In this document: one piece after another, positions 1 to 64,000 of the stretch
Numbering within the stretch: position 1 is the first letter of the stretch
How the letters are laid out: each line of letters begins with the position of its first letter
Notes under the pieces: model-generated
The model's database searches: none
Told to the model about the DNA's origin: nothing
The model's input: the letters and a program-made list of their open reading frames with translations, nothing else
Translations under genes and position numbers: made by a program
Assembly (NCBI GenBank): GCA_014381745.1
Contig: JACNLA010000028.1
Span: 62,001-126,000, forward strand
DNA length: 64,000 nucleotides
Source: Actinomycetota bacterium
Lineage (GTDB): Bacteria > Actinomycetota > Acidimicrobiia > Acidimicrobiales > MedAcidi-G1
Direction: 5' to 3'

Positions 1-1
1 G

Positions 2-658
2 ACCGTCTACGGGGACGACCCGGTGGAACAGGCTCTTCTCTTCCAGGCTGCTGGAGCGCCCTGGGTCCACGTTGTTGACCTTGACGCCGCTCTGACAGGC
101 GAGCCGCTGAACCGATCGGCGCTGGCCGCCGTGGCGGGAGCCCTTGACATACCTGTCCAGGCCGGAGGGGGAGTGCGATCCACCTCGGATGCCAAAGCTC
201 TGTTTGCTGCCGGAGTGGAGCGCGTGGTCATGGGGACAGCAGCACTTGAGGATCCGGACCTCGTTGCACGGGTGGCGGATCTTGGTTCGGTAGCCGTGGG
301 AATCGACGTGAAGGGAACGGACGTGGCCCTCCGTGGCTGGACCCAGGGAAGTGGCCTCACCCTCCGACAGGCCGTCGATCTATTCGATCCGGCGGTGGTC
401 TCCGCATTCGTGGTGACCCAGATACGCCGAGATGGAACCCTCGAGGGCCCGGATCTGGACCTCCTCCGAGAGACAATGAGGGCCACAGGTGTCAACGTGA
501 TCGCCTCCGGTGGAGTTGGTCGGATCGATGATCTCGTCAACGTGGCTGAGCTGAACGAGGCTGGACGCAGGGTCGACGGAATCATCCTCGGGCGGGCCCT
601 CTATGAGGGAGCCGTCGACCTCGAAGAGGCCCTCGCAGCGGTGGGGTCGACACCATGA
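2..658 (+). CDS. hisA: HisA/PriA phosphoribosyl isomerase (5' end outside window)
   Basis: Isomerises ProFAR to PRFAR, the fourth step of histidine synthesis, in the cytoplasm. The reading frame is open to the first base of the window (T-V-Y-G-D-D-P upstream of the first in-window GTG at 23), so the true start lies outside. The visible part is a (beta/alpha)8 barrel: the first half has VQAGGGVR, the second half has [12 protein letters not shown] with the catalytic Asp and the phosphate-binding IASGGVG. A PriA-like RGW is present near the middle. The stop overlaps the hisF start (ATGA), so the two are translationally coupled. In many actinobacteria this enzyme also does the TrpF reaction, but a separate trpF is present at 6841, so dual function is not required here. 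Confidence 0.95.
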
Positions 659-1428
659 AGACGGTCAGGGTGATTCCCTGCCTGGACGTGGACAACGGGC
701 GAGTGGTGAAGGGCGTCAACTTCGTTGATCTGAGAGATGCCGGCGACCCCGTGGAGTTGGCGCGGCGCTACGACCTCGAAGGCGCCGACGAGCTCATATT
801 CCTCGACATAACGGCTTCATCGGACTCCCGACAGACAACCGTGGACATGGTCAGTCGTACGGCTGAGGAGGTCTTCATTCCGTTTACCGTCGGAGGAGGA
901 ATCAGGAGCGTCGACGATGCACGGGCGATCCTGCGCGCAGGTGCCGACAAGGTCTCGGTGAACACCGCTGCCGTGGAGCATCCGAAGCTGATATCCGAAC
1001 TGGCCGCAGAGTTCGGCGAGCAGTGCGTGGTCGTGGCGGTCGACGCACGTAGGAGTACCGATGTGGACAGCGGCTACGAGGTGTTCACCCACGGCGGCCG
1101 GAGAGCCACGGGCATCGACGCCGTTGCCTGGGTTGCCCGGGCGACAGGCCTTGGGGCCGGTGAGATCCTCCTCACCTCCATGGACCGTGATGGAACCCGC
1201 GATGGCTTCGACACGCCGATGCTGCTTGCAGTCGGTGAAGCCATCAACGTTCCTCTCATTGCCAGCGGAGGAGTGGGCAGCCTTGACCACCTGATCGACG
1301 GTGCGGTGGCAGGTAGAGCCGACGCGGTTCTGGCTGCATCCATCTTCCACTTCGGTGAGCACACGATCGGCGAGGCGAAGGACCGCCTCGAGGCTGGCGG
1401 CGTGGCCGTCAGGCCGGCTCGCTGCTGA
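655..1428 (+). CDS. hisF: Imidazole glycerol phosphate synthase, cyclase subunit HisF
   Basis: Uses ammonia delivered by HisH to close the imidazole ring, giving IGP and AICAR. The protein is 257 aa, the normal family length. It shows the N-terminal [16 protein letters not shown] with the catalytic Asp, the half-barrel phosphate sites TVGGGIRS and IASGGVGS, and [12 protein letters not shown] carrying the second catalytic Asp. It overlaps hisA by 4 nt. hisH is not in the window and presumably lies upstream. Confidence 0.97.
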
Positions 1429-1830
1429 ATGCGGAACACATCGGGCACGCCACTGGATACCGTTCCCTCGGTGGACAAACCAGCGATAGCAGCAGTGCCA
1501 GGCCCCGCTGATGCCGACGGGCTACCCATCAAGATGCTCAACGACCGGATTCTCGTTGGCATCGATGACGCTGAAGGCGAGCGAAGGTCCTCTGGCGGCA
1601 TCCTCATTCCTGCTACGGCCCAGATGAGCCGACGTCTCGCATGGGCCGAGGTCATGGCGACGGGACCGAACGTTCGGACAATGGAGATCGGCGATCAGGT
1701 GCTGTTCAACCCTGAGGACCGCTATGAGGTCGAGGTTCGCGGAATTGACTACATCATCTTGCGTGAACGCGACATCCACGCCGTGGCCGCCCAACGCCTC
1801 GAAGAAGGCAGCACCGGTCTCTACCTCTGA
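1429..1830 (+). CDS. GroES/Cpn10-like co-chaperonin family protein
   Basis: A 133-aa protein whose residues from about 36 to 120 match the Cpn10 fold: [14 protein letters not shown] at the start, [12 protein letters not shown] as the mobile-loop-like segment, then [15 protein letters not shown] and [13 protein letters not shown]. The first ~35 residues are extra and low in complexity. The ATG directly follows the hisF stop, and an internal start cannot be excluded. No GroEL gene is nearby. A genuine co-chaperonin normally ends soon after the last beta strand, whereas this one runs on with an EEGSTGLYL tail. It may be a second GroES or a diverged Cpn10-fold protein with another job. Its place inside the his operon is unusual. 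Confidence 0.75.
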
Positions 1831-1885
1831 CAGGCCACGTCGACTGGGTACGACAAACTCGCTTCGGGAGAGGTCGCCCTGACCG

Positions 1886-1898
1886 TAGGCTGGCTGCC
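1886..1898 (+). promoter_or_regulatory. Leaderless-type -10 element for hisI
   Basis: TAGGCT at 1886-1891 followed by 7 nt and then the hisI ATG. No Shine-Dalgarno sequence lies in the gap. The placement puts the expected transcription start at or next to the start codon, and the same spacing recurs at many genes in this window. Confidence 0.55.
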
Positions 1899-2282
1899 AT
1901 GAACCAGCCTTCCTCTGCCCACACGGGCCAACCGATCGACGCAACTGCCGAACAGTTGGCGGCGGTCACCTACAACGCTGACGGCCTGGTGCCGGCGATC
2001 GTTCAGGAATCCGGAACAGGCCGGGTCCTGATGATGGCCTGGATGAACTCTGATTCGTTGAGACAGACCATGGAGACCGGACGCACCTGGTTCTGGAGTC
2101 GCAGCCGGCAGGAGTACTGGTGCAAGGGGGAGACGTCCGGAGACCGCCAGTACGTACGCGAGGCCTACTACGACTGCGACGGTGACACCTTGTTGTTCGT
2201 GGTTGACCAGGAGGGGAACGGTGCCTGCCACACCGGCGAGTACACCTGCTTCTTCCGCCCGTTCGGCCAAGGCGACGCCTGA
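1899..2282 (+). CDS. hisI: Phosphoribosyl-AMP cyclohydrolase HisI
   Basis: Opens the purine ring of PR-AMP, the third step of histidine synthesis, using Zn and Mg. The 127-aa protein has the single-domain length seen when HisE is separate. Visible motifs are [10 protein letters not shown], the [18 protein letters not shown] core, the metal-binding DCDGDT, and the Cys residues in [12 protein letters not shown]. The start is supported by the -10 element 7 nt upstream. trpE follows after 4 nt. Confidence 0.96.
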
Positions 2283-2286
2283 CCAC

Positions 2287-3798
2287 GTGGACGGTCCAGG
2301 CAGGGAGGCCTTTGGCAGGCTGGCCAGCTCCCACAGCGTCGTTCCGGTGTGGAGCGAGTTGTTGGCCGACCTGACGACGCCGGTTGCCCTGTTCACGCGG
2401 TGTGTCGGCGACGGGGACGGGTTCCTGCTGGAGAGCGTCGACAGGGGTGAGACATGGGGCAGATGGTCCTTCATCGGTCTGAACCCATCGTTGACCCTCA
2501 CGCTCGCCGACGGCAGCCTCACGGTGAAAGGAGCACTTCCCGAAGGAATACGCACCGATAGCGGTCTGCTGGTTGCGATGCAGGGAATGCTCGAACACTA
2601 CCGGTCACCGGAAATCGAGGGCCTTCCACCGCTCCACGGGGGCCTCATGGGCTTCCTCGGCTACGACGTGGTCCGCGAGGTCGAGGATCTGCCAGACGTA
2701 CCACCAGACGACCGCGGGTTTCCTGACGGTGTGATGTCGGTGATCGGAGACATGGTCGCCATCGACCACTGGCGCCAGAGGGCTGTGCTCATCGCCAATG
2801 TCATCGTGCCCGATGACGCCGACGAGGCGACCCTCGACACCCTGTACGGCGAAGCCTTGAAACGTCTCGACGATCTCGCCGCTGCCGGCGCCAGACCACT
2901 AGACGAACCGCTCATGGCCCCACCAGACCCAAAAGACGTACCACCAGAGACAACCTCCAGCATCAACCGCGAGGAGTACTGCCTCGCTGTCGAAGCGGCC
3001 AGAGAGCACATTCTGGCGGGAGACGTCTTCCAGGTGGTCCTGTCGCAGCGGTTCGACGTCGAGCTGGATGCGGAGCCCTTCGACGTCTACAGGGTGCTGC
3101 GGCAGATCAACCCCAGCCCTTACATGTACTTCCTGCGCTACCCGGAGATGACGGTTGTCGGCTCCTCACCAGAGCCGATGGTCCAACTGCTCGGAGGACG
3201 TGTCATCTCGAGGCCCATAGCCGGAACCAGACGCCGGGGCAGCTCCGACGTCGACGACAAGAGGATGGCCGCAGAACTCATCGAGGACCCGAAGGAGCGG
3301 GCTGAGCACGTGATGCTCGTGGACCTGGCCCGCAACGATGTCGGGAGGGTTGTCCGCTTTGGCACAGAAGAGGTTGAGGAGATGATGACCCTTGAGCGCT
3401 ACAGCCACGTCATGCACCTGACCAGCCAGGTCTCGGGAGAGTTGGCGAAGGGCTGCACACCGGTAGACGTGTTGAGGGCGACGCTGCCGGCCGGGACGGT
3501 CTCGGGAGCACCAAAGGTGCGGGCAATGGAGATAATCGACCAACTCGAACCCGTAAAGCGCGGCCCCTACGCGGGGGTGGTCGGCTACTTCGACTTCTCC
3601 GGCAACATTGACACTGCGATCGCGATCAGGACGATGCTGGTAAAGGACGGAATCGCCTCGGTCCAGGCAGGTGCCGGCATCGTTGCTGACAGCGTTCCGG
3701 AGGCGGAATACGAGGAGTGTCGCAGCAAGGCGCGGGCTCTTCTCGTGGCAATACCGGCGGCACGCCGAATGACGGCGGCACGCACAGGGGTCAGCTGA
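2287..3798 (+). CDS. trpE: Anthranilate synthase component I TrpE
   Basis: Converts chorismate plus ammonia (from TrpG) to anthranilate, the first committed step of tryptophan synthesis. At 503 aa it is normal for the family. The N-terminal regulatory part contains LLESVDRGETWGRWSFIG, including an LLES-type tryptophan feedback element. The C-terminal chorismate-binding domain has DVFQVVLSQRF, SPEPMV, RPIAGTRRRG, RAEHVMLVDLARNDVGRV, TVSGAPKVRAMEIID and YAGVVGYFDF. I chose the GTG 4 nt after the hisI stop, because the frame stays open further upstream only inside hisI, where the residues are not TrpE-like. trpG is not in the window. Confidence 0.95.
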   Translation: MDGPGREAFGRLASSHSVVPVWSELLADLTTPVALFTRCVGDGDGFLLESVDRGETWGRWSFIGLNPSLTLTLADGSLTVKGALPEGIRTDSGLLVAMQGMLEHYRSPEIEGLPPLHGGLMGFLGYDVVREVEDLPDVPPDDRGFPDGVMSVIGDMVAIDHWRQRAVLIANVIVPDDADEATLDTLYGEALKRLDDLAAAGARPLDEPLMAPPDPKDVPPETTSSINREEYCLAVEAAREHILAGDVFQVVLSQRFDVELDAEPFDVYRVLRQINPSPYMYFLRYPEMTVVGSSPEPMVQLLGGRVISRPIAGTRRRGSSDVDDKRMAAELIEDPKERAEHVMLVDLARNDVGRVVRFGTEEVEEMMTLERYSHVMHLTSQVSGELAKGCTPVDVLRATLPAGTVSGAPKVRAMEIIDQLEPVKRGPYAGVVGYFDFSGNIDTAIAIRTMLVKDGIASVQAGAGIVADSVPEAEYEECRSKARALLVAIPAARRMTAARTGVS

Positions 3799-3819
3799 GC
3801 CGCCGTCTGCTGCGCTCCC

Positions 3820-5196
3820 TCAGGAATCAGACGGGATGGTGACCACCAGCTTGGCGCCCCGACCTGACAGAGATTCCGCTGAAACGGATCCTCCCATTGC
3901 CTGCACGAGTTCCCTGACTATCGCCAGACCGAGTCCTGAGCCGGATTCGTGGCCGGCTGGTTTCCGCTTGGACACGTAGAGCCTCTCGAACACATGGGGA
4001 AGGTCCTCGCTGGCAATGCCCGGCCCGTCGTCGGCGACGCTCAGGTTGACCTGTCCGGGCGTTGATGTGACCTCGATGTCGACTCTGCCTGCAGCGTGGC
4101 GAAGAGCGTTCTCAATGAGGTTCCCGACGACCTGCCCCCAGCGGTCGCTATCGATTCGGGCCGTGGCCGGATCTCCCGGTGTGCGAACTACGAGACGAAC
4201 CTCTCGGCCGGAAGCTTCAGGCTCAAAAGCCGTGGCTGCCTTCTCGGTTGCAGCACCGACATCGGCCGAATGGAGATCAAGGTTGAATCGTCGTGAGTCA
4301 AGCCTGGCCAAGTCGAGAAGATCATGTATTAGGCGATCCAGACGGTGCGCCTCATCGAGGATGACCCCGCCCGCTCGGCTGGCATCATCGATGGTCCCGT
4401 CGCTGAGCGCCTCGGCGTATCCCTGGATTGATGTCATCGGGGTTCGAAGGTCATGCGAGACGGACAAAAGGAACTGCCGCTCAAGGCCCCGGGACCTCTC
4501 AAGGCTCTCCGCCATGGCGTTCACGGCCCTGGCCAACTCGGCATGCTCGTCATGGCTGTCAGCTGGTGGCTCAGGAAGGCGCGTGTCCAGTTCGCCGGCG
4601 GCAATCTTGCGAGTGGCCGCGGTCGCCTCGACGAGTGGCCTGGCCAGGTTGCGGCTAAGACGGAGGGCAATCGCAGCAGCACCTACGAGGGTCACAGCAG
4701 CTGCGAACAGAAACCACGTTCCGGCAGGACCAATGGGAGCGATGAGGCCACTGCTCACAACCACGATGATGGTGGGCCCCGGTGCGTCCCGGGGGGCGAA
4801 GGTGGCTGCCGCCCATGCATTCTCAGATGCTCGACCGCTGCTGTTCCCGGTTGCGGCCAGCACCTCCAGATCCAGATCTGGGACAGTGAGGCCCTCCGGT
4901 AGTTCGGCGAGCACCCTGGCGGGCATGTTCGAATGCGGCATGGCGAGGACCACGCCGATGTTCTCCACGCCCAGTGATGCACTCAGGCGCTGCATTCGAC
5001 CCCTTGTCAGGAGCACGTGGGCGTCCTCGGCGACCGAGTCACCGATCACTGCAGCAAGCGTCGTGGCGCTGTTCTCAAGGTGCTCCACGGTCGTGTCGTA
5101 GGCAGCCAACCTGACAAGGACGACCGTCACCACCCCCACAGCGAGCAACGCGGCGATGACCGCACCGACTAGCGCCGTGAGTATTCGTCTACGCAT
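3820..5196 (-). CDS. Two-component sensor histidine kinase
   Basis: A 458-aa membrane kinase. It starts with MRRR and a transmembrane helix (about residues 5-27), followed by a ~125-residue extracytoplasmic sensor region. A second helix near 160-180 leads into HAMP (SRNLARPLVEA, AAGELDTRLP). HisKA has the phospho-acceptor His in FLLSVSHDLRTPMTS. HATPase has NLIENALRHA, DDGPGI and GSGLGLAIV. The ATG at 5196 was chosen because it directly precedes the first membrane helix and lies 10 nt after the regulator's stop. It shares an operon with the response regulator upstream and converges with trpE. The signal is unknown. Confidence 0.93.
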   Translation of the reverse strand: MRRRILTALVGAVIAALLAVGVVTVVLVRLAAYDTTVEHLENSATTLAAVIGDSVAEDAHVLLTRGRMQRLSASLGVENIGVVLAMPHSNMPARVLAELPEGLTVPDLDLEVLAATGNSSGRASENAWAAATFAPRDAPGPTIIVVVSSGLIAPIGPAGTWFLFAAAVTLVGAAAIALRLSRNLARPLVEATAATRKIAAGELDTRLPEPPADSHDEHAELARAVNAMAESLERSRGLERQFLLSVSHDLRTPMTSIQGYAEALSDGTIDDASRAGGVILDEAHRLDRLIHDLLDLARLDSRRFNLDLHSADVGAATEKAATAFEPEASGREVRLVVRTPGDPATARIDSDRWGQVVGNLIENALRHAAGRVDIEVTSTPGQVNLSVADDGPGIASEDLPHVFERLYVSKRKPAGHESGSGLGLAIVRELVQAMGGSVSAESLSGRGAKLVVTIPSDS

Positions 5197-5206
5197 CAGG
5201 AGAGCC

Positions 5207-5884
5207 TCATCCCAGCCTGTATCCGACACCCGGGACCGTCTTGAGGGGCAGGTTCGGCCCCAGCTTGCGGCGGAGTTGTCGGACGTGAACATCCACGGTG
5301 CGTTCGTCTCCCACCCAGTCGACCTCCCAGGCTCCGTCAAGAAGCTGACGGCGGCTTAGGGCCAGCCCCCGGTTCTCGAGGAGAAACAGCAGAAGGGAGA
5401 GCTCCTGAGCGGCCAACGCTACGGGTTCAGCGTCCCGTAGAACCTCGAGGCGTGCAGTGTCAACCGCGATGTCTCCGAACTCGTGAACTGCGCCAACCGG
5501 ATCCCGTGGAGTTCCGGAACGCCGCAAAATGGCCTTGACGCGGGCTGCCAGCTCTCTCGGGCTGAATGGCTTTGTCACGTAGTCGTCCGCACCCAGCTCA
5601 AATCCGACGACCCTGTCGATCTCGTCGTCGCGAGCTGTCAACATGATCACCGGAACGTCAGATGTGGCCCTGATCCTGCGACAGCACTCGAAACCGTCGA
5701 TCTCGCCCGGAAGGCCGATATCCAAGATGACCAGATCGGGGGAGCGCTGCCCGATGACCTCGAGAGCCTTCTCACCGGTGGAGGCCTGATAGACGCGATG
5801 GTCGTCGCGTCGGAGGTATAGATCGACAAGATCGGCAATATTCGGGTCGTCCTCAACGACCACGACCACCGCCTGCTCTGACAT
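5207..5884 (-). CDS. OmpR/PhoB-family response regulator
   Basis: A 225-aa DNA-binding regulator partnered with the kinase that follows. The receiver domain has the acidic pair ED at 11-12, the phospho-acceptor Asp55 in VILDIGLPG, the Thr of MLTARDD and the Lys of YVTKPFSPREL. The C-terminal winged helix (about 130-225) ends in GDERTVDVHVRQLRRKLG and VPGVGYRLG, typical of the OmpR class. The ATG at 5884 begins the receiver domain, and further upstream sequence is not conserved-looking. Two near-identical 11-bp direct repeats upstream (5925-5946) are candidate binding sites, suggesting autoregulation and possibly control of the divergent trpC. Confidence 0.94.
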   Translation of the reverse strand: MSEQAVVVVVEDDPNIADLVDLYLRRDDHRVYQASTGEKALEVIGQRSPDLVILDIGLPGEIDGFECCRRIRATSDVPVIMLTARDDEIDRVVGFELGADDYVTKPFSPRELAARVKAILRRSGTPRDPVGAVHEFGDIAVDTARLEVLRDAEPVALAAQELSLLLFLLENRGLALSRRQLLDGAWEVDWVGDERTVDVHVRQLRRKLGPNLPLKTVPGVGYRLG

Positions 5885-5924
5885 GACACCTCCATGCTGG
5901 CACGCCCGGTGACGTCGCCACGCA

Positions 5925-5946
5925 CCCCGATGATGCCCCGACGATG
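5925..5946. promoter_or_regulatory. Tandem 11-bp direct repeat, candidate response-regulator box
   Basis: CCCCGATGATG at 5925-5935 is followed immediately by CCCCGACGATG at 5936-5946, identical in 10 of 11 positions. A weaker pair lies at 5974-5989 (CCCCGATATT then GCCCGA). PhoB/OmpR-class regulators bind direct repeats one helical turn apart, and a gene of that class starts 41 nt away on the minus strand. The assignment is inferred from position and spacing. Confidence 0.5.
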
Positions 5947-6010
5947 TGATGAAACGGTTATGGCCGAGAAACGCCCCGATATTGCCCGACATCCCCCTGC
6001 GGTCGCTGGT

Positions 6011-6023
6011 TAGCCTCCCTTGC
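6011..6023 (+). promoter_or_regulatory. Leaderless-type -10 element for trpC
   Basis: TAGCCT at 6011-6016, then 7 nt, then the GTG of trpC, with no ribosome-binding site between. The spacing equals that at hisI and trpF and supports the choice of the GTG at 6024. Confidence 0.55.
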
Positions 6024-6830
6024 GTGGCGACCTATCTGGACCGCATCCTCGAGCATCACCGTGCTGTTGCTTCCGCTGATGACCGCTCCCTTGATGCCCT
6101 CATCGAGCAGGCGCTGGCGGTTGCCGAGCCGCGAGGCTTTCGCCTCGCCATCCAATCGGTGGACGATGACCTTATGGCCGTAATTGCAGAGGTCAAGCGT
6201 AGATCTCCATCAAGGGGCGACCTGGCGGTGGACCTTGACCCGGCCGAGACCGCATCTGCCTACGTGGCGGGCGGGGCTGTGTGTCTCTCGGTCCTCACAG
6301 ACGGCGAGCACTTCGGAGGTTCCGCCGCAGATCTTCGATCAGCGCGAGCGTCGGTTCCCGTACCGGTGCTCCGGAAGGACTTCACGGTTGACGCCCGCGA
6401 TGTGTGCGATGCCGCCCTGATGGGAGCCGACGCGGTCCTGCTGATAGCGGCGGCCCTTGATGACTCCGAATTGGCTGATTTCATGGCCCTGGCCGGGGAG
6501 TTGGGCCTGGATGCCCTTGCTGAGGTGCACGACGAGGCCGAGTTGGAGCGTGTCCTTGTCGCGGGAGCCGACATTGTCGGGGTTAACCAGCGGGACCTGG
6601 TCACATTTGAGGTGGATCCGGACCGAGCGCGCCGCGTGGGAGCATCCATTCCACCTGGAGTGGAGCGCGTTGCCGAGTCGGGGGTCAGGGGGCCAGAGGA
6701 TGCAGGCGCCCTGTACGACGCCGGATTCAGGGCAGTCCTGGTGGGGGAGTCCCTGGTTACGTCCGGAGACCGAAGCGGTGCTGTGGCTGCCCTGGTTGCA
6801 GCAGGGTCGGCCGGGGCCGGAGCGGGGTAG
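6024..6830 (+). CDS. trpC: Indole-3-glycerol phosphate synthase TrpC
   Basis: Closes the indole ring from CdRP, releasing CO2. The 268-aa barrel enzyme has VIAEVKRRSPSRG with the catalytic Lys, the downstream PVLRKDFTVD with the second Lys, GLDALAEVHDEAEL, GVNQRDLVTFEVD and the phosphate site AESGVRGPED. The GTG at 6024 gives the usual family N-terminus (YLDRILEHHR). An earlier ATG in the frame would add residues unlike the family. The stop codon TAG doubles as the first three bases of the -10-like hexamer before trpF. Confidence 0.95.
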   Translation: MATYLDRILEHHRAVASADDRSLDALIEQALAVAEPRGFRLAIQSVDDDLMAVIAEVKRRSPSRGDLAVDLDPAETASAYVAGGAVCLSVLTDGEHFGGSAADLRSARASVPVPVLRKDFTVDARDVCDAALMGADAVLLIAAALDDSELADFMALAGELGLDALAEVHDEAELERVLVAGADIVGVNQRDLVTFEVDPDRARRVGASIPPGVERVAESGVRGPEDAGALYDAGFRAVLVGESLVTSGDRSGAVAALVAAGSAGAGAG

Positions 6831-6840
6831 CGTCGCGGCG
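6828..6840 (+). promoter_or_regulatory. -10-like element for trpF overlapping the trpC stop codon
   Basis: TAGCGT at 6828-6833, of which TAG is the trpC stop codon, followed by 7 nt and the trpF ATG. It could give an internal leaderless transcript for trpFBA. A chance match is more likely here than elsewhere because TAG is already fixed as a stop. Confidence 0.4.
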
Positions 6841-7500
6841 ATGTTCATCAAGATCTGTGGGATCACCCGCGAGGAGGATGCGCTGCTTGCCACGGCCCTC
6901 GGGGCCGATGCCGTGGGCTTCGTGTTTGCCCCGTCCACCCGGCAGGTAGCGCCGTCGATTGCCGCTGACATTGCGCGACGTCTGCCCGCCGACATCATGA
7001 CCGTTGGGGTATTTCGCGACGAAAGCCCCAAACGAGTTGTCGAGATCGTCAACAGCGCAGGTCTCCGAGCCGCCCAACTGCACGGCCACGAAAGCCCCGA
7101 GGACTGCCGATGGGTATCTGAAAGAGTTCCCGTCACCATCAGGGCGCTTTCCGCGGGCTCCCCGGATCTGGAGCGGTTCGACGAGTTCGGAGCCGATCTC
7201 CTGCTACTGGACTCCCCCCTGCCGGGTTCCGGCGAGGTGTTCGACTGGGCCATGGCCGAGGGAGCACCTGGACAGCGGCAGATGCTCCTGGCCGGTGGGC
7301 TGGACCCAAGCAACGTGGCTACGGCGATCGAGCGTGTAGGGCCCTTTGGCGTCGATGTATCCAGCGGTGTCGAGAGCTCACCGGGCCGCAAGGACCCCCG
7401 CCTCCTGAGGGCGTTCATCGAGGCGGCCCGGGCCGCCACGCCGGCAGCGACCAGCGTTGAATCATCGAGGCCCCGACCGTTCGACTGGGAGGTTGAGTGA
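6841..7500 (+). CDS. trpF: Phosphoribosylanthranilate isomerase TrpF
   Basis: Converts PRA to CdRP, the step before TrpC. The 219-aa protein begins [14 protein letters not shown] with the catalytic Cys. It continues with [43 protein letters not shown] with the catalytic Asp region, [10 protein letters not shown] and [16 protein letters not shown]. The ATG at 6841 gives this standard N-terminus. Many actinobacteria lack trpF because PriA does both reactions, so its presence is worth noting. Its end overlaps trpB. Confidence 0.95.
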
Positions 7501-8654
7501 TGGCGCTCTCTGATCCGACGCCGGAGGGCCGTTTCGGTGAGTTTGGGGGCCGATTCGTACCCGAGACCCTTGTTCCCGCCTGCCGTCTGATCGAAGAGGC
7601 GTTCAGCGAGGCATGGCTTGATCCGGCTTTCCGTGCCGAACTGGATGGGCTCCTGACGAACTATGCCGGCCGACCATCACCGGTGACGGAGTGCCCCACA
7701 TTGTCTGAAGAACTTGGCCTGAGGCTGCTCCTGAAGCGCGAGGACCTCAACCACACGGGTTCCCACAAGATCAACAACGTCCTGGGTCAGGCGCTTCTTG
7801 CCAGGCGAATGGGAAAGTCCCGTCTACTGGCTGAGACCGGAGCCGGGCAGCATGGGGTTGCGACCGCCACGGCTGCTGCTCTGCTCGGAATGGAGTGCTG
7901 TGTCTACATGGGTGAGGTCGACGTGGCCCGCCAGGAACTGAACGTGTTCCGCATGCGACTGCTCGGTGCCGAGGTGCGCACAGCGATGTCAGGGAGCCGC
8001 ACGCTCAAGGATGCAATCAACGAGGCCATGCGCGACTGGGTCGCGACCGTCGAGGACTCGTACTACTGCCTCGGGTCCGTGATGGGCCCGCATCCGTACC
8101 CGTTCATGGTCAGGACCTTCCAGGAGGTCATCGGCACCGAGGCACGCCGTCAGTGCGAGGAACTCCTCGGTGGGGTCCCCGACGTCGTGTGTGCCAGCGT
8201 CGGTGGCGGCTCCAACGCCATCGGCATCTTCTCAGGATTCGTCGACTCGGACGCCCAGTTGGTGGGCGTTGAGCCTGCGGGCGGTGCCGCAGTCGGGCGA
8301 GGTGTGCCCGGCGTGGTGCACGGATCCGCTTCATATCTCATGCAGGACGAGTTCGGTCAGGTGCTCGAGGCCGAGTCCATCAGCGCAGGCCTCGACTACC
8401 CCGGGGTGGGGCCGGAACACAGTTATCTGGCGGCTACCGGTCGTGCCCGGTATGAATCAGTTACCGACGCCGAGGTGGTCGAGGCGTTCCAACTGCTCAG
8501 CCGGACCGAGGGGATCATTCCAGCCCTGGAACCTGCACATGCTCTGGCATGGGTGTCACGCGAGAGAGAATCGCTTGCTGGGGGCTCGGTGCTGTTGAAC
8601 CTCTCTGGTCGCGGCGACAAGGACGTTGCGCAGATGATGGAGATCCTCTCGTGA
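7500..8654 (+). CDS. trpB: Tryptophan synthase beta subunit TrpB
   Basis: PLP enzyme that condenses indole with serine, in an alpha2-beta2 complex with TrpA. It is 384 aa from the ATG at 7500; the preceding GTG at 7497 is an equally coupled start that would add one residue. The N-terminus reads [13 protein letters not shown]. The PLP Lys90 lies in [23 protein letters not shown], the phosphate-binding VGGGSNAIG and the C-terminal [11 protein letters not shown] are all standard. The start overlaps the trpF stop and the stop overlaps the trpA start. Confidence 0.97.
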
Positions 8655-9439
8655 ACGGCCCCGGCCTCGTCGAGAACGCCTTGCGTGAGCGAAGAGAGCG
8701 TGGCGGCAAGGCACTCGTTCCCTATGTCACCGGCGGCCTCGGAGACGACTGGACGGCGACTGTAGAGGCCGTTGCCGCCGCTGGAGCAGACGTAATCGAG
8801 ATCGGAATACCGTTCTCGGACCCCGTAATGGACGGGCCGACGATTCAGGAGGCCAACGACCGCTCGTTACGAGCCGGCGCGACCCCACCCGGCATCCTGG
8901 ACGCTCTCGGTGGCCTCGACGTTGGGGTGCCTCTGGTCGTCATGACCTACTACAACATCGCCTTCCGGATGGGTTTGAAGAGGTTTGCTGCGTCGCTGGC
9001 GGCTGCTGGTGTGTCTGGCTGCATTCTTCCGGACCTTCCCCTCGAGGAGACCGGCCCGTGGGCGCAGGCCGCTGATGAAAGTGGGGTAGAGACGATCCTG
9101 CTGGCGGCACCGACGACACCCGATGACAGGCTGCCGGCTATCTGTGAGCGGTCCCGGGGGTTCGTCTACGGCGTGGGTCTTCTCGGGGTGACGGGTGTTC
9201 GGGCTGAGTTGGCCTCTAGCGCCTGCAGGATCGCCGAGCGCCTCAAGGCAGTGACCGACCGGCCGGTGCTGGTCGGCGTCGGCGTCGGCACACCGGGGCA
9301 GGCCGTTGAGGTGAGCAGGCACGGCGACGGGGTTGTGGTCGGCTCGGCCGTTGTCCAACGGATGCTGGACGGTGCCGGACCTGAGGGGGTTGCATCCCTC
9401 GTCGCTGATTTCAGACGGGCGCTTGACGACGCCTATTAG
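8651..9439 (+). CDS. trpA: Tryptophan synthase alpha subunit TrpA
   Basis: Cleaves indole-3-glycerol phosphate to indole, which channels to TrpB. The 262-aa barrel protein has [10 protein letters not shown] and [22 protein letters not shown] with the catalytic Glu and Asp. [13 protein letters not shown] and the phosphate-binding [10 protein letters not shown] follow. The GTG at 8651 overlaps the trpB stop (GTGA). The longer open frame starting inside trpB is not TrpA-like. This is the last gene of the trp operon. Confidence 0.96.
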
Positions 9440-9449
9440 GCGGTTCTGA

Positions 9450-9488
9450 TTCCGCCGGGCGCCCTGGATGCACTCCGAACCGGCGGAA
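9450..9488 (+). terminator. Inverted repeat after trpA, possible terminator
   Basis: TTCCGCCGG at 9450-9458 pairs perfectly with CCGGCGGAA at 9480-9488 across a 21-nt loop, 10 nt after the trpA stop. No T-run follows, so it would be a T-less hairpin terminator. The large loop lowers confidence. Confidence 0.4.
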
Positions 9489-9611
9489 AAGTTGCTGCTT
9501 GTCATTTGCCGGGCAGTCGGGTCTGTGCAGGGAATCGGTGCAACGGAGGGCCTTGCTGGTCGGAAATGCTTGACATGGGGCCCAAAACCGTGAAGCGTGT
9601 CATTTGATCAA

Positions 9612-9631
9612 GGGGTGGGTTCGCCCATCCC
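9612..9631 (+). promoter_or_regulatory. TTCG-capped hairpin in the HU gene leader
   Basis: GGGGTGGG (9612-9619), loop TTCG, CCCATCCC (9624-9631): an 8-bp stem with one G-U pair closed by a UUCG tetraloop in RNA. It ends 11 nt before the AGGAG ribosome-binding site at 9643-9647, itself 7 nt before the ATG. A TTGACA -35-like sequence lies at 9570-9575 without a clear -10. The hairpin could stabilise the mRNA or control translation of an abundant protein. Confidence 0.5.
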
Positions 9632-9654
9632 ATAGCCAATAGAGGAGATGGTCG

Positions 9655-9972
9655 ATGAACAAGAGCGATTTGATCGCTGCAATGGCAGAGCGTGCCGGTA
9701 CGTCCAACAAGGACGCCGGCGACTGCCTCGACGCCTTCATGGACGTCGTCGCCGATGTGGTGGCTGCCGGAGAGGAGAAGCTCTCCATTACGGGCTGGCT
9801 CTCCTTCGAACAGGTCACACGCAGTGCCCGAATGGGTCGCAACCCGCAGACCGGCGAGGCACTCCATGTGCCAGCCACAAAGGCCTGCAAGGTGTCGGTT
9901 GGATCCAAGTTGAAGGCAGCCGCCAAGAGCGGCGGTGCCCCGGCAGCAGAGGCACCTGCCTCTTCCTGGTAG
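9655..9972 (+). CDS. hup: HU-family histone-like DNA-binding protein
   Basis: A 105-aa nucleoid protein. It starts MNKSDLIAAMAERAGTSNKDA and follows the HU fold: two helices, the ITGWLSFEQVTRSARMGRNPQTGE beta region with the R-x-x-RNP-x-TG DNA-binding arm, then VPATKACKVSVGSKLK. A short Ala-rich tail replaces the long Lys-rich tail of mycobacterial HupB. It has a strong AGGAG site, a structured leader and a strong hairpin downstream, so it is probably a monocistronic, highly expressed gene. Confidence 0.95.
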   Translation: MNKSDLIAAMAERAGTSNKDAGDCLDAFMDVVADVVAAGEEKLSITGWLSFEQVTRSARMGRNPQTGEALHVPATKACKVSVGSKLKAAAKSGGAPAAEAPASSW

Positions 9973-9983
9973 TACCGGAATCT

Positions 9984-10031
9984 GACGGACCTCCGGGATG
10001 GCACGTGTGGCCATTCCGGAGGTGATCCGTC
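9984..10031 (+). terminator. Strong hairpin terminator after the HU gene
   Basis: A 14-bp stem with one G-U pair runs from 9989-10002 to 10010-10023 with a 7-nt loop. GACGGA and TCCGTC extend it outside a 2-nt bulge. It starts 11 nt after the stop. No T-run is present, as is common in high-GC actinobacteria. Confidence 0.65.
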
Positions 10032-10055
10032 GAACTGTCGGCAGGGAGTGCAGAC

Positions 10056-10490
10056 GTGGTCGCTGAGGAGTTGCCCGCGCCGCGTGATGTGATCCCGCAC
10101 CGGGATCCGTTTCTCTTCCTGACGGCTGTTCAGGAACTCCGACCCGGAGTGTGCGCCGCTGGATATTGGCAGCTGACCGGTGCCGAGACCTTCTTTGAAG
10201 GACACTTTCCTGACCGGCCCACCCTCCCCGGTGTTCTCATGTGCGAGTCGGTAGCCCAGTTGGGTGCCTACGCCCTTCTCAGCACACCAGAGTTTGCAGG
10301 ACGCCTGGCGCTCTTCGGGGGAATCGACGGCGTCCGCTTCCGCAGGCAGGTGCTGCCCGGTGAGAGGTTGGATCTCGAGGTAGACCTTGGTCGACTCTCC
10401 AAGCTGGCTGGAAAGGGACGGGGTCGGGCATCGGTTGGTGGAGAGACGGCGTGTGAGTGCGACCTGCTCTTTGTGTTCGCCTCTGCCTGA
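10056..10490 (+). CDS. fabZ: FabZ-like 3-hydroxyacyl-ACP dehydratase
   Basis: Hotdog-fold dehydratase of fatty acid elongation, removing water from 3-hydroxyacyl-ACP. It is 144 aa. The N-terminal IPHRDPFLF carries the catalytic His, FFEGHFPDRPTLPGVLMCESVAQLGA the central helix with the catalytic Glu, and FGGIDGVRFRRQVLPG the following strand. The GTG start has a GGGAG sequence 8 nt upstream. It converges with the fab cluster on the other strand, which lacks its own dehydratase, so it may complete the same elongation cycle. Confidence 0.9.
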   Translation: MVAEELPAPRDVIPHRDPFLFLTAVQELRPGVCAAGYWQLTGAETFFEGHFPDRPTLPGVLMCESVAQLGAYALLSTPEFAGRLALFGGIDGVRFRRQVLPGERLDLEVDLGRLSKLAGKGRGRASVGGETACECDLLFVFASA

Positions 10491-10522
10491 CCCGCCCAGG
10501 TAAGAGAGTCGCCTCAGGCGGG
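10491..10522. terminator. Possible bidirectional terminator between fabZ and fabF
   Basis: CCCGCC (10491-10496) pairs with GGCGGG (10517-10522), continued inward by AGG/CCT after a small internal loop. It sits between two convergent genes and overlaps the last fabF codons. Confidence 0.4.
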
Positions 10523-11686
10523 GCCGAGCACCAGGCTTCCGTTGTGGCCGCCGAAACCGAACGAGTTCGAGAGCGAAGGCCCCGGAGTCCAGGGTGCCGG
10601 CTCTCCGGCTATCAGGTTGATCGTGGGCATTTCCGGGTCAGGTGTGGTGAAGCCTGCTGTAGGTGGCACCAGCCCCTTCTGCATTGCCAAAACAACGGCA
10701 ACCGCCTCAAGAGCTCCGGCTGCTCCCAGAGCATGACCGGTAATGCCCTTCGTGGAGGTCATGAGCGGACCGTCGGACCCGAACAGTTTGTTGACGGCCT
10801 CTGCCTCGGCCATGTCGTTGAGCGGCGTGGAGGTTCCGTGTGCGTTGATGTGAGAGATGGCATCTGGGGAGATGCCGGCCTCCTCGAGAGCCAGCTCCAT
10901 GCATGCCACCGCTCCGACGCCCCCTGGCGATGGGGCGGTTATGTGGTGGGCGTCGGCGGTGCTGGCTCCGCCCAGGACCTCGGCCAGAATCGTGGCGCCC
11001 CTCTGCTGTGCCATGCCCCACTCTTCGAGGACCAGGACACCGGAGCCTTCTCCCATTACAAAACCGTCGCGTTCGGCGTCGAACGGCCGGGACACGCCTG
11101 ATGAGGACAGCGCTGTCATGTTGGTGAATCCGGCAATAGCAGCCTGAACGAAGGGAGCTTCGCTCCCACCGGCGAGCACCACGTCGCAGCGGCCGTGGGC
11201 AATCAGCCTTGCAGCGTTGGCGATGGCGTGGGTTCCTGCCGCACAGGCCGTGCATGTGTTTTCTGCCGGCCCCTGGAAGCCATGCCGCATGGACACGGCA
11301 GCGGGAGCGGCATTTGGCATCATCATCGGAACGAGGAACGGGGAGACCCGTCGTTCGCCCTTTTCCACCATGACCTTGATCTGGGTCTCAAGGGTTTCGA
11401 TGCCCCCGATGCCGGTGCCGATGAAGACCCCCTTGCGCAGCGGGTCGGCAGTCAGGTCGCCAGCCTGAGCCAGTGCCATGTCGCTGGCAGCAATGGCGAA
11501 CTGGGTGCAGCGGTCTGCCCGTCGTACCTCTTTGGGGTTGTCAAAGTGGGGGGTCGGGTCGAAGTCGGCGACGCGGCGGTCACCGGTCGGTGCGGGGCCA
11601 CACAGGCCCTCCCAGAAGGCCTCGACGCCGATTCCACATGACGACACCACCCCCAGACCGGTGACGGCAACCCGACGGCGGGTCAT
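10514..11686 (-). CDS. fabF: 3-oxoacyl-ACP synthase II FabF
   Basis: Elongates acyl-ACP with malonyl-ACP. The 390-aa thiolase-fold enzyme starts RRVAVTGLGVVSSCG. It has the catalytic Cys at about 148 in TCTACAAGTHAI, the His pair in NAHGTSTPLND (His283) and GITGHALGAAGALE (His318), and ends NSFGFGGHNGSLVLG. It is the last gene of fabD-fabG-acpP-fabF and its start overlaps the acpP stop. No fabH is found in the cluster. Confidence 0.96.
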   Translation of the reverse strand: MTRRRVAVTGLGVVSSCGIGVEAFWEGLCGPAPTGDRRVADFDPTPHFDNPKEVRRADRCTQFAIAASDMALAQAGDLTADPLRKGVFIGTGIGGIETLETQIKVMVEKGERRVSPFLVPMMMPNAAPAAVSMRHGFQGPAENTCTACAAGTHAIANAARLIAHGRCDVVLAGGSEAPFVQAAIAGFTNMTALSSSGVSRPFDAERDGFVMGEGSGVLVLEEWGMAQQRGATILAEVLGGASTADAHHITAPSPGGVGAVACMELALEEAGISPDAISHINAHGTSTPLNDMAEAEAVNKLFGSDGPLMTSTKGITGHALGAAGALEAVAVVLAMQKGLVPPTAGFTTPDPEMPTINLIAGEPAPWTPGPSLSNSFGFGGHNGSLVLGPA

Positions 11687-11922
11687 TAGATCTTGCCGGT
11701 GATCAGGGTGAAGGCGGCACCGATCGTGGTGATTCCCTCCAACTCCTCCTCTTCGACGGTTACGTCAAACTCCTCCTCGAGAGCCATGACCAGCTCAACC
11801 AGGTCAAGGCTGTCGGCGTCGAGGTCATCGGCGAAGCTGGCCTCGTGGGTTATCTGACCTTCGTCGACCGAAAGTACCTCAACGGCACACTTCTTGAATC
11901 GTTCAAAATTCTCGTCACTCAT
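11686..11922 (-). CDS. acpP: Acyl carrier protein
   Basis: Carries growing acyl chains on 4'-phosphopantetheine. The 78-aa acidic protein has the attachment Ser38 in [18 protein letters not shown]. It ends in TLITGKI, slightly different from the usual helix IV but of normal length. It sits directly upstream of fabF with a 1-nt overlap. Confidence 0.96.
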
Positions 11923-12012
11923 GCCGGACTCCGTTCCTTATCACTGATGGGGACCGCACCACCCTAGAGGCGATAGTGCGGTAGGCGACAGATTCGGCCG
12001 CCGGCAGACACG

Positions 12013-12726
12013 TCATCCCATGAAGATGCCGCCGTCGACCGGAACTACGGCTCCCGTTACGTAGCCGGCACCCTCGGATGCCAGGAACCTGACCACCTCG
12101 GCAACCTCGTGGGGTTGACCAAGACGTCCCAGCGGAACAGCTTCGGCATATGAGGCCTGCTGCTCCTCGGGGAGGGCAGCCAGCATGTCGGTCAGGATCG
12201 GACCCGGAGCAACGATGTTCACGGTTATGCCACGACTGGAGAACTCTTTGGCGAGGGATCGTCCAAGGCCGACCAACCCTGCCTTTGAAGCGGCGTAGTT
12301 GGCCTGCCCCGTCTGACCTATCCGGCCTGCGATGGAGGATATGAAGACGATGCGCCCCCAGCGGGCACGCATCATGCCCTTTACGGCTCGACGGGCGACG
12401 CGGAACGATCCTGTCAGGTTGGTGTCGACAACGTCGGCGAAATCCTCGTCGCTCATCCGCAGGACAAGCCCGTCTCTGGTGATCCCAGCGTTGGCGACCA
12501 GAACCTCGACAGGACCAAGAGCCGCCTCGACCTGATCGAAGGCGGAGTCAACCTGGACGGAATCCGTGATGTCGCAGGGAACGGCCAGAATCCCGGCATC
12601 GGATACCTCAGCTGGCACTTCGCCCCGACAGGTGACAGCCACCTTGTCGCCCTGTTCGGCGAACGCCATGGCGCAGGCAAGACCAATTCCACGGTTGCCC
12701 CCGGTGACAAGTACGACCCTGCTCAT
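12013..12726 (-). CDS. fabG: 3-oxoacyl-ACP reductase FabG (SDR family)
   Basis: NADPH-dependent reduction of 3-oxoacyl-ACP. It is a 237-aa short-chain dehydrogenase with VTGGNRGIG for cofactor binding, NAGIT, the catalytic Ser in FISSIAG, and Tyr and Lys in YAASKAG. It closes with the C-terminal VVPVDGGIFMG. The ATG at 12726 immediately precedes the first strand. The frame extends upstream but without family similarity. It sits between fabD and acpP. Confidence 0.93.
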   Translation of the reverse strand: MSRVVLVTGGNRGIGLACAMAFAEQGDKVAVTCRGEVPAEVSDAGILAVPCDITDSVQVDSAFDQVEAALGPVEVLVANAGITRDGLVLRMSDEDFADVVDTNLTGSFRVARRAVKGMMRARWGRIVFISSIAGRIGQTGQANYAASKAGLVGLGRSLAKEFSSRGITVNIVAPGPILTDMLAALPEEQQASYAEAVPLGRLGQPHEVAEVVRFLASEGAGYVTGAVVPVDGGIFMG

Positions 12727-12766
12727 CTGTATCTCCCTTGCATGTTCTGAGAGGCTACGTACCGCA

Positions 12767-13951
12767 TCAGCCGGAACGAAGCCAGGCGATCGGTTGGCTG
12801 GAGGTGACCCGCTCGGTGTCAACGGCCAGCCATGCCATCAATTCGCCCGAGAACGAGGACCGGACCTCGGTGTCCCCGATGTTGCCGAGGAGCTCGCCTG
12901 CGACTATCTGGGCGCCGATCTCAAGGGTCGGGAGAGGGGTGAAGATCCCGGCGCCGGGGCTGACCACCATCCGGTCCGTGGCGAAGAGGTGTTCGCCCTC
13001 ATGGGCGGCCGCAGCGTCGCCGGCGTCAACGGATGGAGCAGCCAGGGCGTCGAGGAGACGATCCAGATGTTCGGGGGTGTTAACGGCCAGGCGCGCCGCA
13101 TCGGGAAGGGTGCGCTTGACGAGGCTCGTCAGGACGTTGCCGGGACCCAACTCGATGAACGTGGTGAAACCGGAATCAGCGAAGGTCAGAAGGGTCTGAC
13201 GCCACCGGACCGGACTACAGAGCTGGGCGTTCATGAGAGCCCGCCACGTCTCAGGATTGGCGTGCGCAGTGGAATCGACGTTTGCCACGACGGTGCCTTC
13301 TGGGCGGCGGAGATCGGCTTCGGCAATTGCAGCGCTCAGCCTTTCTCTTGCCGGCGCCATGAAGGGCGTGTGGAACGCCCCGGAAACCTGCAGTGGAGAC
13401 ACCTTCTTGGCTCCGAGCGAGCGCGCCGCCTCACCGGCCGCTGCGACACCTTCAGGAGAACCTGCCAGGACGACCTGACCAGGGGCGTTGTAGTTGGCGA
13501 CCCAGACGTCGCCGCCGACAGATGCGCAGGCACCCTCGACAGAGGCGTCGTCAAGTCCAAGAACGGCAGCCATGGTGCCTGGTGGATTCGCCGCAGCAAC
13601 CTGCATTGCGGCGGCGCGTTCTGAAACGAGCCGAATGGCGTCACCGAAATCAAGCGCCCCCGAGGCTGTGAGAGCGCTGTACTCCCCAAGGCTGTGGCCG
13701 GCATGGCCGGCGGCGTCGACACCGACGCGTTCAACGGCATCCAGAACGATCATGCTGAGCAGGAAGGTGGCGATCTGGGCGTTTCGGGTGTCGCGCAACT
13801 CGTCCGCATCGGCGTCCAGGAGAAGGTGGGCCAGGTCCCTCCCGGCAGCATCCGAGGCCTCCGCTACCAGCTCCCAGGAAGGGTGTTGCGACCATGCGGC
13901 CCCCATCTCCGGCTTCTGGGACCCCTGGCCGGAATAGGTGAACACGATCAT
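12767..13951 (-). CDS. fabD: Malonyl-CoA:ACP transacylase FabD with C-terminal barrel-like extension
   Basis: Transfers malonyl from CoA to ACP. Residues 1-300 are a normal FabD: FTYSGQGSQ, GHSLGEYSAL with the nucleophile Ser87, GAFHTPFM with His194 and the late FIELGPGNVL. At 394 aa the protein is some 80 residues longer than usual. After an Ala-rich linker, residues about 326-394 are Gly-spaced beta strands (VVSPGAGIF, GAQIVAGELLGNIG, VRSSFSGELM, QPIAWLR) resembling a biotinyl/lipoyl-type barrel-sandwich domain but without an obvious modified Lys. The ATG at 13951 gives the family N-terminus. The much longer open frame upstream runs through the tRNA gene and was rejected. Confidence 0.93.
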   Translation of the reverse strand: MIVFTYSGQGSQKPEMGAAWSQHPSWELVAEASDAAGRDLAHLLLDADADELRDTRNAQIATFLLSMIVLDAVERVGVDAAGHAGHSLGEYSALTASGALDFGDAIRLVSERAAAMQVAAANPPGTMAAVLGLDDASVEGACASVGGDVWVANYNAPGQVVLAGSPEGVAAAGEAARSLGAKKVSPLQVSGAFHTPFMAPARERLSAAIAEADLRRPEGTVVANVDSTAHANPETWRALMNAQLCSPVRWRQTLLTFADSGFTTFIELGPGNVLTSLVKRTLPDAARLAVNTPEHLDRLLDALAAPSVDAGDAAAAHEGEHLFATDRMVVSPGAGIFTPLPTLEIGAQIVAGELLGNIGDTEVRSSFSGELMAWLAVDTERVTSSQPIAWLRSG

Positions 13952-14088
13952 CGGAGGCGTCTCTCCACGGTCTGCACTGTCACAGTGTGGCGCGTGGAAA
14001 GCCGTATCGGAAGCACGTCTGAAGGTATTCAGGCGCATGTGGACTCCGGGTGAGGCGTCAACGGGTGACCGGTAGGCTCTGGTGCTTC

Positions 14089-14175
14089 GCCCGGGTGGCG
14101 GAATTGGCAGACGCGGAGGATTCAAAATCCTCTGGCCGAAAGGTCGTGCGGGTTCAAGTCCCGCCCCGGGCACCA
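14089..14175 (+). tRNA. tRNA-Leu(CAA)
   Basis: The acceptor stem GCCCGGG (14089-14095) pairs with CCCGGGC (14165-14171). A CAA anticodon lies in the loop TTCAAAA between GAGGA and TCCTC. There is a long class II variable arm, a GGTTCAAGTCC T-arm, discriminator A and an encoded CCA at 14173-14175. A TAGGCT hexamer 10 nt upstream of the 5' end is a likely -10. Confidence 0.95.
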
Positions 14176-14224
14176 TCAGACCTGTAGACAAATCAACAGG
14201 ACAGAGACACCACCGGGTGGACAG

Positions 14225-14515
14225 ATGGCACGACCAGTGATCGAGAGGAAGCTCACCGAGATCGGTGAACGGCTCGAGCGACTCCGCTCCGACCTGTCGG
14301 TGGCCAATGAGCAGATGGCGCACTTCGCCGAGGAGGCCGACGACGCCAGGGTCAGGGCCCTCGTGTCCGAGACCGCAATAGCCGACCGTGAGCACAGGGG
14401 GGCTGATCGCCACGCAAGGGCCATGGAACGCCACCGAGACAACCTCGACGCCGAGATCAGCCGTCTCGAATCCAGTCAGGACGACCTCCTTGACCGGTTG
14501 AACGAAGGTCGCTGA
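14225..14515 (+). CDS. Small coiled-coil protein of unknown function
   Basis: 96 aa, almost wholly charged and helical, with heptad spacing of Leu, Ile and Ala from about residue 5 to 93 (for example ERKLTEIGERLERL and NLDAEISRLESSQDDLLDRL). No membrane segment, signal peptide or catalytic motif is visible. It lies between tRNA-Leu and the ANTAR regulator, 1 nt before the latter's TTG start, so the two are probably cotranscribed. I do not recognise a family. Confidence 0.7.
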   Translation: MARPVIERKLTEIGERLERLRSDLSVANEQMAHFAEEADDARVRALVSETAIADREHRGADRHARAMERHRDNLDAEISRLESSQDDLLDRLNEGR

Positions 14516-14516
14516 G

Positions 14517-15098
14517 TTGGCGGCGAAGGTCACGGTCGTCATCGCCGAGGATGAGGCGATCATCAGGATGGACCTCAGGGAAACCCTGATCGAGGAGGGC
14601 TATGCCGTTGTCGGTGACACCGCACGTGGCGATGATGCGCTGGACCTCGTGGCCGAACACAACCCCGACGTTGTGATCCTTGATATCAAGATGCCGGGGC
14701 TTGACGGCATCGAGACAGCCCGGAGGATCGCCGCCTCCCACGACGCCGCCGTCGTGATCCTTACGGCATTCAGTCAGCGGGACCTGATCGAGAGGGCCAT
14801 CGAGGCGGGTGCGCTTGCCTATCTGGTGAAGCCATTTCAAAAGAGTGACCTGATTCCAGCAGTCGAGATTGCAAGGACCCGCCACAGGGAGATGAGGGCG
14901 CTGACCGATCAGGCTGTGACCCTGGCCGACCGACTCGAGGCCAGAAAGGTGATCGACAGGGCCAAGGGCATCCTGATCGACGAGTGTGGCCTCAAGGAAT
15001 CTGAGGCCTTCAGGTTTATCCAGCAGGCTGCGATGTCGGGTCGCCGATCAATGAAGGACGTTGCGCTTAAGGTGATCGAGGAGGGCCTCAGGCCCTGA
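14517..15098 (+). CDS. pdtaR: ANTAR-domain response regulator, PdtaR-like
   Basis: RNA-binding antiterminator controlled by phosphorylation. The 193-aa protein has an N-terminal receiver (EDE at 11-13, phospho-acceptor Asp56 in VVILDIKMPG, Lys in YLVKPFQKSDL). It ends in a C-terminal ANTAR domain of about 55 residues (IDRAKGILIDECGLKESEAFRFIQ, followed by MKDVALKVIEEG). In Mycobacterium the orthologue also sits shortly upstream of polA, and its partner kinase PdtaS is encoded elsewhere. No kinase gene adjoins it here. The TTG start follows the preceding stop by 1 nt. Confidence 0.92.
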   Translation: MAAKVTVVIAEDEAIIRMDLRETLIEEGYAVVGDTARGDDALDLVAEHNPDVVILDIKMPGLDGIETARRIAASHDAAVVILTAFSQRDLIERAIEAGALAYLVKPFQKSDLIPAVEIARTRHREMRALTDQAVTLADRLEARKVIDRAKGILIDECGLKESEAFRFIQQAAMSGRRSMKDVALKVIEEGLRP

Positions 15099-15144
15099 TC
15101 GCATGCGACGGCCACGGCCTGCACAACCGGGGTGACGCCGGGGA

Positions 15145-15156
15145 TAGGGTCGCGTG
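15145..15156 (+). promoter_or_regulatory. Leaderless-type -10 element for polA
   Basis: TAGGGT at 15145-15150, then 6 nt, then the ATG at 15157. This favours the ATG over the GTG one codon upstream. Confidence 0.5.
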
Positions 15157-17841
15157 ATGCCCGGCCTGCTCCTGCTCGACGGCAACTCCCTCGTCTACAG
15201 GGCGTTCTTTGCCCTTCCGGCCGATCTGGTCACGGCATCGGGACAGGTGACGAACGCCGTCGTCGGCTTTGCCTCGATGCTCGCGATCCTCCTGCGAGAG
15301 CACGAACCCGATGGAGTCGTTGTGGCCTTCGACAGGCCGGGTCCTACATTTCGTCACAAGCGCCTGGAGACATACAAGGCAAATCGGGAGAAGCAGCCCG
15401 ACATCCTCTACGAGCAGTTGGCCCTTGTCCGGGAGTTGGTCGAAGCCCTTGGACTCGTCGCCGTTGACGCCGAGGGATTCGAGGCAGACGATGTGTTGGC
15501 GACGCTTGCAACCATCGTCCGTGACTCGGGACGGGATGCAACCGTAGTAACCGGCGACCGCGACAGCTTCCAACTCGTGGAGGACCCACATGTGAAGGTG
15601 CTCTACAACAAGCGGGGTGTCTCCGACTACGTGCTCTACGACGAGGACGGAATCGAGGAACGAACTGGTGTCCGACCAGACCGCTACGTCGCCTATGCCG
15701 CACTTCGTGGCGACAAGTCCGACAACCTTCCCGGCGTGCCAGGTGTCGGCGACAAGACCGCGGCGCGACTAATCGGTGAGCACGGCGACCTCGACGGCGT
15801 ATTTGCGGCCGCCGACGGCCAGACCCCGAAACTGCGTCAGAACCTTCATGAGAACGAGGCCCTTGCCCGTCTCAACGAAGAGATGATGCAGCTCGTCCGT
15901 AACGTTCCCCTCGGGTTGGAGGCAGATGACCTCATTCGAGGAGAGGTTGATGTCGCCAGGGCCGACGAAATGTTCGACGAGCTGGAGCTGAAGACCGCAG
16001 GGACCCGGTTGGGCCCACTGTTGGGTGTCAGCTTCGGCGGCACCGACAAAGCCAGCCCTTCCCCGGCCGCGAAGATGATTGAGAGAGAGGTAATCAACCT
16101 CTCCGACGCACGGTCGACCGTCGAGGCGTTACGACGTCTCGTAGACGCTGGCGAGCCCGTAGCCATCTCCACCGTCGCTGAGCCTGCCGCCGGGTTGGGA
16201 GACGGCCTGGCGCTCTGCCATGCAGGCTCAGACGCCGTCATCTGGGTGCCAGCGGAGAAGCTGGAGTCACCCGATGTCCGCGCTGCGCTCGCTGAGTTGC
16301 TCGGAGCCAGCGGGCCAGGCGTTATGGCACACGACAGCAAGCCGCTGACGCGTGCCTTTCTCGACGTCGGCATCGACCCTCGGGGGCTCATGCTCGACAC
16401 GGCGCTCGCGGCCTACCTTCTGGACCCGACCGATTCCGGCTACGACCTGGAGGTGCTGGCCGAGGAACACCTGGGAATGATCCTGCCCGAGACCGGCGCT
16501 CCCAGCGGCCAACTTGACCTGGACGGGGACACGAGGGATCCGTCCAGCGAGGCCGCCTATCGCTCCAGGGCGATCTCCCTTCTGAGCACAACCCTGAGGG
16601 AAGCCCTTGACGCCCAGGGCCTGCAGGCTCTCAACGACGAGGTAGAGGTACCTCTGGTCAGGGTCCTTGCCAAGATGGAGAACGCCGGAGTCGGTGTAGA
16701 CGTCGAGGAGTTGACCCGCCTTCGGGACAACCTGACATCTGAATGCGACAGGCTCCGCGCTGAGATTCACTCAGCGGCCGGCGAGGAGTTCAACGTGAAC
16801 TCAACCAAGCAGCTCCGCGTCATCCTGTTCGAGAACCTGGGGCTCAGCCCAGGCAAGAAGACCAAGACCGGTTACTCGACCAATGCGGCGACCCTCGAGA
16901 AGTTGAGGGGCGAGCACCCCATTGTCGACCTCCTTCTCTCTTACCGCGAGGTCGAGAAACTCCGTTCCACCTACGGCGAGGGTCTGCTTGCCGAGGTCGG
17001 CTCCGGTGACAGGATCAGAGCGACCTTCAACCAGACCGTCACCCGCACGGGCCGCCTCAGCTCCGATGCTCCCAACCTGCACAACATCCCCGTACGAAGC
17101 GAGACAGGCCGGGCGTTTCGCAGGGCGTTCGTTCCGGCTCCGGGAACAACCCTGCTGGTCGCTGATTACAACCAGATTGAGTTGCGCTGCATAGCCCACC
17201 TCTCCGGAGACCCCGGCCTGATCGCAGCGTTCGATGCCGGCGACGACATACACACGGCCGTAGCGTCCAACACGTGGGGCGTCCCTCCTGAGCAGGTAAC
17301 GGGCGAGCTCCGCAACAGGGCAAAGATGGTTGCCTACGGCCTCGCATACGGGATGGAGGCGTACGGTCTGGCACAGCGCCTCGGAATTCCCACAGATGAG
17401 GCTTCCGAAATCCTCGAGTCCTACTTTGCAGCATTCCCGGCGGTCCGGTCCTACATGGAGGAGACCATCGACGAAGCCCGCAGAAAGGGGTACACCGAGA
17501 CTCTCTTCGGCCGGCGCCGGCGCATCCCGGAACTCAACTCCGGAAACTTCAACGTACGTCAGGCCGGCGAACGGCAGGCCATGAACGCCGGCATTCAGGG
17601 CCTGGCTGCCGACATATTCAAGGTGGCTCTCGTGAGAATCGACCATGAACTCGAGGATCGACAGCTCGGCGCCCGCCTAGTTCTCCAGGTTCACGACGAG
17701 GTGATTCTGGAGGTTCCAGCCGAGGAACTGGATGAGGTTCGACAGCTGGTCGCTGACACCATGGCCGGGGCATTCGACCTGCGGGTCGACCTGGAGGTAC
17801 ACATGGCCACCGGAGACACCTGGGCCGACGCAAAGGCCTGA
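15157..17841 (+). CDS. polA: DNA polymerase I
   Basis: Repair and Okazaki-fragment polymerase, 894 aa. The N-terminal 5' nuclease domain (1-~300) is intact: LLLDGNSLVYRAFFAL, DRPGPTFRH, ADDVLATLA, TGDRDSFQL and GDKSDNLPGVPGVGDKTA. The middle domain lacks the D-x-E motif of a working 3'-5' exonuclease, so it should not proofread. The polymerase domain has motif A (LLVADYNQIELR), the O-helix (RNRAKMVAYGLAYGM) with Tyr where E. coli has Phe762, and motif C (QVHDEV). Tyr at that position is also found in mycobacterial PolA. The gene precedes rpsA, a conserved actinobacterial order. Confidence 0.97.
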   Translation: MPGLLLLDGNSLVYRAFFALPADLVTASGQVTNAVVGFASMLAILLREHEPDGVVVAFDRPGPTFRHKRLETYKANREKQPDILYEQLALVRELVEALGLVAVDAEGFEADDVLATLATIVRDSGRDATVVTGDRDSFQLVEDPHVKVLYNKRGVSDYVLYDEDGIEERTGVRPDRYVAYAALRGDKSDNLPGVPGVGDKTAARLIGEHGDLDGVFAAADGQTPKLRQNLHENEALARLNEEMMQLVRNVPLGLEADDLIRGEVDVARADEMFDELELKTAGTRLGPLLGVSFGGTDKASPSPAAKMIEREVINLSDARSTVEALRRLVDAGEPVAISTVAEPAAGLGDGLALCHAGSDAVIWVPAEKLESPDVRAALAELLGASGPGVMAHDSKPLTRAFLDVGIDPRGLMLDTALAAYLLDPTDSGYDLEVLAEEHLGMILPETGAPSGQLDLDGDTRDPSSEAAYRSRAISLLSTTLREALDAQGLQALNDEVEVPLVRVLAKMENAGVGVDVEELTRLRDNLTSECDRLRAEIHSAAGEEFNVNSTKQLRVILFENLGLSPGKKTKTGYSTNAATLEKLRGEHPIVDLLLSYREVEKLRSTYGEGLLAEVGSGDRIRATFNQTVTRTGRLSSDAPNLHNIPVRSETGRAFRRAFVPAPGTTLLVADYNQIELRCIAHLSGDPGLIAAFDAGDDIHTAVASNTWGVPPEQVTGELRNRAKMVAYGLAYGMEAYGLAQRLGIPTDEASEILESYFAAFPAVRSYMEETIDEARRKGYTETLFGRRRRIPELNSGNFNVRQAGERQAMNAGIQGLAADIFKVALVRIDHELEDRQLGARLVLQVHDEVILEVPAEELDEVRQLVADTMAGAFDLRVDLEVHMATGDTWADAKA

Positions 17842-17877
17842 GAACACAGGTCAGAAGGGGTTGTCGGCCCTGACCGG

Positions 17878-17883
17878 TAGGCT
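17878..17883 (+). promoter_or_regulatory. -10-like element upstream of rpsA
   Basis: TAGGCT in the same GACCGGTAGGCT context that precedes tRNA-Leu(CAA). It lies 32 nt before the rpsA ATG, so this transcript would have a short leader. Confidence 0.4.
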
Positions 17884-17915
17884 TTCGCAGTCCGACGTGG
17901 CCAACGCCGGCACCC

Positions 17916-19475
17916 ATGTCCGCCTATTTCCCTATCCGACGAGAAGAACACGTGCCCGAGCAGACCCTCACAACACCCGCATCCGACTCCCCGCCGATGG
18001 GGACCTTCGACGAGAGCGGGGAGTACACCCCTCGCCAGATCGTTGAGAACGACCTCGGCACCCTCAGCCTCGAAGAGGCCTATCTGGCCACGATGCTGGA
18101 TCTCGAGAACGGTCAACTCGTAGAGGGCACGGTCGTCCGGGTTGATAAGGACGAGGTCCTTCTCGACATCGGGTACAAGTCCGAAGGCGTAATTCCGCCA
18201 CGCGAGCTTTCCATCCGAAATGGCGTCAACCCAACCGAGATCGTCTCCCTTGGAGAGCGGGTCGAGGCGGTGGTACTCCAGCGAGAGGACAAAGAGGGGC
18301 GCCTGGTTCTTTCAAAGAAGCGTGCTCAGTATGAGCGGGCCTGGAGCAAGATCGAAGAGGTCAAGGAGGCCGACGGGGTTGTTACAGGCTCCGTGATTGA
18401 AGTTGTCAAGGGGGGCCTCATCGTCGACATCGGCCTACGTGGCTTCCTTCCCGCATCGCTGGTCGAGCTGCGACGTGTCCGCGACCTGCAGCCCTACATC
18501 GGCACCAACGTCGAAGCCAAGATCATCGAGTTGGACAAGAACCGCAACAACGTGGTTCTTTCCCGCCGCGCCTGGCTCGAGGAGAACCAGAAGGATCAGC
18601 GCGAGGAGTTCCTTCATGACCTGCGCCCGGGTGAGGTCCGCAAGGGTGTCGTGTCGAGCGTTGTCAACTTCGGAGCATTCGTGGACCTTGGCGGCATGGA
18701 TGGCCTGATCCACGTGTCCGAACTGTCCTGGAAGCACGTCGACCACCCCGGCTCTGTCGTGGCCGTCGGCGATGAGATCGACGTCCAGGTGCTTGAAATC
18801 GACATGAGCAGGGAGCGCATAAGCCTCTCACTCAAGGCCACACAGCAGGATCCTTGGCAGGAGTTCGCCACTGCCCACCAGGTTGGCGAGCTGGTCTACG
18901 GCCGTGTCACCAAGCTGGTTCCATTCGGAGCCTTCGTCCAGGTCGGTGAGGGCATCGAGGGTCTTGTTCACATTTCCGAGATGTCTGCGCACCATGTCGA
19001 CCTTCCCGAGCAGGTGGTCACCCCAGCCGAGGAACTTTGGGTCAAGATCATCGATCTGGACCTTCAGCGACGTCGAATCAGCCTTTCGATCAAGCAGGCT
19101 GCCGAGGGTGGAGTTGTGGCGGCCGAGTATCAGGAACACTTCGGTGAGCACGCCTACGACGAAGAGGGCAACTACATCGGCGGCGACGACTCCGAGGGTC
19201 AGGAAGCATGGTCCGAGTTGTACGAGAGCGTGGCAGATACCCCCGACGGGGATGCTGCTACTGCAGAGGACTCCGGTGAGGCAGCGGAGGCATCAACGGT
19301 TGACGCCGAGGCCGACGCCGACGTAGTGGCCGATGTTGAAGCTGTTGTCGAGATCGTGGAAGCGGCTGTTGAGGCTGAGGCCGAGGTAGTGGATGCTGCT
19401 GAGAGCGCAGCGGAGCCTGTTGCGGTCGCTGACGACGCTGACGACGCTGACGACGCTGAGGAAGCCGGAGCCTGA
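17916..19475 (+). CDS. rpsA: 30S ribosomal protein S1
   Basis: Helps bring mRNA to the ribosome. The 519-aa protein has four S1 RNA-binding repeats, roughly at residues 65-140, 155-220, 235-310 and 325-395 (GTVVRVDKDEVLLDIGYKSEGVIP, GLIVDIGLRGFLPASL, SSVVNFGAFVDLGGMDGLIHVSELS, TKLVPFGAFVQVGEGIEGLVHISEMS). The last ~95 residues form a Glu/Asp/Ala-only tail ending in repeated D-D-A. Four domains and an acidic tail fit the actinobacterial form. No ribosome-binding site precedes the ATG; a GTG at 17952 is a possible alternative start. Confidence 0.95.
   Translation: MSAYFPIRREEHVPEQTLTTPASDSPPMGTFDESGEYTPRQIVENDLGTLSLEEAYLATMLDLENGQLVEGTVVRVDKDEVLLDIGYKSEGVIPPRELSIRNGVNPTEIVSLGERVEAVVLQREDKEGRLVLSKKRAQYERAWSKIEEVKEADGVVTGSVIEVVKGGLIVDIGLRGFLPASLVELRRVRDLQPYIGTNVEAKIIELDKNRNNVVLSRRAWLEENQKDQREEFLHDLRPGEVRKGVVSSVVNFGAFVDLGGMDGLIHVSELSWKHVDHPGSVVAVGDEIDVQVLEIDMSRERISLSLKATQQDPWQEFATAHQVGELVYGRVTKLVPFGAFVQVGEGIEGLVHISEMSAHHVDLPEQVVTPAEELWVKIIDLDLQRRRISLSIKQAAEGGVVAAEYQEHFGEHAYDEEGNYIGGDDSEGQEAWSELYESVADTPDGDAATAEDSGEAAEASTVDAEADADVVADVEAVVEIVEAAVEAEAEVVDAAESAAEPVAVADDADDADDAEEAGA
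19428..19459 (+). repeat. 9-bp tandem repeat in the rpsA tail
   Basis: The unit GCTGACGAC is repeated about 3.5 times and encodes A-D-D. Such a run could slip in replication and change the length of the acidic tail in steps of three residues without a frameshift. Confidence 0.8.
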
Positions 19476-19518
19476 GCCTGAGGTCTGGTCCTACATGGCA
19501 TCACCCCGGCACTGAGAG

Positions 19519-20118
19519 ATGCTCGAGATAGGTCTTACCGGGGGAATCGGTTCGGGAAAATCCACCGTGGCGACAATGCTCGCCGACCGTGGTGCAGTAG
19601 TCCTCGACTCGGACTCACTTGTCAGGGAACTGCAGGTCCCCGGAACGCCGGTCTTTGAGGCGATGGTCGCCCACTGGGGTGACAAGATCCTTGCAGCCGA
19701 CGGAACGCTTGACCGAGGAGCGCTTGCTGCGATTGTCTTCGAGGATCCAGCGGAGCTCAAGGCTCTCACCGACATTGTCCATCCAGCGCACGCAATCGAG
19801 ATGGAGAGGCGCCGCTCCGCCTACGAGGGCAGCGACGCCATTCTTGTGTTTGACATTCCCCTGCTCGTAGAGGTGGGACGCGGCGGCTTTGACGGAATCG
19901 TTGTGGTCGACCTGGATCCGGAGATAGCGCTCGAAAGGCTTGTGGCTGTGCGCGGTCTCGATGAGGCCGATGCAAGAAGCCGGATGGCCAACCAGGCCTC
20001 ACGCAATGAGCGGCTCAAGAAGGCCGACTTTGTTGTTGACAACGCCGGAAGCATGGACGACCTGATCGCAGAGGTGAATCGCTGCTGGGAGTGGATAACA
20101 ACACTCTCCACGGACTGA
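19519..20118 (+). CDS. coaE: Dephospho-CoA kinase
   Basis: Last step of CoA synthesis, phosphorylating the ribose 3'-OH of dephospho-CoA. It is 199 aa with Walker A GLTGGIGSGKSTV at the N-terminus, LDSDSLVRELQ with the conserved Asp, the HP motif in IVHPAHA, DIPLLVE, and a C-terminal lid with R-x-x-NQ-like RMANQASRNERLKKADFVVDN. It is the single-domain bacterial form. It lies between rpsA and uvrB as in Mycobacterium. Confidence 0.95.
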   Translation: MLEIGLTGGIGSGKSTVATMLADRGAVVLDSDSLVRELQVPGTPVFEAMVAHWGDKILAADGTLDRGALAAIVFEDPAELKALTDIVHPAHAIEMERRRSAYEGSDAILVFDIPLLVEVGRGGFDGIVVVDLDPEIALERLVAVRGLDEADARSRMANQASRNERLKKADFVVDNAGSMDDLIAEVNRCWEWITTLSTD

Positions 20119-20138
20119 AGGCCCTGCAGGCCACTGGG

Positions 20139-20150
20139 TAGCATGCGCTG
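20139..20150 (+). promoter_or_regulatory. Leaderless-type -10 element for uvrB
   Basis: TAGCAT at 20139-20144, then 6 nt, then the GTG of uvrB. I saw no mycobacterial-type or GAAC-N4-GTTC SOS box nearby. Confidence 0.5.
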
Positions 20151-22172
20151 GTGAGCAACCTCTTTCGGGTCGAAGCCCCGTTCTCGCCGGCCGGAGACCA
20201 ACCGGCTGCCATCAGGCAGCTGAGCGAGGCAATAAGCGGCGGGGAACGCTTCACGACCCTCCTCGGCATTACCGGTAGCGGCAAGAGCGCCACGATCGCA
20301 TGGACGATCGAGAAACTTCAGCGGCCGACCCTGGTGATCGCCCCCAACAAGTCGCTTGCAGCCCAGTTGGCCAACGAGCTGCGCTCATTCTTTCCAGACA
20401 ACCGGGTCGAGTACTTCGTCTCCTACTACGACTACTACCAGCCAGAGGCGTACGTGCCCTCGAGCGACACCTTCATCGAGAAGGACTCGTCGGTGAACGA
20501 CGAGATCGACCGACTTCGCCACTCCGCCACGGCAGCCCTCCTGACCCGTAGGGACACGATCGTCGTTGCCTCGGTGTCGTGCATCTACGGGCTTGGATCG
20601 CCGGAGCACTACGAGGGAAAGCTCCTGGTTCTGGAGCGAGGCTCCCGTGTGGAGCAACGGGCCGTGCTTCGTCAGCTGATCGAGATGCAGTACGAACGAA
20701 ACGACATGACCCTCGGACGCGGAAAGTTCCGGGTCAGGGGCGACACCATCGAGATTCACCCGGCCTATGAGGAAACCGTGATTCGGATCTCCCTCTTTGG
20801 CGACGAGGTGGAACAGATCACAGAGATCGATCCGCTTACCGGTGATCACCTTCGCCAACTTGATGATCTCGTCGTATTCCCGGCGACTCACTACATGGCC
20901 GACAGGGAGATCATCGCCCGTGCCATGACACGCATCGAGGCCGAGTTGGCTGACCGCCTGACCGTGTTTCGCGAAGAGGAGAAGCTGCTGGAGGCCCAGC
21001 GGCTGAGGATGCGCACAGAGCACGACCTGGAGATGATGGGGGAGCTCGGCTTCTGCAACGGCATCGAGAACTACAGCGCGCACATCGATGGCCGGGCCCC
21101 GGGTGAGCAGCCCTTTACGCTCCTCGACTACTTCCCCGATGACTTCATCGTGGTTCTTGATGAGTCCCATGTGGCGGTACCCCAGCTCCACGGCCAGTAC
21201 CAGGGAGATCGGAGCCGCAAGGAAACCCTTGTCGAACATGGCTTTCGTCTTCCCTCCGCTGCCGACAACAGGCCCCTGCAGTTTGAGGAGTTCGTTGAGC
21301 GGGTTGGCCAGGTCGTATTCCTCTCGGCCACACCAGGCCCATGGGAACTGGAGAACTCCGGTTCGGTGGTTGAACAGATCGTGAGGCCAACAGGCCTGAT
21401 CGACCCGGAGGTGGTGGTGCGACCCACGAAGGGCCAGATCGACGATCTGCTCGAGATGATCGGTCAGAGGGTCGAAGCCGAACAGCGGGTCCTTGTGACG
21501 ACCCTGACCAAGAAGATGTCTGAGGACCTCACGGACTATCTACTCGAGAACGGTGTGCGGGTGCGCTACCTCCACTCTGACATCGACACCGTTCAGCGCA
21601 TCGAGATCCTGCGTGACCTGCGGCTCGGAGAATTCGATGTGCTCGTCGGAATCAACCTGCTGCGTGAGGGCCTCGACCTTCCGGAGGTCTCCCTGGTGGC
21701 GATCCTGGATGCCGACAAGGAGGGGTTCCTGAGGAGCGAAACCTCGCTTGTTCAGACAATCGGACGTGCTGCCCGCAACGTGGACGGCCAGGTGGTCATG
21801 TATGCCGACGCCGTCACCAAGTCGATGCAGCGCGCGATTTCAGAGACCATGAGGCGTCGCGAACTCCAGAAGGCCTACAACGAGGAGCACGGAATCAACC
21901 CCCAGACCGTGCGCAAGGCGGTCAGCGACATCCTCCAACTCATCCGACCCGACTCCTCCTCACCGACCCCGCGGGGTAGAGGCAGAAGCGACAGACGAAA
22001 GATCCATGAACTTTCGGACATGCCGAGCGAGGACCTTCTACGCCTGATCCGAAGCCTCGAGGCCGAGATGGCGGACGCCTCAGGCGATCTGCGGTTCGAG
22101 TACGCCGCCAGCCTGCGTGACGAGATCAGGGAACTGGAGCGCGAGGTTCGCGACATGTCGGAGTCATCGTGA
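20151..22172 (+). CDS. uvrB: Excinuclease ABC subunit B
   Basis: DNA-damage verification helicase of nucleotide excision repair, 673 aa. Walker A is [13 protein letters not shown]. The beta-hairpin region reads [21 protein letters not shown], followed by [11 protein letters not shown] and the DESH-type Walker B ([12 protein letters not shown]). The late helicase motifs are [18 protein letters not shown] and QTIGRAARN. The C-terminal UVR domain ([28 protein letters not shown] with flanks) contacts UvrC. It is followed by uvrA and uvrC on the same strand. Confidence 0.97.
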
Positions 22173-22216
22173 AACCTACGATTGCGTCGACAGCAGGGGA
22201 GCATCTCATGTCGGCC

Positions 22217-22229
22217 TAGGCTCGCCGCC
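22217..22229 (+). promoter_or_regulatory. Leaderless-type -10 element for uvrA
   Basis: TAGGCT at 22217-22222, then 7 nt, then the GTG at 22230. It supports that start over an upstream one in the same frame. Confidence 0.55.
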
Positions 22230-25091
22230 GTGTCTGAACGCCTTGTGGTGCAGGGAGCGCGGGAACACAACCTGCGAAACGTCGACCTGGACCTTCCGCG
22301 CGACCAGTTGATCGTCTTCACGGGAATCTCCGGTTCTGGAAAGTCCTCGCTGGCTTTCGACACGATCTACGCCGAGGGTCAGCGGCGCTACGTGGAGTCG
22401 CTGTCCTCGTATGCACGGCAGTTCCTCGGCCAGATGGACAAACCGGACGTTGACTTCATCGAGGGTCTCTCGCCGGCAATCTCCATCGACCAGAAGAGCG
22501 CTTCCCGTAACCCCAGGTCAACGGTCGGAACGATCACCGAGATCTACGACTACCTGCGTCTCCTGTATGCCCGGATCGGTATCCCACATGATCCTGAGAC
22601 CGGCGAGCGTCTGGTTCGTCAGACCCCACAGCAGATCGTGGACCGGGTTCTGGAGATGGAGGAGGGCACCAGATTCCAGGTCCTGGCACCGGTTGTGAGA
22701 GGCCGCAAGGGCACCTACGACACACTGCTGGCCGATCTTGCCGCCCAGGGCTTCAGCAGGGCCATTGTTGACGGTGAGCTCCACGAACTGGGCGACGATG
22801 TCGATCTCGCCAGGTACGAGCAACACACGATCCAGGTCGTAGTGGACCGCCTCGTTCAGCGTGAGGGCATTGCACAGCGTCTGACCGAGTCCATGGAGAC
22901 CGCTCTGACCCTGGCCGAGGGGGTCGCCGAGATCCAGATTGTTCCCCGCCCCGATGAGTTGCCGGCCGAGGATCCCGAAGGTGACCTTCCGAAGACGATC
23001 GTCTTCAGCCAGCACCTCAGCAGGCCCAGCGACGGAAAGTCCTTTGAGGACCTGGCCCCACGCAACTTCTCCTTCAACAGCCCGTACGGGGCCTGCCAAC
23101 ACTGTGCCGGACTCGGAACCGTGTTCGAGGTAGATCCGGAACTGGTTGTACCCAACCCGGACCTGAGCCTCACCGAGGGAGCGATTGCACCATGGTCGAG
23201 CGGGCGCAGCCGGTACTTTCCCCGCCTGGTCGAGGCGGTGGCCGCCGACCAGAAGATTGACATGGACAAGCCGTGGCACCGCTTGTCGGCAAAGCATCGC
23301 GGAATGCTCCTCGAAAAGGGCCTCGAGGGCCGTGTGAAGGTCCGTTACACAAACCGTTTTGGACGAAGCCGCACCTACTCGGCCAGGTTCGAAGGCCTGC
23401 TGCCATACCTGCGGCGCCGACACCAGGAGGCTGAGAGCGATACCCAGAGGGAGCAGATCGAGGGCTACATGCGCCAGGTTCACTGCCCCCAGTGTGGGGG
23501 TGCACGCCTGAACGACCTTTCCCTGGCGGTCATGGTGGACGGCCACTCGATCCGCGACGTGTGCGCTCTGTCGATTGGTGAGGCGGCAAAGATCCTCCAG
23601 GGGCTCGACCTGACCGAGCGGGAGACGATGATCGCCGAGCAGATCCTGAAGGAGATCAACTCTCGCCTCGGATTCCTCCTAGATGTTGGCCTCGACTATC
23701 TGTCCCTGTCGCGCTCTGCCGCCACGCTCGCCGGCGGCGAGGCACAGCGCATACGCCTGGCCTCCCAGATCGGCAGCGGGCTGGTGGGAGTCCTCTACGT
23801 CCTCGATGAGCCGTCGATCGGACTCCATCAGAGGGACAACCAACGGCTCATTGAGACGCTCCTGCGCCTGCGAGACCTCGGGAACACGGTGATCGTGGTC
23901 GAACACGACGAGGAGACCATCAGGTCGGCAGACCACATAGTCGACATTGGCCCCGGTGCCGGGGAACATGGTGGCGACATACTCCACAGTGGCGATCTGG
24001 CCGGGCTTTTGAGCCACAAGACATCTCTCACCGGGCAGTACCTGAACGGCAGACGGTCAATCGCCGTACCCGAACAGCGGAGACCCCTGAACGAAGCGAG
24101 GCTTATCGTAAAGGGCGCCAGGGAGAACAACCTGAACGGCATCGACGTGGAAATTCCGTTGGGCTGCTTTGTTGCGGTGACCGGTGTCTCCGGATCGGGC
24201 AAGTCCACCCTCGTCAACGAGATTCTCCATAAGGCCCTCATGGCGGGCGTCTACGGGTCGAAGGTGCCGCCCGGCCTACACACCTCCATCGAGGGGGTGG
24301 AGTCGGTCGACAAGGTGATCAACATTGATCAGACGCCCATCGGGCGGACACCTCGCTCCAATGCGGCCACCTATACGGGCGTCTTCGATCATGTGCGCAA
24401 GCTCTTCGCACAGACCGAAGAGGCGAGGGTGCGTGGCTACAAGCCAGGCCGCTTCAGCTTCAACGTGAAGGGCGGGCGATGCGATGCCTGCAACGGAGAC
24501 GGCACCCTCCGTATCGAGATGCACTTCCTGCCCGACGTCTATGTGCCGTGTGAGGTCTGCCGGGGTCGTCGCTACAACAGGGACACCCTCGACATCACAT
24601 TCAAGGGACGCAGCATCGCCGATGTGTTGGACATGCCCTGCGAGGAGGCCCTCGGGTTCTTCGAGAAACAACCATCAATCACCCGGCACATGCAGACCCT
24701 CGTCGACGTCGGGCTCGGTTACATCAGGCTCGGTCAGTCAGCACCCACCCTGTCGGGAGGCGAGGCTCAACGGGTCAAGTTGGCCAGCGAGCTGGCCAAA
24801 CGACCAACAGGACACACCGTTTACATCCTCGATGAACCAACCACGGGCCTGCATTTCGAAGATGTACGCAAACTCCTCGGGGTTCTGAGCCGCCTCGTGG
24901 ACCAGGGAAACTCGGTAATCGTGATCGAGCACAACCTGGATGTCGTAAAGACGGCCGACTGGCTGATCGACCTGGGGCCCGAAGGAGGAAGTGGTGGCGG
25001 GCGAATCGTGGCAACCGGCACCCCTGAAACGGTCGCCACCGTGTCTGAGAGCCACACCGGGCATTTCCTGGGTGCGCTTCTGGGCGGTTGA
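22230..25091 (+). CDS. uvrA: Excinuclease ABC subunit A
   Basis: Damage sensor of nucleotide excision repair, 953 aa with two ABC ATPase halves. The first Walker A is [15 protein letters not shown], the second [13 protein letters not shown]. The two signature regions are [19 protein letters not shown] and [17 protein letters not shown]. Zinc-finger cysteine clusters are CQHC/CPQC in the first half and CDACNGDGT ... CEVCRGRR in the second. The GTG at 22230 gives the family N-terminus ([19 protein letters not shown]). Confidence 0.97.
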
Positions 25092-25143
25092 TGAGAGAAG
25101 TAGGCATGGAAGACCATGGCCGCTGGAGGCCTACGCTCGTGAG

Positions 25144-27006
25144 ATGGTGACACGACCACCAGCCGGGACCATCCCGGACGCACCAGGCTCCTACCAGTTC
25201 CGTGATCCCGAGGGTCGTGTCCTGTACGTGGGCAAGGCAAAGAGCCTCCGCCAGCGTCTCGGCAGCTATTTCGGCAACCGCGACCGCATGGTGCCACGGA
25301 CAGCCCAGATGCTCGACGAGGCAACCGATGTCGAGTGGATTCAGGTGAGCAACGAGCTTGAGGCCCTGATGCTCGAGTTCAACCTGATCCGGGAGCACAA
25401 GCCTCGCTTCAACGTCGACATGAAGGACGACAAGAGCTATCCGTTTCTGGCCATCACGGTGGAGGAGGAATGGCCACGTCCGATGGTCACCAGAGCCAGG
25501 CGGAAGAAGGGAGTCAGGTACTTCGGGCCCTTTGGGCAGGCAGGAGCCATCCGCGACACCCTCGAGCTGCTCCTGAAGACCTTTCCCCTTCGAACCTGCC
25601 CTGACACGAAGTTCAAGACCCATGAAAGAGCTGGCCGCCCCTGCCTGCTCTTTCACATACAGAAGTGCTCCGGGCCGTGTGTCGGCGAGATCGACAAGGA
25701 GACCTACCAGCAGATTGTTGCCGAGTTGATCAAGTTCCTTGACGGCGACTCCGACGGCGTGGTGGCCCGTCTTCAAAACGAAATGGAGGCCTCTGCGAAA
25801 GCACTGGACTTTGAGACGGCAGCTCGACAGAGGGACCGTCTGGCGAGCGTCAAGAGAGTGCTTGAGCGACAGGAAATGGTGGGGCCCAGCGACGAGGAGA
25901 TGGACGTCTTCGGAATAGCAGGTGACGATCTGGAGGCTGCAGTGCAGGTCTTCTACGTTCGGCACGGCCGAGTTGTGGGTCGCAAGGGCTTCGTCATGGA
26001 GCGGGTCGAGGATCTGCAACGTGCAGAGCTGGTCGACGAGGTTCTTTCCGCCCACTACCGGTCCGACCCTCCGCGCGGCGTTCCTCGCAGGGTGCTGGTG
26101 CCCGATGCGCCAGCTGAAGCTGAACTCCTGTCGGAGTGGTTGACAGCGGAGCGGGGAACCCGGGTGGAGATTCGTGTTCCCAGGCGGGGCGGAAAGCGCC
26201 GGCTCATGGAGACGGTCACACGCAACGCCGACGAGGAGTTCCTGAGGCACCGTCTGAAACGCGCTACGGACCACAACACAAGGGCTCGAGCGTTGAACGA
26301 ACTTCAGGTTGGCCTGGATCTGCCTGAATCTCCGCTGCGTATCGAGTGCTACGACATGAGTCACCTTCAGGGAACTGACTACGTGGGCTCGATGGTCGTG
26401 TTCGAGGATGGAATCGCCAAGAAATCCGACTACCGACGTTTCAGGATCAGGCACGTTGACGGAAACGACGACTACGCGGCGATGGAAGAGGTTCTCACCA
26501 GACGGCTCAGCGCCTATCTGAGTGAACGCCGGCTGCCGGTCGCCGACAGGCCCGGCCGCTTCGCATACCCACCCAACCTCCTGTTGGTCGACGGCGGGGC
26601 AGGACAGCTGGCGGTGGCGGAACGGGTTGTTGCCGAACTGGGGCTGGGAGACGAGATACCGGTGGCAGCTCTCGCAAAGCGGTTCGAACAGGTCTACCGA
26701 CCCGGCAGAGGGGAGCCGGTGGATCTTGCGAGGGGCTCAGAGGCCCTGTACCTGCTTCAGCGGCTGCGGGACGAGTCCCACCGGTTTGCGGTCGCCTACC
26801 ACCGTCAACTCCGCTCGAAGCGAATGACAGGATCGGTACTGGACGGCATAACGGGCCTTGGTCCAAACCGGAAAAAGCGCCTCACCTCCGCCTTCGGCGG
26901 TGTGAAGGCGGTACAGCGAGCGTCCCTTGAGGATCTCATGGACCAGCCGTGGCTGCCAGATGCGGTGGCTGAAGCCATCTTCGAGCGCACCCACGGTCAG
27001 GCCTGA
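25144..27006 (+). CDS. uvrC: Excinuclease ABC subunit C
   Basis: Makes both incisions beside the lesion after UvrA-UvrB recognition. It is 620 aa. The N-terminal GIY-YIG nuclease reads PGSYQFRDPEGRVLYVGKAKSLRQRL. A UVR domain lies at about 205-240 (LQNEMEASAKALDFETAARQRD). The C-terminal RNase H-like nuclease contains RIECYDMSHLQGTDYVGSMVVFEDG and LLLVDGGAGQL with catalytic Asp residues. Helix-hairpin-helix motifs sit at the end. The start is ATG 25144 or GTG 25147; the longer frame runs back into uvrA. Confidence 0.95.
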   Translation: MVTRPPAGTIPDAPGSYQFRDPEGRVLYVGKAKSLRQRLGSYFGNRDRMVPRTAQMLDEATDVEWIQVSNELEALMLEFNLIREHKPRFNVDMKDDKSYPFLAITVEEEWPRPMVTRARRKKGVRYFGPFGQAGAIRDTLELLLKTFPLRTCPDTKFKTHERAGRPCLLFHIQKCSGPCVGEIDKETYQQIVAELIKFLDGDSDGVVARLQNEMEASAKALDFETAARQRDRLASVKRVLERQEMVGPSDEEMDVFGIAGDDLEAAVQVFYVRHGRVVGRKGFVMERVEDLQRAELVDEVLSAHYRSDPPRGVPRRVLVPDAPAEAELLSEWLTAERGTRVEIRVPRRGGKRRLMETVTRNADEEFLRHRLKRATDHNTRARALNELQVGLDLPESPLRIECYDMSHLQGTDYVGSMVVFEDGIAKKSDYRRFRIRHVDGNDDYAAMEEVLTRRLSAYLSERRLPVADRPGRFAYPPNLLLVDGGAGQLAVAERVVAELGLGDEIPVAALAKRFEQVYRPGRGEPVDLARGSEALYLLQRLRDESHRFAVAYHRQLRSKRMTGSVLDGITGLGPNRKKRLTSAFGGVKAVQRASLEDLMDQPWLPDAVAEAIFERTHGQA

Positions 27007-27014
27007 CAGGCCGG

Positions 27015-27851
27015 TCACCCGAGGGCGATCAAAGCAACCGACCCGATGGCGCCGAACATCCCGAGTACCTGTGAGCGGCTCATCTTCTCCTTTAGGACAA
27101 CCCTGGCCATAAGCACGGTGGTGGCCGGGTAGAGGGCTGCCAGAACGGAAACCAGGCTCAGCAGACCGGTATTCACCGCCGCGAGGAACGCCACGTTGGC
27201 CGCCATGTCGAACACGCCCGCCAGGAGGACCAGAGCGGTCACGCCCTCGCCTCGGGCAGGGAGCACCTGACCACCCCTGGAGAGGACAGCGACTGAGGCC
27301 AGCAGCACAGAAGCGATCCGGGCTCCGACGAGCGGCCACGGCGCTGTTGAGTCCTGAGCTGCATCAATGACAATGAAGAAGGCGGCAAAGCCGGCCCCGG
27401 CAAGCATTGCTTCCAGAACCAGGCCGGGTGGCACGGCCTCCGAGCCGCCCGGAACCCGGGACACCAGCACAATCGCTGACAGGCCCACCAGGATTCCCAG
27501 AATATGTAAAGGGGAGAGATGTTCCCCGAAGGCCAATCCCCAGACGACCGGAATGGCAGCTGAGTTGACCGCTGTGATCGGCGCTACTACAGCCATCGGG
27601 CCTCGACCAAGGCCCCGGTAGAGGAACCCGATCCCGATCATTCCAAAGACTCCGGCTGCGCCGCCGACCAGAAGCGATCGGCCTGTGAAGGTCTCGGCCA
27701 TCAGGAACGCAGCAGGGACTACGAGGATCAGTCCGACAATATGTGTCGCGGCAACCACTCGAAGAGGGCTTACCCGCCTTGAAGCCATGCCCCCGCAGAA
27801 GTCGCCGAGCCCAAACATGGACGCTGCCACAAGGGCCAGGAATGCTGCCAC
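27015..27851 (-). CDS. DMT-superfamily (EamA) transporter
   Basis: A 278-aa inner-membrane protein with about ten hydrophobic helices arranged as two EamA repeats. The first begins FLALVAASMFGLGDFCGGMASRR and the second starts near ALVLEAMLAGAGFAAFFIV. The substrate is unknown; relatives export amino acids or metabolites. It starts with GTG and has a -10-like TAGCCT 6 nt upstream. It converges with uvrC and is divergent from the methyltransferase. Confidence 0.85.
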   Translation of the reverse strand: MAAFLALVAASMFGLGDFCGGMASRRVSPLRVVAATHIVGLILVVPAAFLMAETFTGRSLLVGGAAGVFGMIGIGFLYRGLGRGPMAVVAPITAVNSAAIPVVWGLAFGEHLSPLHILGILVGLSAIVLVSRVPGGSEAVPPGLVLEAMLAGAGFAAFFIVIDAAQDSTAPWPLVGARIASVLLASVAVLSRGGQVLPARGEGVTALVLLAGVFDMAANVAFLAAVNTGLLSLVSVLAALYPATTVLMARVVLKEKMSRSQVLGMFGAIGSVALIALG

Positions 27852-27863
27852 GGAGGCAGGCTA
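27852..27863 (-). promoter_or_regulatory. Leaderless-type -10 element for the DMT transporter
   Basis: On the minus strand TAGCCT (27863-27858) is followed by 6 nt and then the GTG. The divergent methyltransferase starts 26 nt from this GTG, so the two promoters must overlap. Confidence 0.5.
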
Positions 27864-27876
27864 CGGCTGATGTCCC

Positions 27877-28650
27877 GTGCATCAGGCGGAGATGTGGGAC
27901 GCTCAACGGATGGAGGCCGCCGACGATCCTTGGGAACAGCACGCTGCCTGGTGGCAGGAGGGCTTTACAGCTGGGGCCGATGCCGAATACGAGGAGCAGA
28001 TTCTTCCCCTCGCTGCCGAGCTCCTGTCGGGATACGACCGCGTGCTTGACATCGGCAGCGGCGAGGGCCAGATCGCCCGGCTGGCACGCGCTGGAGGATC
28101 AGCTGCCGTCGTGGGGGTGGATCCGTCCCGTGCGCAGACAACCGAGGCGGTGCATCGTGGCGGTGGGGCCATCTATGCACGCGCAGCGGCCGCCGAGCTT
28201 CCCTTCGGCGACGCCACATTCGACGCTGCCGTGGCCTGCCTGGTGTTCGAACACATCGAGGACATGGACCAGGCGGTGGGGGAGGTGGCCCGGGTGCTGC
28301 GCCCCGGCGGCCGGTTCGCGTTCTTCCTCAACCACCCCCTTCTCCAGACGCCGGGCAGCGGGTGGATCGACGACCAGATCCTGGATCCTCCGGAGCAGTA
28401 CTGGAGAATCGGCCCCTACCTGGTCGAGTCAATCCAGGCAGAAGAGGTCGAGAAGGGCGTCTTCCTGCCCTTCATCCACCGGCCCCTCAGCCGGTACGTG
28501 AACGCGTTGGCGCAGAACGGTCTTCTGCTGCAGAGAATGTATGAGCCGTCACCGCCCGAGGGGTTTCTCTCCCGGGCAGCTGAGTACCGGGAGGCATCGA
28601 CCATCCCCCGCCTGCTCTGCCTTGTGTGCGAGCTGCGGGAGCCCCGCTGA
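27877..28650 (+). CDS. Class I SAM-dependent methyltransferase
   Basis: 257 aa. Motif I is VLDIGSGEGQIARLA near residue 50, followed by VVGVDPSRAQ (motif II) and LPFGDATFDAAVACLVFEHIEDMDQAVGE (post I to motif II). Together with VARVLRPGGRFAFFLNHP these put it in the Methyltransf_11 group. The C-terminal part (QAEEVEKGVFLPFIHRPLSRYVNALAQNG) resembles the substrate end of ubiquinone-type or small-molecule methyltransferases, but the substrate cannot be read from sequence. The start may be GTG 27877 or one of the nearby ATGs at 27892 and 27910. Confidence 0.85.
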   Translation: MHQAEMWDAQRMEAADDPWEQHAAWWQEGFTAGADAEYEEQILPLAAELLSGYDRVLDIGSGEGQIARLARAGGSAAVVGVDPSRAQTTEAVHRGGGAIYARAAAAELPFGDATFDAAVACLVFEHIEDMDQAVGEVARVLRPGGRFAFFLNHPLLQTPGSGWIDDQILDPPEQYWRIGPYLVESIQAEEVEKGVFLPFIHRPLSRYVNALAQNGLLLQRMYEPSPPEGFLSRAAEYREASTIPRLLCLVCELREPR

Positions 28651-28669
28651 GCGACGGCTGAGAGGCCAT

Positions 28670-28681
28670 TAGAATCGGCTC
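28670..28681 (+). promoter_or_regulatory. Leaderless-type -10 element for rapZ
   Basis: TAGAAT at 28670-28675 followed by 6 nt and the rapZ ATG. Confidence 0.55.
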
Positions 28682-29530
28682 ATGAGCGACCTTCTGGTGA
28701 TCACCGGCCTGTCGGGTGCCGGTCGCTCCGAGTTCTCGAGCGACCTAGAGGACCTGGGCTGGTTCGTCATCGACCGTCTTCCGCCAGACATTCTCACCAA
28801 GGTCGCAGACCTGGCGGTCGGCACCGACTCTCCCTGGGACCGCGTGGCATTCGCCCTCAAGGCAGACACCGTGGAAGGAGAGTGCCTTCGGGCGCTCGAT
28901 GACCTGCGCGAGGTCTCGAACCGCATGCGCGTGGTTTTCCTGGACTGTTCAACCGACGAGCTCGTGCGGCGTTACAAGGGAAGCCGGCGTCCTCACCCAT
29001 TTCCGGAAGCCTCCGGGATAGAAGCCGGGATAGAAGCCGAACGGGCGCTCATGCAGCCGGTTCGTGAGGTAGCCGACCTCGTCATCGACACCTCCGACAT
29101 CAACGTCCACGACCTGCGGGACAAGGTGGCTGAACTCTACGGAGGCCAGGACGACAGGGTTATGCGTACCTCGATTACCTCGTTCGGCTTCAAACACGGT
29201 GCTCCCAGAGATGTCGACATGCTGTTGGACTGCCGGTTCATCCCAAACCCCCACTGGGTCGATGAGCTTCGTCCGCTGAGCGGGCTGGAGGCACCGGTCC
29301 AGACCTTTGTGCTCGGACAGGACCTGACGCTCGCCTTCCTCGACCAGTTGGAGGAAATGTTGAGCCACCTGCTGCCCGCCTATGTCGCCCAGGGGAAGGC
29401 GTACGTGTCGATCGCCTTCGGATGCACCGGCGGCAGGCACCGATCGGTCGCAGTTGCCGAGGCCATAGCGGAGCGACTCCGGGACCGCGGTTTCACCCCA
29501 TCAGTGAGGCACAGGGACCTGAATCGCTGA
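28682..29530 (+). CDS. rapZ: RapZ/YvcJ-family nucleotide-binding protein
   Basis: A 282-aa P-loop protein. Walker A reads GLSGAGRSEFSSDLEDLGW, with Arg in place of Lys as in the mycobacterial orthologue. Then come DRLPPDIL, VVFLDCSTDELVRRY and TRRPHP-like SRRPHPFPEA. The C-terminal half has SFGFKHGAPRDVDMLLDCRFIPNPHW and IAFGCTGGRHRSVAVAE. In E. coli RapZ directs RNase E to GlmZ; in actinobacteria its role is less clear. Its usual downstream neighbours yvcK and whiA are missing here and gap follows instead. Confidence 0.95.
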   Translation: MSDLLVITGLSGAGRSEFSSDLEDLGWFVIDRLPPDILTKVADLAVGTDSPWDRVAFALKADTVEGECLRALDDLREVSNRMRVVFLDCSTDELVRRYKGSRRPHPFPEASGIEAGIEAERALMQPVREVADLVIDTSDINVHDLRDKVAELYGGQDDRVMRTSITSFGFKHGAPRDVDMLLDCRFIPNPHWVDELRPLSGLEAPVQTFVLGQDLTLAFLDQLEEMLSHLLPAYVAQGKAYVSIAFGCTGGRHRSVAVAEAIAERLRDRGFTPSVRHRDLNR

Positions 29531-29658
29531 GGGTCCCGGCGGGAACACCGGTGTGACAGGAAACCAGCCCGGACTGCGCGCCGGCAGCCTCCAGATCGGC
29601 TAGCAATGCAGGTAACCACTTAGCTGGCGGCCCGAGGGCCCCGGGAGGCAACATCGTC

Positions 29659-30696
29659 ATGACAGTGCGTGTAGGCGTCAACGGCTTTGGCCGGATTGGC
29701 CGAAATTTCCTGCGGGCAGCACGCGCTGCCAACGCCCCGATCGAGTTCGTGGCTGTCAACGACCTGGGGGCCATCGAAACGATGGCCTTCCTTTTGGCCA
29801 ACGATTCGGTCCACGGCCGCCTTGGTGCCCGGGTCAGGGCGACCCGCACCGGAATCACCGTCGACGGCCACAAGATCACCGTCCTGTCCGAGCGGAACCC
29901 GGCTGATCTTCCGTGGGACGATCTGGGAGTTGACGTCGTCATTGAGTCGACAGGTATTTTCACCAGCCGGGAGAAGGCGGCGCTGCACCTTGAGGCCGGA
30001 GCGAAAAAGGTCATCATCTCGGCGCCGTCCGGTGATGCCGATGCGACGTTCGTCGTCGGCGTGAACGACGACACCTACGATCCTGCAAAGCACCACGTGG
30101 TCTCAAACGCATCGTGCACCACGAACTGCTTCGTGCCGATGATCAAGGTCCTTGACGACGCCTTCGGGGTGGAGCAGGGCTTCATGACCACCACGCACGG
30201 GTACACAGGCGATCAGAGCCTGGTTGACGGGCCGCACAGCGACCTGCGCAGGGCCAGAGCTGCTGCCGTCAACATTGTTCCAACCTCAACCGGAGCCGCC
30301 CGGGCAACCAGCCTCGTCATGCCCAAGATGAAAGGCCGCCTTGACGGCATCTCTCTTCGCGTGCCGATCCCCGACGGTTCTGTAACCGACTTTGTAGGAA
30401 CCCTCAAGAAGAAGGTGACCGTCGAGCAGGTGAATGCCGCATTCGCCGCGGCAGCCCGCAAGGGGCCCCTGGCGAAGGTCCTCGACTACAGCGAGGAACC
30501 CCTCGTCTCGTCTGACATCATCGGCCGTCCGGCGTCGTGCACGATCGACGCCGACCTGACCATGGCCAACGGGACAATGGTGAAGATATGCGGCTGGTAC
30601 GACAACGAGATGGGGTACTCGACCCGTCTCGTTGACCTGACCAGAATCGTGGGAACGAGGCGTACCAAGAAGACCCGGAAGGCCGGGCGCAAGTAG
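29659..30696 (+). CDS. gap: Glyceraldehyde-3-phosphate dehydrogenase
   Basis: NAD-dependent glycolytic enzyme, 345 aa. VGVNGFGRIGRNFLRA binds the nucleotide, Asp35 in AVND fits NAD preference, and the catalytic Cys153 lies in SNASCTTNC. THGYTGDQ follows with the activating His, then STGAARA for phosphate binding and WYDNEMGYS. A short basic tail (TKKTRKAGRK) follows the usual end. A GGGAGG ribosome-binding site precedes the ATG. It is the first gene of gap-pgk-tpiA. Confidence 0.97.
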   Translation: MTVRVGVNGFGRIGRNFLRAARAANAPIEFVAVNDLGAIETMAFLLANDSVHGRLGARVRATRTGITVDGHKITVLSERNPADLPWDDLGVDVVIESTGIFTSREKAALHLEAGAKKVIISAPSGDADATFVVGVNDDTYDPAKHHVVSNASCTTNCFVPMIKVLDDAFGVEQGFMTTTHGYTGDQSLVDGPHSDLRRARAAAVNIVPTSTGAARATSLVMPKMKGRLDGISLRVPIPDGSVTDFVGTLKKKVTVEQVNAAFAAAARKGPLAKVLDYSEEPLVSSDIIGRPASCTIDADLTMANGTMVKICGWYDNEMGYSTRLVDLTRIVGTRRTKKTRKAGRK

Positions 30697-30701
30697 TACC
30701 G

Positions 30702-31829
30702 GTGGAACTTCCGCAACTGGAGGACCTGGGAGAACTAAGCGGTCGCAGCGTTCTGGTCCGCTGCGACCTCAACGTCCCGTTGGCCGACGGCCGCATCGTC
30801 GACGACCTCAGGATTGAGGCGTCACTTCCGACCCTGCAGTACCTGACTGATGCCGGGGCATCCGTGACCGTCTGCTCGCACCTTGGTCGCCCCGGTGGTC
30901 GTCCTGACCCGGCGTTCTCGTTGGAACCCGTGAGGGCGCGTCTCGCTGAACTTGCACCTGGTGTCTCCCTGCTGGAGAACCTCCGATTCGATCCCGGTGA
31001 GACCGGGAACGACCCGGACTTTGTAGTTGGCCTGATCGAGGGCCAGGACGCCTATGTGAACGACGCCTTCGGAGCCTCTCACCGGAGTCATGCGTCGATC
31101 GTGGGCCCACCACTGCACCTGCCGTGTGCGGCTGGGCGGCTGTTGGCAAAGGAGGTTGACGTTCTGGGTTCGCTCAGGTCGGCACCACGGCGTCCCTTTC
31201 TGGCAGTCCTGGGCGGAGCCAAGGTGAGCGACAAGCTAGGGGTGATAGAGGCACTCCTGGAGGTGGTCGATGAGCTGATCGTCGGCGGTGGAATGTGCTT
31301 TACGTTCCTTGCAGCAAGGGGAGCGAAGGTCGGCTCCTCGTTGCTGGAGGAGAACATGATTGAAGCCTGTGCCAGCCTCCTCGATTCTGGAGCGCCGATA
31401 CGGCTGCCTATCGACATTACGGCCCTCGGCCCCGGTGGAGTCATCGGAGACCCGGAAGCTGGCGGCGAGGTGAGGCAGGTTGGCACCTCCATGCCTGACG
31501 GATGGATGGGGCTCGACATCGGACCCGGCTCCGCTGTCGAGTTCTGTGACCTGATTGCCGAGGCGAGGACGGTCCTCTGGAACGGTCCGATGGGGGTATT
31601 TGAAGATGCCCGCTTCTCTGCCGGCACCCGTACCGTGGCTGAGGCGGTGGCCGACTGCCGTGGGTTCACGGTGGTCGGTGGAGGTGACAGCGCTGCTGCT
31701 GCCCGGATGTTTGGTGTGGAGGACCGAATCGACCATGTGTCAACCGGCGGGGGAGCGGCACTGGAGCTGATTGAAAAGGGCGACCTGCCCGGCCTCGCCG
31801 CACTGCGGGCCGGAACTGAGAGGAACTGA
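30702..31829 (+). CDS. pgk: Phosphoglycerate kinase
   Basis: Transfers the phosphoryl group of 1,3-bisphosphoglycerate to ADP. The 375-aa protein is slightly short for the family (about 390-400). It has VLVRCDLNVPLADGRI, CSHLGRPGG, ENLRFDPGE, DAYVNDAFGASHRSHAS, LAVLGGAKVSDKLGVI, GPMGVFE and TVVGGGDSAAA. The GTG start lies 5 nt after the gap stop. tpiA starts 2 nt after its own stop. Confidence 0.96.
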   Translation: MELPQLEDLGELSGRSVLVRCDLNVPLADGRIVDDLRIEASLPTLQYLTDAGASVTVCSHLGRPGGRPDPAFSLEPVRARLAELAPGVSLLENLRFDPGETGNDPDFVVGLIEGQDAYVNDAFGASHRSHASIVGPPLHLPCAAGRLLAKEVDVLGSLRSAPRRPFLAVLGGAKVSDKLGVIEALLEVVDELIVGGGMCFTFLAARGAKVGSSLLEENMIEACASLLDSGAPIRLPIDITALGPGGVIGDPEAGGEVRQVGTSMPDGWMGLDIGPGSAVEFCDLIAEARTVLWNGPMGVFEDARFSAGTRTVAEAVADCRGFTVVGGGDSAAAARMFGVEDRIDHVSTGGGAALELIEKGDLPGLAALRAGTERN

Positions 31830-31831
31830 AG

Positions 31832-32614
31832 ATGACAGGTGAACGGAAACCGCTGATCAGCGGCAACTGGAAGATGAACCACAACCACTTTGAGGCAATC
31901 CAGGCCGTCCAGAAGCTGTCCTACCTGCTGTCGGCAAATGACTACGACGCTGTCGATGTCTCTGTACACCCTCCGTTCACCGACCTGAGGTCCGTTCAAA
32001 CCGTTCTGCAGTCAGACGAGATCCCGGTAATGCTTGGCGCCCAGGATTGCCACTGGGAGGCAAACGGCGCCTTCACCGGAGAGGTGGCACCGGGGATGCT
32101 TGCCAAGCTGGATGTGTCGCTCGTGATCGTCGGCCACTCCGAGCGTCGGCAATTCTTCGGAGAGACCGATCAGGACGTCAACAAGAAGGTAAAGGCCGTG
32201 CTGGCCGCCGGGATGACCCCGATCATGTGCTGTGGCGAGACCCTCGATGAGCGCGAGGCCGGAACCACCGAGGCGAGGGTCTCCAGCCAGGTGCGAGCCG
32301 GGCTTTCAGGCGTGAACCCCGAGCAGGTGGGGTCCCTGGTTGTTGCGTATGAACCGATCTGGGCAATAGGTACCGGTGTGGTTGCAACCCCAGAGGATGC
32401 ACAGGCTGTCTGTTCCGTCATCCGCAAGGTTGTCGGCGAGGATTCCGGAACTGCCGCGGCCGATGCTGTTCGCATCCAGTACGGCGGCTCCGTGAAGCCC
32501 GTGAGTGCCCCCGACCTGATGCGCCAGCCCGACATCGACGGTGCCCTCGTCGGTGGGGCATCTCTTGATCCCGAGGAGTTCACCCGAATCATCGCCTATC
32601 GACTGGTCGGCTGA
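31832..32614 (+). CDS. tpiA: Triose-phosphate isomerase
   Basis: Interconverts DHAP and glyceraldehyde 3-phosphate. The 260-aa barrel protein has ISGNWKMNHN with the catalytic Lys, VIVGHSERRQFFGE with the catalytic His, VVAYEPIWAIGTG with the catalytic Glu, and phosphate-binding IQYGGSVKP and GALVGGASL. It is the last enzyme gene of the glycolytic operon. Confidence 0.97.
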   Translation: MTGERKPLISGNWKMNHNHFEAIQAVQKLSYLLSANDYDAVDVSVHPPFTDLRSVQTVLQSDEIPVMLGAQDCHWEANGAFTGEVAPGMLAKLDVSLVIVGHSERRQFFGETDQDVNKKVKAVLAAGMTPIMCCGETLDEREAGTTEARVSSQVRAGLSGVNPEQVGSLVVAYEPIWAIGTGVVATPEDAQAVCSVIRKVVGEDSGTAAADAVRIQYGGSVKPVSAPDLMRQPDIDGALVGGASLDPEEFTRIIAYRLVG

Positions 32615-32629
32615 GGCCGTCTCCAGCGA

Positions 32630-32644
32630 TAGCCTGCTCTCACC
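32630..32644 (+). promoter_or_regulatory. -10-like element before secG
   Basis: TAGCCT at 32630-32635, 9 nt before the secG ATG. The spacing is slightly longer than the 6-7 nt seen at other genes. Confidence 0.35.
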
Positions 32645-32869
32645 ATGTTCGTTCTCGTAGCAATCATCCAGGCAGGTTCCGGGCTGGGAATCATCTTTCT
32701 GGTTCTCCTCCACAGCGGTAAGGGCGGTGGCCTCTCCGACATGTTCGGTGGGGGTATCGGCGCCCAAACCGCAGGCTCAACCGTGGTTGAGCAGAACCTG
32801 GACCGCATCACCATCGTGACCGCGCTGGTGTTCGCCTTCACCACCATCGCCCTGGGCCTGATGTTCTAG
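32645..32869 (+). CDS. secG: Preprotein translocase subunit SecG
   Basis: Small membrane subunit of the SecYEG channel, 74 aa. It has two transmembrane helices (about 3-23 and 52-73) joined by the conserved loop LHSGKGGGLSDMFGGGIG and a following TVVEQNLDRIT. Its location after tpiA is conserved in actinobacteria. Confidence 0.95.
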   Translation: MFVLVAIIQAGSGLGIIFLVLLHSGKGGGLSDMFGGGIGAQTAGSTVVEQNLDRITIVTALVFAFTTIALGLMF

Positions 32870-32871
32870 GC

Positions 32872-32892
32872 GGCGCCCTGCATCAGGGTGCC
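32872..32892. terminator. Hairpin between secG and vapC
   Basis: GGCGCCCTG and CAGGGTGCC pair over nine positions (one G-T) around the 3-nt loop CAT. It lies between convergent genes and probably terminates the glycolytic operon and the toxin gene. No T-run follows. Confidence 0.6.
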
Positions 32893-32906
32893 ATCAGACA
32901 ACTTCA

Positions 32907-33326
32907 TCAGGTGATCGAGCCCTTTGGGACGACCCACTCGGTCTGCTGGCCCGTCACGTCTGCGATGCGGTCAAAGTCGGTGTCATAGTGCAGGACGACC
33001 AAGTCGTTCACCTCGGCGGCAGCGGCGATCAGGAGGTTCGGTATCGGGAGCCGGTGCTGTCCTCTCTGGGCAAGGAGCGACTGCACCTCCAGAGAACGGT
33101 CCGTGACCTCACGGTCGATGGTGGCCTGTGGGAGATAGGAGCGCTCAGTTGCCGTCCGAGCGTATTCGGTCGCATTTCGGGCGCTGTATAGGACCTCGAG
33201 ATCGATGACTGCGCAGGTCGCCACAAGGCCGAGGGAAATTCGTGGGAGGAGGCGCTCAGCTACCTGGTGATGCGGCTGTCGGGCCAGAGCGCTCTTGTCA
33301 GCCAGATACAGGGCGGTCACCGCCAC
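32907..33326 (-). CDS. vapC: VapC-type PIN-domain toxin
   Basis: Probable endoribonuclease toxin, 139 aa. PIN-domain acidic residues are visible: Asp10 in YLADKSALAR, Glu in VIDLEVLYSAR, Asp in VNDLVVLHYDTDFDRIA. It overlaps the upstream antitoxin by 10 nt, the usual arrangement. The module lies just before tRNA-Leu(GAG), outside the inferred left att site. Confidence 0.88.
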   Translation of the reverse strand: MAVTALYLADKSALARQPHHQVAERLLPRISLGLVATCAVIDLEVLYSARNATEYARTATERSYLPQATIDREVTDRSLEVQSLLAQRGQHRLPIPNLLIAAAAEVNDLVVLHYDTDFDRIADVTGQQTEWVVPKGSIT

Positions 33327-33523
33327 GCGCCCTTCATGACCTCGGGGTCATCTAGATCCAGACCCTCCATGGTTGTGAGGCGAATGGCATGTTTGCGCAG
33401 AACCTCGCCTCTCTGGATCTCCTCTAGAGCCCGGTTTACGGTGTCCTTCATCGTGTTTGTCTCGAGAATGCTCCGCGCATCAGCAAGGAGATCGTCGTCA
33501 ATGTCGATCAACCGTTTGGTCAT
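33317..33523 (-). CDS. vapB: VapB-type antitoxin
   Basis: 68 aa. The N-terminal MTKRLIDIDDDLLADARSIL is a ribbon-helix-helix-like DNA-binding segment (DUF2191-type). The acidic C-terminal half (GLDLDDPEVMKGAWR) would wrap the toxin. Transcription probably begins at the start codon: a TATACT sits 6 nt upstream. Confidence 0.85.
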   Translation of the reverse strand: MTKRLIDIDDDLLADARSILETNTMKDTVNRALEEIQRGEVLRKHAIRLTTMEGLDLDDPEVMKGAWR

Positions 33524-33535
33524 ACTCGGAGTATA
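33522..33535 (-). promoter_or_regulatory. vapBC promoter/operator
   Basis: On the minus strand TATACT (33535-33530) is followed by 6 nt and the vapB ATG. The same bases include the perfect palindrome ATACTC-G-GAGTAT (33522-33534), which overlaps both the -10 and the start codon. That is a natural place for VapB to bind and shut off its own leaderless transcript. Confidence 0.6.
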
Positions 33536-33661
33536 TACGAGCCTGTAGCGGAAGATATATTCTGATCTATCTAACGGTTATCAGACCCAGGACCCTTCGG
33601 CGGGTGGTCGTTTGTCGGCGGCAGGTAGCCTGACCGGCGTTCCGGGTCTCCCGGAGGTCAC

Positions 33662-33745
33662 GTCGGAGTGGCGGAATTGGCAGACGCGCCAGCTTGAGGG
33701 GCTGGTGCCCGCAAGGGCGTGGGGGTTCAAGTCCCCCCTCCGACA
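33662..33745 (+). tRNA. tRNA-Leu(GAG)
   Basis: The acceptor stem GTCGGAG (33662-33668) pairs with CTCCGAC (33738-33744). A GAG anticodon lies in the loop TTGAGGG between CCAGC and GCTGG, with a long variable arm, a GGTTCAAGTCC T-arm and discriminator A at 33745. The next bases are CAA, so CCA is not encoded, unlike the tRNA-Leu at 14089. A TAGCCT lies about 30 nt upstream. Its 3' end appears to be the attachment site of the following island. Confidence 0.93.
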
Positions 33746-33746
33746 C
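33724..33746 (+). repeat. Left attachment site (3' end of tRNA-Leu(GAG))
   Basis: This 23-nt stretch of the T-arm and acceptor stem aligns with 41815-41837 at 19 of 23 positions. The last 12 (CCCCTCCGACAC) are identical. It is interpreted as attL of a tRNA-targeted integrative element. Confidence 0.6.
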
Positions 33747-34260
33747 AAATCGCGTTTGCCCTGGTCAGAGGGTTGCGCCCGGTGTTCCGTGGACTTCGGC
33801 GAGTGCAAGCTACGTAGCGATAGTGCTGTGACCAGGCGTTTTGTCTTCGTGTCGGAGGCAGGGGCACTTGTTCTCCGTCCATCGAGTCGCTTGCTCAAAG
33901 ATGCTGGTCAGAGCGCTGTTGCGGACGTAGGTGTGTCGGTCTGCAAACGAGTTGCTAACGGCGACTCTTCAACAGGGGAACACGAACCGCACCTGGACCG
34001 CGGTCGAAGACCTGCTCGCCAACGCGGTCGCTGACCCCTCCAACTGAGCGTCACCGAACCGGCGTTATACGTGTGATCGGTGTCATCTCTGAAGGGGCGG
34101 GGCTTGTCAAGAGGGCCTCGGCGTAGCCGTGTCCGTGTGGTGGGCGCGGCGGGCTAGGCCAACGGAGTGTTGGTGTTGAGGTGGTTGGTTGTGGTGCCTC
34201 ACCAGGTGGTGGTTGCTGGTCGTTCTCGCCGGGTTGGGCCTGGGGTGTCGGTCATCTCTT
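33747..34260. other. Gene-free left end of the island
   Basis: About 510 bp between the tRNA and the IS3 element without a convincing intact gene. An integrase gene would be expected next to the tRNA, but I see none. A short open stretch of about 38 codons (33940-34048, plus strand), rich in Thr and Ala and ending ADPSN-stop, may be a decayed gene end. On the minus strand a 35-codon frame beginning MPKHTMPHDD is split by the IS3 insertion and can be rejoined across it using one copy of the CTT duplication. Confidence 0.4.
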
Positions 34261-34291
34261 TGAATCTCCCCGGGTTTCGTAGAGGCTGGGG

Positions 34292-35230
34292 TTATTGAGT
34301 CACGGCCTGGTTGGCTGTGCTCGTCTGACGGTATTCGGTTTCGTGGTCGGCGGGGGTGGTGAACTGGCGGCGGCCGGGGAGGATCTCGCCGTGGCGGCGT
34401 CGGTGGTTGAACCAATCGACGTATTCGAGGGTGGCGAACTCGACATCCTCGAGGCCGGCCCAGGGACCGTGGGGGTAGATGAGCTCCCATTTGTAGAGCC
34501 CGTTGAACGACTCGATCATCGCGTTGTCGTAGCTGTCGCCCTTGGAACCAACCGAGGCGACGACGCCGTTGTCGGCCAGCCGCTGGGAATATCGAATGCT
34601 GAGATATTGAACGCCCATGTCGCTGTGATGCACGAGCTGGGACAGGTCGGCGCCGGCTCGGCGGCGGTTGAACACCGCCATCTCCAACGCGTCGATCGCC
34701 AGATCTGAGCGCAGAGAGGTCGAGGCCTGCCAGCCGACCACGAAGCGGGAGTAGGCGTCGATGACGAACGCGACGTACACCCACCCGGCATGGGTCTTGA
34801 CGTAGGTGAGATCGGCCAGCCAAAGCCGGTTCGGGGCCTCGGCGGTGAAGTCCCGGTCAACGAGATCGGCCGGCCTGTCCGAGCCGTCGTCGGTGATGGT
34901 GGTGCGGACCCACGATCGGCCCCGACGTACGCCCGAGAGCCCCATCTCTTTCATCAGGCGTTCGACAGTGCAGCGAGCGACGCGGATGCCATCGACGTTG
35001 TTGAGGTGATCCCACATCTTGTCGCCGCCATAGGCGACGAAGTTCTCGTCATAGACCCGCTTAATCACCGGCTTGAGCTCGGCATCACGCTGAGCTCGCG
35101 CTGACGGCGGCCTGGTCTTGGCCGCGTAGTAGGTCGAGGGGGCGATGCCAAGCATCTTGGCGATCGGCTCGATTCCCCACCGCAGCGTCCCGCTGCGCCG
35201 ATCCTGGTGTTCGTCGATGAACCGGATCAC
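34292..35230 (-). CDS. IS3-family transposase OrfB (DDE integrase)
   Basis: 312 aa with an N-terminal HTH_21-like segment (YDENFVAYGGDKMWDHLN) and an rve catalytic core. The DDE residues are Asp in WLADLTYVKTHAGWVYVAFVIDAYSR, Asp in VHHSDMGVQYLS, and Glu in NAMIESFNGLYKWELIY. Its GTG start overlaps the orfA stop (GTGA). In most IS3 elements the two are joined by a -1 frameshift, but I see no classical A6G slippery site, so re-initiation is an alternative. Confidence 0.92.
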   Translation of the reverse strand: MIRFIDEHQDRRSGTLRWGIEPIAKMLGIAPSTYYAAKTRPPSARAQRDAELKPVIKRVYDENFVAYGGDKMWDHLNNVDGIRVARCTVERLMKEMGLSGVRRGRSWVRTTITDDGSDRPADLVDRDFTAEAPNRLWLADLTYVKTHAGWVYVAFVIDAYSRFVVGWQASTSLRSDLAIDALEMAVFNRRRAGADLSQLVHHSDMGVQYLSIRYSQRLADNGVVASVGSKGDSYDNAMIESFNGLYKWELIYPHGPWAGLEDVEFATLEYVDWFNHRRRHGEILPGRRQFTTPADHETEYRQTSTANQAVTQ

Positions 35231-35556
35231 GTCTGCGACTGGCGGTCGAGCTCCGCCCCGAAGAAAGCCGAAGCCGCCTTCAAAATGTCGTTGGCCCGGC
35301 GTAGCTCCGCATTCTCACGCTTCAACCGCTTCAGCTCGGCGAGATCATCGCTCGTCGGCCCCGACCGACGGCCGCCGTCGATCTCGGCCCGGCGAACCCA
35401 CTTGCGCACCGTCTCCGGCGTCGGGCCCAGCTTCTCCGCGACCGAACAGATTGCTTCCCACTGCGACCCGTACTCGTGCTGATGATCGAGCACCATCCGC
35501 ACCGCACGCTCACGCATCTCCGCCGGGTAACGCCCCGGCCTTCTCTGATCTGACAT
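35227..35556 (-). CDS. IS3-family transposase OrfA (HTH)
   Basis: 109 aa from the ATG at 35556. The helix-turn-helix part is RRPGRYPAEMRERAVRMVLD, then ICSVAEKLGPTPETVRKWVRR. A leucine-zipper-like helix follows (DLAELKRLKRENAELRRANDILKAASAFF), which in this family mediates OrfA/OrfAB pairing. Confidence 0.9.
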   Translation of the reverse strand: MSDQRRPGRYPAEMRERAVRMVLDHQHEYGSQWEAICSVAEKLGPTPETVRKWVRRAEIDGGRRSGPTSDDLAELKRLKRENAELRRANDILKAASAFFGAELDRQSQT

Positions 35557-35750
35557 TGCTCCATCCTTCTCAAGGATCGGAGCCTCCACCAGACCCGGGG
35601 AGATTCACTTCGCCGCCGTTGACGGGGTCGTCGTGGGGCATGGTGTGTTTCGGCATCGGTCAGGCGGACGCAATCAAGTGGTCGGCCTCGCCATGGGTGT
35701 GGGGGTCATGACAACAGTCGGGTTCGCGCACTGACCGAGTTCTTGTGGAG

Positions 35751-36627
35751 TCACACTGCGGCGGTGGGCTCGGCGGTTGTCGGTTGCAGGCAGCGGATCT
35801 CGCCGTCTCGGAGGCCGTAGTAGACGAGCGTGACGATCTTGCGGGCTGTCGCGACTTTGGCGACGGCTCGGCTGTTGCGGCGTTCGGCGAGTGCTTCTCG
35901 TTGGGTGTGAAGCCAGGAGTCTTTGCGGAGTTTCTGGGCGGCTTCGACCGCGGCCCAGCGCACGAGCCGGTTGCCTTGTTTGGTGATCGGGCCCCTGGAG
36001 ACCTTGATGTCGGACTCGCGGTGGCGTGGGGTGAGGCCACACCACGACGCGAGATGCCCGGCAGAAGCGAACCGGTCGATGTCGCCCGATCTCAGCGACC
36101 ATGATCGCAGCGATGACCGGCCCGATGCCGGGGATCTGTTGGATGGCGTGGTAGCCGGCGTGGTCGGCGAAGACGTGGCCGATCGAGTCGTTGAGCTCGC
36201 CGATCTCGTGATCGAACGTGTCGATCAACACCAACAGCGACTCGATCCGTTGCCCGAACGGCGACGCGAACCAGTCGTCGGTCTCGAGCAGATGGGCGAG
36301 GAGCTCACGGCCGCCTTTGCCGAACAGATCCGTCATCGGCACGTGCATGCCCCGCTTCGCGATGATCGCGTGGACTTGGGCTTTGAGCCCCGACCGCAGG
36401 GCCACGAGCTTGGCCCTATAGCGGACCAGCTCACGATGGTGGCGAGCGTCGGCGGTGGAGATCCATGCCTCGGGCAACATGTTCGACCGCAACAGGTCTC
36501 CCAGGACCTGACAGTCGAGTTGATCGTTCTTGACCCGGCGCCCCTCGAACGCCGACAGCCTCGACGGCGCAGCGAGATGCACCTGGACCCCTGCCGCCTG
36601 CAACGCGTCGACCGCCCAGTACCAGCC
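35751..36627 (-). pseudogene. IS110-family transposase, truncated and frameshifted
   Basis: The middle of the gene reads as an IS110 DEDD transposase (GRRVKNDQLDCQVLGDLLRSNMLPEAWIS, YHAIQQIPGIGPVIAAIMVAEIG). At about 36,070 the frame is lost. The rest (WCGLTPRHRESDIKVSRGPITKQGN, then RWAAVEAAQKLRKD) continues in another frame to a stop at 35751. The N-terminal third is missing because another IS end begins at 36628. Two independent lesions make it non-functional. Confidence 0.85.
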
Positions 36628-37007
36628 TGTGGGGGCCGAATATTGCGTCGTGGCTGGTCAGGCCGCGTTTCGGTACTCGTTGATCAGGCCGTCGCACCGG
36701 GTTGCCTTGACGATCCGGAGCCTCGGGGGACAGGGGTCGGCGTCTGGCGTGGGCAGGGGTGGTCTTTGGTCGAGGGAGCGGTGGGGTCGGTGTTCGTCGT
36801 AGTGGTCGATGTAGTCGACGACGACACGCTCGAGTTGCCGCTGGTTCCAGATGATGGTGCGGTCGAGAAGTTCTCGGCCGATGGAGCCGATCCAGCGTTC
36901 GGCGAACGCGTTGGCCACCGGAGTGCGGACGGGCGTCTTGAGGATATTGAAGCCCTCGGAGTGGAAGACCTCGTCGAAGGCGTCGATGAACTGGCTGCCC
37001 CGAACCC
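36628..37007 (-). mobile_element. Truncated IS copy (copy B)
   Basis: The left end TGTGGGGGCCGAATATT is the same terminal sequence as the neighbouring complete IS. What remains is the last ~115 codons of a DDE transposase (36658-37007; RGSQFIDAFDEVF ... NAFAERWIGSIGRE ... NEYRNAA). It is closely similar to the complete copy but clearly not identical. The complete copy begins directly at the break, and no matching N-terminal half is found on its other side. Confidence 0.8.
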
Positions 37008-38154
37008 TGCGGGGGCCGAATATTACGTCGTGCCTGGTCAGGCTGCGTTTCGGTACTCGTGGATGAGGCCGCCGCACCGGGTTGATTTCACGACGCTGAG
37101 ATGACGATGAGCTGGGGGACTTGCTCGATTGCTCGCGAGCGGTGGTTGCTGGTTGAGAGTGCGGTGGGGCCGGTGGGTGTTGTAGTGCTCGATGTAGTCG
37201 ATGACCAAGCGTTCGAGTTGGTGTTGGTTCCAGATGATGGTCCGGTCGAGGAGCTCTCGGCGGATGGATCCGATCCACCGTTCGGCGAAGGCGTTGGCTA
37301 CGGGCGTGCCGACCGGGCTCTTGAGGATCTTGAAGTTCTCGGTTCGGAAGATCTCGTCGAAGGCATTGACGAACTGGCTGCCGCGGTCGCGAACGAGGGC
37401 GCGTGAGCCTGCGAGATGGTTGGTGTGGCGGAGCAAGAGGTTGCGGGCTGCTTGGGTGGTCCAGGCCCCGGTGGGGTTGGCGGTGGTGCCGGCGTAGAAG
37501 ACCTGTCGGGTGGGGATGTGGATGAAGAACAGCACGTAGCAGCGGCGGAGCAGGGCGGTGTCGACGGTGAAGAAGTCGCAGGCCACGGCCGCTTGGGAGT
37601 GCAGGAACTGCGACCAGGTGACGTCGGATCGGTGCGGGGCGGGGTCGATGCCGGTGGTCTTGAGGATCTTCCACACGGTGGAGGACGCGATGTGGTGGCC
37701 GAGGCCGGCCAATTCGCCATGGATGCGGCGGTAGCCCCAGGTCGGGTTCTCATTAGCGAGGCGAAGAACGAGCTTTCGGATCTCGGTTGCGGTGGATGGT
37801 CGTCCCGGTCCTCGTGAGGGCTGTGTCCAGTGGCGGGTGATGCGTCGTCGGTGCCATCGCAAGAGGGTGTCGGGGGTGACGATCCAACCGGCTCGTCGTG
37901 GGCGGGGGAGCGCGGCGGCGATGGCGCCGAGCAGAGTCCGATCATTGTCGTTGACAGCGGGTCGGCCGAGTTGTCGGCGCAGCACGGCGAGTTGGTGGCG
38001 GAGCACGATGATCTCGAGTTCCTTGGAGCGGCCGGATCTGACAGCGAGACGGGCCAGGCCGGCGATGAGGCGGTAGAGAATGCGAGACACAGCCGATCAG
38101 CTTCGGCCGTGTTTCCCCTGATCAGCGGGCACGACCGAATATTCGGCCCCCACA
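37008..38154 (-). mobile_element. Complete IS (copy A) with rve-type transposase
   Basis: The ends TGCGGGGGCCGAATATT at 37008 and, inverted, TGTGGGGGCCGAATATT ending at 38154 enclose one transposase gene. Similarity continues inward (TCGTGCC). I see no matching target duplication. It abuts the remnant of a sibling copy. Confidence 0.8.
37038..38090 (-). CDS. DDE (rve) transposase of copy A
   Basis: 350 aa, one gene without a separate OrfA. The N-terminal KELEIIVLRHQLAVLRRQLGRP leads to an HTH region (PSRGPGRPSTATEIRKLVLRLANENPTWGYRRIHGEL). The catalytic triad is Asp in VACDFFTVDT, Asp in LVRDRGSQFVNAFDE, and Glu in NAFAERWIGSIRRE. It is of the kind usually called integrase core domain protein in actinobacteria (IS3/IS481-like). 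It is full length and probably active. Confidence 0.88.
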   Translation of the reverse strand: MSRILYRLIAGLARLAVRSGRSKELEIIVLRHQLAVLRRQLGRPAVNDNDRTLLGAIAAALPRPRRAGWIVTPDTLLRWHRRRITRHWTQPSRGPGRPSTATEIRKLVLRLANENPTWGYRRIHGELAGLGHHIASSTVWKILKTTGIDPAPHRSDVTWSQFLHSQAAVACDFFTVDTALLRRCYVLFFIHIPTRQVFYAGTTANPTGAWTTQAARNLLLRHTNHLAGSRALVRDRGSQFVNAFDEIFRTENFKILKSPVGTPVANAFAERWIGSIRRELLDRTIIWNQHQLERLVIDYIEHYNTHRPHRTLNQQPPLASNRASPPAHRHLSVVKSTRCGGLIHEYRNAA

Positions 38155-38350
38155 GGCGGCATCGGGGCTGGTCAGCACCCACACGCGCGGGTTTCCGAGC
38201 CCCACATGCGCCGTTCGTCCGCCGGGTAGTGAAAGCGACGCTCACTGAGTGGCTCGCGCACCTGGTCGAGCAGCTCGAGGAGTACGAGGAGAGCGCGTTC
38301 ACCTGATCGAGGCTGCGGCGCATCGGGTGGGGCGAAGGCGCCGGGGTGTC
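38155..38350. other. Intergenic remnant between IS and cargo cassette
   Basis: About 195 bp. On the plus strand a frame of roughly 30 codons (ending at 38306) encodes FVRRVVKATLTEWLAHLVEQ then a Glu-rich end and stop. It looks like a genuine C-terminus of a lost gene, not random sequence. No start is available. Nothing else is recognised. Confidence 0.35.
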
Positions 38351-39541
38351 TCAGAGTCGTCGGGGGAGGTAGGTGGTGAGGATGATGCCGCCTGCGGACA
38401 GGAGGGCGAGGGCGGCGTAGAGGAGCCAGAAGCGTCCGAGGGCGAGCGCGAGGGCGGCGAGTGCGGGGGCGATGAGGAAGGAGACTTCTCGCCAGGTGGA
38501 GAACACGCTGGCCATTGCGGCGCGTTCTCGTGGTTTGACGAGGCGTACGAAGGGGATGTTGCCGAGGACGTCGAGCATGCCGCCGCCGGTGGCGCCGAGG
38601 AGCCAGAGCGCGATCCCGGGGGTGGCTGCGTCGCCGATGATGGCGAGTCCGGAGAGGCTCACGGTCATGAGGGCGAAGCCGATCCCCATGGTTGCTCGAA
38701 CGCCGATCCGACGGGCGGCTCGGTCCACGACCGGAGCGAGGAAGAGCGTGGCGCTGCTCGCTGAGAGGAGGGCGCCGGCCATCCATTCTGGGTGGCCGGC
38801 CTCGACCACGTAGATCGGGCCGTAGATGAAGAGTGCGGCCCAGAAGACCGAGCGGATGATGGTGATCGCGTAGGCGATGCGGAGGCTGCGGCGCCGAAAG
38901 AACCGAGCCACGGAGTCGATGATGCGTGGCGCGGGGGCGATGGGTGCGCGGAGGATCTCGTTGCCGTCGAAACGCAGTCGCCAGTGGTAGGCGAGCATGA
39001 GGACGGTGACGGCCATGGCGGTGACGAAGGGAGCGTTGGGGTCGACGTTGCTCCAGAGCCATGTGCCGAATGCGGGCCCGGCGAGCCACGCCGCGGCGAG
39101 GTAGAGGAATCGCCGGCTCTCGGCGTTGACGAAGTCCGACTTGGCGACGAAGTCCATGAGGTAGAGCGAGAGCACGACGGAGAAGACCGAGGCATGGGAG
39201 GATCGAAGGCCGATGGCGATGGCGATCGACCAGGAGGGTCCGAGCGCGAACAGGGTCGCGGCGCCGACGAGCGCGAGTCCTCCGCCGGTGAGGATCCATC
39301 TGCGAGGGATCAGGCGTTCGAGTCGGGCGACGTTGAGTGTGGTGGCGACCGTGACGATCGAGCCCCCGAAGAAGGCGTAGGAGACGGCTTGTTTGGAGCC
39401 GAGCTGCTCGAGGGCGACGAGAGGCACGGTGCCGACCATGACGGCACGCGCGAGCCCCTCGATTCCGGCGAGGCGGGCGATTCGGTCGGCGGCGTGGCCG
39501 GGGACGTGTTGGAGGCCGACGGGTGGCCGAGCGCGGGCCAT
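38351..39541 (-). CDS. MFS transporter (island cargo)
   Basis: 396 aa with about 11-12 hydrophobic helices, for example WSIAIAIGLRSSHASVFSVVLS, FVTAMAVTVLMLAYHWRL and WLLYAALALLSAGGIILTTYL. The cytoplasmic loop between helices 2 and 3 is basic (ARLERLIPRRW) and a mid-protein loop follows FDGNEILRAPI. The substrate is unknown. It is the last gene of a three-gene operon; its start is 3 nt from the P-loop gene's stop. The divergent TetR gene suggests a regulated exporter. Confidence 0.85.
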   Translation of the reverse strand: MARARPPVGLQHVPGHAADRIARLAGIEGLARAVMVGTVPLVALEQLGSKQAVSYAFFGGSIVTVATTLNVARLERLIPRRWILTGGGLALVGAATLFALGPSWSIAIAIGLRSSHASVFSVVLSLYLMDFVAKSDFVNAESRRFLYLAAAWLAGPAFGTWLWSNVDPNAPFVTAMAVTVLMLAYHWRLRFDGNEILRAPIAPAPRIIDSVARFFRRRSLRIAYAITIIRSVFWAALFIYGPIYVVEAGHPEWMAGALLSASSATLFLAPVVDRAARRIGVRATMGIGFALMTVSLSGLAIIGDAATPGIALWLLGATGGGMLDVLGNIPFVRLVKPRERAAMASVFSTWREVSFLIAPALAALALALGRFWLLYAALALLSAGGIILTTYLPRRL

Positions 39542-39544
39542 GGC

Positions 39545-40570
39545 TCAGAGCAGAAGGTGGGCGAGGGCTTTGAGGTCAGGTTCGGCGCTGTCGAAAACCG
39601 GGATGTCGGTTCGTTCGGCGAGTTCTCGAATGCCGAGCGGGGAGCCCGACACGAGTCCGGAAATCGCCGCCGGCGTGAGCTGGTAGTCATCGCGGAGAAC
39701 GGTGAGCCCGCCGAGGGCGCCGAAGGTGTCGCTCGCGCAGAAAATGAGTCGGTGGATCCGTTCGCGCACGTCTGGGTGGGATAGCAGAAGGGAGGTCTCG
39801 CGTTGGAGGACGCCGTCGGCGAGTTCGACCACCCAGTAGTTGCGGGGGTTGTTCGCGTACCGGAGGTCGAGGTCGTTGAACACTGCGAGGAGGTCGTCCT
39901 CGGGTAGGAGGTAGGTCGAGGGATGACCGAGGTAGGTGAAGTCGTTGTAGACCTTCGCCCCCGCGTCGTTCATGTGCAGGATGTCTTTGAGCGACGCCGT
40001 GCCGGTGACCTTCGACGCCCGCACTTCGTGCCCCATGGTGGTGAGGGCCCAGCAGCACGCGACTGCAGCGGTGCTCTTGCCGGAGTTCATCGACGTGCCG
40101 ACCACCAAGATGAGCTTCGAGCGTGGCATCCGTTTCGCTTCGCTGGCAGGGCTGATGAGTGAGTGATCGAGCGTGTTGAGCGGCTCGCCTTCCTTGTCGA
40201 CAACCTGGCCAAGGATCCGGACGCGGGTTGGGTCGCCAAAGCGGCTGTTGCGAGTCTTGACCTCGCCGACCATGCCGGAGCGGGCGACGAGGTCGAGCGA
40301 GGGCGCCGGGCGCGTCGGGACGACGGCTTCGTAGGCATCGCTCGCGTACCTATTCCCGACAACGAAGATCGCGGCGGAGCCATCGGCGATCCGGTGGATT
40401 CGGCCGCTCTTGTTCTCCAGTTCGCGATGCGCGCCGAGGCGTTCAATGCGCCCGTACAGCACATCGCCGTGGCGTGGCGTGGCCGTCCACGGGATGTGGG
40501 CGTGGATTCGCTTTGGCTGAATCGTGAACGCGGCACTGGGTAGGACGTAGCCGCGGGGCACACGGTCCAT
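39545..40570 (-). CDS. P-loop NTPase-like protein with N-terminal beta domain (island cargo)
   Basis: 341 aa. Residues 1-145 look beta-rich (HGDVLYGRIERLGAHRELENKSGR, AAIFVVGNRYASDAYEAVVP). Walker A GTSMNSGKST is at 158-167. It is followed by GHEVRASKVTGTASLKDILHMNDAGAKVYND, like the dethiobiotin synthase/MobB type of P-loop fold, and VVELADGVLQRETSLLL as a likely Walker B region. The reaction is unknown. The ATG at 40570 was preferred to an upstream start because the extra 44 residues are low-complexity Pro/Arg. It sits between the transporter and the 151-aa gene in one operon. Confidence 0.75.
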   Translation of the reverse strand: MDRVPRGYVLPSAAFTIQPKRIHAHIPWTATPRHGDVLYGRIERLGAHRELENKSGRIHRIADGSAAIFVVGNRYASDAYEAVVPTRPAPSLDLVARSGMVGEVKTRNSRFGDPTRVRILGQVVDKEGEPLNTLDHSLISPASEAKRMPRSKLILVVGTSMNSGKSTAAVACCWALTTMGHEVRASKVTGTASLKDILHMNDAGAKVYNDFTYLGHPSTYLLPEDDLLAVFNDLDLRYANNPRNYWVVELADGVLQRETSLLLSHPDVRERIHRLIFCASDTFGALGGLTVLRDDYQLTPAAISGLVSGSPLGIRELAERTDIPVFDSAEPDLKALAHLLL

Positions 40571-40584
40571 CGACGTGCTTCCTC

Positions 40585-41040
40585 TCAGTCGGTGGCGTCC
40601 GGCCCGGGTGGGCGGATGCGGTAGGGGAGATGTGGGTGGTCGTCCGCCGGAGCTTCGCCGTCGCGGAGATCGATGCGGAGCCGTTCTGACCGGGGACGCC
40701 ACGCTCCGTCGTGGTCGGCGTCGGCGATGGTGAACGGGCCGATCGAATCGGGTTCGGCGCGCTCGACCACGAGTGACGCCACGCCGAAACCCGCCAGTCC
40801 GACGAGCTCAGCGGTGCGGCGCCAGCGAGAGAGCGCCCGCATCGATGCGCGCTCGGCGTCGGGAGCGGTCACCGTGAACCTCGCGACGATCTCGTCGCCG
40901 TGAACCGAGATCTTCACGCCCAACACCGTCTTCGGGGTCACCGGTCGATCGCGATCGGGCGCGGCGTCGGCGTCCGGCGTCGAGACGACACGCACCAGCC
41001 ACAAGCGGTCGGCGTGTTCGCTCCACGGCGATTCGGGCAT
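40585..41040 (-). CDS. Hypothetical protein, first gene of island cargo operon
   Basis: 151 aa from the ATG at 40  (position 41040); a TTG 12 nt upstream is possible. It is soluble and alternates short strands and acidic loops (LWLVRVVSTPDADA, KISVHGDEIVARFTVTAPDAERA, ALSRWRRTAELVGLAGFGVASLVVE, RIRPPGPDATD). No known motif. Its start lies 14 nt from the end of the gap before the P-loop gene, so all three genes probably form one transcript that begins in the 120-bp region shared with the TetR gene. Confidence 0.65.
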   Translation of the reverse strand: MPESPWSEHADRLWLVRVVSTPDADAAPDRDRPVTPKTVLGVKISVHGDEIVARFTVTAPDAERASMRALSRWRRTAELVGLAGFGVASLVVERAEPDSIGPFTIADADHDGAWRPRSERLRIDLRDGEAPADDHPHLPYRIRPPGPDATD

Positions 41041-41098
41041 GACAGGGACCAATCCTGGAGGAGGCCGTGTAGATCGGCGGGCTGTGAACCTGATTCAT

Positions 41099-41116
41099 AC
41101 TACTGAAACTCGTAGT
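41099..41116. promoter_or_regulatory. Candidate TetR operator
   Basis: ACTACTGAAACTCGTAGT has 5-bp outer arms (ACTAC/GTAGT) around an 8-bp centre and lies in the divergent promoter region 45 nt before the TetR ATG. Half-sites AACTC (41107) and GAGTT (41128) form a second, wider inverted repeat. Size and position suit a TetR-family operator, but the palindrome is imperfect. Confidence 0.4.
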
Positions 41117-41147
41117 CGCCAACTAGAGAGTTCGTGACGGCATCTGC

Positions 41148-41160
41148 TAAGGTCTTTGAC
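41148..41160 (+). promoter_or_regulatory. Leaderless-type -10 element for the TetR gene
   Basis: TAAGGT at 41148-41153, then 7 nt, then the ATG at 41161. It supports this start over a GTG/ATG further upstream in the frame. Confidence 0.5.
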
Positions 41161-41730
41161 ATGCCGCGCCAACGCATCGACGTCGAGGACGTGATCGAAA
41201 GCGCGCTCGAGGTCGTCGACGAAGGGGGTGTCGACGACCTCGCCCTTGCGAAGGTCGCTGATGATCTCGGCGTCCAATCTTCGGCGCTCTACAACCACGT
41301 CGAAGGGCTTGACGGGCTTCGGCATCAGGTATCTGTGCGAGCGTCGGTCAACCTTGCGGACACCCTCCTGCACAGTGCGGTTGCCCGCTCCGGCCACGAC
41401 GCGGTTCGTGCCATCGCACAGGCCTACCGCAGCTTCGCCGAAGACCACCCCGGCCAATACGCCAGCACCCTCCTCGTGCCGGCAGAACGCGACGAAGAAC
41501 TCTTCGCCGCCCAAGAGGTCATCGTGAGTGTGATCGCACGCGTCCTCCAGAGCTGCGGGCTCAGCACACACGAAGCAGCGCACCACGCGCGTGTGGTCCG
41601 CAGCACGATCCACGGCTTCGTCGCCCTGGAGGCAACCGACTCCTTCACCGGCGACCTCGCGGTCGACGACAGTTTCGAGCGCCTCATCGACTTCGTGATC
41701 CGCGGCCTGCCCCTCATCGAGCCGTCCTAG
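41161..41730 (+). CDS. TetR-family transcriptional regulator (island cargo)
   Basis: 189 aa. The N-terminal helix-turn-helix is VDDLALAKVADDLGVQSSALYNHVEGLDGLR (about 24-54). The C-terminal ligand domain contains ARSGHDAVRAIAQAYRSFAEDHPGQYAS and VRSTIHGFVALEA, the pattern of the WHG (TetR_C_33) group. Its divergence from the transporter operon suggests it represses that operon until a ligand is present. Confidence 0.88.
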   Translation: MPRQRIDVEDVIESALEVVDEGGVDDLALAKVADDLGVQSSALYNHVEGLDGLRHQVSVRASVNLADTLLHSAVARSGHDAVRAIAQAYRSFAEDHPGQYASTLLVPAERDEELFAAQEVIVSVIARVLQSCGLSTHEAAHHARVVRSTIHGFVALEATDSFTGDLAVDDSFERLIDFVIRGLPLIEPS

Positions 41731-41814
41731 CCGACCGGCTGCCGTACGTCGTCGACCGCACGATCACACCGCTCGTCCCGCCGGCAGCCAGTGACTGCGA
41801 TGGCGAGGGTTAAC

Positions 41815-41837
41815 GGTTGCATTCGCCCCTCCGACAC
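41815..41837 (+). repeat. Right attachment site (displaced tRNA-Leu 3' end)
   Basis: Aligns with 33724-33746 over 23 nt with 19 identities, ending in the 12 identical bases CCCCTCCGACAC. Here the sequence goes on as CAG, so that discriminator plus CCA (ACCA) is present, which the tRNA gene itself lacks. This is what remains when an element integrates into a tRNA gene and supplies a new 3' end. It lies 17 nt from the dsrE-like stop codon. Confidence 0.6.
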
Positions 41838-41854
41838 CAGTTGTCTGCTGATTG

Positions 41855-42415
41855 TCAGACGAAGACGATCTGGGCGCCGTCAGACAACTCCATGAACTCG
41901 CCGACGTTGATCACGTCTACGACCTCTTCAAACAGATCGTCGGCGTCCAGGCCCATCATGTCGACCGACATCTGGCATGCCCACAGTTTGGCGCCCATGT
42001 CGGACAGCAACTGCAGGAACTCGGGAACCTCCGGGACGTCGAGGTCGGCGATCTGCTTCTTCAGCATCTTGGTCGCCATACCGGTCATGCCGGGCAGGCC
42101 GGCGAGGCCCTGGGGCATGTGCTTGTCGGACAGCTTGCCGAGGCCGGGGGGCATGTGCATTGCTGCGTTGCCGAGGGCCGTGAACTGCAGGTCGTCCATG
42201 GTCTTCTTGTTGATCATGTCCATGCCCCAGAAGGTAAAGAAGATGTGGGTCTCGATTCCCTCAGCGAGTGCACCGTTTGCCATGATCAGGGCGGGGTAGG
42301 CCATGTCTAGGTTGCCCTTGGAGCAGACGAAGCAGATCTTGCGATCACTGTCGTCGTCGAAGTCCGGCACGAGTGGGGCCTCGGTTGTGTTGGTGTGTGT
42401 GACAGTCATTTGCAT
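41855..42415 (-). CDS. DsrE/DsrF-like sulfurtransferase-family protein
   Basis: 186 aa. The Rossmann-like start KICFVCSKGNLDMAYPALIMANGALAEG and the later GAKLWACQMSVDMMGL with Cys147 match the DsrE2-type group, whose conserved Cys carries persulfide. Cys28 and Cys31 are additional. The middle is Met-rich. It is cytosolic, with no signal peptide. It is the last gene of the sqr-tusE-dsrE operon, so it probably accepts or passes on sulfane sulfur. Confidence 0.85.
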   Translation of the reverse strand: MQMTVTHTNTTEAPLVPDFDDDSDRKICFVCSKGNLDMAYPALIMANGALAEGIETHIFFTFWGMDMINKKTMDDLQFTALGNAAMHMPPGLGKLSDKHMPQGLAGLPGMTGMATKMLKKQIADLDVPEVPEFLQLLSDMGAKLWACQMSVDMMGLDADDLFEEVVDVINVGEFMELSDGAQIVFV

Positions 42416-42436
42416 TCTCCTCCTTCGCGGACGTGC

Positions 42437-42754
42437 TCAGACGCAGCCCTTGGGCTTGGGTAGACCAGCGACGTATGCCATCTTCTTGGCAGGCTTCTTC
42501 GGGAACAGGACAAAGAGTTGCTTCGTCGGGATTCCACCAACCTTCGTTACGCGGCGCAGGGTGGGGGTCTCACTACGTTCGGCGAAGTCGCCCCGTAGAA
42601 AGTTGATTGCCTCCCAGTGCTCGGCGGTGAGTTCGTCAATACCGATCATTGATGCCAACTCACGGCCGAGGTCCTCGTTCCACTCGTCGTATTCGGTCAT
42701 GAAGCCCTCGTCGTTGACGTTGACCGAGTGACCGGCGATGGTTGTTGTGCTCAT
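42437..42754 (-). CDS. TusE/DsrC-family sulfur carrier with a single C-terminal Cys
   Basis: 105 aa. It has the family pattern DEGFMTEYDEWNEDLGRELASMIGI, LTAEHWEAINFLRGDF and the C-terminal arm YVAGLPKPKGCV. The penultimate Cys (CysA) is present. The other arm cysteine of DsrC (CysB, eleven residues earlier) is replaced by Ala, as in TusE. It should therefore carry one persulfide and not form the DsrC trisulfide. A GAGGAG sequence precedes the ATG. It lies between the SQR-like gene and the DsrE-like gene. Confidence 0.88.
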   Translation of the reverse strand: MSTTTIAGHSVNVNDEGFMTEYDEWNEDLGRELASMIGIDELTAEHWEAINFLRGDFAERSETPTLRRVTKVGGIPTKQLFVLFPKKPAKKMAYVAGLPKPKGCV

Positions 42755-42854
42755 CTGGTATCTCCTCTGACTGCTGGGGGCGTCTGTAGATGTTGATCTG
42801 ATCTGGCGTCAATGCCGGGTGTATCCAGCCGACGGACGGGAAGGCCTACAGGTG

Positions 42855-44102
42855 TCATGACGATGCCATCTCCTGCATGCGCTTGCCCTTCGTGGACATG
42901 TCTGGGCCGAACGGGAGATGGCGGCCGGGCAGAAGGACGTTCCAGTACGTCCACTTGAAGCCCCGCTTGCCCCAATGGTTGGCCGGGGTCTCCTTGAGCA
43001 GGCTGAACGGGCCGATGCCGGGCAGCGGGTACTTGCCGGGTAGCGGTTCGACGTCGTAGTTGAAGTCGATCAACATGCCCTTCCCGTTCCCGGTTTCGAT
43101 GAAGCAGTTGGCATGGCCGTCAAAGCTGCCGGTCATCGGTAGGCCCTTGATGTGTTGGACGAAGTTGTCGACGAACACGTCGACGGCGAAGTGCGCCACC
43201 GAGCCGGCCTTGGAGGTCGGGAGGTTGGCGGCATCGCCGAGGGCGAAGATGTTGTCGTGTCCGTCGGACAGGAACGTGTGCCGGTCGACCTCGACATGGT
43301 TGAGCTCGTCACCCAGGCCGGAGCGATCAACAAAGTCGGCACCCATGTTGACGGGCACGGTGACAAGGAGGTCGTAGGGGATCTCACGCTCGTCGTAGCT
43401 GACGAGCATCTTCCGGTCTCCGTCTGCCTCCATCGTCATGAAGTCGGTCTCCAATGCAATCTGGCGACGGTCGAGCATGTCGCCGAGGTAGCCAGCAGCC
43501 AAAGGCTTCGTGAACGCACCGTCCAGCGGCGTCACGTAGGTCAACTCGACCTTGTCGCGGATGCCACGCTCTTTGAAGAATGCGTCGGCCAAAAACATGA
43601 ACTCGAGTGCGGCGACCGGGCACTTGATCGGCATCTCGACGATGTTGACCACGAGGCGCCCGCCCTTCCAGCCGTCGAGCACCTCAGCGAGTCGGGTGGC
43701 GCCGTCGAGGGTGTAGAAGTCGTGGATCGTCTCGCCGTAGTGCCTGGAGTCGAGACCCTCGGTCTGGTCAAGGCGGGGGTGTGTGCCTGTGGCGATGATC
43801 AGTTGGTCGTAGGAAAGTTCTGCGCCGTCAACGAGCACGACGATGGACTCGTCGGGCTTGACGACATCAACCTCACCAATGATCAGGTCGACACCGTTGG
43901 TGATCAACTGGGCCTTCGGCTTGATGACCTCATCGGGCTGGTAGGTGCCAAACGGGATGAAAAGGTAGCCGGGCTGGTAGTGGTGCTCCGGTTTGGAATC
44001 GACGACGGTGATTGTCCACTCGTCGTCCGGAAGACGCCGCCGCAACTTGTTGACGGCAATTGTTCCTGCAGTGCCTGCTCCGAGTACAAGTAGTTGTCGC
44101 AT
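42855..44102 (-). CDS. Sulfide:quinone oxidoreductase-like flavoprotein
   Basis: 415 aa. The FAD-binding start is LLVLGAGTAGTIAVNKLRRR, with ATGTHPRLD and NIFALGDAANLPTSKAGS later. The protein has only two cysteines, Cys161 in MPIKCPVAALEF and Cys333 in HANCFIETG. Both fall at the redox-active positions of SQR, so sulfide oxidation to sulfane sulfur at the membrane quinone pool is likely. The third SQR cysteine is absent. It begins the operon, with AGGGA upstream of the ATG and an unusual inverted repeat in the promoter region. Confidence 0.85.
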   Translation of the reverse strand: MRQLLVLGAGTAGTIAVNKLRRRLPDDEWTITVVDSKPEHHYQPGYLFIPFGTYQPDEVIKPKAQLITNGVDLIIGEVDVVKPDESIVVLVDGAELSYDQLIIATGTHPRLDQTEGLDSRHYGETIHDFYTLDGATRLAEVLDGWKGGRLVVNIVEMPIKCPVAALEFMFLADAFFKERGIRDKVELTYVTPLDGAFTKPLAAGYLGDMLDRRQIALETDFMTMEADGDRKMLVSYDEREIPYDLLVTVPVNMGADFVDRSGLGDELNHVEVDRHTFLSDGHDNIFALGDAANLPTSKAGSVAHFAVDVFVDNFVQHIKGLPMTGSFDGHANCFIETGNGKGMLIDFNYDVEPLPGKYPLPGIGPFSLLKETPANHWGKRGFKWTYWNVLLPGRHLPFGPDMSTKGKRMQEMASS

Positions 44103-44108
44103 CGTTAC

Positions 44109-44170
44109 TCCCTAATCGGCACCTGCCTTCTCTTGCAGTGTGCACCTGTCGCGTGTGGTCCGATTAGGGA
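44109..44170 (-). promoter_or_regulatory. Paired 11-bp inverted repeat upstream of the SQR-like gene
   Basis: TCCCTAATCGG (44109-44119) and CCGATTAGGGA (44160-44170) are perfect inverted copies 40 bp apart. The inner one starts 7 nt before the SQR start codon. They frame the region where the promoter must lie, so they are good candidates for a pair of operator sites. Each half is itself nearly symmetric (CC-N-AWT-N-GG). Confidence 0.55.
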
Positions 44171-44307
44171 CCAAATACCCCAATCCCGTGGATGTGACCG
44201 ATGTCAATGGTGGCCCCTACCTGTCCGAATCAGGATCCCTGCGGAACGGGCTGGTGGGCGCACAACACCGGCGTGGTGTCGCTGTCGGCTCGGTGCGGCG
44301 GCGTGGT

Positions 44308-44622
44308 TCAGCAGTCGGCGAGGGCTGAAATGGCTGCGCAGATGCGCTGTCGCCCCGACTGCCCGAGGCTGCCGAGGTGCGATGTGAGAAGCGCCTTGGG
44401 GACTACGGCGATGTTGTCGAAGCTGGCGACGCTTTCGCGGTCGATGCCGTGGTCGGGGCCTATTGGAACGCACGTAGGTATCGACCTGATGTTGGTTGTG
44501 AGTGGGGCTACGACAAGGTTGTTCAGCACTTCGATCGCCTCGTCCCGGGTGATTATCAGAACCGGGCGACGCTTGTCGTTTGGGGTTTCCAGGATCCAGA
44601 TATCGCCCTGTGAGATCACCAC
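44308..44622 (-). CDS. MazF/PemK-family toxin
   Basis: 104 aa. It starts VISQGDIWILETPNDKRRPVLIITRDEAI, the conserved G-D-[IV]-W and R-P-V-L-I pattern of the MazF beta-barrel RNase. It continues with NNLVVAPLTTNIRSIPTCVPIG and ESVASFDNIAVVPKALL, carrying the core Ser/Thr of the family. It overlaps the antitoxin gene by 7 nt. Confidence 0.9.
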   Translation of the reverse strand: MVISQGDIWILETPNDKRRPVLIITRDEAIEVLNNLVVAPLTTNIRSIPTCVPIGPDHGIDRESVASFDNIAVVPKALLTSHLGSLGQSGRQRICAAISALADC

Positions 44623-44867
44623 GGTTCAGTAGTGGTCATTGCGAGGGCGTTTGCAGCGGCGAGAGCGTCGTCATCAGTCGACTGCGGCCTCAGTCGGTAG
44701 GAGGTGGCCACAGCCTCACCGATCCGTTCCCTACGCACAGCGTCTTCAAGGCGTTCTACCGCTCGTCTGATCACAGCGGATCGGTTCTCAGCTATGCCCT
44801 GCGACACGAGCCAGTCGATCCTCGCCACCTCGGCGTCATTGAAACGGGTCGGAATGGGGGTTGTCAT
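44616..44867 (-). CDS. Ribbon-helix-helix antitoxin (MazE-like)
   Basis: 83 aa from the ATG at 44867. The N-terminal TPIPTRFNDAEVARIDWLVSQGIAENRSAVIRRAVERL is a CopG/Arc-type ribbon-helix-helix. The rest is charged and probably binds the toxin. An ATG 60 nt upstream in the frame lies across the operator and was rejected. Confidence 0.87.
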   Translation of the reverse strand: MTTPIPTRFNDAEVARIDWLVSQGIAENRSAVIRRAVERLEDAVRRERIGEAVATSYRLRPQSTDDDALAAANALAMTTTEPW

Positions 44868-44891
44868 ACACAGTAGTATACCTGAGGTATA
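44868..44891 (-). promoter_or_regulatory. mazEF-like promoter/operator
   Basis: On the minus strand TATACT (44880-44875) is followed by 7 nt and the antitoxin ATG. The perfect palindrome TATACC-TGA-GGTATA (44877-44891) overlaps this -10. A ribbon-helix-helix antitoxin bound here would block the promoter. The layout matches that of vapBC in this window. Confidence 0.62.
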
Positions 44892-44904
44892 GCACCGCCA
44901 TATC

Positions 44905-46077
44905 TCAGGGCTTCGTGAAGGCACCAACTGTCTCGACGTGTGATGTGTTGGGGAACATGTCGAGCACCGTCACCCTCTCAAGGTCGAATCCTGACTCCTT
45001 GAGGATGCCTGCGTCGCGGGCAAATGAAGCAGGATCACAGCTGACGAGCACGAAGAGGTCGGGTTCTGATGCCACAAGCGCTGCAACGCCGGGCCTGCGG
45101 AGTCCCTCCCTTGCGGGGTCGGCTATGACGATCGCAGCCCTGGTTGCCTTCCATGACTCAACAGCGGCCTTGACGATCTTCACGTCGGCGCCAGCCAGGT
45201 TCACCCTTGCATCTGCAACGGAGTCAGCGCCTCGCTCAATGGCTGTCACGCGGCGGTTCCGACCGACGGTTCCGGCGAAGACGCCGACTCCCGAATAGGC
45301 GTCAATCAGCGGGCCGTCGGTGCCGAGATCATTGACGATTCCGGTTACCTCAGTTACCAGCGCATCGACACCCGAAGGCCGGTTCTGGAAGAACGAACGG
45401 GCCGAGATCCGCCACGACCGTCCGGCCGCCTCCTCGTGAAACCATGCCCTGCGCCCCTCTGCCAACTCAGTTCTGCTGACCACGAGAACGTCATCTGGTA
45501 CGTCAACCTCGAAGGGGTCGCCGTCGACCAGCACGAGTCGCTCCCCGGTTCGTTCCCCGACGCGGATGGTGACCTGGCTGGCGTCGCCGTAGCGGCCCTC
45601 CACGAGGAGTGTCTCAAGCATCGGATCGACGGCCTGACAGGTCGCCGGGAACACGATGTCATGGGAGCCGGTTTCGCGGTAGGCGGCTCGGCCGTCTAGA
45701 ACGGCTGCCCTGACGGTGGTCCGACCCGTGTCGTTCTCGAGCGACCGGAGTCCGATCTCCGGATAGGCGACACCTGACCGCTCTAGCTGTTCAGCCACAA
45801 TCATGGCTTTCATGCCCGGCTGCGCGTTCGTATCCAGATGCAACAGGTCGCAGCCGCCACAACCTGCCAACCGGTGCGTGCAGGAGATCGGTACCCGATC
45901 GGGTGAGGCGTTCACGATCTCTGCCACGGTGGCACGCGACCAGCGCTTCTCCTCCCTCAACAACTCCACTACGACGGCCTCGCCGGGAAGGGCACCCTCA
46001 ACGAAGATGACCCTGCCGTCAGGTGAGCGGGCCACACCGGCCCCATCGCGGGCAGTAGCAGTCACATGGAGCTCCAC
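44905..46077 (-). CDS. RlmD/TrmA-family RNA (uracil-5-) methyltransferase
   Basis: 390 aa. An N-terminal TRAM-like domain (GAGVARSPDGRVIFVEGALPGE) precedes an Fe-S type cysteine cluster (CTHRLAGCGGCDLLHL). The C-terminal methyltransferase has FFQNRPSG, LIDAYSGVGVFAG, DPAREGL and VSCDPASFARD with the catalytic Cys. It methylates a uridine in 23S rRNA or tRNA; which one cannot be told from sequence. It starts with GTG and has a leaderless-type -10. Confidence 0.9.
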   Translation of the reverse strand: MELHVTATARDGAGVARSPDGRVIFVEGALPGEAVVVELLREEKRWSRATVAEIVNASPDRVPISCTHRLAGCGGCDLLHLDTNAQPGMKAMIVAEQLERSGVAYPEIGLRSLENDTGRTTVRAAVLDGRAAYRETGSHDIVFPATCQAVDPMLETLLVEGRYGDASQVTIRVGERTGERLVLVDGDPFEVDVPDDVLVVSRTELAEGRRAWFHEEAAGRSWRISARSFFQNRPSGVDALVTEVTGIVNDLGTDGPLIDAYSGVGVFAGTVGRNRRVTAIERGADSVADARVNLAGADVKIVKAAVESWKATRAAIVIADPAREGLRRPGVAALVASEPDLFVLVSCDPASFARDAGILKESGFDLERVTVLDMFPNTSHVETVGAFTKP

Positions 46078-46089
46078 AGCGGAACGCTA
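46078..46089 (-). promoter_or_regulatory. Leaderless-type -10 element for the RNA methyltransferase
   Basis: On the minus strand TAGCGT (46089-46084), then 6 nt, then the GTG at 46077. Confidence 0.5.
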
Positions 46090-46237
46090 CCTGTCGGAAG
46101 CGACCGTGACGGGCTGGCTCCCGTGGGTTGCTGGCTGGGCTGATGACTGAGTTGCGGCCGCTTGACAGGCAATCCCGGCAGCGTCAAGGATCTGAGGAGA
46201 GCGCCGAAGGGACCGGCCAAACCAGAATGGAGAGTGC

Positions 46238-46606
46238 ATGATGCGCGCAGACTTGTTGATGAGCGTTATTTCCAACCGATCGGCCGACATGAGGGCGATA
46301 ATTCTGCCCTTTGTTCTGGCCCACACCGGGGTTGTCATTGCGATCGTCTTTGGTGCTGGCGGACTCGAGGCAGACGGGGTGACCCTGGCTGTGGCGGCAT
46401 GGGCAGTCCTGGGTTCGCTCTGGGCGATGGTATGGACCGACGGTTGCATCCAGGACCTTGCCGCCGGCGCCCGAGACCTTCCTGAGGAGATGGCTGACAG
46501 TCACATGGGCCGCAACTACGCCAAGTCGCCGTTTGCGGGCTTCAGGGTCATGAACATTGCAATCGTGACCCTCATCGTGGTGGCGGAATTGATGGCCCTC
46601 TACTAG
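46238..46606 (+). CDS. Small membrane protein of unknown function
   Basis: 122 aa with three predicted membrane helices: ILPFVLAHTGVVIAIVFGAG (about 22-41), LAVAAWAVLGSLWAMVW (50-66) and VMNIAIVTLIVVAELMALY (104-122). A soluble loop of ~35 residues (DGCIQDLAAGARDLPEEMADSHMGRN is its core) lies between helices 2 and 3. GGAGAG precedes the ATG. It is divergent from the RNA methyltransferase and convergent with the HAD gene. No family recognised. Confidence 0.7.
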   Translation: MMRADLLMSVISNRSADMRAIILPFVLAHTGVVIAIVFGAGGLEADGVTLAVAAWAVLGSLWAMVWTDGCIQDLAAGARDLPEEMADSHMGRNYAKSPFAGFRVMNIAIVTLIVVAELMALY

Positions 46607-46614
46607 TCAGAGGG
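46596..46614. terminator. Possible bidirectional terminator
   Basis: CCCTCT and AGAGGG pair around a 7-nt loop that contains the stop codons of two convergent genes. The stem is short and has no T-run. Confidence 0.35.
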
Positions 46615-47326
46615 AAGGTTCGGCAGTGACAGCCGCTGCCATTTCAGCCAGGGTGAAGAAGGTGTGGTCAGTTGCGGGCAGCCCGGAGACGGCCGTCTCC
46701 GAGAGACGGCTCCGGTCGATCCAGGCATTGTCCAGGCCCATCGAGCGTGCGGGGATGTGGTCGTGCCTGATGCTCTGGGCCGTGTGGAGGATCTCCGCCC
46801 TCCCGTGGCCCAGGTCTGTGGCAACGTGCTCGATCATGTACTCGAAGTTGGTCAGATCTGGTTTGTATGAGCCGATGTCCTCAGCGGTGTAGACGGCGTC
46901 AAACTCGACCCCCAGCAGGGCATTCGAGGCCGCGAAGCCCGCCCGGTCCACGTTCGACAGGATCACCAGGTCGAAGTGCTCGGCCAGCAACCTCAGAGCG
47001 GCGGATGAGTCGGGAAACGCCGGCCATGATGGCACTGAGGAACCAAAGGCATGGTCCAGCGACACCGTGGTCTGCAGGTCCAGATGGCCTGCGAGCGAGC
47101 GGTGAACCCTCTCAAGGACGCCCGGGTACGAGAGCGTCGGGGTGGCCGCCTGTTGATCAGCCTCGTAGCGGTTGAACAACTTGATTGCATCTTCCCGCTC
47201 GGGGCAACCGGGCGTATCGCCGGCGAGGAGGGGCTGGAGGGCCTCCCAGATGCCCGACTCCCAGTCAATGAGGGTTCCGTAACAATCGAAGGTGAGTACC
47301 GAGTGTTCGGTGAGGCGGCGAACCAT
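46607..47326 (-). CDS. HAD-superfamily hydrolase, haloacid dehalogenase type II-like
   Basis: 239 aa. Motif I is LTFDCYGTLIDWESGIW with the nucleophilic Asp. Motif II is LVILSNVDRAGFAASN, then the Lys of DIGSYKPDLTNFEYM and the SIRHDHIPARSMGLDNAWIDR region. This is the L-2-haloacid dehalogenase group, although many members act on phosphates. It starts at ATG 47326, with a TTG three codons upstream also possible. It follows the nitrilase gene by 9 nt. Confidence 0.85.
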   Translation of the reverse strand: MVRRLTEHSVLTFDCYGTLIDWESGIWEALQPLLAGDTPGCPEREDAIKLFNRYEADQQAATPTLSYPGVLERVHRSLAGHLDLQTTVSLDHAFGSSVPSWPAFPDSSAALRLLAEHFDLVILSNVDRAGFAASNALLGVEFDAVYTAEDIGSYKPDLTNFEYMIEHVATDLGHGRAEILHTAQSIRHDHIPARSMGLDNAWIDRSRLSETAVSGLPATDHTFFTLAEMAAAVTAEPSL

Positions 47327-47335
47327 TCCAGGCAA

Positions 47336-48250
47336 CTAGGGAGCAGTGGTTCGAGAGCGGTCCACCTCGAGGCGGAGAACATCGGGGCGGGAATAATGGC
47401 CGGCCGGGTCAAAGTTCTGGCGCTGTCTTCCAACCTCGCCGATGTCCAGGTCGGCCCACACGATGGTCTCGTCGTTCCGCACCGGCTCGACGATCCAGCG
47501 TCCGTCAGGACCGGCGATGCAGGTTCCCCCGTTGTGGTAGCGCTCACCCGCGGGTAGCAGGTCACGCAGGGGGAAGTCATCTGGTACGTCTTCAGACCGA
47601 TAGACGGCTCCGACGCTAATCACGAACAGCCGGCCCTCCTTGGCGATGAACCTCGTGATGTCCTCGGTTAGACCCACCGAGCCCGGCCATGCAGCCACGT
47701 GCACCTGGGAACCGGTCGCATACATCGCCGTTCTCGCCATGGGCATCCAGTTCTCCCAGCAGTTGAGGCCTGTCAGGCGTACCCCGGCATGGTCATGGGC
47801 AGTCAGGCCGGCTCCGTCACCGTCAGCCCAGACGAGGCGCTCCGTGTAGGTCGGCTTCAGCTTCCGGTGGACGCTGACGATTCCCTCGAGCGGGTCGATT
47901 GCGACGAGAGAGCAGTAGACGGAGCCCATTGAGGCTGACCGTTCAGCGACACCCACGTACGCGAACAGTCCGGCCTCGCGCACGGCCTCCACGACGACCT
48001 CAAACTCGGTCCCGTACACGTCAACTGCCTGATCCAGATAGCAGGCAAAGGCGGCCTGTTGGTCAGGATCCTCCCATGCTGAGGAGTTCGTCCGGTCCAG
48101 CCAGATGGGGTAGCCGGGAATGAAAACCTCAGGAAATACGACCAGGTCGGCACCTCCGGCTGCAGATTCGACAATCCTGTCCACGACGATGGCGATGGTC
48201 CCCTCCCGGTCAAGGAAGGCGGGAGAGGCCTGGACGGCGGCGACACGCAC
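47336..48250 (-). CDS. Nitrilase-family carbon-nitrogen hydrolase
   Basis: 304 aa from the GTG at 48250 (a TTG 12 codons upstream is possible). The catalytic triad is Glu41 in VVFPEVFIPGYP, Lys130 in HRKLKPTYTER and Cys164 in GLNCWENWMP. The CWEN after the Cys and the PEVFIPGYP element are typical of true nitrilases (branch 1), which turn nitriles into acids plus ammonia. A HAD gene follows in the same operon. It is divergent from the PLP enzyme gene. Confidence 0.88.
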   Translation of the reverse strand: MRVAAVQASPAFLDREGTIAIVVDRIVESAAGGADLVVFPEVFIPGYPIWLDRTNSSAWEDPDQQAAFACYLDQAVDVYGTEFEVVVEAVREAGLFAYVGVAERSASMGSVYCSLVAIDPLEGIVSVHRKLKPTYTERLVWADGDGAGLTAHDHAGVRLTGLNCWENWMPMARTAMYATGSQVHVAAWPGSVGLTEDITRFIAKEGRLFVISVGAVYRSEDVPDDFPLRDLLPAGERYHNGGTCIAGPDGRWIVEPVRNDETIVWADLDIGEVGRQRQNFDPAGHYSRPDVLRLEVDRSRTTAP

Positions 48251-48331
48251 AGGGAGCAGTCTGATCCACCCATCCGCTGAGGGCAAAGTCGACCTGACGA
48301 GGTAGACAGGATCGGCGAGTCAGGACGACAC

Positions 48332-49549
48332 ATGATGACTGGAGCCGAAATGGGTGACAAGGGACGCAGGCGGATGGCTACCGAGGCAATCCATGCCGGC
48401 GAGGTACACGACGCCTCGGGTGCGCACATTTCGCCCATCTACCAGACGTCCACGTTCACGTTTGCCGACATGGCTGCTGTCGAGGCCCGTGCAGCAGGGG
48501 AGTCAGATGCCTACATGTACTCCCGTGGCGGCAATCCCGGAAGAACCGCCCTGGCCTCAAAGTTGGCAGCACTCGAGGGAGGCGGCGCAGCGGATGTCTC
48601 GGCTGAGATATTCGCCTCTGGCATGTCGGCCATATCCGCTGCACTCATGGGCCTTGCCAAGGCCGGAGACCACATTGTCACCCAGCAGGTCCTGTACGGC
48701 TCGGCCGATCACCTCATCTCCGATGTGTTGACCGGGTTTGGTGTGAGCAACTCCCGGGTCGCCGGGCTGGTACCAGATGCGCTCGAGCGGGAGTTGGAAC
48801 AGCACCCCGAAACCACGGTCGTCTACCTGGAGACTCCGGCCAACCCGACGATGGCGGTCATCGACATCGCAGCGACGGTGGAGATCGCCCATGCAGCGGG
48901 AGCAAGGGTTGTCGTTGACAACACCTTCGCAACGCCAGTCCTACAACGACCACTCGACTTGGGCGCGGACGTTGTGGTCCACAGCACAACCAAGTTCATC
49001 AACGGACACGGAACAGTGATCGGTGGGGCTGTGATCAGCAACGACGAGGCCCTGATGACCGACGAGATTGCCTCCCTGATCCGTTACACAGGTGGAGTGC
49101 CCAGCCCGTTCGACTGCTGGTTGACAAACCTTGGCCTGAAAACCCTGCCGCTGCGGATGCGTCAGCACTCTTCGAACGGCATGGCTGTCGCCCAGTTCCT
49201 GGAAGGGCACCCGGCAGTTGCCGCCACCTCCTATCCCGGCCTGGCGAGCCATCCCCAACATGATTTGGCGAGCCGGCAGATGGATGGTTTCGGCGCACTC
49301 ATCGCATTCGACCTGGGCTCCTACGAGGCGGCCTCCCGCTTCCTCGAACGACTCGAGCTGTGCTCCCTGGCGGTCAGCCTCGGCAACGTCGACACCCTCA
49401 TCGAACACCCTGCCTCCATGACCCACGCAGTGGTTCCGCCTGAGGAGCGTGAAGCCTCCGGCATCACCGATGGCCTCATTCGGATATCAGTCGGGCTGGA
49501 AGATGCCGCCGACATCATCGCCGACCTGGATCAGGCCCTGAGGGTCTAA
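48332..49549 (+). CDS. Cys/Met metabolism PLP enzyme (cystathionine gamma-synthase/lyase or methionine gamma-lyase type)
   Basis: 405 aa. The family pattern is clear: [58 protein letters not shown] for PLP phosphate, [33 protein letters not shown] (its last part holds the Schiff-base Lys) and [17 protein letters not shown]. The exact reaction is not determined by these motifs. ATG 48332 has AGGAC upstream, but an internal ATG at 48374 would give the minimal family start. Confidence 0.88.
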
Positions 49550-49562
49550 CTGGCAACTGCTC

Positions 49563-49592
49563 TTGTCTGTCGAACCGGCCCACAGGTAGCCT
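49563..49592 (+). promoter_or_regulatory. Promoter of the 49.6-57.7 kb catabolic operon
   Basis: A -35-like TTGTCT (49563-49568) and a -10 TAGCCT (49587-49592) are separated by 18 bp. The transcript would have a leader of about 38 nt with a strong GAGGAGG ribosome-binding site (49625-49631) 6 nt before the GTG, so this gene is not leaderless. Confidence 0.5.
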
Positions 49593-49637
49593 TTCGCCGC
49601 TGTTACCACGATCGAAATTTCGCTGAGGAGGTTCTCC

Positions 49638-50510
49638 GTGGAGGTTCTGAGCAGGGAGCAGACTGATGGCTTCTGGGCCGACGGCTACCTGTTTCTGGAG
49701 GACGCTGTACCGGCAGAGAGGCTGGCTGCCCTGTCATCGCAGTTCGACGCCTGGGTCGATGAGAGTCGCTCCCACAGCGAGCCGTTCGGAACAACGATGG
49801 ATGGCAGACCGCGCTTTGACGTGGAGCCGGGTCACTGTGCCGAGGCGCCCGCCCTCAGGCGGATCGCCTCGCCGACGGAACTGTCTGAGGCCTACCTGGA
49901 CGTCATGCGTTCCAGCATTGCCGTTGATGCAGCGGCGCAGCTAATAGGCCCGAACGTCGCCCTGAACCACACCAAGGTCAACTCCAAGCTCCCGGGTGCC
50001 GGAACCGAGGTGAAGTTCCACCAGGACTTCCTCTTCGAACCCCACAGCAATGATGACATGATCACAGTGCTCTACTTCATCGACGAGGTAACCATGCAGA
50101 ACGGACCCCTCGAGGTGCTACCCGGAAGCCACACGGGGCCCCTTTACGATCACTGGCACGAAGGCCTCTTCACGGGTTCAGTCTCTGAATCTGTGGTCGA
50201 TGAGGCGAAGGGGCAACTGGTGTCATGTGTGGGACCCGCCGGTTCAGCCTGCCTGATGCACGGTCGAACGCTGCACGGCTCGGCACCCAACCTCTCCGAC
50301 AGACCCCGAACGCTCTTCATCTGTGCGTACAAGGCCGAGGACTGTCGTCCACTGCAGGTCAGCCACGTACCGTCTGTCCACGAGGGCGAGGTGGTGAGGG
50401 GCGCATCGACCAACCGCGTCCGCTGCAGCGAGTCCAACATGGAGTACCCGGAGGTCCCGACTGGCGCCTCCTTCTTCAACCAGCAGGAGCGGCATACGGT
50501 GGACATGTGA
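49638..50510 (+). CDS. Phytanoyl-CoA dioxygenase-family Fe(II)/2-oxoglutarate oxygenase
   Basis: 290 aa. The iron-binding facial triad is visible as His128-x-Asp130 in VKFHQDFLFEPHSNDD and His213 in GRTLHGSAPNLSDRPRTLF, followed by an Arg for 2-oxoglutarate. NHTKVNSKLPGAG and MQNGPLEVLPGSHTGPL are typical of the PhyH/EctD group. The substrate is unknown. It starts the operon with GTG and its stop overlaps the next gene (GTGA). Confidence 0.88.
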   Translation: MEVLSREQTDGFWADGYLFLEDAVPAERLAALSSQFDAWVDESRSHSEPFGTTMDGRPRFDVEPGHCAEAPALRRIASPTELSEAYLDVMRSSIAVDAAAQLIGPNVALNHTKVNSKLPGAGTEVKFHQDFLFEPHSNDDMITVLYFIDEVTMQNGPLEVLPGSHTGPLYDHWHEGLFTGSVSESVVDEAKGQLVSCVGPAGSACLMHGRTLHGSAPNLSDRPRTLFICAYKAEDCRPLQVSHVPSVHEGEVVRGASTNRVRCSESNMEYPEVPTGASFFNQQERHTVDM

Positions 50511-51286
50511 CACACATCGACCTGCTTCAGCTCAACTTCAAGACCGATGACGGTCTCGGCAGTCGCGCCAGGTTGGGCCTGGTCGTCCTGGAGTCGGATC
50601 ACACCCTTGAGGCCGAGTTCCGGATGCTCAACCTTGACGGGGTCGTCCACTACGTGTCCCGCATTGCCAACGATGCGACCGTCACACCTGAGACCCTCAC
50701 TGCAATGGAGGAGAGGCTGCCGATGGCTGCGGCCCTTCTACCTGTTGAGTTTCAACTGGACGCCATCGGATACGGCTGCACGTCGGCTGCGACCCTCATT
50801 GGTGAAGAAGGTGTCCACGCAGCCCTCGACTCGGCTCATCCGGGGGTGCCAAATACCAACCCCATTAAGGCTGCAGTTTCCGCATTTGCGGCCATGGGCG
50901 TCAGCCGCATCGGCGTGCTGACCCCCTACACGGCAGATGTGACAGATCGGATCGTCGGACACTTTGAGTCCGTTGGCATCGAGGTTGCCGCAGCAGGGTC
51001 ATTCCTGGAGCCAGACGACCATGTCGTCTCTCGGATTACGGAGCAGGCGGTCACCGAAGGTGCTGCTCTTATCGGAGAGGCCGCCGGATGCGAGGCAGTG
51101 TTTGTCTCCTGCACAAGCCTCAGAACGTTCGGGGTCGTGTCTGACATCGAGCGGCGCCTCGACAAGCCGGCTGTGTCGAGCAACCTGGCTCTCATCTGGC
51201 ACCTGTTGAGGCTTGCCGGTGTTGACGACGAGCTCCCGGGCTTGGGGCGGCTCTTCACCCTCGGTCTGGCACGGGGTGAAGGTTGA
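50507..51286 (+). CDS. Asp/Glu racemase / maleate isomerase / EutA-like protein
   Basis: 259 aa. Two Cys residues at equivalent places of the two half-domains, Cys91 in AIGYGCTSAATLIG and Cys202 in FVSCTSLRTFG, are the signature of the cysteine racemase/arylmalonate decarboxylase/maleate isomerase fold. NTNPIKAAVSAFAAMGVSRIGVLTPY is also standard. The GTG start overlaps the previous stop. With the M24 enzyme downstream it recalls the EutA-EutD pair of ectoine breakdown, but other ectoine genes are absent. Confidence 0.85.
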   Translation: MTHIDLLQLNFKTDDGLGSRARLGLVVLESDHTLEAEFRMLNLDGVVHYVSRIANDATVTPETLTAMEERLPMAAALLPVEFQLDAIGYGCTSAATLIGEEGVHAALDSAHPGVPNTNPIKAAVSAFAAMGVSRIGVLTPYTADVTDRIVGHFESVGIEVAAAGSFLEPDDHVVSRITEQAVTEGAALIGEAAGCEAVFVSCTSLRTFGVVSDIERRLDKPAVSSNLALIWHLLRLAGVDDELPGLGRLFTLGLARGEG

Positions 51287-52452
51287 CCGGGTCTCCACCG
51301 CCCCGCGGCTTCCATGAGGCCGAGTACAGGCGTCGAACCGAGGCAGCCCAGGCGATGATGGTTCCTGCCGGAATTGAATGCCTGCTGGTCTGCACCGAAC
51401 CTGAGGTCAGGTACTTCACGGGTTTCTTCACGCCCTTTTGGCAGAGCCCGACCCGTCCCTGGTTCGTGGTGGTACCCGAGACGGGGAAGCCGATCGCCGT
51501 CATTCCCAACATTGGCGAGACCACCATGTCTGGCACCTGGGTCGACGACATCCGTACATGGCCGGCCCCTCAGCCCGATGACGACGGCCTGTCGCTCCTC
51601 TCAGAGACCCTCCGAGACGTTGCAGGCCCGAACGGAACAATCGGTCTCCCGATGGGCCACGAGACCCACCTGCGGATGCCCCTGAACGACTTCGCATCCC
51701 TGCAGGAGACCCTGGGAGACATCGGCTTCGTGGATGCCACCGACATTGTGCGTTCGCTGCGGATGGTCAAGTCCGAGGCCGAAATCGCCAAGATCGCCCA
51801 CATCTGCAGCATCGTCTCCAACTCCTTTGACGCGCTGCCCAACCTCGTTCATGTCGGGATGAGCGAGAGAGACGCATTCAGGGCATTCAAGGTCGACCTC
51901 CTTCAGCGTGGCGCAGACGATGTTCCGTACCTGGTCGGAGCCACCGGGCCAGGCTTCTCGGACGTGATCAAACAGCCCGGTGACCGGGAGATCGAACACG
52001 GCGACCTGCTCATGTTCGACACCGGCTCCGTGTTCGACGGCTACTCAAGTGACTTTGACCGCTACTACGCATTCGGCGAGGTTGACCCCGCTGCTGCTCA
52101 GGCCTACCGGACGGTCTGGGATGCCACCGAGGCTGGCCTCGAGGTGATGAGGCCCGGGGCTACCACCAGCGATGTCTGGGCGGCCATGGCCGACGTCCTT
52201 ACAGCCGGTGGTTCGCTGGGCAACTCCGTGGGGCGACTCGGTCACGGCATTGGAATGCAGGTGACTGAGTGGCCTTCGCACACTGAACACGACGGAACGG
52301 TGATTGTGGAGGGAATGGTCCTGACGCTGGAACCGGGTCTGACCTGGGAACCCGGAAAGATGATGCTCCACGAGGAGAACGTGGTTATCCGAAGTGACGG
52401 GCCTGAGTTGTTGTCCCGAAGGGCCTCATCGGAACTTCCGGTAATCGACTGA
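51283..52452 (+). CDS. M24-family metallohydrolase (Xaa-Pro peptidase / EutD-like)
   Basis: 389 aa. The N-terminal creatinase-type domain includes RRRTEAAQAMMVPAGIECLLVCTEPEVRYFTGF. The pita-bread domain has the metal ligands Asp in LLMFDTGSVFDGYSSDFDRYYAFG (two), His in LGHGIGMQVTE, and Glu in LTLEPGLTWEP and LHEENVVIRS. All five ligands are present. Relatives are aminopeptidase P, creatinase, ectoine hydrolase and DddP, so the substrate is open. The TTG start overlaps the preceding stop (TTGA). Confidence 0.86.
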   Translation: MTGSPPPRGFHEAEYRRRTEAAQAMMVPAGIECLLVCTEPEVRYFTGFFTPFWQSPTRPWFVVVPETGKPIAVIPNIGETTMSGTWVDDIRTWPAPQPDDDGLSLLSETLRDVAGPNGTIGLPMGHETHLRMPLNDFASLQETLGDIGFVDATDIVRSLRMVKSEAEIAKIAHICSIVSNSFDALPNLVHVGMSERDAFRAFKVDLLQRGADDVPYLVGATGPGFSDVIKQPGDREIEHGDLLMFDTGSVFDGYSSDFDRYYAFGEVDPAAAQAYRTVWDATEAGLEVMRPGATTSDVWAAMADVLTAGGSLGNSVGRLGHGIGMQVTEWPSHTEHDGTVIVEGMVLTLEPGLTWEPGKMMLHEENVVIRSDGPELLSRRASSELPVID

Positions 52453-52455
52453 CGC

Positions 52456-52584
52456 ATGGACACCCTCCGCAATCTGCCCGGAGCACTCGTTGACCTGATG
52501 AGCGGACTGGCCGTAGCATCTGATCACCTCGAGTCGGGCAGGCAGCGAGGCAAAAAGGTGTGTGCCCAGGACCCAGCCGCCTGA
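52456..52584 (+). CDS. Possible 42-aa small protein
   Basis: An ATG 3 nt after the M24 stop opens 42 codons: DTLRNLPGALVDLMSGLAVA, then a basic stretch and a KVCAQDPAA end. It is hydrophobic-amphipathic at first, then charged. It fills most of the gap before the monooxygenase gene, and a promoter-like sequence lies inside it, so it may equally be non-coding leader. Confidence 0.25.
   Translation: MDTLRNLPGALVDLMSGLAVASDHLESGRQRGKKVCAQDPAA
52490..52519 (+). promoter_or_regulatory. Internal promoter before the luciferase-like monooxygenase
   Basis: TTGACC (52490-52495) and TAGCAT (52514-52519) are separated by 18 bp, with about 75 nt to the next start codon. It could drive the second half of the operon on its own. 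Confidence 0.45.
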
Positions 52585-52598
52585 CAGAGAGCACGGAC

Positions 52599-53765
52599 AT
52601 GCACTTCGGATACTTCCTCAACCAGAACAACCTCGGGCTCGCCAAGCCGTTCAACGAGGTGGTCGATGAAGGTCGTCAAATTGCCACCTACTGCGACCGC
52701 AACGGCTGGCACTCCATCTGGACGACCGAACACCACTTCGGCCACGAGGGGCTCGAGGTCTGCCCAAACCCGATACTCATGACAGCTGACCTGGCCGCGC
52801 GGACAGAGCAAATCAGGATCGGACAGGCGGCCAGCATCATCACCTTCCACCACCCGATCAGGCTTGCCGAGGACCTGGCAATGCTCGACCACATGAGTGG
52901 CGGACGTCTCGAGGTCGGTGTGGGTCGGGGCATCTATCCCCGTGAGGCCGTGAACATGAACCCGACCTCAGATGTCAGGAACTCCGATGTGAACCGTGCC
53001 CTGTTCGCAGAGACCCTCGAGGTAATTAGGCGCTGTTGGACCGAGGAGTTCTTCTCCTTCGAAGGCGAACACTTCACCTTCCCCCAACCTGGCCTTACCT
53101 TCAGCCATTCAATGAGCCCGCCCACGCCGGCGAACACCGACCCTGAAACAGGCGAGATCACAGCACTCTCGGTTGTGCCGAAGCCGATGCAGCAGCCACA
53201 CCCGCCGCTGTGGCAGGTGATCGACACGCCACCATCCATTCAGTTCGCAGCACAAAACGGCCTGCAGGGCATGTTCTGGATTCCACCAACCGACGCAATG
53301 GTTCCGCGCTTTGAGATCTACCGTGACGCCGCCTCTGAAGCCAGAGGGGAAGAGGTGGAAATGGGAGATGGTGTGGCGCTCGTTCGGGACCTGTTCGTGA
53401 CAGAGACAATGGAAGAGGCCGAACGGCTGGGCGGACCCGGAATGCTCACCTATCTGGAGTGGGTCTGCCACTTCAGAGGCCTCGGGAACCACCTCTTCCC
53501 GGGTGAGGAGTTGCCAGACACGCCCGGGAACCTGGACCTCCTCTCATACGACTGGATCCACCCACGCAACATGTTGTTCGGAACCCCCGAATACATCGCC
53601 GAGAAGATCCAGGAGATGAAGGACAAGCTGAACCTGAAGACACTCCTGTTGTGGTCAAACTTCCCGGGAGTGCCACACGGGGCAGTCATGGACAGCATCA
53701 CCATGTTCACCGAACAGGTCATGCCACTCTTCTCTGAGGAACCGGCACAGGGGGGCACATTCTGA
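52599..53765 (+). CDS. Luciferase-like (LLM-class) flavin monooxygenase
   Basis: 388 aa from the ATG at 52599. The family start is MHFGYFLNQNN, then WHSIWTTEHHFGHEGLEVCPNPILM, IRIGQAASIITFHHPIRLAEDLAMLDHMSGGRLEVGVGRG and later PPLWQVIDTPPSIQFAAQNG. It is a TIM-barrel enzyme using FMNH2 or F420H2 supplied by a separate reductase. A bacterial-luciferase-type monooxygenase would oxidise a C-H, aldehyde or ring bond. DUF1185 follows with a 1-nt overlap. Confidence 0.88.
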   Translation: MHFGYFLNQNNLGLAKPFNEVVDEGRQIATYCDRNGWHSIWTTEHHFGHEGLEVCPNPILMTADLAARTEQIRIGQAASIITFHHPIRLAEDLAMLDHMSGGRLEVGVGRGIYPREAVNMNPTSDVRNSDVNRALFAETLEVIRRCWTEEFFSFEGEHFTFPQPGLTFSHSMSPPTPANTDPETGEITALSVVPKPMQQPHPPLWQVIDTPPSIQFAAQNGLQGMFWIPPTDAMVPRFEIYRDAASEARGEEVEMGDGVALVRDLFVTETMEEAERLGGPGMLTYLEWVCHFRGLGNHLFPGEELPDTPGNLDLLSYDWIHPRNMLFGTPEYIAEKIQEMKDKLNLKTLLLWSNFPGVPHGAVMDSITMFTEQVMPLFSEEPAQGGTF

Positions 53766-54352
53766 TGGCACTTCAGGTACGAAAGTTGGTTACGCGTTCA
53801 GAGGAGATCCGTATCGAGGGCGGTCGGGAGGCCGACCCACCCCTGTTTCTCTACGGAGTGGCCGCTGTCATTGCGAACCCGTGGGCGGGGAAAGAGTTCA
53901 TCGATGACCTGAAGCCAGAGATTCTCGAGGTCGCACCCGAGCTTGGCGCCCTGGTGGTTCCCAGCCTGGTAGACGCTGCCGGCGGTGGAGATGCCGTCGA
54001 GGCCTACGGCAAGGCGGCGATGGTCGGCACCTCAGGTGAGGTCGAGCACGGATCGGCGCTGATCCACACGCTCCGCTTCGGGAACGTGTTCAGAGATGCG
54101 GTAGGTGGCACCTCGTATCTCTCCTTTACCAACACGAGGGGTGCGCCCGGTGCGACAATCTCGATCCCGATGATGCACAAGGCCGATCCCGGCTGGAGGT
54201 CCCATTACCTCACCCTCGAGATGACCGTTGCGGATGCACCGGGCCCCGATGAAATCGTCGTGGCTATCGGGGCATCGGTGGGGGGCAGGCCGCATCACCG
54301 CATCGGCAACCGCTACTCCGACATGGAGGAGATGGGCCTCAGCCCTGAATGA
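53765..54352 (+). CDS. Amino acid synthesis family protein (DUF1185)
   Basis: 195 aa. It matches my recollection of the AA_synth/DUF1185 family: VRKLVTRSEEIRIEGGREADPPLFLYGVAAVIANPWAG, EAYGKAAMVGTSGEVEHGSALIHT and the metal-like end GGRPHHRIGNRYSDMEEMG. Biochemistry is poorly known despite the name. It is repeatedly found beside luciferase-like monooxygenases, as here. It is soluble and translationally coupled on both sides. Confidence 0.8.
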   Translation: MALQVRKLVTRSEEIRIEGGREADPPLFLYGVAAVIANPWAGKEFIDDLKPEILEVAPELGALVVPSLVDAAGGGDAVEAYGKAAMVGTSGEVEHGSALIHTLRFGNVFRDAVGGTSYLSFTNTRGAPGATISIPMMHKADPGWRSHYLTLEMTVADAPGPDEIVVAIGASVGGRPHHRIGNRYSDMEEMGLSPE

Positions 54353-55131
54353 GGCACGAGACCTTCGCCCGGGTGGACGGCGAGGGCCCACCCCTGGTTC
54401 TCATCCACGGGGTGGGGCTCGACCACACCATGTGGGATCTCGTGGCGGGTCGCCTGGCTGAGCAGAGAACCGTGATCCGGTACGACATGATCGGCCACGG
54501 GCGGACTCCCAACCGCCCCGGAAATCGTAGGGTCGAGGACTTTGTCGCTGAACTTGTTCAGGTACTGCACACGCAGGGGTTGAATCGCCCCGACGTGGCT
54601 GGAATCTCGATGGGTGGCATGGTCGCCCTCGCAGCAGCGGTCAGAAACACCGGCCTGTTCAGGAGGATGGCTCTACTAAATACGGTGTTTGAACGGACTC
54701 CACAGCAGATTACGGCACTTCTTAGCCGCCTTGCCGCCGCTGAGGCCGGAGGTATGGCCGCAGTAGCCGACACGGCGATCGACCGGTGGTTTGACTCACC
54801 GTGGCAGGTCGAGCATCCCGATCGGGTATTAGCCGTACGTGCGAGCCTCATGGCCACCGATCTTGCCGGGTACCTGAAGGCCTACAGGCTCTTCATCAAC
54901 GGCGACCCTTTGGTGCCGGCGCAAGTAGCCCAGATTCAAGACCCCGTACTGGCCATGACAGGCGAGTTGGACGTTGGTTCTACCCCGGAAATGGCAACCG
55001 CCTTGGCAGGAGTTGTGCCGAACGGGCAGGCTCGTGTTCTGGATGGTCTTCACCACCTGCCACCAATCGAGGAACCCGACGTGTTTGCGACTGCCCTGAC
55101 CGACTTTCTGGAGATGGAGATGACGCCGTGA
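54349..55131 (+). CDS. Alpha/beta-fold hydrolase
   Basis: 260 aa. The oxyanion region is LVLIHGVGLDHTMWD, the nucleophile elbow GISMGGMVALA, the acid near MTGELDVGSTPEMA and the catalytic His in LDGLHHLPPIEEPDVF. The sequence resembles 3-oxoadipate enol-lactonase-type enzymes, consistent with opening a lactone or ester made by the preceding monooxygenase. The start overlaps DUF1185 by 4 nt and the stop overlaps the aldehyde dehydrogenase. Confidence 0.87.
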   Translation: MRHETFARVDGEGPPLVLIHGVGLDHTMWDLVAGRLAEQRTVIRYDMIGHGRTPNRPGNRRVEDFVAELVQVLHTQGLNRPDVAGISMGGMVALAAAVRNTGLFRRMALLNTVFERTPQQITALLSRLAAAEAGGMAAVADTAIDRWFDSPWQVEHPDRVLAVRASLMATDLAGYLKAYRLFINGDPLVPAQVAQIQDPVLAMTGELDVGSTPEMATALAGVVPNGQARVLDGLHHLPPIEEPDVFATALTDFLEMEMTP

Positions 55132-56603
55132 TCGACTACCAGATGTACATAGACGGCGGGTTCTGTGAGGCCTCGGACGGCGGTCGCTTCGACTCCGTCA
55201 ACCCGGCAACGGGTACCGCATGGGCCACGGCGCCGGCGGCTACAGAGGAAGACGTCGACCGGGCGGTGAGGGCTGCTCGACGAGCCCTCTACGAGGGGGA
55301 GTGGGCCGAGATGACCCCGACCCGCCGTGGAGGACTGCTATTCGACCTGGCGGACCTGATGGCGGAGCGCTCCGAACATCTGGGGTCCATCGAGACCACA
55401 GACAGCGGGAAGTTGGCCGTGGAGACACGCGGGCAGTCGGCTTACGTGGCCGAGTACTACCGCTACTACGGAGGCCTGGCTGACAAGATCCAGGGAAACA
55501 CCCTTCCGATCGACAAGCCTGACCTCCACGTGTTCACGACGCGTGAGCCGATCGGTGTCGTCGCAGGGATAGTCCCATGGAACGCCGAGATGCTTCTCAC
55601 CGCAACCAAGGCCGCACCGGCTCTGGCTGCCGGCAACACCGTCGTGATCAAGTCATCTGAGGAAGCGCCGGCCCCGGTGCTGGAGTTCGCCAAGCTCGTG
55701 GACGAGGTCGGTTTTCCGTCAGGGGTGTTCAACCTGATAACCGGTTTCGGTGAGCCGTGCGGCCGCGCTCTTACAAGCCACCCTCTGGTCAGCCGGGTGG
55801 CGTTTACAGGCGGGGTGGATGCAGCCCGGCACGTAGTGGCCAACACGGCAGCCAATTTCGCCCACGTCTCCCTTGAGTTGGGTGGAAAGTCGCCGATCGT
55901 CATCTTCGACGATGCAGACCTTGAGGGGGCCGTGAACGGTGCGGTGGCCGGCAACTTCGGTGCCAGTGGCCAGAGCTGCGTGGCGGGTTCGCGGGTGTTT
56001 GTTCAGGCGGGCATCCACGACGAGTTCATCGACGAGGTGGTGAAGCGGGCCGAAGCCGTGCGCATCGGTGACCCCCTTGATTCAGACACCCAGATGGGTC
56101 CTCTCGCAACAGAGGCGCAGCGTGACCACATCGAGGCTGTCGTAGCCGAATCGGCTGCGCAGGGAGCGACGATCCACACCGGTGGTCAGAGGCCTGACGG
56201 AATGGAGACAGGTTGGTACTTCCAGCCCACCGTCATCGGTTGCGGCGATCAGGATATTCGAAGCACCCGGGTCGAGTTGTTCGGGCCTGTCATGTCCGTC
56301 CTCTCCTTTCAGACCGAGGCCGAGGGCGTTGCGCTGGCCAACGACACAGAGTTCGGTCTTGGTGCAGGCGTCTTCACAAGAGATGTGGCCCGTGCCCACC
56401 GAGTAGCAAAGGCCATCCGGTCCGGAATCGTCTGGGTGAACACGTACCGGGCGATCTCCCCGGTAGCGCCCTTTGGTGGCTTTGGACAGAGCGGTTACGG
56501 CAGGGAGGCCGGCATGGACGCCATCTACGAGTACACGCGCACCAAGAGCGTCTGGATCAACACATCAGACACACCGATGTCGAACCCCTTCGTGATGCGT
56601 TGA
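55128..56603 (+). CDS. Aldehyde dehydrogenase
   Basis: 491 aa from the GTG at 55128, which overlaps the previous stop. Catalytic Glu250 lies in VSLELGGKSPIVIF and Cys284 in GQSCVAGSR. IVPWNAEMLLTATKAAPALAAGNTVVIKSSEEAP and the NAD site FTGGVDAARHV are typical. The VPWNAE segment has Ala-Glu where most relatives have Phe-Pro, perhaps a substrate-specific change. It would oxidise an aldehyde released earlier in the pathway. Confidence 0.92.
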   Translation: MIDYQMYIDGGFCEASDGGRFDSVNPATGTAWATAPAATEEDVDRAVRAARRALYEGEWAEMTPTRRGGLLFDLADLMAERSEHLGSIETTDSGKLAVETRGQSAYVAEYYRYYGGLADKIQGNTLPIDKPDLHVFTTREPIGVVAGIVPWNAEMLLTATKAAPALAAGNTVVIKSSEEAPAPVLEFAKLVDEVGFPSGVFNLITGFGEPCGRALTSHPLVSRVAFTGGVDAARHVVANTAANFAHVSLELGGKSPIVIFDDADLEGAVNGAVAGNFGASGQSCVAGSRVFVQAGIHDEFIDEVVKRAEAVRIGDPLDSDTQMGPLATEAQRDHIEAVVAESAAQGATIHTGGQRPDGMETGWYFQPTVIGCGDQDIRSTRVELFGPVMSVLSFQTEAEGVALANDTEFGLGAGVFTRDVARAHRVAKAIRSGIVWVNTYRAISPVAPFGGFGQSGYGREAGMDAIYEYTRTKSVWINTSDTPMSNPFVMR

Positions 56604-57409
56604 CCCACCAGTTCGACATTGAGACTGCAGCAGTACCGAACGGGGACGGCCGCTGGACGGTTGACCTGACCGACCGCTGGAACATCGGCGACAACCCCAA
56701 CGGCGGTTACCTGGTAGCGGCTGCGCTTCAGGCAGTACGGCAAATCAGTTCCCACCCGGATCCGATCTCGGTAACCGCCCATTTTCTGCGGCCGGGAACC
56801 GGCGGAGCTTCGGCTGACCTGTCGGCATCACTTCTCCGCACGGGCCGCAGCGTGACAACTGCACGGGCGAGTCTCAGCCAGCATGGAACCGACCGGCTGG
56901 AACTTCTCGCAGCCTTCGGTCGCCTCGACGGTGGCTCCGGCCACGGCCACGTGGTTACAGAGGCAATGCCGGACATTCCACCACCCGAGGAGTGCGTCGA
57001 CCGCTCCGGCCTGGAACAGGGAGTGGAGCTACACATCCAGAGCCGTGTGGACATGCGTGTCCACCCCGACTATGCGACGGCGGCCGGAGTGAAACAGGCC
57101 AAGACCCTGGGATGGATCAGGTTCAGCGACGGGCGTCAACCCGACACGCTCGCAGCGACACTCTTCGCCGATGCATTCCCACCGCCGATCTTTGGTCTGT
57201 TGGGAAAGATCGGCTGGGTTCCAACGATCGAGTTGACAGTCCATGTGCGCCAGAGGCCTGCACCCGGGTGGGTATGTGGCCAGTTCGTGACCGAGGACCT
57301 TCACGACGGCCGCATGATCGAGTCCGGAACCCTTTGGGACTCGACAGGGGCCCTTTTCGCCAGATCCCGCCAGTTGGCGATGCTGCTCCCAGACCCCGGG
57401 GTGAACTAG
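56600..57409 (+). CDS. Acyl-CoA thioesterase-like double-hotdog protein
   Basis: 269 aa from a TTG that overlaps the aldehyde dehydrogenase stop (TTGA). RWNIGDNPNGGYLVAAALQAVRQ is the first hotdog helix. ISVTAHFLRPG and the second half (LGWIRFSDGRQPDTLAATLFADAFPPPIF, TIELTVHVRQRPAPGWV, GRMIESGTLWDSTGALFARSRQLAMLL) match the 4HBT_3/TesB-like group. It may release a free acid from CoA at the end of the pathway. Confidence 0.82.
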   Translation: MTHQFDIETAAVPNGDGRWTVDLTDRWNIGDNPNGGYLVAAALQAVRQISSHPDPISVTAHFLRPGTGGASADLSASLLRTGRSVTTARASLSQHGTDRLELLAAFGRLDGGSGHGHVVTEAMPDIPPPEECVDRSGLEQGVELHIQSRVDMRVHPDYATAAGVKQAKTLGWIRFSDGRQPDTLAATLFADAFPPPIFGLLGKIGWVPTIELTVHVRQRPAPGWVCGQFVTEDLHDGRMIESGTLWDSTGALFARSRQLAMLLPDPGVN

Positions 57410-57706
57410 ATGGCAGCGACGGGAGCCCTCCGGATCCCGGTGAGGGTCCGGCCGGGGGCCCGTACGGTGCACGTGGGTGGGACCTGGGGACCTGACAGCG
57501 TTCTCATGGTGGCTGTCCAGGCTCCGGCTGTGGATGGAAGGGCCAACAAGGCCGTGGTAGAGGCTCTGGCCAATGCCCTCGGCGTTTCGCGACGGAGCGT
57601 GACGCTCGTGGGAGGGGAGCGCTCAAGGAACAAGCTGGTCGAGATCGTCTCCGCCTTGCCTGATGTCCCGGCTCGCCTGGATCAGCTTCTCGGCGATCCG
57701 GCCTGA
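57410..57706 (+). CDS. DUF167/YggU-family protein
   Basis: 98 aa. The family core IPVRVRPGARTVHVGG, VQAPAVDGRANKAVVEALANALGVSRRSVTLVGGERSRNKLVEI is clear. It is a small widely conserved fold of unknown function. It follows the thioesterase without a gap, but the family is housekeeping-like and may have no part in the catabolic pathway. Confidence 0.9.
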   Translation: MAATGALRIPVRVRPGARTVHVGGTWGPDSVLMVAVQAPAVDGRANKAVVEALANALGVSRRSVTLVGGERSRNKLVEIVSALPDVPARLDQLLGDPA

Positions 57707-57719
57707 AGGTGAGCGGGAG

Positions 57720-57732
57720 TAGCGTGGAACGC
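57720..57732 (+). promoter_or_regulatory. Leaderless-type -10 element for the flavin hydroxylase
   Basis: TAGCGT at 57720-57725, then 7 nt, then the ATG at 57733. It favours this start over the GTG at 57709. Confidence 0.5.
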
Positions 57733-59055
57733 ATGGACGGAATCGATGGCGACCCTCGCCGAGTCCTGATTGTCGGCGGCGGCATATGCGGTCTGACCCT
57801 GGCTCTCTGCCTGAACCGGTCAGGTCACGACGTAACCGTGTTTGAATCGGTGGCCGAGCCACGCGAACTGGGTGTAGGCATCAACCTGCTCCCGCACTGC
57901 GTTCGGGTGCTCCATGATCTGGGCCTTGAGGAGGCCCTCGCTGCAGGCGCCGTAATGACGGGTGAGCTCCGCTTCTGCAGCGATGATGGCACCCTCATCT
58001 GGTCCGAGCCAAGGGGACTGGCAGCCGACAACCCGTGGCCCCAGTACTCGATCCACCGCGGCCATCTCCAGATGCTGCTTCTGGACGCCGTCCGTCGGGA
58101 CCTTGGCGCGGGTCGCGTTCTGACCGGCCACCACCTGACGGGCTTTGAGCATGATGCCGGGGGAGTGACCGCCGACTTCGTGGACAGGAGGACCGGAATG
58201 GATCTGGACTCTGCTCGGGGAGACTTGCTGATCGGCTGTGACGGACTTCACTCCACCGTGAGGCGTCTGCTGTTCCCCGACGAGGGTGCAATGCACTACT
58301 CGGGTCTGGTCCTGTGGCGCGGTGCCGTCGAAGCTGAGCCTTTCCTGGATGGCCGCACAATGTTCATGGCTGGACATGATCAGCAAAAGGCGGTCGTTTA
58401 CCCAATCCGAAACCCGAGCGAGCCGGGGGGTACGGCTCTCATCAACTGGGTTGCCGAGCGGCCAGTAGACCTTGATGTGGCCACTGCAGACTGGAACACG
58501 CCAGTGGATCCCAGCAAAATTGCTCCCTGGTTCGAAGACTGGGACTTCGGCTGGATCCATGTCGGCGAGCTCATTGCATCCAGTGAGATGGCCTACGAGT
58601 TTCCAATGGTCGACAGGGATCCCCTTGAACGCTGGTCTCACGGACGGGTCACGCTCCTCGGTGACGCGGCCCATCCGATGCGCCCCAACGGAAGCAACGG
58701 CGCCAGCCAGGGGATACTTGACGCCGAGACCCTGACCGTGACCCTGGATTCCGAATCCGATCCAGTTGAGGCGCTTCAGGCCTATGACGAAGAGCGAAGA
58801 GAGGTAACCGGACGGCTGGTCCTGGCCAACAGGCAGGCCGGCCCCGAGAGGGTCATGCAGTGGGTCAAGGACCGCTGTGACGGCTCCTGCATGAATCGCC
58901 ACACCTGCGTAGATGAACACGACCTTGAACGCGAAGCCACCGCCTACAAGGCACTGGCCGGCTTTGACATCGCCAGCCTTCAGGCCATGTCAGGCCGAGA
59001 TTCGTCCAGGCAGGTCACGCCAGCGAAGCCAGGAACTCCAGAAGGGCCGGGTTGA
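57733..59055 (+). CDS. FAD-dependent aromatic hydroxylase (PHBH-fold)
   Basis: 440 aa. FAD motifs are visible: GxGxxG in RVLIVGGGICGLTLALCLNRSG, the DG element in LLIGCDGLHSTVRRLLFP, and GDAAHPMRPNGSNGASQG. The protein resembles salicylate- and 3-hydroxybenzoate-hydroxylase-like monooxygenases (NAD(P)H, O2). The C-terminal 50 residues contain a Cys-rich patch (CDGSCMNRHTC) that I do not recognise. It converges with the next hydrolase gene and their 3' ends overlap by 41 nt. Confidence 0.87.
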   Translation: MDGIDGDPRRVLIVGGGICGLTLALCLNRSGHDVTVFESVAEPRELGVGINLLPHCVRVLHDLGLEEALAAGAVMTGELRFCSDDGTLIWSEPRGLAADNPWPQYSIHRGHLQMLLLDAVRRDLGAGRVLTGHHLTGFEHDAGGVTADFVDRRTGMDLDSARGDLLIGCDGLHSTVRRLLFPDEGAMHYSGLVLWRGAVEAEPFLDGRTMFMAGHDQQKAVVYPIRNPSEPGGTALINWVAERPVDLDVATADWNTPVDPSKIAPWFEDWDFGWIHVGELIASSEMAYEFPMVDRDPLERWSHGRVTLLGDAAHPMRPNGSNGASQGILDAETLTVTLDSESDPVEALQAYDEERREVTGRLVLANRQAGPERVMQWVKDRCDGSCMNRHTCVDEHDLEREATAYKALAGFDIASLQAMSGRDSSRQVTPAKPGTPEGPG

Positions 59056-59800
59056 CCACGTCGGGATTCTCAAGGTTGCTGGAGTGGCCGGCGCCGGGCA
59101 CAGGGACAAATGTTGTCGGCCCACCAAACCCGTCAGCCATTGAACGTCCCCGCTCCAGCGGGATCGCAGCATCCAACTCCCCGTGGAACACGATTGCCGG
59201 ACACGTGATCTCGCCAAGACGGTCGTCGGTTGCGTCGCGTTCGAACAGGCACTCCTTTGCTGCCATCCATGCGGACACCGGCTTGGCGTTCCACTTGGCC
59301 CGCCAGATTGAGGCATCGAATCCTGGAGCGAAGAGCACCGCTGCAAGGATCTCACCCACGGGACCTGCAAGGCCGTCGGCAGTTGCTGCGTCAAACAGGC
59401 CCTGAAACTGAACACGCTCCTCGTCGTTGAGGGCGGTGGCGTCGCTGTCGACGATGACCATTGCACGGACCCTCTCAGGCGCTGTCAGGGCAGCCCTGAC
59501 CGTAAGGAATCCGCCCTGTGACATGCCCCCGAGGACAGCGGATTCGACCTCGAGGTGATCCAGCAGAGCCAGTGCATCATCTGCCAGGTCCCAGTAGGTG
59601 AATGGCTCGGTGTATTCCGTCTGTCCCCAGCCTCTCTCGTCATAGGTGACAACACGCCAGCCGGCATCCGTCAGAGGTCCCACCTGGGGGGCCCACATCT
59701 CATGGCCCATGGAGAAGCCGTGGCTGAGGAGAATGACCGGGCCATCGCCACCTGAGTCCACATAGTGAATTGTCTGGCTGTTGACCTCTGCGAATGGCAT
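59015..59800 (-). CDS. Alpha/beta-fold hydrolase
   Basis: 261 aa. Oxyanion HG is in VILLSHGFSMGHEMW, the nucleophile in GGMSQGGFLTVRAA (G-M-S-Q-G), the acid in VFHGELDAAIPLERG and the His in VPGAGHSSNLENPDVV. This pattern is close to 3-oxoadipate enol-lactonases and related C-C or ester hydrolases. Given the neighbouring hydroxylase an aromatic-ring pathway is possible, but the two genes are on opposite strands. Confidence 0.87.
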   Translation of the reverse strand: MPFAEVNSQTIHYVDSGGDGPVILLSHGFSMGHEMWAPQVGPLTDAGWRVVTYDERGWGQTEYTEPFTYWDLADDALALLDHLEVESAVLGGMSQGGFLTVRAALTAPERVRAMVIVDSDATALNDEERVQFQGLFDAATADGLAGPVGEILAAVLFAPGFDASIWRAKWNAKPVSAWMAAKECLFERDATDDRLGEITCPAIVFHGELDAAIPLERGRSMADGFGGPTTFVPVPGAGHSSNLENPDVVNPALLEFLASLA

Positions 59801-59900
59801 CTGCGTCTCCCTCTGTGTGAACGGTTCTCCGAACTGGACCGTAGTGCCCGTTGATCAGGAGGTCGCCACCGTGGTGGTACCCGTTACCTCAGGGGGCCGC

Positions 59901-59912
59901 TAGAAATAGCAG
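59901..59912 (+). promoter_or_regulatory. Leaderless-type -10 element for the GlpD-like gene
   Basis: TAGAAA at 59901-59906, then 6 nt, then the ATG. The hexamer lacks the final T of the TAGNNT pattern. Confidence 0.35.
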
Positions 59913-61538
59913 ATGCACCTGGACGAACCCGTGCTTCACGGACAACCCCTCAGCAGGGAGGAGTCGCTGGAGAGACTCTCCTCGACCAACCTTGACGTGC
60001 TCGTAATCGGCGGGGGCATCAACGGGGCCGTCTCGGCGCTGGCTCTGTCAGCACATGGTCTCAAGGTGGGCCTCGTCGAGGCAGGGGATCTGGCATCCGG
60101 AACCAGTCAGGAATCCTCCAACATGGTCTGGGGCGGGTTCAAGTACCTGGAGAGCTACGACCTGCGCCTCGTTGCCGGCCTCTGCGGATCCAGAAACAGG
60201 CTCGCCAACGCCTACCCCTCCCGCATCCTGGAGACGCGCTTCATGGCCGTTCTGGGCGAGAAGGCGCCATTCTCGCCATGGTTCTCAACCCTTGGCGCCA
60301 ACGCCTACTGGGGGCTCGGCAGGTTTCACACGCATCGTCCACGCCACCGGAGTGCTTCAACGATTGCGCGTCTTGAGCCATCGATAAAGATCGATGGGGC
60401 GCGTGGCGGAATCGAGTATTCCGACTATCTGCTGGTTGACAACGATGCCCGCTTTGTGTCAGAGATGGCCATCGAGGCCGAGAGGCACGGCGCTGTGGTC
60501 ACAAACTACGTGTCATTCGACGAGGCCGAACAGTTGCATGACAGATGGTCTGTCTCCCTCACGGACCAGGAGACCGGTGAAACGCTCCTTGCGACGGCGA
60601 AGGTGCTGGTGAACGCCGCCGGACCCAGGCTGTCCGAAGTCGGTCTGGTAACGGGATCAACCACACTCAACCGGCTTGTCTTCTCCAAGGGGGTTCATCT
60701 GACCGTTCCACGGGTCACCGATTCCGGAAGGATCCTGGCTTTCTTCGACGACACCGAACGCCTCTTCTACGTCCTCCCCATGGGCGGCCGCTCGATAATC
60801 GGCACCACGGACACCCCGGTCGACGATCCAGACGTGACGGTGACAGACGGCGACAGGGACTTCCTCATCGAGCAGGTGAGCCAGAGGTTGAGTCCCGCCA
60901 ACAGGCTCAGGCACTCCGATGTGATCTCCGAGCGCTGTGGGGTGAGGGCCCTAGTCGTCCCACCCGGCGGATCGTCGAAGCGGCGCGACTGGACGGAACT
61001 GTCGCGCCGACACGCCGTCGAGTCCGATGACCAGAGGCGGGTCGTCTCCATTCTCGGCGGAAAGCTCTCCGACTGTCTGAACGTGGGGACTGAGGTGGTC
61101 GAGGCAGTGCGACGGTGTGGTCTTCACCCCATGCGGCCAGCGGTTCAGTGGTATGGCGAACCATCTCAGGCCGAACGGACAGTCGCCCTCGAACGGGCGG
61201 CATCTCTGGGCGTGCCTCCAGATACTGCGATGCTCATGTGGCGCCGAAATGGCCGACGGACAGGCGAGATCCTCGACCTGATCCGGAACGACGCCTCGCT
61301 CGGTATGTCTCTTGGCGGCCTTGACACCCTCAGCGCCGCCGAGGTGACCGTCATGGCGCGCCACGAGAAGGTGCTGCACCCTGTCGACTTTCTGAGGCGT
61401 CGGACGATGCTGGCGATGTTGCACACGTCCGAGACCCTCGCCGCCGACGAGGGGGTCAGGAATGCCGTCAGGCTGCTGCTGGGACCAAAGGGCCTGACCG
61501 AACTGGCGGAGGCTGCAACGGTGCCTGACGATGGGTGA
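59913..61538 (+). CDS. Glycerol-3-phosphate dehydrogenase-like FAD protein
   Basis: 541 aa. FAD-binding VLVIGGGINGAVSALALSAHG, then EAGDLASGTSQESSNMVWGGFKYLE, which is the GlpD TS-S-N-x-x-GG-x-Y-L pattern. NAAGPRLSEV, KGVHLTVPR, GRSIIGTTDTPVDDP and the C-terminal AEVTVMARHEKVLHPVDFLRRRTML (DUF3504-type end domain) follow. It would oxidise sn-glycerol 3-phosphate to DHAP, feeding the quinone pool. No glycerol kinase is adjacent, so another hydroxy substrate cannot be excluded. Confidence 0.85.
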   Translation: MHLDEPVLHGQPLSREESLERLSSTNLDVLVIGGGINGAVSALALSAHGLKVGLVEAGDLASGTSQESSNMVWGGFKYLESYDLRLVAGLCGSRNRLANAYPSRILETRFMAVLGEKAPFSPWFSTLGANAYWGLGRFHTHRPRHRSASTIARLEPSIKIDGARGGIEYSDYLLVDNDARFVSEMAIEAERHGAVVTNYVSFDEAEQLHDRWSVSLTDQETGETLLATAKVLVNAAGPRLSEVGLVTGSTTLNRLVFSKGVHLTVPRVTDSGRILAFFDDTERLFYVLPMGGRSIIGTTDTPVDDPDVTVTDGDRDFLIEQVSQRLSPANRLRHSDVISERCGVRALVVPPGGSSKRRDWTELSRRHAVESDDQRRVVSILGGKLSDCLNVGTEVVEAVRRCGLHPMRPAVQWYGEPSQAERTVALERAASLGVPPDTAMLMWRRNGRRTGEILDLIRNDASLGMSLGGLDTLSAAEVTVMARHEKVLHPVDFLRRRTMLAMLHTSETLAADEGVRNAVRLLLGPKGLTELAEAATVPDDG

Positions 61539-62220
61539 CCGTGATGGTGACACCGTGGACCCCGGCCTCGAACAGCCGATCGGCCTTGACGAGGCCTACT
61601 CCATCCATACCCCGGAGGACAGCCGCAGGCTCTACCGGAGGTGGGCCACCAGCTACGAGTCGGGATTCGCAACCGAGCAGGGCTACGTAAACCCGCAGAA
61701 TGTTGCGCAGGTGTTCATCGAGACCTTCGGAAGCAAACAGGGGCTGCTTTTGGACGTTGGCTGCGGAACCGGGCTGGTCGGCCTCGCACTTTGCGACCTC
61801 ACCGAGTCCGTTATCGACGGATTCGACATCTCTCCCGAAATGCTGAACCAGGCAGCACAGAAGATCGACCACGACGGGAGATCCATCTACTCAGATCTGA
61901 TCGAAGGAGACCTCGCCGGGGCACTTGAGATTCCCACCGGTCGCTATGCCGGGGTGTTGAGTGCCGGTACGTTCACCCATGGCCACGTCGGCCCCGAGGC
62001 TCTTGATGAGCTCTATCGGATCGCCCGACCCGGCGCATTGTTCGCAATTGGAATCAAACCCAGCCACTTTGATGCACTCGGGTTCTCCGACCGCTTCGAA
62101 CGGGACGTGGCTCTCGGCCGCATTACACAACCGGCCATCAAGCTCATCGAGGTCTACGAGTCCGGAGAGCACGTTGACGACACCGGAATCGTGGCCGTCT
62201 TCCGAAGATCTGCTGCCTGA
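61531..62220 (+). CDS. Class I SAM-dependent methyltransferase
   Basis: 229 aa. Motif I is LLLDVGCGTGLVGLALCDL, then IDGFDISPEMLNQA and AGVLSAGTFTHGHVGPEALDELYRIARPGALFAIGIKPSHF. The N-terminal DEAYSIHTPEDSRRLYRRWATSYES is like Williams-Beuren-type (WBSCR27) methyltransferases. Substrate unknown. It overlaps the GlpD-like gene by 8 nt and is probably cotranscribed. Confidence 0.83.
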   Translation: MGDRDGDTVDPGLEQPIGLDEAYSIHTPEDSRRLYRRWATSYESGFATEQGYVNPQNVAQVFIETFGSKQGLLLDVGCGTGLVGLALCDLTESVIDGFDISPEMLNQAAQKIDHDGRSIYSDLIEGDLAGALEIPTGRYAGVLSAGTFTHGHVGPEALDELYRIARPGALFAIGIKPSHFDALGFSDRFERDVALGRITQPAIKLIEVYESGEHVDDTGIVAVFRRSAA

Positions 62221-62232
62221 TCAGGACTCGTC

Positions 62233-63534
62233 CTACTCGACCTCATCAGGTCGAGGCGCCTGTCGATTCCATTCGGAGAGAGGGTGCCTGACCCACTGAC
62301 CGACAGAGTGGGCAATGGCTCCAGAGCGGGCAAGAATCGGCTGAAATGCCGACTGCTTCTCGAGAGGCACCGCTTCTCGCACCTGGCTCCGGTAGGACAG
62401 GTAGAACACCAGCGCGCCAAGCACGGCTGCCAGCGACAGGTAGTAGCCGGCCGGTCCGAACACCTCGATTGTGATCCCGAGGGTCATGGGGGCTGCCACT
62501 GCTCCCGTGCTGGACGCAAGGATCAGGGCTGATGCTGCGGCCACCCTCTTCTGTGGCGCTACCCAATCATTTGCCAGAGCCACGAACTGTCCGTAGAGCG
62601 GGAACACGAAGGCTCCAAATGCCAGGTTGAGGGGAATCAGAAGCAGGCTGGATGGCGGAATAAGGGCGCCCACCAGTGCCAGCCCGAGAGCGATCGAAGC
62701 AACCACCAAGATCACAGCTCGGCGGGGATAGCGGTCAGAGAGGTGCCCCAGAGGCATCTGCAGAAGAACGGCACCAATGACAGCGGCCGAGGTGAAGAGC
62801 GCAATTCGCTGTGTGCTGAGGCCCGCAGTCGTTCCAAAGACGGCTGCCATGCTGGTGGATGCCGACTGGACGAACGAGCAGAACACGATTCCCACGGCCG
62901 CTGAAGGAATCGTCTGGTAAAGCTCTCGCACAGACATGGATTCCGTGCTTGGCAGGGGCGCAGCCATTCCGGCCGAGAGGGTGACAGGTATGACCGCCAT
63001 CGAAATGAGAACCGATGAGAGAACGAAGAGTTTGAAGCCATCAACCGGAGCGACGTTCACAAGGAGCTGCCCACCGGCCGTTCCCCCCATCATGATCATC
63101 ATGTAGACACCAAGAATCCGTCCGCGGGTCTCGTTGGTGGCGCGGTCATTGAGCCAACTCTCCAGGACCACGAAGACCCCCGCGTTGCAAATCCCGCCAA
63201 CGAAGTAGATGAGGCTCCAGGCCACTGGCAGGACGAGAACGGCGTTGAGAAGCACGGCAGTTGATGCAAGCGACGCCAGGGCGGCGAATACCCGGATGTG
63301 CCCAACCGAGTTGAGTGCCCGGGTGATCACCTTGGCGCCGGCCAGATACCCAGCAAAGTGAAAGGCCATGACCACACCCATGGCGCCCGCGCTGAAGCCC
63401 TCCGACTCGGCACGAATCGGTAGAAGAATCCGATGAAGACCGTTGCCGACCTGCAGGAAGGCAAAGCCGAGGAACAGCGCCCAGACGCCGATCAGGGTAG
63501 AACCTGACCCCTGACGCGTAGCTGTGCTGTTCAC
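62233..63534 (-). CDS. MFS transporter
   Basis: 433 aa with about 12 membrane helices (for example WALFLGFAFLQVGNGLHRILLPI, VVMAFHFAGYLAGAKVITRAL, YFVGGICNAGVFVVLESWLNDRA). The loop GHLSDRYPRRAVILV has the MFS G-x-x-x-D-R-x-x-R pattern. GVFVVLESWLNDRATNETRGRILGVYM resembles the YcaD/DHA-like group. Substrate unknown. Its ATG overlaps the thioesterase stop (ATGA). Confidence 0.87.
   Translation of the reverse strand: MNSTATRQGSGSTLIGVWALFLGFAFLQVGNGLHRILLPIRAESEGFSAGAMGVVMAFHFAGYLAGAKVITRALNSVGHIRVFAALASLASTAVLLNAVLVLPVAWSLIYFVGGICNAGVFVVLESWLNDRATNETRGRILGVYMMIMMGGTAGGQLLVNVAPVDGFKLFVLSSVLISMAVIPVTLSAGMAAPLPSTESMSVRELYQTIPSAAVGIVFCSFVQSASTSMAAVFGTTAGLSTQRIALFTSAAVIGAVLLQMPLGHLSDRYPRRAVILVVASIALGLALVGALIPPSSLLLIPLNLAFGAFVFPLYGQFVALANDWVAPQKRVAAASALILASSTGAVAAPMTLGITIEVFGPAGYYLSLAAVLGALVFYLSYRSQVREAVPLEKQSAFQPILARSGAIAHSVGQWVRHPLSEWNRQAPRPDEVE
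62236..62255. terminator. Hairpin at the MFS gene end
   Basis: CTCGACCT-CATC-AGGTCGAG forms an 8-bp perfect stem with a 4-nt loop over the last codons of the MFS gene, next to the convergent methyltransferase stop. It could stop transcription from either side. Confidence 0.45.
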
Positions 63535-64000
63535 CTCAGGGTCCGGATTCCGCGACCCGAATGGGCGGGGGCCGACAGGGCTGAATGGGCACGAGCGGCG
63601 GCGATGGCATTTCCACGGACAGGTTCGACCATCGCAGAAGTGCGGGGCGGCCCACCGCCCGAGGGCTGGGATACGTGCAGGAGCATTGCCTCCTGGGTCG
63701 CAACCGGAACCGAATCACCGTCGACCAGCAGGTCGTGGTGTAGGTGGAGCCTCTTCTCGTCGGCACCAAGCACGTATGTGTCCGTCGAGATGCGGGATCC
63801 CTCATGGACCTCTTTCAGGAACCGAATGTGCGTCTCGACGCTGTAGAAGGTTCCATGTTGGCTGCGATAGGTCTCGCCGAAGCCGAGATGGATCAGCAAC
63901 TCGTCGGAGGCGGCCCCAAAAGCAACCCCGTAGAAGCCCTCGGTCAGGTGGCCGTTGTAGTCGATCCATTCCGACGGCACGACTGTCTCCCAGACCCTCA
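63531..64000 (-). CDS. 4HBT-fold thioesterase (5' end outside window)
   Basis: The frame remains open to the window edge. The residues before the first in-window GTG (R-V-W-E-T-V) are family-like, so the gene is cut off here. The visible part has PSEWIDYNGHLTEGFYGVAFGAASDELL with the active-site D-Y-N-G-H, then HGTFYSVETHIRFLKEVHEGSRISTDTYVLGADEKRLHLHHDL. This is the pattern of thioesterases found with carnitine degradation (betainyl-CoA thioesterase type), but other uses are possible. The C-terminal 40 residues are Ala/Arg-rich. Confidence 0.82.
   Translation of the reverse strand, partial: RVWETVVPSEWIDYNGHLTEGFYGVAFGAASDELLIHLGFGETYRSQHGTFYSVETHIRFLKEVHEGSRISTDTYVLGADEKRLHLHHDLLVDGDSVPVATQEAMLLHVSQPSGGGPPRTSAMVEPVRGNAIAAARAHSALSAPAHSGRGIRTLR

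Follow-up and report, generated by a model that had tools for sequence, protein, structure and literature searches.

The window, that is, the whole stretch of 64,000 nucleotides that was analyzed, carries a run of eight genes, from a PhyH-family dioxygenase to a thioesterase, in which six of the seven junctions overlap according to open reading frame coordinates and family profiles. The junctions measure, in that order, -4, -4, +146, -1, -4, -4, and -4 bp, the sole gap being the 146 bp between the genes for the M24 protein and the luciferase-like flavin monooxygenase (LLM), i.e., between the two modules described below. The eight families and the coordinates of the run had been given in an earlier note on this DNA, together with the statement that most stop and start codons overlap, and both hold, with profile matches to every gene. 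The run extends past the thioesterase with a DUF167 gene (gap of 0) and a FAD monooxygenase gene (gap of 2), and a gene for a Cys/Met-metabolism PLP enzyme stops 88 bp upstream of PhyH.

48332-49549, + strand: Cys/Met-metabolism PLP enzyme (cystathionine lyase-like; PF01053, 465 bits)
49638-50510, + strand: PhyH-family Fe(II)/2OG dioxygenase, module 1 (PF05721, 94 bits)
50507-51286, + strand: EutA/maleate isomerase/AMDase-fold protein, module 1 (TIGR02990, 210 bits, cut-off 318)
51283-52452, + strand: M24 metallohydrolase, module 1 (PF00557, 133 bits)
52490-52519, + strand: predicted sigma70-like promoter of module 2 (TTGACC, 18 bp spacer, TAGCAT)
52527-52567, + strand: predicted leader RNA pseudoknot (16 genomes, covariation)
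52599-53765, + strand: LLM, module 2 (PF00296, 154 bits)
53765-54352, + strand: DUF1185 (PF06684), TgnF-like, module 2 (221 bits)
54349-55131, + strand: alpha/beta hydrolase, module 2 (PF12697, GISMGG nucleophile elbow)
55128-56603, + strand: aldehyde dehydrogenase (ALDH), TgnC-like, module 2 (PF00171, 544 bits)
56600-57409, + strand: 4HBT acyl-CoA thioesterase, TTG start (PF20789/PF13622)
57410-57706, + strand: DUF167 (PF02594)
57709-59055, + strand: FAD monooxygenase, PRK07538 subfamily, last of the run (NF005720, 537 bits, cut-off 400)

The PLP enzyme gene is the upstream neighbor of module 1, a position kept in three related loci (L028, L081, and L082), and the DUF167 gene probably has nothing to do with the pathway. 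Beyond the window, some 8 kb past the thioesterase gene on its right, a SoxBDAG-type complex is encoded, either a sarcosine oxidase or an N-methylglutamate dehydrogenase.

Two neighboring modules

In most genomes of the family, the genes of module 1 form a fixed trio, as a rule with no module 2, and PhyH, wherever it is found among the relatives, invariably adjoins the EutA-like and M24 genes. PhyH has the HxD motif (FHQDF) as well as the distal His and Arg, the EutA-like protein holds two candidate catalytic cysteines (C91 and C202), and the five metal ligands D-D-H-E-E of the M24 protein are complete in an alignment to 4EGE. The trio could be read as a genuine ectoine or hydroxyectoine utilization pathway, with PhyH similar to EctD, the EutA-like protein to EutA, and M24 to EutD or DoeA, and with ehuCDA transporter genes close to one relative. 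Such a pathway is, however, very improbable here, given that all three proteins lie far under the equivalog cut-offs (210 of 318 bits for EutA, and 68 of 613 bits for M24 against EutD), that none of eutB, eutC, and eutE is adjacent to module 1, that M24 is nearer to metal-dependent prolidases than to DoeA, and that M20 peptidases and PLP lyases surround the relatives. The EutA-EutD likeness pointed out in the earlier note exists, but by these curated cut-offs it is distant. Judged from sequence, module 1 would be a separate, ectoine-utilization-like hydrolysis module.

Module 2, consisting of the LLM, DUF1185, alpha/beta hydrolase, and ALDH genes, recurs in Acidimicrobiia and Alphaproteobacteria. 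The EutA-like gene is present in 32 of the 48 genomes of the family versus 12-13 for an LLM of the window type, and many LLM loci have no module 1 nearby. Module 2 has been lost from the same spot in two genomes of the same genus, where a remnant is left as a deletion scar; G025 and G027 retain an intact module 1 with module 2 deleted, and the thioesterase survives this loss, being present in L081 and L082. Conversely, three further near relatives have the two modules directly adjoining, genus g5 has them at a short distance, and PhyH-family genes lie near a window-type LLM in L031 and L043. These cases would favor one pathway for a single substrate, where PhyH, the EutA-like protein, and M24 prepare a compound that is then opened by the LLM half. 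This is quite unlikely in view of the unequal frequencies of both halves, the genomes that kept only module 1, the LLM loci away from it, and the invariant promoter between the halves. The single eight-gene pathway of the earlier note is not supported by the distribution and the deletion scar, as each module is found without the other, module 1 commonly so.

This marine actinobacterium carries two independent degradation modules next to each other. The further suggestion of two joined modules was right, as can be seen from their separate distributions, the scar, and the promoter in between; the halves do co-occur elsewhere, in the same genus and in g5, yet neither needs the other. The intervening promoter had also been proposed earlier and is, judged by its conservation, real: matching TTGACC/TAGCAT as a pattern does not beat chance (2 found versus 1.8 expected), but its hexamers are invariant in four species in which the flanking sequence diverges.

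Module 2 and the trigonelline toolkit

The trigonelline degradation cluster tgn was reportedly described by Perchat in 2018 from Acinetobacter baylyi. In gene content, module 2 agrees with the tgn-type clusters found in Rhizobium, Thioclava, Ruegeria, and Aquabacterium. Measured against Rhizobium-type clusters, and not against the ADP1 proteins themselves, its DUF1185 reaches 60-64% identity, its ALDH 57-60% (as a sister group in the tree), and its hydrolase 31-37%, the tgn hydrolases sharing only 38-55% among themselves. The LLM is just 26-30% identical to tgn-cluster LLMs in full alignments, versus 58-69% within tgn clusters, which rules out orthology and suggests that the first step would be performed by a different enzyme. 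Its nearest characterized relatives are far off, and we know of no solved structure of a TgnB-type enzyme. As far as can be judged, module 2 looks like the known ring-opening pathway of trigonelline (N-methyl-nicotinate) with a putatively unrelated first enzyme.

The earlier description of a second half that oxidizes, opens, and finishes a ring agrees with this gene set, but has to be amended for the non-orthologous oxygenase and for the flavin reductase. The window has neither a linked flavin reductase nor a linked transporter, the single PF01613 flavin reductase gene of this genome is on contig 6, and the Ldh_2-type reductase carried by two relatives is absent from this genome. Among the relatives, a flavin reductase adjoins the LLM in L037 and L047, and quaternary-amine neighbors include a ProV/ProW transporter after the ALDH (L041), a GbcA-like Rieske oxygenase (L037), and the MttB family (L043).

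Module 2 might degrade trigonelline itself, with a non-orthologous LLM having replaced the ancestral oxygenase. The ALDH and DUF1185 identities, which are near tgn levels, are consistent with this, as is the presence of trigonelline in sea water and its use as food by Ruegeria pomeroyi (PMC8269262). This is nevertheless rather doubtful, since the window-type ALDH and hydrolase, Proteobacteria included, split from the tgn type (support 97/93 and 98/99) into their own lineages, which track the LLM type across phyla and point to a substrate other than trigonelline; moreover, there is little trigonelline in the sea (PMC8269262). L037, which is proteobacterial, is placed next to the tgn side in the tree of DUF1185. 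DUF1185 has been called a TgnF homolog, and does not fix the substrate because it is also known from other pathways, such as that of 7-hydroxycoumarin (PMC7913881).

The leader RNA of module 2

A 41-nt motif that begins 7 nt past the -10 box, where transcription is expected to start (about 52526), is predicted to fold as an H-type pseudoknot, where the loop of helix P1 (52527-52531 paired with 52546-52550) pairs downstream to give helix P2 (52536-52540 paired with 52563-52567). This structured RNA behind the promoter is absent from the earlier note. In 16 genomes from two phyla, the motif is found upstream of a window-type LLM or its flavin reductase, in two of them in tandem copies, and 6-8 nt after a -10-like box wherever inspected; it is missing from 6 of the 22 window-type LLM loci. 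Aestuariispira insulae CECT 8488, a cultured strain, has the module together with two copies of the RNA. Compensatory double changes occur in both helices (two pairs in P1 and three in P2, five in total), and the covariation score is 0.225 versus 0.111 when shuffled, with slid controls collapsing. Strong RNA-model matches are confined to the window-type LLM or its flavin reductase: no credible site was found elsewhere in about 780 genomes, nor any in tgn loci, plasmids, or viral contigs. Weak matches (17-29 bits) in other genomes were taken as chance, the inspected ones lying in unrelated sequence without LLM neighbors.

The motif could also be the DNA operator of a repressor, considering that P1 forms an inverted repeat around position +1 and that operators are frequently arranged in tandem. 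This alternative is quite unlikely: two interleaved helices covary, and the tandem copies of L047 (GACAC/GUGUC versus GGCGC/GCGCC) differ in sequence while keeping complementarity, something that one repressor is not expected to tolerate. Conservation owing to an N-terminal LLM extension from GTG 52560 was rejected as a general explanation, with a TGA in frame in L035, L036, L030, and L099. Only the nearest relatives keep that frame open (the TGAs of the others were read by eye from the leaders).

The leader pseudoknot is regarded as a candidate for a new, previously uncatalogued riboswitch class with putative ligand binding. In 11 of 13 leaders, the SD is predicted to become more accessible once the pseudoknot forms, although few exceed linker shuffles and the predicted switching at the ribosome site is weak. 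The z-score of the minimum-energy fold (-0.08) is uninformative because such folds do not model pseudoknots. That the class senses an N-methylpyridinium betaine (homarine or its ring-opened product) and switches on a variant pathway with a new-type LLM is a tentative possibility.

Proposed substrate and known systems

The reading that we favor, with slightly better than even confidence, is that of two independent modules, where module 2 opens an N-methylpyridinium-type betaine behind a promoter and a riboswitch-like pseudoknot, and module 1 is separate. Its observed parts are the gene content, the modularity, the distinct lineages of ALDH and hydrolase, the conserved promoter, and the covariation of the RNA, whereas the substrate, the order of the reactions, the ligand, and the switching are inferred from these. 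Transcription of module 2 would start at the TTGACC/TAGCAT promoter, with the first 41 nt or so of the transcript acting as a riboswitch-like sensor of the substrate or an intermediate. A flavin reductase encoded elsewhere in the genome would supply FMNH2 to the LLM, which may cleave the C5-C6 bond of the betaine ring and so yield an aldehyde of the N-formyl enamide type. Oxidation of this aldehyde would fall to the ALDH, and the hydrolase, in the TgnD role of N-formyl-enamide hydrolase, would strip formate (and methylamine) from the enamide, with DUF1185 assisting as TgnF does. Homarine (N-methylpicolinate) is the best single candidate substrate, and would lead to 2-oxoglutarate or N-methylglutamate. 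It is abundant in sea water (PMC8269262), although the values were later corrected downward (PMC10134881), and the argument that TgnA/B would not act on homarine (PMC8269262) counts against a proposal of this type.

In the sea, homarine and the pyridinium betaines related to it make up notable pools of carbon and nitrogen, for which marine actinobacteria with a second lineage of ring-opening enzymes, if true, would be an additional sink. A small RNA aptamer dedicated to a pyridinium betaine would likewise add a new ligand to those of riboswitches and could serve as a biosensor as it stands, and its ligand can be tested directly because the RNA is strictly linked to one enzyme.

Among known systems, small H-type pseudoknot riboswitches include guanidine-III, SAM-II, and preQ1-II, which the leader resembles in size and topology. 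It differs from them in its conserved nucleotides (AGU..GGC..GCAG..GGUGUG.GCC), and stretches of three members gave no related match in Rfam 15 at E<=10. Ectoine utilization by eutABCDE or doeAB shares with module 1 the neighboring EutA-like and M24 genes and a PhyH similar to EctD, and differs in the equivalog scores and in the B, C, and E genes, which are not adjacent here. The tgn cluster has the four genes of module 2, with ALDH and DUF1185 57-64% identical, and differs in its LLM, in the flavin reductase, which is unlinked in this genome, in SSADH, seen in none of the window-type clusters examined, and in the leader RNA, found in none of the tgn loci examined. Lastly, homarine catabolism, reportedly described by Ferrer-Gonzalez in Nat Microbiol in 2026 (hom genes, homA-E), matches the substrate class proposed for module 2, and a further likeness is the SoxBDAG-type complex encoded beyond the window.

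Two modules in one gene run

The eight genes described in the earlier note as a coupled operon were borne out, position by position, by re-examination of the window:

49638-52452: module 1, genes for a PhyH-type dioxygenase, a EutA-like protein and an M24 hydrolase
52599-56603: module 2, genes for a luciferase-like monooxygenase (LLM), a DUF1185 protein, an alpha/beta hydrolase and an aldehyde dehydrogenase (ALDH)
56600-57409: thioesterase gene

Stop and start codons overlap, as described, by 1-4 bases at six of the seven junctions, the exception being the 146 bp between the M24 and LLM genes. The run continues past the thioesterase with a DUF167 gene and then a FAD monooxygenase gene, to 59055. 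The host genome is a draft of 2.19 Mb, 96% complete, and most of its named relatives are metagenome-assembled Acidimicrobiia genomes, several being of marine origin. One relative, L040 (record title Acidobacteria bacterium NP130), has gene order in common with the window's genus at 58-90% protein identity; its title looks like that of a misclassified bin.

The operon consists of two modules joined, as the earlier note had suggested from the promoter between them, and this is seen in their distribution and in the remnant of a deletion. The EutA-like protein is present in 32 of the family's 48 genomes (in 21 of the 23 good ones), and its gene lies nearly always within the PhyH-EutA-M24 trio in the fetched loci. 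The LLM, at at least 75% identity, counts 12 full-length cases and one truncated gene. Two genomes of the same genus (G025, G027) keep, in order, the genes for the nitrilase, HAD protein, PLP enzyme, PhyH, EutA-like protein, M24, thioesterase, DUF167 and further proteins, without LLM-DUF1185-hydrolase-ALDH. Their M24-thioesterase interval measures about 420 bp, of which about 75 bp match the interior of the hydrolase gene (window 54997-55069, E 7e-11); because this remnant persists there, module 2 must have been deleted at that site. In genus g5, the modules lie near each other with other genes in between.

Outside the family, EutA-M24 pairs are 49-56% identical and neighbor amino-acid ABC transporters, M20 peptidases, a cystathionine lyase or diaminopropionate ammonia-lyase. 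Module 1 is a candidate ectoine-utilisation-like hydrolysis module. A further pair, divergent from the PLP enzyme gene, keeps synteny with module 1 across the genus:

46607-48286, minus strand: nitrilase-family hydrolase gene (Nit6803-like, under cut-off) and HAD dehalogenase-like gene

A pseudoknot leader before the monooxygenase gene

The window and three relatives share unchanged TTGACC and TAGCAT boxes of that promoter, whereas their spacers and the DNA further upstream have diverged; the roughly 75 nt after TAGCAT are almost identical. A leader motif starts in the window 7 nt past the -10 box, at the expected transcription start. Its conserved core, delimited by more distant loci, is 41 nt long, with the consensus NCUCR-AGU-(C)-GGCA-SGCAG-YGAGN-nnnAAN-GGUGUG-YGCC. 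Helix P1 joins the ends of the first half, and pairing of its loop to the 3' end makes P2. Across 16 distinct aligned sequences, 92.5% of cells are paired and in five pairs both partners have changed. Covariation scores 0.225 where shuffled alignments give 0.111 (0/500), and the signal is abolished by sliding the pairing partners. Tandem copies in two Proteobacteria (L043, L047) differ in P2 sequence and mostly keep complementarity; in Aestuariispira, one copy precedes the flavin reductase gene and another the LLM gene.

The motif is present in 16 genomes and was not found before the LLM gene at six loci (L018, L032, L033, L039, L041, L093). Three of these (L032, L039, L018) share an alternative leader in which GGATCC...GGATCC forms an inverted repeat; there the cassette may be under another regulator. 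A covariance model matched strongly only at LLM or flavin-reductase leader sites, once per motif-bearing genome of the family, and had no strong match in the LLM-less sister genomes. Under stricter filters, which may lose weak matches, 397 Actinomycetota and 385 Alphaproteobacteria genomes gave nothing credible beyond these sites; an Rfam search with the leader matched no family. The leader of module 2 is a candidate for a new riboswitch class.

In the predicted free structures of several leaders, the P1 or P2 strand pairs with the Shine-Dalgarno region, so that pseudoknot formation would release this site and act as an ON switch. Calculated accessibility goes up in 11 of 13 leaders, only a few of which surpass linker shuffles; the ON switch is a hypothesis.

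Substrate and partner enzymes

Among relatives, a ProV/ProW transporter (its ATPase above cut-off) lies directly 3' of the ALDH gene in L041, a GbcA-like Rieske oxygenase gene in L037, and an MttB-family gene in L043; the products of these neighbors handle quaternary amines. Directly upstream of the window-type LLM gene with tandem motifs, L043:1824-4345 encodes the MttB-family methyltransferase along with a second PhyH-type dioxygenase; an amidase seems to replace the hydrolase in L043. An Ldh_2-type dehydrogenase gene follows the cassette in two relatives (L036, L042), and this family was not found in the window's genome.

In the trigonelline pathway of Perchat 2018, a two-component flavin oxygenase reportedly cleaves the ring at C5-C6 and the aldehyde is then oxidised; the N-formyl enamide is said to be hydrolysed to methylamine, formate, CO2 and succinic semialdehyde, the latter being oxidised in turn. 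By structural logic, homarine would likewise be split at C5-C6, and the same enzymes would lead to 2-oxoglutarate or N-methylglutamate. Sea water contains far more homarine than trigonelline (PMC8269262, values revised by PMC10134881). As the substrate of module 2, homarine is a possible if doubtful choice, another pyridinium is just as tentative, and trigonelline is unlikely.

Two further loci may supply partners:

65566-70526 in window numbering, just beyond the right edge (L066:7567-12527, minus strand): heterotetrameric SoxBDAG-type complex, adjoining an amidase gene and scoring under sarcosine-oxidase cut-offs
G000:C6:3970-4563 (L067, minus strand): the genome's sole PF01613 flavin reductase, unlinked to the LLM gene

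The complex could be a sarcosine oxidase or an N-methylglutamate dehydrogenase, either of which would suit a methylated-amine product of module 2. The flavin reductase is the likely partner of the LLM.

Module 2 and the trigonelline clusters

As a starting point, DUF1185 led to annotated plasmid clusters of GntR, DUF1185, hydrolase, flavin reductase, LLM and ALDH genes, and PMC7913881 describes a DUF1185 protein as a homologue of TgnF of the trigonelline pathway. Against such Rhizobium-type (tgn-type) clusters, identity is 57-60% for the window's ALDH, 60-64% for DUF1185 and 31-37% for the hydrolase. For the LLM it is 26-30%, whereas LLMs within tgn clusters share 58-69% and window-type LLMs 55-69% even in Proteobacteria (L037, L038, L043). 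The ALDH and hydrolase trees set window-type apart from tgn-type proteins (support 97/93 and 98/99), with the Proteobacteria that carry a window-type LLM on the window-type side; the DUF1185 tree differs in placing L037, from a proteobacterium, beside the tgn side (94/97). Module 2 looks like a distinct pathway variant spread across phyla rather than like trigonelline genes whose LLM is noisy. Within the trigonelline-type ring-opening toolkit, it forms a new variant.
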